A stretch of 35,142 bases of DNA from Lachnospiraceae bacterium (lineage in GTDB: Bacteria > Bacillota > Clostridia > Lachnospirales > Lachnospiraceae), in assembly GCA_021202815.1 (NCBI GenBank), contig JAJQCG010000231.1, positions 1-35,142 of the forward strand, given 5' to 3'. The number at the start of each line of letters is the position of its first letter. The first letter of the stretch is position 1. Below are positions 1 through 35,142 of this stretch, one piece after another. The notes beneath the pieces were generated by a model. The model did not search any database. It was not told where the DNA came from and saw nothing but the letters and a program-made list of their open reading frames with translations. The translations under genes and the position numbers were made by a program.

Positions 1-238
1 ATGCCGTAGTCTTCATTTTGAAAGTACTATTTCAGTTCGTTTCGCAATTACCTATGGATAACAGGTTTTCTTCATTCTAATATAAATATGGTCAAAAGGA
101 AAGCATAAAATCCATATTTTAGAAAAATTTTATGATGTCTGTGAGGAAGAATGACAGAGAATTTATACATATATTTTGACGCGGCGGCGGAAATCTACTA
201 TAATAAAAAAGACTTTTGCAAAACCTGGAGGGGAAGAC

Positions 239-2380
239 TTGAAAAGCTTTGTTGGAGAATATACACCGAAATATCCCCTGTCCGTGCGCCCGATGGCGGA
301 GATCAAGGGCTATCCGGTCAGGCCCGGCGATTTTACGTCCTACGGGGCGACCGTGACGCCGGTGGGCGTCAATTTTACGATTCATACTCATCATGGGACG
401 TTCTGCGAGCTGCTCCTGTATCATCGCGGGGAGGAGGAGCCCTATGTCGTGCTGCCGTTCCCGGAGGAATATAAGATCGGGGACGTTTATTCCATGCTTG
501 TGTTTGGCCTTGACATTGAAGATTTTGAATATGCCTATCGCATCGACGGGCCCTATGACCCGAAGCAGGGGCTTCTGTTCGACCGGAACCGCGTGCTGCT
601 TGACCCTTATGCGAGGGCTGTAGCTGGTCAGCATATCTGGGGAGAGCATAAGAGCGGGAATTATCGTGCGCGCGTCGTGCGTGACACCTTTGACTGGGGC
701 GATATGCCGCAGTCGAAGCAGAATCTGTGCGATCTCGTGATCTACGAGCTGCATGTGCGCGGATTTACACAGCATGCCTCGTCCGGCGTGCAGTATCCGG
801 GCACTTTCGCGGGACTGATGGAGAAGATCCCGTATCTGAAGGAGCTGGGCGTCAACGCTGTGGAGCTGATGCCGATCTTTGAGTTCGACGAGGAGATCAA
901 CGCGCGCGAGGTGAATGGGAGGCGGCTCCTGGAGTACTGGGGCTACAGTACGGTCGCCTTCTTTGCGCCAAACTCTGCTTATGTCTCCGAGAAGGGACGC
1001 AATCGCGAGGGCTACGAGCTCAAGCAGCTGATCAAGGCGCTCCACGACAATGGGATCGAGGTCATCCTGGACGTGGTGTTCAACCACACGGCGGAGGGAA
1101 ATGAGCACGGCCCGAGCTTCTGCTTTAAGGGCATTGACAACTCGATTTATTATATGCTGACGCCGGATGGCAATTACTATAATTTCAGCGGCTGCGGCAA
1201 TACGCTGAACTGCAACAATCCGGTGGTACAGCAGATGATTCTCGAATGTCTGCGCCACTGGACGATCTCGTACCGTGTGGACGGTTTCCGCTTTGACCTG
1301 GCCAGCATCCTCGGGAGAAATGAAGACGGTTCGCCGCTCGCGCAGCCGCCGCTCCTGCGCAATCTGGCCTACGACCCGATCCTGAGCCGTGTGAAGCTGA
1401 TCGCGGAGGCCTGGGACGCCGGCGGCCTGTACCAGGTCGGCAGCTTTCCGGCCAGCCGCCGCTGGGCGGAGTGGAACGGGAGATACCGCGACGCGCTGAG
1501 AGGTTACCTCAAGGGCGATGCCTGGCAGTCCTGGGATGCGGCCTACAGTATCTGCGGTTCGCCCGATCTCTACGGCGGAGGCACGGAGGAGATGGACAAT
1601 TATCGCGGCGACTATGACGGGCTGAATTCCTGTGTGAATTTTATCACCTGCCACGACGGCTTCACGATGTATGACCTGTACTCCTACAATGAGAAGCACA
1701 ACGAGATCAACGGCTGGGACAACACGGACGGGCATAATGACAATCGCAGCTGGAACTGCGGCGTGGAGGGAGAGACGGACGACCCGGAGGTGTTGAAGCT
1801 TCGTTTCCGCATGATCCGCAACGCCTGCGCGCTGCTGATGTGCAGCCGCGGGACGCCGATGTTCCTGGCGGGCGATGAGTTCGGCAATACGCAGTACGGC
1901 AATAACAACTGCTACTGTCAGGACAACGAGTTCTCCTGGCTGGACTGGTCCCTGCTTGAGAAAAATCGTGATCTGTTCGAATTTTTTAAATATATGATCG
2001 CATTTCGCCGGAATCACCGTGTGATACGGGAGCGGCTTCCGCGCGCTGTCTGCGGGATGGACGAGATGCACATTCACCCGCCGGACGGAGAGCTGGTGGA
2101 TATTCCGCGCGACGCGAAGATTTTCTCGGCGAGCTTCGCTGGCTACGACGCGCAAAAAGGGCGGGACGACCTGGTGTACGTGACGGTAAATACGCACTGG
2201 GAGTCGATCCCGATCACACTCCCGCGCGTGTGGGGACGCGTGGGCTGGCATCTGTACGTCAACACAAACGGGGACGGACAGGGGCGTTACTGCTATTCGG
2301 AGACGGAGGCGCCGTTCATCGAGCATGAATTTATCGTGCCGGCGCGTTCCGTGGCGGTTTTTGTGGGGACGCACTACTGA
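239..2380 (+). CDS. glgX: Glycogen debranching enzyme / isoamylase family (GlgX-like)
   Basis: ORF 176..2380; TTG at 239 preceded by ggagggg is the likelier start. GH13 motifs: DVVFNHTAEG, DGFRFDLAS, LIAEAWD, NFITCHDGFTMYDLYSYNEKHNEINGW. Confidence 0.9.
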   Translation: MKSFVGEYTPKYPLSVRPMAEIKGYPVRPGDFTSYGATVTPVGVNFTIHTHHGTFCELLLYHRGEEEPYVVLPFPEEYKIGDVYSMLVFGLDIEDFEYAYRIDGPYDPKQGLLFDRNRVLLDPYARAVAGQHIWGEHKSGNYRARVVRDTFDWGDMPQSKQNLCDLVIYELHVRGFTQHASSGVQYPGTFAGLMEKIPYLKELGVNAVELMPIFEFDEEINAREVNGRRLLEYWGYSTVAFFAPNSAYVSEKGRNREGYELKQLIKALHDNGIEVILDVVFNHTAEGNEHGPSFCFKGIDNSIYYMLTPDGNYYNFSGCGNTLNCNNPVVQQMILECLRHWTISYRVDGFRFDLASILGRNEDGSPLAQPPLLRNLAYDPILSRVKLIAEAWDAGGLYQVGSFPASRRWAEWNGRYRDALRGYLKGDAWQSWDAAYSICGSPDLYGGGTEEMDNYRGDYDGLNSCVNFITCHDGFTMYDLYSYNEKHNEINGWDNTDGHNDNRSWNCGVEGETDDPEVLKLRFRMIRNACALLMCSRGTPMFLAGDEFGNTQYGNNNCYCQDNEFSWLDWSLLEKNRDLFEFFKYMIAFRRNHRVIRERLPRAVCGMDEMHIHPPDGELVDIPRDAKIFSASFAGYDAQKGRDDLVYVTVNTHWESIPITLPRVWGRVGWHLYVNTNGDGQGRYCYSETEAPFIEHEFIVPARSVAVFVGTHY

Positions 2381-2522
2381 ATCAATGCCAAAAGCAGTTG
2401 AAAACAGGAAAAGATTGTAATAAAATAGTCGTGATTCAGGATTTCGGGAGCATAAGAAATATCCGATTTTTGCTGTCCGTTTATGTTTCGAAGGAATCCG
2501 TTGTATCATAGAAATGGGATAA

Positions 2523-3875
<1,353 letters not shown>

Positions 3876-3971
3876 GCCGAGCTTTGCTGTGAAATACAGC
3901 GAACGGTGAAAAATAACAGACGTTCGCTGTAAGGCGTTACATAGACGGGCGGACTGGCCTGCACAGTTGAC

Positions 3972-4011
3972 AAAAGACCGACATCCCATAGTCAGGGATC
4001 GTCGGTCTTTT
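3972..4011. terminator. Bidirectional intrinsic terminator between convergent gdhA and glutamine synthetase genes
   Basis: aaaagaccgacatccc-atagtca-gggatcgtcggtctttt; long stem (one bulge) flanked by A and T tracts. Confidence 0.8.
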
Positions 4012-4060
4012 CCAGGTTTATAATCTGTTTTTGCGAAAGGAGCCTTCCAGCTCCAGACGC

Positions 4061-6172
4061 TTACACCTCGAAGATCAGATCGCCGTAGGACGGCATCGGC
4101 CAGACCTCCTTGTCGACGAGCATTTCGAGCCGGTCGATCGGGCGGCGCAGCGCCTCCATGGCGGGAATCACGTAGTCATGGTAATAGTGTGCCCGCGTCT
4201 CGTTGTCCTCGATGGTGGGAGCCTCGGCGGCGACCTTCTTCAGAATGCGGATCGCGCCGTTCGCCTCATTCAGCAGCGTGCTGATGTCGCGCAGCAGCTC
4301 GGCCTGTACGGTAGGGGTCGCTCCGGCGGCCTTCACGGACTGGATGATCGAGGAGAGCGTGCCGGTGTAGCCGATGACAGCCGGCAGAATCTGCTTGACC
4401 GTCATATCGATCATCGTCAGAGCTTCGATATTGATCGCCTTATTGTAGGTCTCATACTGAATCTCCGCGCGGGAGCGCAGCTCCGCCTCGTCAAAGACGT
4501 GGAAGCGCTCGAACATGGAGATGGACTTGTCGGTCACGAGGGCCGGAATCGCGTCCACCATGGAAGGCAGATTCGGCAGTCCGCGGCGCGCGGCCTCGGC
4601 CACCCACTCCTCGGAATAGCCGTTTCCGCTGAAGACAATCTTCCGATGCTCGCTGAAATACCGGATCAGCAGGTCGTGGAGCGCGGCATTGAAATCTTCC
4701 GCTTTCTCGAGAATGTCACAGGCGTCCGCGAAAGCCTCCGCCGCAATCGTGTTCATGACGACGGTGGAGTGCGCGATGGAATCCCGGGAACCGACCATGC
4801 GGAACTCGAATTTATTGCCGGTAAAGGCAAAGGGCGAGGTGCGGTTGCGGTCGGTGGCGTCCTTCATGAAATCCGGAAGCGTCTTCACGCCGGTATGCAG
4901 GTGGTGGCTCTTCAGACTGTGGGTCGCGTCTCCGGTGCTCAGGATCTGGTCGATCACATCGTCGAGCTGCTCGCCGAGGAAGACGGAGATGATCGCGGGC
5001 GGCGCTTCATGGACGCCGAGACGCAGGTCATTTCCGACATTAGCGGCGGATTCGCGCAGCAGGTCGGCGTGGGTGTCGACCGCCTTCAGGATGCAGGCCA
5101 GGACGAGCAGGAACTGCCGGTTTTCGTGCGGGCGCTTTCCGGGATCGAAGAGGTTGATGCCGTCGTCCGTGGTCAGCGACCAGTTGTTGTGCTTGCCGGA
5201 GCCGTTGACGCCCGCGAAGGGCTTCTCGTGGAGCAGGCAGACGAGCCCTTGCTGCGCCGCCACTCTCTTCAGCGTCTGCATCATGATCTAATTGTGGTCG
5301 GCGGCCACGTTGGCCTCCGCGTAGATCGGCGCCAGCTCGTGCTGCGCCGGGGCGACCTCGTTGTGCTGCATCTTGGCGGGAACGCCCATCTTCCAGAGCT
5401 CCTCGTTCACCTGGCGCATGAAAGCGCCGATGCGCTGGCGCAGCGTGCCGAAATAGTGGTCGTCCAGTTCCTGCCCCTTCGGCGGCATCGCGCCGAAGAG
5501 CGTGCGCCCGGTGTAGATCAGGTCTTTTCTCTGTAAATATTTTTCCCGGTCAATCAGGAAATACTCCTGCTCCGCGCCGACGCTCGGAACGACCTTGCGC
5601 GAGGTCGTGTTGCCGAACAGCCGAAGGAGGCGCAGCACCTGTTCCTCGACGGCAGCCATGGAGCGAAGAAGCGGCGTTTTCTGGTCGAGCGCCTCTCCCG
5701 TGAAGGAGCAGAACGCGGTCGGAATGCAGAGAATCGCCCCGGCGGCGTCCTCGCGGATGAAAGCCGGAGAGGTGCAGTCCCAGGCCGTGTAGCCCCGCGC
5801 CTCAAAGGTCGCGCGCAGGCCTCCCGACGGGAAGGAGGAGGCGTCCGGCTCGCCCTTGATCAGATCCTTGCCCGAGAACTCCATGAGCACGGAGCCGTCC
5901 TCCCGGGGCGGCGTGAGGAAGGAGTCGTGCTTCTCGGCGGTGAAGCCGGTCAGCGGCTGGAACCAGTGCGTATAGTGGGTCGCGCCCTTCTCGATCGCCC
6001 ACTTGCGGATCGCCGCGGCGACCACGTCCGCGATCGCGGGGTCCAGCTCCTTGCGGCCTTCAATCGTCTTGCGGAGCTCGTAGTAGACATTCTTCGGAAG
6101 GTACTGGCACATGACCTTGTCGTTGAAGACGTTCGTCCCGAAAATGTCCATGATTGACTGTTTGTTTTCCAT
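4061..6172 (-). pseudogene. glnN: Glutamine synthetase type III (GlnN-like), interrupted by an in-frame TAG at 5288-5290
   Basis: ORFs 5288..6172 and 4061..5284 (minus) are in the same frame and join as ...[14 protein letters not shown]-[TAG]-IMMQTLKRVAAQQGLVCLLHEKPFAGVNGSGKHNNWSL..., continuous GSIII sequence of about 700 aa. DHNQ is expected at the stop. Confidence 0.9.
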
Positions 6173-6336
6173 AAAAACAGAATCCTTTCTATTAGAATAG
6201 TGTTTCAGACAGGTTCATGATACAATATTTAACTGGGAATCACAATAGAAACTAAAAATTTTTCGGTGCGTTGACTTTCCCGTTCCCGCTTGCTATCATA
6301 GGATAACAATGGCAGGAAAGAAGGAGGGAGCATAGC

Positions 6337-7122
6337 ATGACAGTAGAGGTATTAAGAGGAATTCTGATCCCGCTGCTGGGTACGTCTCTGGGAGCGGGCT
6401 GCGTATTATTTATGAGGAAATCCATCCATCCACTGGTGCAGCGCGCGCTGATCGGCTTCGCCTCCGGGGTCATGGTGGCGGCGTCTGTCTGGAGCCTGCT
6501 GATCCCGGCGATCGAGCAGGGGGAGGGCGCCGTGGCGGTGCCGCCCGCCGTGCTGGGCTTCTGGGTCGGCATCCTGTTTCTGCTGCTTCTGGACCATGTG
6601 ATTCCGCATCTGCATATGAACAGTGACGAGGCCGAGGGACCGGATAGCGCGAAGGGGCGCCTGAAAAAGACGACGATGCTCGTGCTGGCCGTGACGCTGC
6701 ACAATCTTCCCGAGGGCATGGCCGTGGGTGTGGTCTACGCCGGTTACATGAGCGGAAGTTCGAATATCACTGCGCTCGGCGCGCTCGCGCTGTCCGTCGG
6801 TATCGCGATCCAGAACTTTCCGGAGGGCGCGATCATTTCCATGCCGCTGCGCACGGAGGGCGTCGGGAAAGGACGCGCCTTCCTGTACGGCGTGCTCTCC
6901 GGTATCGTGGAGCCGCTGGGCGCGCTACTGACGATCCTCGCCGCCGGACTGATTCTTCCGGCACTGCCGTTTCTTCTGAGTTTCGCGGCGGGCGCGATGA
7001 TGTACGTGGTCATCGAGGAACTGATTCCGGAAATGTCCGAGGAGCCGCACTCCAATATCGGGACGGTGCTGTTCGCGCTGGGATTTACGGTGATGATGGC
7101 GCTGGACGCGGTGCTGGGGTAA
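6337..7122 (+). CDS. ZIP family divalent metal transporter (ZupT/GufA-like)
   Basis: 261 aa multi-TM; HNLPEGMAVGV and QNFPEGAIISMPL signature motifs; RBS aaggaggg. Confidence 0.9.
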   Translation: MTVEVLRGILIPLLGTSLGAGCVLFMRKSIHPLVQRALIGFASGVMVAASVWSLLIPAIEQGEGAVAVPPAVLGFWVGILFLLLLDHVIPHLHMNSDEAEGPDSAKGRLKKTTMLVLAVTLHNLPEGMAVGVVYAGYMSGSSNITALGALALSVGIAIQNFPEGAIISMPLRTEGVGKGRAFLYGVLSGIVEPLGALLTILAAGLILPALPFLLSFAAGAMMYVVIEELIPEMSEEPHSNIGTVLFALGFTVMMALDAVLG

Positions 7123-7136
7123 ATTTGAAAAAACAC

Positions 7137-7165
7137 TTGACAGAGCTGGCAGGAACTGGTATATT
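7137..7165 (+). promoter_or_regulatory. SigmaA-type promoter for rubrerythrin
   Basis: TTGACA (7137-7142), 17-bp spacer, TATATT (7160-7165). Confidence 0.75.
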
Positions 7166-7172
7166 AAAACAG

Positions 7173-7190
7173 TAATAATTATCGTTATTA
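7173..7190. promoter_or_regulatory. Possible Fur/PerR-family operator at the rubrerythrin transcription start region
   Basis: AT-rich dyad TAATAA-ttatcg-TTATTA immediately downstream of the -10 box. Confidence 0.45.
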
Positions 7191-7212
7191 AATAATCAGA
7201 GGAGGAATACCA

Positions 7213-7755
7213 ATGAAAGATTTAAAAGGAACAAAGACCGAGCAGAACCTGATGACCGCGTTCGCGGGCGAGTCCCAGGCGCACACGAAGTATCTCTACT
7301 ATGCGAGCCAGGCGAAGAAGGACGGCTATGTGCAGATGGGGGATATCTTCACGGAGACCGCGCTCAATGAGAAGGAGCACGCGAAGATGTGGTTCAAGCT
7401 GCTGCACGGCGGGAAGGTGCCGGGCACGATGGACAATCTCGCGGACGCCGCCGCCGGTGAGAACTACGAGTGGACCGATATGTACGACGGCTTTGCGAAG
7501 ACCGCGAAGGAAGAGGGCTTCGACCACATCGCTTTCCTCTTCGAGGAGGTCGGCAAGATCGAGAAGGAGCACGAGGAGCGCTATCGCAAGCTGATCTCCA
7601 ATATCGAGGGCGATCTGGTCTTCACGAAGGACGGAGACGCCGTCTGGCAGTGCTCGAACTGCGGCCACATCTGCGTGGGCAAGAAGGCTCCGAAAGTATG
7701 TCCGGTATGCGCGCATCCGCAGAGCTACTTCCAGGTCAGGGCGCAGAATTATTAA
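7213..7755 (+). CDS. rbr: Rubrerythrin
   Basis: 180 aa; ferritin-like diiron motifs ([46 protein letters not shown]) and C-terminal rubredoxin-like [27 protein letters not shown]. Confidence 0.95.
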
Positions 7756-7780
7756 GGTGAAGTCTATATCGAAGATATCA

Positions 7781-7810
7781 GGCCGCCGCGGGCTATGTTC
7801 CGCGGCGGCC
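7781..7810. terminator. Strong GC hairpin downstream of rubrerythrin (probable terminator, weak U-tract)
   Basis: GGCCGCCGCGG-gctatgtt-CCGCGGCGGCC, perfect 11-bp stem. Confidence 0.5.
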
Positions 7811-7852
7811 ATCTTGTTGCAGCGCCCGGCGGCGCGAGGGCTTCGCCGACAA

Positions 7853-7881
7853 TTGACATTATAACGGAATTCCGTTATAAT
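7853..7881 (+). promoter_or_regulatory. Promoter with embedded 24-bp perfect palindrome (probable autoregulatory operator)
   Basis: TTGACA (7853-7858), 17-bp spacer, TATAAT (7876-7881); ATTATAACGGAATTCCGTTATAAT (7858..7881) is a perfect palindrome spanning the spacer and the -10. Confidence 0.8.
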
Positions 7882-7927
7882 TTTCAAGACGTCTTTTACA
7901 GTCCGACTGGAAGAGGGAAGGGGCAGT

Positions 7928-8494
7928 ATGTTACGTGACCGGCTGAAAGAGAAAAACATGAGTATTTATCAGTGTTCGAAGCAAAGTGGGATTCCTTATA
8001 CTACGCTCCGGGAGCTGCTCTGTGGCAAGACCAGACTGGCCAACTGTACGGCAGATACCTTATACCGGCTTTCCGTGGCGCTGGATGTTCCCATGGAGGA
8101 GCTTCTTCTGGAGAGCGTCGATTATCGTATCAGCTTTGAAACCTATAAAGGGAATGTATGTCATCAGGTCAAGGACAAGGGGGATCTGGATTTTATTATT
8201 GAGACGCTTGGATCCGGAGATATTCGCCGCTACTGGGAGCGCAGATGGTACCCGGAAGCCTTTTATCTCCTGGCAATGGTAGATTACCTGAGCCGGCTTA
8301 ACGAGCTTCCGCTATGCGGCGATTATAACGATATCCGCGCCTGCTCCCTGAAAGAGCCGCTTTATCCGGGCGATGTGATTTTTTCCGCAAAACTCGACGA
8401 AAAACGGGATCAGAGAGAGCAGTGTGAGAAAGCAGCCATTCCGGAATTCAGACGATTTAATATCATGGAAAGCGAGGTGCGGGATGTCCTTTGA
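7928..8494 (+). CDS. XRE-family HTH protein, probable antitoxin
   Basis: 188 aa; N-terminal HTH (LKEKNMSIYQCSKQSGIPYTTLRELLCGKTRLANCTADTLYRLSVALDVPMEELL); its 3' end overlaps the downstream NTase gene by 11 bp. Confidence 0.7.
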   Translation: MLRDRLKEKNMSIYQCSKQSGIPYTTLRELLCGKTRLANCTADTLYRLSVALDVPMEELLLESVDYRISFETYKGNVCHQVKDKGDLDFIIETLGSGDIRRYWERRWYPEAFYLLAMVDYLSRLNELPLCGDYNDIRACSLKEPLYPGDVIFSAKLDEKRDQREQCEKAAIPEFRRFNIMESEVRDVL

Positions 8495-9191
8495 GGTGCC
8501 GTTCACAAAGGAAAACCTCGATCTATATTTAAAGGAACTGGGAAAAGAATACCGTAGACGAGGGAAGGGCATGCATGCGGAGCTGATTCTGATCGGTGGA
8601 GCCTCCGTCCTGATCAATTATGGTTTTCGCGAAATGACCTATGACATTGATGCTATTTCCATGCCGCCCACGGTGATGAAGGAAGCGGTCAATGCCGTGG
8701 GTGATCGTTTTGGCCTTCCGAACGGCTGGCTGAACATGGATTTTATGCGGACCTCGTCCTACACGCCCCGGCTGGCTGAGTACGCTGTCCATTATAAAAC
8801 CTTTTCCCATGTTCTGGAAGTCCGCACCATAAGGGCGGAATATCTTCTGGCCATGAAGCTGGTTTCCGGGCGAAGATATAAAAAAGATATGTCAGACATT
8901 GTCGGAATTCTCATTGGGCAGGCACGGGCGGGACAGCCTCTGTCTTATGAAAAGATTGACAAGGCAGTTATTGACCTGTACGATGACTGGAGCAGGATAA
9001 ACAGCGATACACGCTCTTTGCTTTTAAAGGCACTGGAAACGCCAAATCTGGAAAAATTATTTTCCGAACAGTGCGCAGAAGAAGCAAGGTCGAAGGAGGT
9101 AATCGCGGAAATTGTGCAGAAATCTCCCGGTGTCGTCAGGGAGAACAATATACAGGAGATCATAGCGGCAGCACTGGAGAAAAAGAAGTGA
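8484..9191 (+). CDS. Nucleotidyltransferase-like protein (DUF6036/AbiEii-like), probable toxin
   Basis: ATG at 8484, in frame with ORF 8424..9191. LILIGGASVLINYGFREMTYDIDAISMP resembles the NTase GG(A)S...D-D motif, followed by EYLLAMKLVSGRRYKKDMSDIVGIL. Confidence 0.65.
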   Translation: MSFEVPFTKENLDLYLKELGKEYRRRGKGMHAELILIGGASVLINYGFREMTYDIDAISMPPTVMKEAVNAVGDRFGLPNGWLNMDFMRTSSYTPRLAEYAVHYKTFSHVLEVRTIRAEYLLAMKLVSGRRYKKDMSDIVGILIGQARAGQPLSYEKIDKAVIDLYDDWSRINSDTRSLLLKALETPNLEKLFSEQCAEEARSKEVIAEIVQKSPGVVRENNIQEIIAAALEKKK

Positions 9192-9212
9192 CCGCCGCGG
9201 AGAGGAGAAGAT

Positions 9213-9713
9213 ATGGAACGACTGCTGGCCGCCATGATGGAATATGACAAAGGAGATCCGAAGCGCATTCAGCACTTTATCAAGGTGTACGAGTTTGCGC
9301 GGACGATTGGAAAGCTGGAGGGGCTCGACGAGCACACGCAGTTTATACTTGAGAGCGCTGCGGTCGTGCACGACATCGGCATTCATCCGGCGGAGGAAAA
9401 ATATGGAGACTGTTCCGGAAAGTATCAGGAGCTCGAAGGGCCGCCGGAGGCGGAGAAGCTGCTGAAAAGCCTTGGCTGGCCGGAGGATGTGACGGAGCGG
9501 GTATCTTATCTGGTAGGGCATCATCACACGTATTCGCAGATCGAGGGCAGCGACTATCAGATCCTCGTGGAGGCGGATTTCCTGGTCAATCTGTTCGAGG
9601 ATGCGTCTTCCGAAAAGACACAGAGAAGCGTTTACCGGAAAATCTTCCGCACGCATGCGGGAAAGCGGCTCTTCGCGGCGCAGTTCCCGGCGGCGGTGGA
9701 CGAAGCGTCATGA
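9213..9713 (+). CDS. HD-domain phosphohydrolase
   Basis: 166 aa; H...AAVVHDIGI...VGHHHTY pattern; stop overlaps the next start (ATGA, 9710-9713). Confidence 0.8.
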   Translation: MERLLAAMMEYDKGDPKRIQHFIKVYEFARTIGKLEGLDEHTQFILESAAVVHDIGIHPAEEKYGDCSGKYQELEGPPEAEKLLKSLGWPEDVTERVSYLVGHHHTYSQIEGSDYQILVEADFLVNLFEDASSEKTQRSVYRKIFRTHAGKRLFAAQFPAAVDEAS

Positions 9714-12400
9714 AAGGGCATATCTGTATCGCGGTGCTGGCGCATGTCGATGCGGGAAAGACGACGCTCTCGGAGGCAATGCTCTTCTTAAGCGGCGCAA
9801 TCCGGCGGCTGGGGCGTGTCGACGCGCGGAACGCGTTCCTGGACACGGATGAGCTGGAGCGCGCGCGGGGCATCACGATCTATTCCAAACAGGCGGAATT
9901 TGCGCTCGGGGATTATCAGATAACGCTGCTGGACACGCCGGGGCATGTGGATTTCTCGGCGGAGATGGAACGCGCCCTGCAGGTGCTCGACTATGCCGTG
10001 CTCGTGGTGAGCGGCGCGGACGGAGTGCAGAGCCATACCCGCACGCTCTGGAAGCTGCTGCGGCGCTATGAGATTCCCGTGTTCCTCTTTGTCAACAAGA
10101 TGGACCAGCCGGGAACGGACCGCGTGGCGCTCATGGAGGAGCTGAAAAGAGAGCTGGACGAGGGCTGTGTGGATTTTGGCGGTGGAGAAACGGATTTGCT
10201 GGAAAATGTCGCGGTCTGCGAGGAGCAGGCGCTGGAGCGCTATCTGGAGAGCGGAGCGCTCTCAGAGGAGGAGATTGCGCGTCTCATCCGGGAGCGAAAG
10301 GTCTTCCCCTGTTGGTTCGGCTCGGCGCTCAAAGTGGACGGAGTGGAGGATTTTCTCGCGGGGATGGAGCGCTATATGCGCTGTCCTGTCTGGGGCGACG
10401 CCTTTGGCGCGCGCGTCTTCAAGGTCAGCCGGGACAGCCAGGGCAGCCGCTTGAGCTGGCTGCGCGTGACCGGCGGGACGCTGCGCGTGAAGGACATGCT
10501 GCCCGGCGGTAAGGTCAATCAGATCCGCGTCTATTCCGGGGAAAAATATGAGACGAGGAGCGAGGCGGAGGCGGGAAGCGTGTGCGCGGTGACCGGCCTC
10601 GATGAGACGCATCCCGGCGAGGGCCTGGGAGCCGAAGAGAGGACACATCTGCCGATCCTCGAGCCGGTGCTGACTTATCGGGTCCTGCCGCCGCACGGCT
10701 GCGATCCGCTGCAGCTCTATGGAAAGCTCCGCCAGCTCGAGGAGGAAGAGCCGGAGCTTCACATCCGCTGGGACGAGGAGCTGCGGGAGATTCAGGCGCA
10801 GCTCATGGGTGAGGTGCAGATCGAGATTCTGAAAGCGCGGATTCTCGAGCGCTTCGATCTGTCGGTCGATTTTGACGAAGGAAATATTGTATATAAGGAA
10901 ACGATTCGAAATACGGTGGAGGGCGTTGGACATTTTGAGCCGCTCCGGCACTACGCGGAGGTTCATCTTCTGCTGGAGCCGGGAGAGCCGGGCAGCGGCC
11001 TGAGCTTTTCGACCTCCTGCAGCGAGGATGAGCTCGCTCTGAACTGGCAGCGGCTGATTCTGACGCATCTCCAGGAGAAGACGCACCGCGGCGTGCTGAC
11101 CGGATCAGAGATTACGGACCTGCATGTCACGCTGGCGGCTGGGAGGGCGCACCTCAAACACACCGAGGGCGGCGATTTCCGTCAGGCGACTTACCGGGCG
11201 CTGCGCCAGGGACTGATGCAGGCGGAAAGCGTGCTGCTGGAGCCTTGGTATGAGTTTCGCCTGGAGCTGCCGACGGACAGCGTGGGACGCGCGATGTCCG
11301 ATCTGGAACGTATGGGTGCGGAGCAGGAGCCGCCGGATCAGGCGGGCGGCATGGCGGTGCTGAGAGGAAGCGTCCCGGTGGCCGCCATCCGCAATTATCA
11401 GCGGGAGCTGAGCGCCTACACCCGCGGGCAGGGTCATTTGAGCTGCGCGCTGAAGGGCTACGCGTCCTGCCACAATGCGGAGGAGGTCGTGGCGCGCTGC
11501 GCCTACGATCCGGACGCCGACACGGAGAATCCGTCTTCGTCCGTATTCTGCTATCACGGCGCGGGGACGGTCATACCCTGGTATGAGACGCCGGAACACA
11601 TGCATCTGGAGAGCGTGCTGAAGCGGGAACGTGGCGAAGAGGAACGCGAGCCGCTCTTCACGCCGCCGCGCCGGGAAAGGAAGGCGGCGGACGGCGTGCG
11701 GGAAGAAAAAGAGCTTGAGGAGATTTTTACGCGCACCTATGGCGCGCCGAAGGAGCGCATCGATGGTTCTGTCTCCCGTCGCTCTTATGGAAACGAGTCG
11801 GGACGGGCCGCGGATCGAAGTGCGTCCGGAAAAGAAAAGCCGGACAAGCCCTATGTCTACAGGCCAAAGCCCGCACTGCCGGAATATCTGCTGGTGGACG
11901 GCTACAATGTGATTTTCGCCTGGGAGGACTTAAGCGAGCTCGCGAAGACGAGCATCGCCGGGGCGCGGGAAAGGCTGCAGGATATTCTCTGCAATTATCA
12001 GGGCTATCGGCAGTGCCAGGTGATTCTGGTCTTCGACGCTTACCGGGTGGAGGGACATAAGGAAGAGATCCTTCACTATCACAATATCGATGTGGTTTAT
12101 ACGAAGGAGGCGGAGACCGCGGACAGCTATATCGAGCGGACCGCGCACCAGATCGGGCGGAAATATCGCGTGACGGTCGCGACCTCGGATGGCCTGGAGC
12201 AGATCATCATCCGCGGACAGGGCTGCGTGACGATGTCCTCGTGCGAGCTGAAGGAGGAGATCGAACGCATGAATCGGGAGATACGGGAGACCTATGTGGA
12301 GCGTTTCCCGAAGAGTAATAATTATCTTTTCAGCGATCTGCCGGACACGCTGGCCGCAGCCCGGAGCGAAACCAGTGGGACAGAAAATCCGTGCCCCTGA
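9710..12400 (+). CDS. Tet(M)/EF-G-like ribosomal-protection GTPase with fused C-terminal NYN (YacP/Rae1-like) nuclease domain
   Basis: 896 aa; G1 AHVDAGKTTLSE, G3 DTPGHVDF, G4 NKMD, EF-G domains through about residue 620; then LPEYLLVDGYNVIFAWEDL...VILVFDAYRVEG...YTKEAETADSYIE...TSDGLEQ, a NYN/YacP signature. Confidence 0.88.
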   Translation: MKGHICIAVLAHVDAGKTTLSEAMLFLSGAIRRLGRVDARNAFLDTDELERARGITIYSKQAEFALGDYQITLLDTPGHVDFSAEMERALQVLDYAVLVVSGADGVQSHTRTLWKLLRRYEIPVFLFVNKMDQPGTDRVALMEELKRELDEGCVDFGGGETDLLENVAVCEEQALERYLESGALSEEEIARLIRERKVFPCWFGSALKVDGVEDFLAGMERYMRCPVWGDAFGARVFKVSRDSQGSRLSWLRVTGGTLRVKDMLPGGKVNQIRVYSGEKYETRSEAEAGSVCAVTGLDETHPGEGLGAEERTHLPILEPVLTYRVLPPHGCDPLQLYGKLRQLEEEEPELHIRWDEELREIQAQLMGEVQIEILKARILERFDLSVDFDEGNIVYKETIRNTVEGVGHFEPLRHYAEVHLLLEPGEPGSGLSFSTSCSEDELALNWQRLILTHLQEKTHRGVLTGSEITDLHVTLAAGRAHLKHTEGGDFRQATYRALRQGLMQAESVLLEPWYEFRLELPTDSVGRAMSDLERMGAEQEPPDQAGGMAVLRGSVPVAAIRNYQRELSAYTRGQGHLSCALKGYASCHNAEEVVARCAYDPDADTENPSSSVFCYHGAGTVIPWYETPEHMHLESVLKRERGEEEREPLFTPPRRERKAADGVREEKELEEIFTRTYGAPKERIDGSVSRRSYGNESGRAADRSASGKEKPDKPYVYRPKPALPEYLLVDGYNVIFAWEDLSELAKTSIAGARERLQDILCNYQGYRQCQVILVFDAYRVEGHKEEILHYHNIDVVYTKEAETADSYIERTAHQIGRKYRVTVATSDGLEQIIIRGQGCVTMSSCELKEEIERMNREIRETYVERFPKSNNYLFSDLPDTLAAARSETSGTENPCP

Positions 12401-12455
12401 AGCGCCGGAGCAGCTGAAGCAGGGAAATCCTGCATGAACGACAGGAGGATCAGGG

Positions 12456-13088
12456 ATGGAACGTGAGATAGACTGGACGGAAGTGTCAGACGGATGCTTC
12501 TACCGCGCGAACGATATGGTGCGGGTGGACTGCGGCGGCTGTGCGGGCTGCTCAGAGTGCTGCCGCGGCATGGGCGAGTCGATCGTGCTCGACCCGCTCG
12601 ATGTCTTCCGGCTGTGCGGCGGCCTGCACACGGATTTCAACGGCCTGCTGCAGGGCGGCATCGAGCTGAATATCGTCGACCGCCTGATCCTTCCGAATCT
12701 GTGCATGTCGGGACCGGAGGAGGCCTGCGTATTCCTCGACGCCTCCGGCCGTTGCAGCATCCACGCCTTCCGCCCCGGCTTCTGCCGGATGTTCCCGCTG
12801 GGGCGCTGCTATGAGGACGGCTCCTTCCGCTATTTTCTGCAGGTTCACGAATGCCCGAAGCCAAACAAGGGCAAGGTGAAGGTGAAGAAGTGGCTTGACA
12901 CGCCGAATCTGAAGGAATACGAAGCCTACGTTACCCGCTGGCACTATTATCTGAAGGAGCTGACGGCAGAGGTCCGGGCGGATTCCTCGCGGATGAAACC
13001 GGTCAGCATGGAGCTCCTGCAGCGCTTTTATGTCACGCCCTACCGCCAGGACGACGATTTCTACGGGCAGTTCTACGAGCGCCTCTAA
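12456..13088 (+). CDS. YkgJ-family cysteine cluster protein (putative Fe/Zn-binding)
   Basis: 210 aa; CGGCAGCSECCRGMGESIVLDPLD ... CVFLDASGRCSIHAFRPGFCRMFPLG, typical CxxCxxCC cluster architecture. Confidence 0.8.
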   Translation: MEREIDWTEVSDGCFYRANDMVRVDCGGCAGCSECCRGMGESIVLDPLDVFRLCGGLHTDFNGLLQGGIELNIVDRLILPNLCMSGPEEACVFLDASGRCSIHAFRPGFCRMFPLGRCYEDGSFRYFLQVHECPKPNKGKVKVKKWLDTPNLKEYEAYVTRWHYYLKELTAEVRADSSRMKPVSMELLQRFYVTPYRQDDDFYGQFYERL

Positions 13089-13122
13089 GGCGAAAAGTTT
13101 TTCACAAAAACGCAGTTGAATG

Positions 13123-13166
13123 AAACCCCTCAGTCTCGCGCAAGCGCAGGGACTGAGGGGTTTTTT
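13123..13166 (+). terminator. Intrinsic terminator
   Basis: aaacccctcagtc-tcgcgcaagcgcagg-gactgaggggttt followed by T tract (tttttt). Confidence 0.85.
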
Positions 13167-13254
13167 CGTCATTTTTGGTAAAATTGATAATGATTCAGAA
13201 CTGCTGCCGGATGTGTAAAAACGGCAGAGCCCGCAGGGGCGGAAAGGAGGACAG

Positions 13255-13884
13255 GTGGCGCGTATTTACGGTTACGTGAGGGTTTCTACAAAATATCAGA
13301 ATGAGGACAGGCAGATGATTGCCATGAAGGAGATGCAGATTCCCTCAGGAAATATTTATATGGACAAGCAGTCCGGGAAGGATTTTGACCGGCCGAAGTA
13401 TCAGGAGCTGCTGCATCGGCTGGAGCCGGAGGATCTGATCTATGTAAAGAGTATTGACCGGCTGGGTCGGAATTACGAGGAGATACTGGAGCAGTGGCGG
13501 ATTCTGACGAAGGAGAAGGGCTCGGACGTCGTTGTGATCGATATGCCGCTTCTGGACACGCGCCGTGGCAAGGATCTGCTGGGGACATTCATCGCCGACA
13601 TTATGCTGCAGCTTCTATCTTTCGTCGCGGAAAATGAGAGGAGCAATATCCGGCAGCGCCAGGCGGAGGGAATCGCGGCGGCAAGGCTGCGCGGCGTGCG
13701 CTTCGGACGACCGCAGAAGGAAGCACCGGAGGATTTTTCTCAGATTGTGCGTGCCTGGGAGGAAAAGAGTATCAGCTTCGAGGAGGCGGTAGCGTGCAGT
13801 GGATTGAGCGAATCCACCTTTTACCGCCGCCTGAGGGAAATGCGGCAGAACAATAAATCAGCTGTCAAAAAGTGTACTTTCTGA
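13255..13884 (+). CDS. Serine recombinase, Hin/Pin-type DNA invertase/resolvase
   Basis: GTG start after aaaggagg; YVRVSTKYQNEDRQ (catalytic Ser), SIDRLGRNYEE, ENERSNIRQRQAEGI helix, C-terminal HTH; 209 aa. Stop codon lies inside palindromic site A. Confidence 0.9.
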   Translation: MARIYGYVRVSTKYQNEDRQMIAMKEMQIPSGNIYMDKQSGKDFDRPKYQELLHRLEPEDLIYVKSIDRLGRNYEEILEQWRILTKEKGSDVVVIDMPLLDTRRGKDLLGTFIADIMLQLLSFVAENERSNIRQRQAEGIAAARLRGVRFGRPQKEAPEDFSQIVRAWEEKSISFEEAVACSGLSESTFYRRLREMRQNNKSAVKKCTF

Positions 13885-13888
13885 CAGC
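13859..13888 (+). repeat. Inverted repeat/recombination-site candidate, site A
   Basis: CAGCTGTCAAAAAGTGTACTTTCTGACAGC; inner 28 bp is an imperfect palindrome with central dinucleotide GT (13874-13875). Confidence 0.8.
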
Positions 13889-14018
13889 CGTCTTTCTATT
13901 AATAAATTATCATAAGTAAAACAGAAAATCAATACCTATTTGACATATCTGTGTTTGTATCCGCGTTGTATCCACCAATCCGGTTCCGTTATTTACATAT
14001 TTCCGGCGCAATCGTGTC
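13889..14018. promoter_or_regulatory. Putative invertible promoter segment (130 bp) between sites A and B
   Basis: AT-rich non-coding DNA between inverted sites next to an invertase gene. Candidate promoter on minus strand: TTGATT (13932-13927), 17-bp spacer, TAATTT (13909-13904). Confidence 0.5.
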
Positions 14019-14048
14019 GCTGTCAGAAAGTACAGTTTCTGACAGCTG
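14019..14048 (-). repeat. Inverted repeat/recombination-site candidate, site B
   Basis: + strand GCTGTCAGAAAGTACAGTTTCTGACAGCTG; its reverse complement matches site A at 28 of 30 positions; central dinucleotide AC on + (14032-14033), i.e. GT on -. Confidence 0.8.
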
Positions 14049-14075
14049 TCCTGCAGATGAGAAAGGAAGCTGAAT

Positions 14076-14864
14076 ATGAGTTGGGAATGGCTGGTGGTCC
14101 TCGTGATCATGCTGGCGATGAATGTGTTCCTTTTTCTCGTCTTCTGGACGGCCGTGCAGCGGGCGGACAGTCAGGTTCGTGAGATATTTTATCGAAAGCT
14201 TCAGGACATTCACTCCATGTCGAAGGAGAGGATGGAAAAACTGGAACAGACGGAGCGAAGCTGCGAGGAGATGGAAGAGAGGCTCCAGGAGCTTCAGGAT
14301 GAGGAACGCAAGCGAAAGAAAGTACAGGTTTATCAGACGGCGGGGGCACAGAAGCTCCAGCCCCTTAGTGCTGTGAGCGTCTCTTCGGCGAGGTTCCGGA
14401 ACACGGAGATAAAGGAGCAGTATCGCTACATCCGGGATCATATGGATATCGATCTGAACGAGGTCGTGCGCGCCTTTACCGCCGGGCTTTCTGACGAACC
14501 GTCGGATGCGGAGGCCTATGAGACTCTGGCCGGGAAATTTCCCTTCGAAGCGCGCTATGAGCTTCTGACGCTCTCGGAGGAGGATCAGGCGCAGGTGCTC
14601 TTCGCGGCGCTCTCCGATACGGAGCGTTCGATTCTGAACGACTATCTGGAGACCTGTGGGGACGGCAGCCTCGACGTGCTGTCGTTTTTTGACTATGTAG
14701 AGTCTGAGGCCAGGCTCCGGGACGGAACGATTCAGGTGTATACCGGAGACCGGGAGAATCCGCTGACGATTCAGGATACACGGGTACGCTGGGCACGCGA
14801 TCCGGGGATCTGCGAGGGCTGCAGGATCCGTTATCGGGACTGCCTGTACGACTACAGTCTGTAA
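14076..14864 (+). CDS. N-terminally anchored coiled-coil protein, topologically like an F-ATPase b (b/delta) peripheral stalk
   Basis: 262 aa; TM at residues about 4-25 (WLVVLVIMLAMNVFLFLVFW), long charged coiled coil, then a C-terminal domain with CEGCRIRYRDC. Sits directly upstream of the alpha-like gene. Confidence 0.6.
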   Translation: MSWEWLVVLVIMLAMNVFLFLVFWTAVQRADSQVREIFYRKLQDIHSMSKERMEKLEQTERSCEEMEERLQELQDEERKRKKVQVYQTAGAQKLQPLSAVSVSSARFRNTEIKEQYRYIRDHMDIDLNEVVRAFTAGLSDEPSDAEAYETLAGKFPFEARYELLTLSEEDQAQVLFAALSDTERSILNDYLETCGDGSLDVLSFFDYVESEARLRDGTIQVYTGDRENPLTIQDTRVRWARDPGICEGCRIRYRDCLYDYSL

Positions 14865-14893
14865 GAAAAGACGAAAGAACGAGGAAGGACAGT

Positions 14894-16216
14894 ATGGAAC
14901 AGTATGTAGAGAACCTGGTACAGGATACCATCAGGAAGATCAAGAATAAAGAGAATGTCCAGCGGATGGGCCGCGTTCTGAAGGTACAGAACTACATTCT
15001 CGAGGTCAGCGGCCTGGAGGACGTGAGCTTCTATGAGCGCGTCGTGATCGGCGAGGGCAGCGAGGGATACGTGAATGGTATTCGTAGAAACGAGGTCACC
15101 GTAGCCATCGTGCGCCGCTGCGGCGACATCTATGTGAACGATCAGGTCATCGCGACCGGCGAGACCTTCCGCGTCAGCTTTGCGGAGGAGTCGCTGGGCC
15201 ATGTGACCGACCTTTTCGGCGTGGACCGCTCCTGCGGTAAGACTTTTGAGGAGCTGATCAGCCTGAATATTGAGAATCCGAATATCCCGATCATGGATCG
15301 TACCGCCGTGTGCCGCCCGCTTGAGACCGGTATCGCCGGCGTAGATCTGATCTATCCGATCGGCAAGGGTCAGCGTCAGCTGATCATCGGCGACAAGAAG
15401 ACCGGCAAGACGCAGATCGCCCTCGACACGATCGTCAACCAGAAGGGCAAGGACGTGATCTGTATCTACGTCTCCGTCGGCAAGACGAAGAAAAATGTAA
15501 AGACGCTCTATGCGGAGCTCATGCGCCGCGGGGCGATGGAGTATACCCATATCCTGTGCGCCTTCAACGACGATACGCTGCCGGTCATCTTCCTGACCCC
15601 CTACGCGGGCGTATCGATCGCGGAGCATTATCTCATGCAGGGAAAGGACGTGCTCGTCGTCATCGACGATCTCTCCCGCCATGCGGACGCCTACCGCGAG
15701 ATCAGCCTGCTGACCGGAAAGGCGCCGGGGCGCGACGCCTACCCGCCCGATATTTTTTACACGCATTCCCGTATGCTCGAGAAGGGCTGCCAGCACAGGA
15801 ACGGCGGCTCGATCACGATCCTGCCGATCGTCGAGACGCGGGGCGGCGATATTACCGATTATATATCGACCAATATTATCTCGATCACGGATGGACAGCT
15901 CGTGCTCTCGAAGAAGAATTTCGATAAGGGCGAGAAGCCCGCGATCAGCTACGGCCTGTCCGTGTCCCGTCTGGGCGGCGCGGTGCAGACGCCGGAGGTC
16001 AAAAAGCTCGGCGCGCGCGTGCGGCGCGAGCTCCTGAGCTACCTGGAGACGAGAGCCGTCTACGAGCTTGCAAATGTAGACGAGATGAGCCCGGAGATGC
16101 AGGCGCGCATCCGCCGCGGCGGCCGTCTCCTCGCGGGGCTTGGCCAGTACAAGTATTCCCCGATGAGCCATGAGGAGATCATCCGGCGCTTCGAGGATAT
16201 CTACAGTCAGGAGTAG
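14894..16216 (+). CDS. F1-ATPase alpha-subunit-like protein
   Basis: 440 aa; Walker A GDKKTGKT, LVVIDDLSRHADAYREISLLTGKAPGRDAYPPDIFYTHSRMLE, SITILPIVETRGGDITDYISTNIISITDGQ, arginine-finger region YGLSVSRLGGAVQ. Confidence 0.92.
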   Translation: MEQYVENLVQDTIRKIKNKENVQRMGRVLKVQNYILEVSGLEDVSFYERVVIGEGSEGYVNGIRRNEVTVAIVRRCGDIYVNDQVIATGETFRVSFAEESLGHVTDLFGVDRSCGKTFEELISLNIENPNIPIMDRTAVCRPLETGIAGVDLIYPIGKGQRQLIIGDKKTGKTQIALDTIVNQKGKDVICIYVSVGKTKKNVKTLYAELMRRGAMEYTHILCAFNDDTLPVIFLTPYAGVSIAEHYLMQGKDVLVVIDDLSRHADAYREISLLTGKAPGRDAYPPDIFYTHSRMLEKGCQHRNGGSITILPIVETRGGDITDYISTNIISITDGQLVLSKKNFDKGEKPAISYGLSVSRLGGAVQTPEVKKLGARVRRELLSYLETRAVYELANVDEMSPEMQARIRRGGRLLAGLGQYKYSPMSHEEIIRRFEDIYSQE

Positions 16217-16219
16217 TCT

Positions 16220-18381
<2,162 letters not shown>

Positions 18382-18386
18382 AGAAA

Positions 18387-18824
18387 ATGGCAGCAAGACC
18401 CGGCAAAAAGAAGCAGGAGACGGAAGCGGCGGCGACGGAGCAGCCGAAGAAGTCCCGGAAGGAAAGAAAAGCAGAAAAGCAGCGGGAGCAGGATGACAGC
18501 GGGCGGCGCATGCGCGCGCGCGTGATCAGCATCCGCGACGGCGTGGAGGACTTTGAGAGTGTGCGCGTCGTCCATGTGGACAGCAGCCGCTACACCCTGA
18601 TGCTCATGCCGGACTACACGCCGTCGATCGGCGAGGTGGAGGGCACGGTTCGTATCGTAACCGACGAACGAGTGGAGACCTATGAGCGGGTGAAGGGCTT
18701 CTTCATGCTGCGGGACAATGAATTTCAGCTTCTTGTAAAAGAAGAGTACGCGGTGCCCGCGGAGGCGGCGCAGGAGCCGGAAGGCGGAGAGCTGGAGTTT
18801 ATAGACCTGGAGGGGCAGACATGA
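18387..18824 (+). CDS. Epsilon-subunit-like protein (beta-sandwich only) with basic N-terminal extension
   Basis: 145 aa after the beta-like gene in the epsilon position; YTLMLMPDYTPSIGEVEGTVRIV... compatible with the epsilon N-domain; N-terminal KKKQ...KKSRKERKAEKQREQ. Confidence 0.5.
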   Translation: MAARPGKKKQETEAAATEQPKKSRKERKAEKQREQDDSGRRMRARVISIRDGVEDFESVRVVHVDSSRYTLMLMPDYTPSIGEVEGTVRIVTDERVETYERVKGFFMLRDNEFQLLVKEEYAVPAEAAQEPEGGELEFIDLEGQT

Positions 18825-19439
18825 GAGACTGGACAGTTTATGTGGTACCCTATGAGGGCTATATTCTACTGGTTCTGGCGCTCGGTCTGCTGATTCTGTT
18901 CTCCTCCTTTCTGCGGATGCGGCAGTTCCGCTTCCAGGGACTGAAGAAGGGGAAATGGTATTACTGCTTCTTTTATGGACTTGGCAATCGCGAGCTCATC
19001 TGTCTGACAGCGGGTACGAGCAGGCTGCTTCTGGTGATTGCAATCGTCCTCTGCGGGCTGGAGCTGCGGCTGACTCATATCGTCTGCCTGCTGCTTCTGA
19101 CGCTGGTCTGGCAGACGGACACGAGAGAAGGAAAACAGATTCTGGCTGCGCTGTTTTCCGATATCATTCAGGTGGCGGGAACCTGCGCGGGGCTGTTTGT
19201 TTATCAGACGCTGCTCCGCTATATGGCGGATATCCGTTCCGCCCTGGATATACGAATTACCAGCATCATGCTGGGGATATTTATTATCATTTATAACGCA
19301 GTGCTGTGGCTGAACCGTCTGCCGCAGCTGGGCGAGAGAAGCCTTATGCAAAGAGAGCATAAGGAAAAGAGACGATTTGGAAAGAGACTGAAGGGAAAGA
19401 GACTGAAGGAAAAGAGACTGGCAGGAAAGGAGAAGGGCT

Positions 19440-19453
<14 letters not shown>
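18821..19453 (+). CDS. Polytopic membrane protein of unknown function with highly basic C-terminal tail
   Basis: 210 aa, about 4-5 hydrophobic segments; overlaps the upstream gene by ATGA; tail KEKRRFGKRLKGKRLKEKRLAGKEKGYEEA. Confidence 0.7.
19380..19424 (+). repeat. Three tandem 15-bp repeats encoding a basic tail
   Basis: gaaagagactgaagg / gaaagagactgaagg / aaaagagactggcag. Confidence 0.75.
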
Positions 19454-26102
<6,649 letters not shown>

Positions 26103-26135
26103 GCAGAGGTTCGAAGCGAAAAAGGAGGATATCGT

Positions 26136-28037
26136 ATGAGAAAATTGAGCGGAAAGGCCAAGAGCGGCTTCGCCCTCTTCAGCCTGAGCGTATTCCTGAC
26201 TCTTGTCCTGTTCGGCATGTCGGTGGTGCGGGTGGTAAGCGCCCAGAGTGCATCCTACACGCTGACGGCGGGCAGCATCGTCTATGACAATACTTACAGC
26301 AGCCAGTATCTGTCTGGCGGCGGAAGTGTCTATCGGAGCTGGGACTCCAGCTACTATGTGGAGCAGGCCAGTGAGGACAGCATCAAGCTGGGCACGAGCA
26401 CGGTGGCCTATGAGCCGACTTTGTCTGCGGTGACCGTCTACGGCGGCGGCTACCGCTATGCGTCGGACGGCAGTGTCTATGTGCTGGATGATTATTATCA
26501 GCAGACTGATCTGGAATCCATGGGACTTGTCATGCTGAGTGAGGATCACTACCTGATCACGGGAAGAAATATTTCGGTGAGCTCCGGCGAGGCGAATACC
26601 GATGATTTCCTGTATATCGTCGTGGATCAGGCCGGGAATTCCAGACTGCTGAATGATGAGATCAATGTAAAGGTACTGGACGACCTGCTGGTGACGGGAG
26701 ATTCCTTCTCCCTGGATCTGGCGGCGGGAACAGTCACCTTTGGTTCCATGACCTACAGTCTGGCCGACGCGGCGGCAGCGGCGGCGGATGAGGGCGGCGA
26801 GGTTTATGATATCAGTATTTCCGGCGGAGATGGCGGCAGCGGCGGCAGCGGTGGAACCGGCGGCAGCGGCGGAACCGGCGGGACTGGTGGAACCGGCGGG
26901 ACTGGCGGAACCGGTGGAACCGGCGGCAGCGGCGGCGCAGGCGGCGCAGGCGGGATCGGAGGAACGGGTGGTTCCGGTACAAGCGGCAGCAGCGGGCTGA
27001 CCCAGGAGGAGATGGAAGCGGTCTCCAACATGTATCTGACCTCCGTCACAGCGGGAACGACCTCCCTGACAATCAATTTTTACGCTTACGATCCCTATTC
27101 CATTTACGGAGTGATCTGTTTTGACATTGTGGATGTGACGGATCCGGACACTGTGGTGAAGACGGTCTATGCAGACCCGTCGGAGACCTCCATTACTGTA
27201 TCGGATCTGAATCCGGATACGACCTACAGCATTAAGATGTACTATGTGGGCGGCCTGGACGAAGTCGTGCAGCGCGACTTCATGCGGGCGACGACCAGCG
27301 ATGAGAACGCGTCCATGACGATTACGGCCATTACGGAGAATACAGTCACCTTCACGTTGTATCTGGACGAGGATGTGAACTATAAGAGCGCTACTGTGAC
27401 TCTGTATGATGTGAGTGGTTCCGCACATTATGAGGTCGGCGAGCTGACTGTGAGCGGCAGTTCCAACCTCAAGGCGGCGAAATCAGATGATGGCCTGAGC
27501 AGCCTGACCGTGACGATTGATACCAGTAATGCAAGTCAGATCACGACCTTCCAGGGTTCGCTGATCGCGCTGGGCCTGAATGTGGTCTACACAGACGGCA
27601 ATGAAAGTAGCTCGGAGATCGCATGGGTGCGCACTGCGAACCCGTACGAGTCGGAAACCTCAACGGCGGTCACCACTTCCCTGGTGGAGGAGCTGATCAG
27701 CACCGTGAATGAACTGCAGGCGCGGATTACCGCGCTGGAGGGAAACGCGTCCGCCGATGCGGGAAGTACATCTTCTGACGATTCCGGCAGCTCGAGCTCG
27801 AATGAAAGCACGAGTAGCAGCGGCAGCGGAAGCTCCGCCGCAAGTACGACCAGCAGCGGAAGTTCTGCCGCCGTCACAGGCAGCAGCGAAAGCTCTGCCA
27901 GTACGGGAAACAGCACTGAAAGCACCGCCGAGGGAAGTGACAGTGGAAGTGAAAGCGGCAGCACAGAGTCCGAAAGTGCCGACAACGGCGAGACCAGCGC
28001 GGCAAACACGTCCGACAGCGGAAAAAACCTGGAATAG
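26136..28037 (+). CDS. Secreted surface protein (P2) with Gly-Gly-X linker, Fn3-like domains and Ser-rich C-terminus
   Basis: 633 aa; signal/anchor MRKLSGKAKSGFALFSLSVFLTLVLFGMSVVRVVSA; (GGX)n tract; DLNPDTTYSIKMYYVG Fn3-like; RBS aaggagg. Confidence 0.8.
   Translation: MRKLSGKAKSGFALFSLSVFLTLVLFGMSVVRVVSAQSASYTLTAGSIVYDNTYSSQYLSGGGSVYRSWDSSYYVEQASEDSIKLGTSTVAYEPTLSAVTVYGGGYRYASDGSVYVLDDYYQQTDLESMGLVMLSEDHYLITGRNISVSSGEANTDDFLYIVVDQAGNSRLLNDEINVKVLDDLLVTGDSFSLDLAAGTVTFGSMTYSLADAAAAAADEGGEVYDISISGGDGGSGGSGGTGGSGGTGGTGGTGGTGGTGGTGGSGGAGGAGGIGGTGGSGTSGSSGLTQEEMEAVSNMYLTSVTAGTTSLTINFYAYDPYSIYGVICFDIVDVTDPDTVVKTVYADPSETSITVSDLNPDTTYSIKMYYVGGLDEVVQRDFMRATTSDENASMTITAITENTVTFTLYLDEDVNYKSATVTLYDVSGSAHYEVGELTVSGSSNLKAAKSDDGLSSLTVTIDTSNASQITTFQGSLIALGLNVVYTDGNESSSEIAWVRTANPYESETSTAVTTSLVEELISTVNELQARITALEGNASADAGSTSSDDSGSSSSNESTSSSGSGSSAASTTSSGSSAAVTGSSESSASTGNSTESTAEGSDSGSESGSTESESADNGETSAANTSDSGKNLE
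26823..26996 (+). repeat. Gly-Gly-Ser/Thr coding tandem repeat
   Basis: GGDGGSGGSGGTGGSGGTGGTGGTGGTGGTGGTGGSGGAGGAGGIGGTGG. Confidence 0.85.
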
Positions 28038-28050
28038 ACAACTAGTTTGA

Positions 28051-28311
<261 letters not shown>

Positions 28312-28323
28312 GGAGGCATTCTT

Positions 28324-29041
28324 TTGAATCAGATTCGCACAAAGTCGGGGAAAAAAGAGAATCTTGATTGCGACCGGGGCCTTTCTGGCCCTGGTGGTTG
28401 TCGTATTTCTGGCCATCTGGTATTTCCGAACGGTGGAGGTGCTGGCGGTCACGGAGCCGATGTACACCTATGTGGGAGGCATGATCAGCGAGTATCCGGA
28501 TGGATTCACACTGCGTCATGAGGACGACACTATGTATGTGGTCGTAGATGAGGACAGGCAGTATCTGCCGGACGTGATGTTTTACTGTGCGGATCGGGAT
28601 GCGGTGATTCTGCAGGAGACCATGGTCTGGAATCAGAAGGCTGCGGGCGTACAGCTTCGGGTAGATTATTTCAGCGAAGTGCGGTTGGAGGGCGGCGTGG
28701 TCGTGATCGAGGACGGCGACGCGACCGTGAGCAATCCGGAAGGTTTTCTGCACAACGGAAGCAATACATATCTGCTGTTGGAGCCGGCGACTCTTACGTG
28801 GAATGATGAGAGCGTGGAGCTGAGCGCCCTGTCCACGGTGACCGCGGAGTACGGAAGCCTCCTGGAGGTCTACAATTACGAAGAAAACACGGCTTTTTCC
28901 GAGGATCTGACAGACAGCGAGACGAAACTGGTCTTTTCAGACGGGGCGGAGGTTCTGGTGGTGACAGATCAGCTGAAGCTGACCAACGGGAGCTGGTATC
29001 TGCTGATCACGGATCCCAGTGTTCTGAATGATATTGAATAG
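28324..29041 (+). pseudogene. N-terminally anchored extracytoplasmic protein (P3); apparent frameshift at the A6 tract 28351-28356
   Basis: TTG at 28324 with aggagg (28311-28316) reads MNQIRTKSGKK then shifts out of frame; ORF 28364..29041 continues as RILIATGAFLALVVVVFLAIWYF... Removing one A joins the two. Confidence 0.6.
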
Positions 29042-29062
29042 GGAAGAAAGGAGGAGATTAAT

Positions 29063-32000
29063 ATGAAGAAGGTAATCGCGTTCGCGCTAGTGATTCTCTG
29101 CGCGCTGTTTATGGTACAGGCCTATGCGCTGACCGAGGTCGCCGTGCTGACGGAGGACGGTTACGCGGTATCGGATGATGTCTCTGCCTCGCTGAAAAGC
29201 GGGTCCGCGGAGGAAGTGGAGCTGCAGGCGGTGAGCGTGGACGATCAGGTCTGGCAGCGCGGCTCCTGGTATTATGTCGGGGAATCGAAGGAAAAAGTCT
29301 CCTCCCTCTATCCGTTTTATCTGTATGGTGGGACGGCGGTCATGACCCTTTCCACGGACATGACGCTCTACGATGAAAATTTTGACACCTTCAGCACGAT
29401 CGAGGGTATGTATGTCAGCGACGGGACTGCCTTTTTGTCTGATCACAGCAAAACGGATGATGACTCCTATCTCTTTCTCAAGACCAGCAACAGCCTCTTC
29501 CTGAATCTGGCGGAGACGACGGTTTATCAGACGTTGGGCGAAACAACGGTGCCACTGAACAGTATCCTGTATATCGCGGAGGATATGCTGCACTATTACA
29601 GCTACAGCAACGGGGAGCTTGTCTATGGCGAGGCCAATGTGCAGGGCTCGACGGTGTCCATCGGCGGGCAGGAAATGAGCTGGACGGAGCTTCTGAAGGC
29701 GCTGGGACTGTTGTCGGACGGCACGTCCGCGGCGGATTTGGATGATGAGGAGGAGCCGGAGACGGAGATCGTCACGGCCGCGGACGGATCGGTGCAGATC
29801 CTGGTAAGCGGGGGCGCTTCCTTCGGAAAATTGGAAGCCACAAAGGACGCTCTCAGCGAGGAGGCGGATGGGGAGGAGGATTCCTCTGCGTCGGGCAGCG
29901 GTGCGGATAGCTCTGCGGCTTCGGGCAGCAGCTCCGCAGACGGAGATGCCGGTTCATCCGGAAGCGACAGTTCTTCTGACAGCAGTGCCTCTGACAGCGA
30001 TTCATCCGGAAGCAGCAGTTCATCCGGAAGCGGAAGTGCCTCCGGAAGTGGGAATTCATCTGGGAGCGGAAGTTCGTCCGGAAGCGGAAGTTCGTCCGGA
30101 AGCGGAAGTTCTGCAGGGAGCAGTAGCTCCGCAGGCAGCACCCAGGACGGAACCGGCGAGGAGGAGGATTCCTCCATCACGCTTCCTTCGATTACTCTGT
30201 CGAATTTCCAGGAGGGAGTCTATACGATCAGTATGGACGTCGCGATTGACGACCCCTCCGGCGTGTTGAAGAAGGTCGTTGTGGAGGCCTACTGGGATCA
30301 GGATGGTGACGGAGAGATTGAGACAGATGAACTGGGAAGCCGCAAATCCATCAAGACGGATGGGACGCTGACCCTGTCCTCGATCCCACCCGGAACCACG
30401 GTGAAGCTGGTGGGAAAATATTACTATTACGACAATGGTGTGAAGAAGCTGGCGGAGTTTTACAGCGAGTTCACGACCTCATCGCTGGATCTTACGACCA
30501 AGACCATAGACTATCTGCCGCCGATCTATATAGATTTTACGACGGCCTTAGGTGACGATGACATATATCACTCCAATTATATCACACTCTTTGATCTGAA
30601 TGTGAGCGGACCGACGACGCTGCTGAACAATATTTACCGTCTGAGTGTAAAGCTGACGTCGCAGACTGATGAAAATGATACTTATGAATTTTACATCAAT
30701 AAATCGACGCTGAAAAAGTATATGAACGCGGAGGGCGATGCTCTGGACTGGAGTACTGTGATCAAGAGCTATTCCCTCAGCAGCAATACGAAGTATGACA
30801 TTGAAGTGAGCGCCAAGGACTCGTTCGGTAATAATCTGAAGATTCTGAGCGGGACTTATGATGCGGAAAAGAACAACTGGGATGATGGCAGTCTGTCAGG
30901 AGACTACGACTATCGGAAAATAGCCGGCGAAAATGAAGAGGACAGCGATGATACAAATGATAATATCATCTACAGCTCCAGCCAGACCAGTAAGCTGACG
31001 CCTACAGCGGAGCTGACGGTGGTGAACAATTCTCTGGGCAGCCAGTCCATCACGATCCGCGTGACTGACACGGACGGCGCGCTGGCTGATGCGGAGGAGG
31101 GCGATCAGCTCTGGTTCTCCATCTATGAGAACGGTTCAACTGTAGCGGAGACGCTGTGGTTCACCGGTACCAACGCGGGAACAGATCTTGAGGATGAAGA
31201 TGGAAATACACAGTATTACCAGAAGGTACCCTTCTCCACCTCGGACGCAACTGCGGTGAAGGGTGAGGACGGCGTGTGGGAGTTCACCTGGACGCTGGGC
31301 GATGATGAGGACTACAACCTGGTGGTGGGGACGACCTACCGGCTTGAGGTGACGGCCTGCTATGACCTGGCGGATCGGGGAGATGATGTCGATAATCTGG
31401 TCACGGATACAATCGCCAGCGGCCTGTTCACCACCACGGACTTAAGCGCCTACGGCAAGGTGGTCTACTCGCTCTCGAGCGCCTCCGATTATCTGACGGA
31501 AGACGGCGCCCGCCTGTCCGTACAGCTCAATACGACCAGGACGAACGAAAATCTGGTTCCCTTCCTGAGCGCGGCCACGCTGACGGTCACTGACCGCACG
31601 AGCGGGGACACAGTATATACGATCAACCTCACGCGTGAGATGTTTGAAACGGACGATCCCAATGCCGAGTGGGTTACCCTGGATGAGGATGAAGGCAAAT
31701 ACATGCTGAATGTGGACATCCTGGATGCGAATGGAGAAGTGGTAGAAAATGGGGTCACTCTTTATCTGGGGACAAGTTCCTGGAATGAAGATGAAACGCC
31801 CTGGGAATACCTCTTTGACGCGGACGGAGCAGGCGTGCTGTGGCTCTGCTTTGATGACCTTGACAGCGCCATGTCCTACCAGCTCTCTGTCACAACCACA
31901 GCGACTACCATTGCGGTGTCCGCGGAGGAGAATGGAGAGGGCGCCTACACAGCGACTGCTGATGAGAAGACTCACAATGTGGACAGCAGTACAAGCTCTT

Positions 32001-35000
32001 ACCGGACGCTGAGCTTCACGACTCTGAGGCATATGCCGCAGGTGTCCTATGCGGAAGGCGGGCTGGTGATCGTGGGCGACACGGCGTATATTTACGGCGT
32101 GGAGATTGATGACTACGATTCCGCGATTACCAGCGGGAGCGTGACGGTTACCGTCACCTATCCGGCACAGAACAACGCGGTCGTGTCCAAGAAGACCTAC
32201 GATCTGGTCTATGACACGGATGAGAATGGAAACACCTATGCTTATATTGACGGACCGGTGGTAGTCAGCGGTCTGGTCACTGACGCCGTCTATACGGTAC
32301 AGGTACTGGCCGACAGGCTGACGCTGAGCAGCAGTCTGTCCTATACCAGTTATGATCTGACCGATGGCAGCTGGAGCTTCACGGCGGGCCGCGGAATTGA
32401 AGGCTCTCTGACCATGACGGATATGGTGATGGAGGAGAACGGCCTGTACAGTACGGTGAATCTGGATGTGGACGTGATGGATTACCTTCAAAACCTGAGT
32501 GAAAACGCCGTCGCGTACCTGACGATCTATGAATCCGATTCCCTGACAATAGACTGGACGGATGCGGATACAGACGAGTACTGGCTGCTTTCCTCGAGCG
32601 AGGCGAGTGGCGAGGTCTCCTCTCCGGAGGTATGGGATGAATATGAACTGACAGTGGATGAATATGGGAGACTGTGTTACGACGGGGAGCTTGTGCTTCA
32701 CCTTCCGACCGACTACAGCTACTATCTCGTGCTGAGTGTCTGCTATGTGAATGAGGATGCGGGCGTGGAGCAGGAGATTATTCTGGACGAGCTCGATTTT
32801 AATACAGAGGAACCCATCTATATCATTGCCTGTGAGGAAGATTGTAAGAAGCTGAAAACATATCCGAATGGGAAATTCCTGGTGACGGCGGATCTGAGTT
32901 TTTCCGATACGTCGACAGACTCGGTCTCCCTGCTGAGCAGCAGTAATCAGAATTATACGTTTAACGGCAGTATTGACTTTGACGGTCACACCATCAGTCT
33001 GACATACGCGAAGGTAACGGACGCAGACTTCTTTGCGAAGCTGACGCAGAACGCGCTGATCGAGAACATGGTGCTGGAGTTCCACCTGGACGGGACGACG
33101 AACAGGACAGCGGTCACATACCCCAGCTTTATCAAATCCAATGAGGGCACGCTGCGCAATATTGTGGTGATTAACGACTACGGTTCCGGCAGGTACGCTC
33201 ACAGTACGGCGGCGCCGATCAATGTCAACACCGGTCTGATCGAGAATTTCTGCGTCTATTATGACGCGTTCTCCTCGAACTATGTGGGGACGAACGTATC
33301 TGGCCTGGTGAGGACCAATTTCGGCGGCACCGTGCGCAACGGCTATGTGTACAGCGCGAAAAACCTGACGGTCGGTTCCGGCGTTTACACCGGAAGCAGC
33401 AGTACCAGGCAGTATGTGGCGGGTATCGTGGGTTACAATTCCACGGGAGGCGTTATCGAGAACTGCTACGGTTATCTGAACATCGTCACGGAGAGCGGGA
33501 GCAGCGAGCAGTATACGGGTATCATCTGTGGGCGGAACGAAGCGACCATCCGCAACTGCTTCACGCTGGGAGACCGCTATCGCTACAGCTTTGTGGACGG
33601 AGTACAGCAGACGTCTTCGCTTTATTTCACCTACAGTCAGGTGATAGGTTATTCTTCCGCAAGTGCTTTGACATCGAATATCCGTTACTTCGGAAGCGAT
33701 ACGACCAGCAACAGCTACGCGGATGGATACACGAAGGAGACGAATTATGCTCTGCTGTATGAGTCCAGCTGGTACAGCTCACGTCTGGGCGGGTCGGACG
33801 CCTGGCTCATCGACAGTCAGATCGACCTGGGTTACATGCCGAAGATTGATATGCCGGACAGCATATCCAGCCAGCAGTACAATATCCCGATTCCTTCCGG
33901 CGGGCAGGCGGTGGCTCCCGCCTACCTGGGTTGCGAGGTTGTGGAAACGCAGGATGACGCCACGGAGGGGACGGTTTATGGACGGTTGAAGCTTAGCTTT
34001 ACCAACTCCTGGGGCGTGGATATTGAGAATATTGTCATGGATGGACTTTCCATGACAATTGAGAGCCAGGGGCTTGACGCAGAGTCAGGGAACTGGATCG
34101 TCAATCTGTATGTGGAGCCGCAGAGCTATCGGGATTCCTATACACTGAGCAGCTACAGCTACGTGACGGGCTCCGCAGCGGTCTCCTGCGACGAGGAGAT
34201 TCCCATCGGTTTCTATCTGGGGCTGACGCAGGACAACTGGCTCACGGCCAACATTACCGATTCTGACGGCTATTATAAGCTGCTGGAGGATATTGACTTT
34301 ACAGCATTCGCATCCGGCAGCGGAGCGGAGACACGTTTCTATAATCTGGGAACCTTTACGGGAACTTTTGACGGAAACGGGTACAGTCTTTCCGGTCTTT
34401 CTCTGGACAGAGACTCTTTCTTCCGGGAGACGTCGGGAGCGACTGTCGAGAATGTGACGGTCGATGGCCTGAGTATCAGCAGTGACGGAAATTATCAGGG
34501 CTTTATCGGAAGCGCTGAGGATACGGAGATTAGCTGGGTCTTCCTTACCGATGTGACGATCAGCTCGAATCATGGCTGGGCTGGCGCGTTGGTCGGCTAC
34601 GCGGATGGTGGCAGCATCAGCGACTGCGGGGTGAACGGTGTGACGATCACCGCCTCTTCCTCGGGAAGCTCCGTCTGCCAGGGCGGGCTGATCGGGCAAA
34701 TCAACGGCCTTACGGTGGAGAACTGCTTTGTGCTGAATCTGGAGAGTGTGAATCGTCAGGCGTCTCAGAGCGGCATCGGCGGGCTGGTCGGTGTGGCGAC
34801 GGGCATCCCTTCGATTCAGAACTGCTATGCGCAGGGAAGCATCACCACCGCCTACGCGAATGCAGGCGGGATCGTGGGCAACACGGAGGGTGCGGTCTCC
34901 TCCTGCTGGAGCGCTGTGGACATCGTGAGCCAGGCTGGATATCTTGGCGGGATCGTGGGCTTTGCTACCAGCAGCGCCTCGGATTACGAAGCACAGACGA

Positions 35001-35142
35001 CGAACTGGGACGGCATGAGCACCTACTATATCATGAATAACGTGGCACTCGGGGAACTCTACAGTTCCACGGCGGATGTATCAAACAGCCGTATTGCGGG
35101 TGGTGTGTCTACGACCCGGCCCCAATTCAGCAATAATACGGC
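29063..35142 (+). CDS. Giant secreted surface protein (P4), truncated by window end; Ser/Gly-rich linker, beta domains, GLUG-like repeats
   Basis: Open from ATG 29063 (aaaggagga RBS) to 35142 without stop (at least 2026 codons). Signal peptide MKKVIAFALVILCALFMVQAYA; SSGSGSSSGSGSSAGSS linker; ISDCGVNG..., GGLIGQINGLTVENCFV, GIGGLVGVATGIPSIQNCYAQGSI. Confidence 0.85.
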   Translation, partial: MKKVIAFALVILCALFMVQAYALTEVAVLTEDGYAVSDDVSASLKSGSAEEVELQAVSVDDQVWQRGSWYYVGESKEKVSSLYPFYLYGGTAVMTLSTDMTLYDENFDTFSTIEGMYVSDGTAFLSDHSKTDDDSYLFLKTSNSLFLNLAETTVYQTLGETTVPLNSILYIAEDMLHYYSYSNGELVYGEANVQGSTVSIGGQEMSWTELLKALGLLSDGTSAADLDDEEEPETEIVTAADGSVQILVSGGASFGKLEATKDALSEEADGEEDSSASGSGADSSAASGSSSADGDAGSSGSDSSSDSSASDSDSSGSSSSSGSGSASGSGNSSGSGSSSGSGSSSGSGSSAGSSSSAGSTQDGTGEEEDSSITLPSITLSNFQEGVYTISMDVAIDDPSGVLKKVVVEAYWDQDGDGEIETDELGSRKSIKTDGTLTLSSIPPGTTVKLVGKYYYYDNGVKKLAEFYSEFTTSSLDLTTKTIDYLPPIYIDFTTALGDDDIYHSNYITLFDLNVSGPTTLLNNIYRLSVKLTSQTDENDTYEFYINKSTLKKYMNAEGDALDWSTVIKSYSLSSNTKYDIEVSAKDSFGNNLKILSGTYDAEKNNWDDGSLSGDYDYRKIAGENEEDSDDTNDNIIYSSSQTSKLTPTAELTVVNNSLGSQSITIRVTDTDGALADAEEGDQLWFSIYENGSTVAETLWFTGTNAGTDLEDEDGNTQYYQKVPFSTSDATAVKGEDGVWEFTWTLGDDEDYNLVVGTTYRLEVTACYDLADRGDDVDNLVTDTIASGLFTTTDLSAYGKVVYSLSSASDYLTEDGARLSVQLNTTRTNENLVPFLSAATLTVTDRTSGDTVYTINLTREMFETDDPNAEWVTLDEDEGKYMLNVDILDANGEVVENGVTLYLGTSSWNEDETPWEYLFDADGAGVLWLCFDDLDSAMSYQLSVTTTATTIAVSAEENGEGAYTATADEKTHNVDSSTSSYRTLSFTTLRHMPQVSYAEGGLVIVGDTAYIYGVEIDDYDSAITSGSVTVTVTYPAQNNAVVSKKTYDLVYDTDENGNTYAYIDGPVVVSGLVTDAVYTVQVLADRLTLSSSLSYTSYDLTDGSWSFTAGRGIEGSLTMTDMVMEENGLYSTVNLDVDVMDYLQNLSENAVAYLTIYESDSLTIDWTDADTDEYWLLSSSEASGEVSSPEVWDEYELTVDEYGRLCYDGELVLHLPTDYSYYLVLSVCYVNEDAGVEQEIILDELDFNTEEPIYIIACEEDCKKLKTYPNGKFLVTADLSFSDTSTDSVSLLSSSNQNYTFNGSIDFDGHTISLTYAKVTDADFFAKLTQNALIENMVLEFHLDGTTNRTAVTYPSFIKSNEGTLRNIVVINDYGSGRYAHSTAAPINVNTGLIENFCVYYDAFSSNYVGTNVSGLVRTNFGGTVRNGYVYSAKNLTVGSGVYTGSSSTRQYVAGIVGYNSTGGVIENCYGYLNIVTESGSSEQYTGIICGRNEATIRNCFTLGDRYRYSFVDGVQQTSSLYFTYSQVIGYSSASALTSNIRYFGSDTTSNSYADGYTKETNYALLYESSWYSSRLGGSDAWLIDSQIDLGYMPKIDMPDSISSQQYNIPIPSGGQAVAPAYLGCEVVETQDDATEGTVYGRLKLSFTNSWGVDIENIVMDGLSMTIESQGLDAESGNWIVNLYVEPQSYRDSYTLSSYSYVTGSAAVSCDEEIPIGFYLGLTQDNWLTANITDSDGYYKLLEDIDFTAFASGSGAETRFYNLGTFTGTFDGNGYSLSGLSLDRDSFFRETSGATVENVTVDGLSISSDGNYQGFIGSAEDTEISWVFLTDVTISSNHGWAGALVGYADGGSISDCGVNGVTITASSSGSSVCQGGLIGQINGLTVENCFVLNLESVNRQASQSGIGGLVGVATGIPSIQNCYAQGSITTAYANAGGIVGNTEGAVSSCWSAVDIVSQAGYLGGIVGFATSSASDYEAQTTNWDGMSTYYIMNNVALGELYSSTADVSNSRIAGGVSTTRPQFSNNT
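29871..30160 (+). repeat. Ser/Gly-rich low-complexity coding repeat
   Basis: Repeated agcggaagttcgtccgga units encoding SSGSGSSSGSGSSSGSG. Confidence 0.8.

Follow-up and report, generated by a model that had tools for sequence, protein, structure and literature searches.

An overlapping pair of genes in a Lachnospiraceae contig, encoding a helix-turn-helix (HTH) protein and a nucleotidyltransferase (NTase) of the family DUF6036, is likely to form an autorepressed, type II-like toxin-antitoxin module in which the NTase would be the toxin. The contig (JAJQCG010000231.1, 35,142 nucleotides) was analysed at its full length and is called the window below. In keeping with type II systems, the two genes form an overlapping operon with the putative antitoxin gene first, the putative antitoxin has a DNA-binding domain and, by its conservation footprint, the operon has an operator of its own. 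The assignment is a comparative one, drawn from homologous loci, family models and predicted structures.

Table 1. Features of the module and of related modules; coordinates refer to the window unless a locus is named.
Feature	Position or locus	Strand	Basis
Sigma-70-type promoter, TTGACA-17-TATAAT	7853..7881	+	Read directly; position shared by nearly all homologous loci
Perfect 24-bp palindrome with core CGG-N4-CCG; inferred operator of the HTH protein	7858..7881	.	Footprint and operator-only search
Putative antitoxin/repressor, 188 aa: Cro/C1-type HTH (residues 1-61) and helical C-terminal domain (residues 70-188)	7928..8494	+	Pfam, alignment, AlphaFold2
11-bp gene overlap	8484..8494	+	Kept in most homologous loci
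Inferred toxin, 235 aa, DUF6036 nucleotidyltransferase	8484..9191	+	Pfam, invariant residues, hhalign
HipA-like kinase modules with the same HTH and promoter-operator	L078, L079, L082, L182, L190, L192, L194-L196, L201, L204		

Gene pair, promoter and palindrome

An earlier note on this DNA had described an HTH gene overlapping an NTase-like gene by 11 bp, and this arrangement is confirmed. Homologues were gathered as 44 relatives from a scan of genome contigs and as matches in 14 of 98 related genomes searched. Close relatives for which the upstream sequence is available (about 50 Clostridia loci) all have the HTH gene directly upstream of the NTase gene and in the same orientation, usually with an overlap of exactly 11 bp. 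Comparison of the window with locus L002 gives dN/dS values of 0.05 for the HTH gene and 0.11 for the NTase gene, which indicates purifying selection on both. The promoter with its dyad is found again, as is the 11-bp overlap, at most homologous loci, and both genes are under purifying selection, so the combination of pair and operator is more than chance. Judged from these sequences, the HTH and NTase genes travel as one unit across dozens of gut bacteria.

The same note had placed a perfect palindrome over the spacer and -10 element of a consensus promoter, and its reading is correct to the base. The -35 hexamer occupies 7853-7858 and the -10 hexamer 7876-7881, at a spacing of 17 bp. The palindrome, ATTATAACGGAATTCCGTTATAAT, is a perfect 12+12 repeat that begins at the final base of the -35 element and spans the entire spacer as well as the -10 element. 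It occurs once in the window, where shuffled sequences give an expectation of 0.00, and a pattern search of the 2.76-Mb genome for its core returned one further occurrence, with two mismatches.

Comparison with the homologous loci reveals a footprint of symmetry. Nearly all of them carry TTGACA-17-TATAAT upstream of the pair, together with a dyad placed in register with that of the window; in most homologues this dyad is imperfect, with CGG-N4-CCG at its centre, and the perfect palindrome is a peculiarity of the window's lineage. Changes within the dyad are symmetric and compensatory, ACGG..CCGT in some sites corresponding to TCGG..CCGA in others (A/T to T/A at positions 7/18). Across 34 distinct sites, which come from related sequences, we count 301 paired cells against 275 +/- 4.5 in 10,000 column shuffles, and C8 and G9 are conserved in 33 of the 34. 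Promoters with a TATAAT-type -10 element are rich in A+T, and partial palindromes can arise in them by chance; the palindrome might then be a coincidence in front of two unrelated genes. We give this explanation practically no weight: the footprint refutes it, since the half of the dyad that lies in the spacer is conserved although the promoter imposes no constraint there, the shuffled expectation is nil, and the operator by itself retrieves the module, as described below.

The operator and HipA-type modules

The DNA pattern of the operator alone was run against 391 genomes of the class, and its reversed form served as control. The operator pattern matched in 31 genomes, compared with two matches for the reversed one. 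At 17 of 30 operator loci inspected, this HTH protein starts within about 50 bp, and all nine exact matches inspected were HTH modules. Together with the footprint, this retrieval of the module from its operator strongly supports, by comparative means, the proposal of the earlier note that the palindrome is the site of autorepression.

Eight of these 17 loci, the window's own genome included, encode the same C-terminal domain followed by a DUF6036 NTase; L198 was confirmed among them. The other nine encode a different C-terminal domain, followed in eight cases by a kinase-like gene; the remaining one, L179, has an intact antitoxin but has apparently lost most of the kinase gene. Homologous kinase genes in L078, L079 and L082 match the Pfam family HipA_C. 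The HipA-type modules resemble the one in the window in their HTH domain, in their promoter (TTGACA-17-TATAAT with a CGG-N4-CCG dyad) and in having the antitoxin gene first and the toxin gene directly after it, but differ in the C-terminal domain and in carrying a HipA_C kinase in place of the NTase. Because the operator alone finds both NTase and HipA-like kinase modules, HTH and operator constitute a front end common to two unrelated toxin types.

Cross-regulation between the kinase modules and the NTase modules is possible. A cassette shared by two toxin types and retrievable by its operator sequence alone offers a simple route to toxin-antitoxin discovery in Clostridia and a direct test of such cross-regulation. 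A wider generalization may be entertained as a speculation that we do not favour: DUF6036 would be a broad, hitherto undescribed class of NTase toxins, each with its own interchangeable neutralizer, and in Clostridia one promoter-operator-HTH cassette would be common to these and to HipA-like kinase toxins, so that a single operator code might cross-regulate different toxins within the same cell. The C-terminal domain would then be a new neutralizer fold, and the target of the NTase may be other than the tRNA 3' end.

The two proteins and known systems

The HTH part of the putative antitoxin matches Pfam HTH_26 (E 4e-7 for the window protein), and HTH_26 or HTH_3 is matched in 21 of 21 members. 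The earlier note had not recognized the C-terminal domain, and rightly so: these roughly 120 residues find no convincing Pfam match in any of the 21 homologues. In the alignment, the tail PEFxRFNIxExExRxV, within the last 20 residues, is among the most conserved parts of the protein. An AlphaFold2 model (overall pLDDT 87.6) predicts the C-terminal part as a confident all-helical domain, and a fold search with this model against PDB and BFVD returned matches to the HTH part and none beyond it. The partner protein appears to carry a conserved, putative neutralizer domain that is unnamed in all family libraries searched.

The NTase matches Pfam DUF6036 (PF19502) with an E value of 1e-8 and 35.4 bits against a cut-off of 23.6, and 19 of 19 NTase homologues match this family; hhalign gives a probability of 99.5% to other DUF6036 proteins and 28% to AbiEii. 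Residues G38G39, T52, D54, D56, K125, D135 and D138 are invariant in all 19 sequences and outline an active site of the form G38G39...T52xD54xD56, K125 and D135/D138. Because the alignment holds 19 sequences, the AlphaFold2 model of this protein is limited; it is poor at the active site (pLDDT <50 over residues 39-61), and its comparison with PDB gave no significant fold match, the weak ones including ANT(4). Searching PDB by sequence likewise turned up no relative of this protein. In the literature searched we found no mention of DUF6036 or PF19502 and no described function; this widespread NTase family would gain a concrete, testable role.

The earlier note had likened the pair to AbiE and MenAT. 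The pair appears to share with these systems an NTase-fold toxin with GG...DxD, K and D motifs and an upstream DNA-binding autorepressor, but it belongs to neither of them: its NTase is DUF6036, and its antitoxin lacks an AbiEi domain and combines a Cro/C1 HTH with an unclassified helical domain in place of the AbiEi winged HTH. Searches with AbiEii (PF08843/DUF1814) gave no match to the window NTase at E<=1 and none in the genome; nine of the 19 NTase homologues match AbiEii weakly (best E 0.0013). No AbiEi model stands among the 25 families listed for the 21 antitoxin members.

A comparison with MenT concerns a single residue. The phosphoacceptors of MenT1 (T39, before D41xD43) and MenT3 (S78) lie two residues before DxD (PMC11375011), and similarly T52 here precedes D54xD56 and is invariant in 19 sequences. 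In contrast, the phosphate-binding residue beside the phosphoacceptor, R40 or K79 in MenT, corresponds to Y53. Since this Arg or Lys is replaced by Tyr, phosphorylation of T52 induced by the antitoxin is a prediction only, drawn by analogy, and we regard it as doubtful.

The closest published pair, likened by layout, is Xress-MNTss of Streptococcus suis, whose XRE antitoxin acts as a repressor of its own promoter and also neutralizes an NTase toxin; Xress and the Xress-MNTss complex bind and repress a promoter with palindromes (PMC8406773). Similarly, an XRE-HTH antitoxin gene adjoins an NTase gene in the window and the promoter is palindromic. The two systems differ, as compared by their descriptions, in that MNTss is described as kanamycin-nucleotidyltransferase-like and its operon contains a streptomycin adenylyltransferase gene (PMC8406773). 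MNTss is toxic only when exported to the periplasm (PMC8406773), and the toxicity of XRE-NTase pairs is therefore not fully secure even in this system.

Distribution, decay and proposed mechanism

The module is patchily distributed, as mobile type II systems are: it is present in the 14 of 98 relatives noted above, its insertion sites are empty in others, one copy is carried by a prophage, and no other gene family is conserved beside the pair among 31 loci, except in a few close relatives that have the same insertion site. In four genomes of the same genus, a rubrerythrin gene adjoins an HD-domain gene with no module between them. This HD-domain gene (9213-9713 in the window) was considered as a third component and rejected, because it adjoins rubrerythrin without the module in these sister genomes and no neighbour family recurs elsewhere.

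One of the four empty-site genomes, G008 (L063), keeps a palindromic promoter, TTGACATTGCAGCGGGATTCCGCTACAAT, at about 1397-1425, directly upstream of the HD-domain gene; neither module gene was found in its assembly (88% complete). Two compensated base pairs are among the six changes at this site, for which a simple simulation gives p about 0.018, and on that account the site may be recent or still in use. It may represent a solo operator or a relic of deletion.

Additional copies and relatives were found in several settings. The prophage copy, the one module locus found in IMG/VR, lies beside holin- and endolysin-like genes, as judged from translations. One Lachnospiraceae genome has two module copies about 8 kb apart (L009 and L010, KE159598.1). 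Among plasmid and phage records there is no close relative, but distant DUF6036 proteins with different, unclassified partners do occur. Other DUF6036 NTases (L109-L115, L056, L132-L134, L170-L173), several of them on plasmids, are paired, in units of two genes, with small proteins of other kinds (114, 125 and 160-230 aa); none of the eight such partners tested gave a Pfam match. An orphan C-terminal domain without HTH or NTase was seen at L077:433-807, near a serine recombinase-like gene.

Decay of the module is biased towards the inferred toxin. Six loci (L026, L032, L034, L042, L045 and L054) have a disrupted NTase beside an intact HTH protein, against one locus or none with a broken partner; these numbers are small, and errors in metagenome-assembled genomes can mimic frameshifts. 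Among close relatives with upstream sequence, an intact NTase is always accompanied by an intact C-terminal domain. In L029 the HTH has been lost while the C-terminal domain and the NTase are kept.

This pattern bears on a type VII-like reading with reversed roles, in which the NTase would modify the HTH protein, or its C-terminal domain, and the protein so modified would be the active or toxic partner. HEPN/MNT systems are likewise small two-gene units with an NTase, and in them the NTase is the antitoxin (PMC7641770); the predicted C-terminal domain here is all-helical. However, the partner in the window is a DNA-binding repressor and no HEPN protein is present: none of the 21 members matches HEPN, and Rx4-6H is not among the invariant alignment columns, so membership in HEPN/MNT is rejected and the roles are apparently the reverse of those in that system. 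HTH and C-terminal domain moreover persist without an intact NTase in the six loci, and the C-terminal domain alone in L077, which counts against such roles because a toxin should not persist without its antitoxin. We consider this reading very improbable.

The same decay weighs on the idea of a non-toxic regulatory or small-molecule operon, in which the XRE repressor would sense an antibiotic-like compound and derepress an NTase that inactivates it. Some NTases of the same fold do modify antibiotics, the weak fold matches include ANT(4), and an XRE protein with a neighbouring enzyme also fits drug-inducible resistance. But the closest family is DUF6036 and not ANT or KNTase, and obligate translational overlap, a partner-specific C-terminal domain, loss of the NTase with the partner kept, and a front end common with HipA-like kinases are unusual for resistance genes. 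Such an operon appears unlikely.

Returning to the toxin-antitoxin reading, we propose the following mechanism. A dimer of the HTH protein would bind the palindrome across the -10 element and spacer of its own promoter and keep the operon low, a step for which comparative support is strong. The helical C-terminal domain, probably via its near-invariant tail, would bind and silence the NTase. If the antitoxin were lost or outnumbered, the DUF6036 NTase would become toxic and growth would stop, as suggested by the conservation of its active site and by the precedent of MenT and AbiEii. The enzyme would most likely add nucleotides to RNA, for which tRNA acceptor ends are the best precedent, given by MenT and AbiEii (PMC7725324, PMC11375011); by this analogy a tRNA-type target is plausible, and we advance it tentatively, at somewhat less than even confidence. 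HTH and operator make up a portable front end, which HipA-like kinase modules employ as well, with another C-terminal domain.

Anti-phage defence by abortive infection, with infection freeing the NTase to modify tRNA, is compatible with the toxin-antitoxin reading; as the main role of the module it has a lesser, though real, chance of being correct. AbiE is an example of an NTase toxin-antitoxin system that protects against phages (PMC7725324), one homologue sits in a prophage beside lysis genes, and the only defence-like neighbour seen, a SIR2-like domain protein (L014:4792-6636), directly follows one copy. On the other side, no PADLOC model matched (the HTH protein hit the generic HTH_VI at E 0.009, the NTase none), several contexts inspected are housekeeping ones (ribosomal S2/EF-Ts, tRNA synthetase, UvrA-like), and IMG/VR yielded that one locus and no more. 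The earlier note had called the pair a toxin-antitoxin/defence module. Its toxin-antitoxin half is borne out by obligate pairing, the footprint, operator-only retrieval, empty sites and toxin-biased decay; the defence half, one prophage-borne copy aside, is left unsupported, with no PADLOC match and no defence-island context.

Elsewhere in the window, positions 14076-31442 hold an unusual F-type-ATPase-like cluster (alpha, gamma, beta and c-like subunits, identified by eye from translations), interleaved with giant Ser/Thr/Gly-rich proteins of 2220 aa and 633 aa. A serine recombinase, resolvase/invertase-like by eye, lies at 13255-13884, between a gene for a cysteine-rich protein and the ATPase-like cluster.
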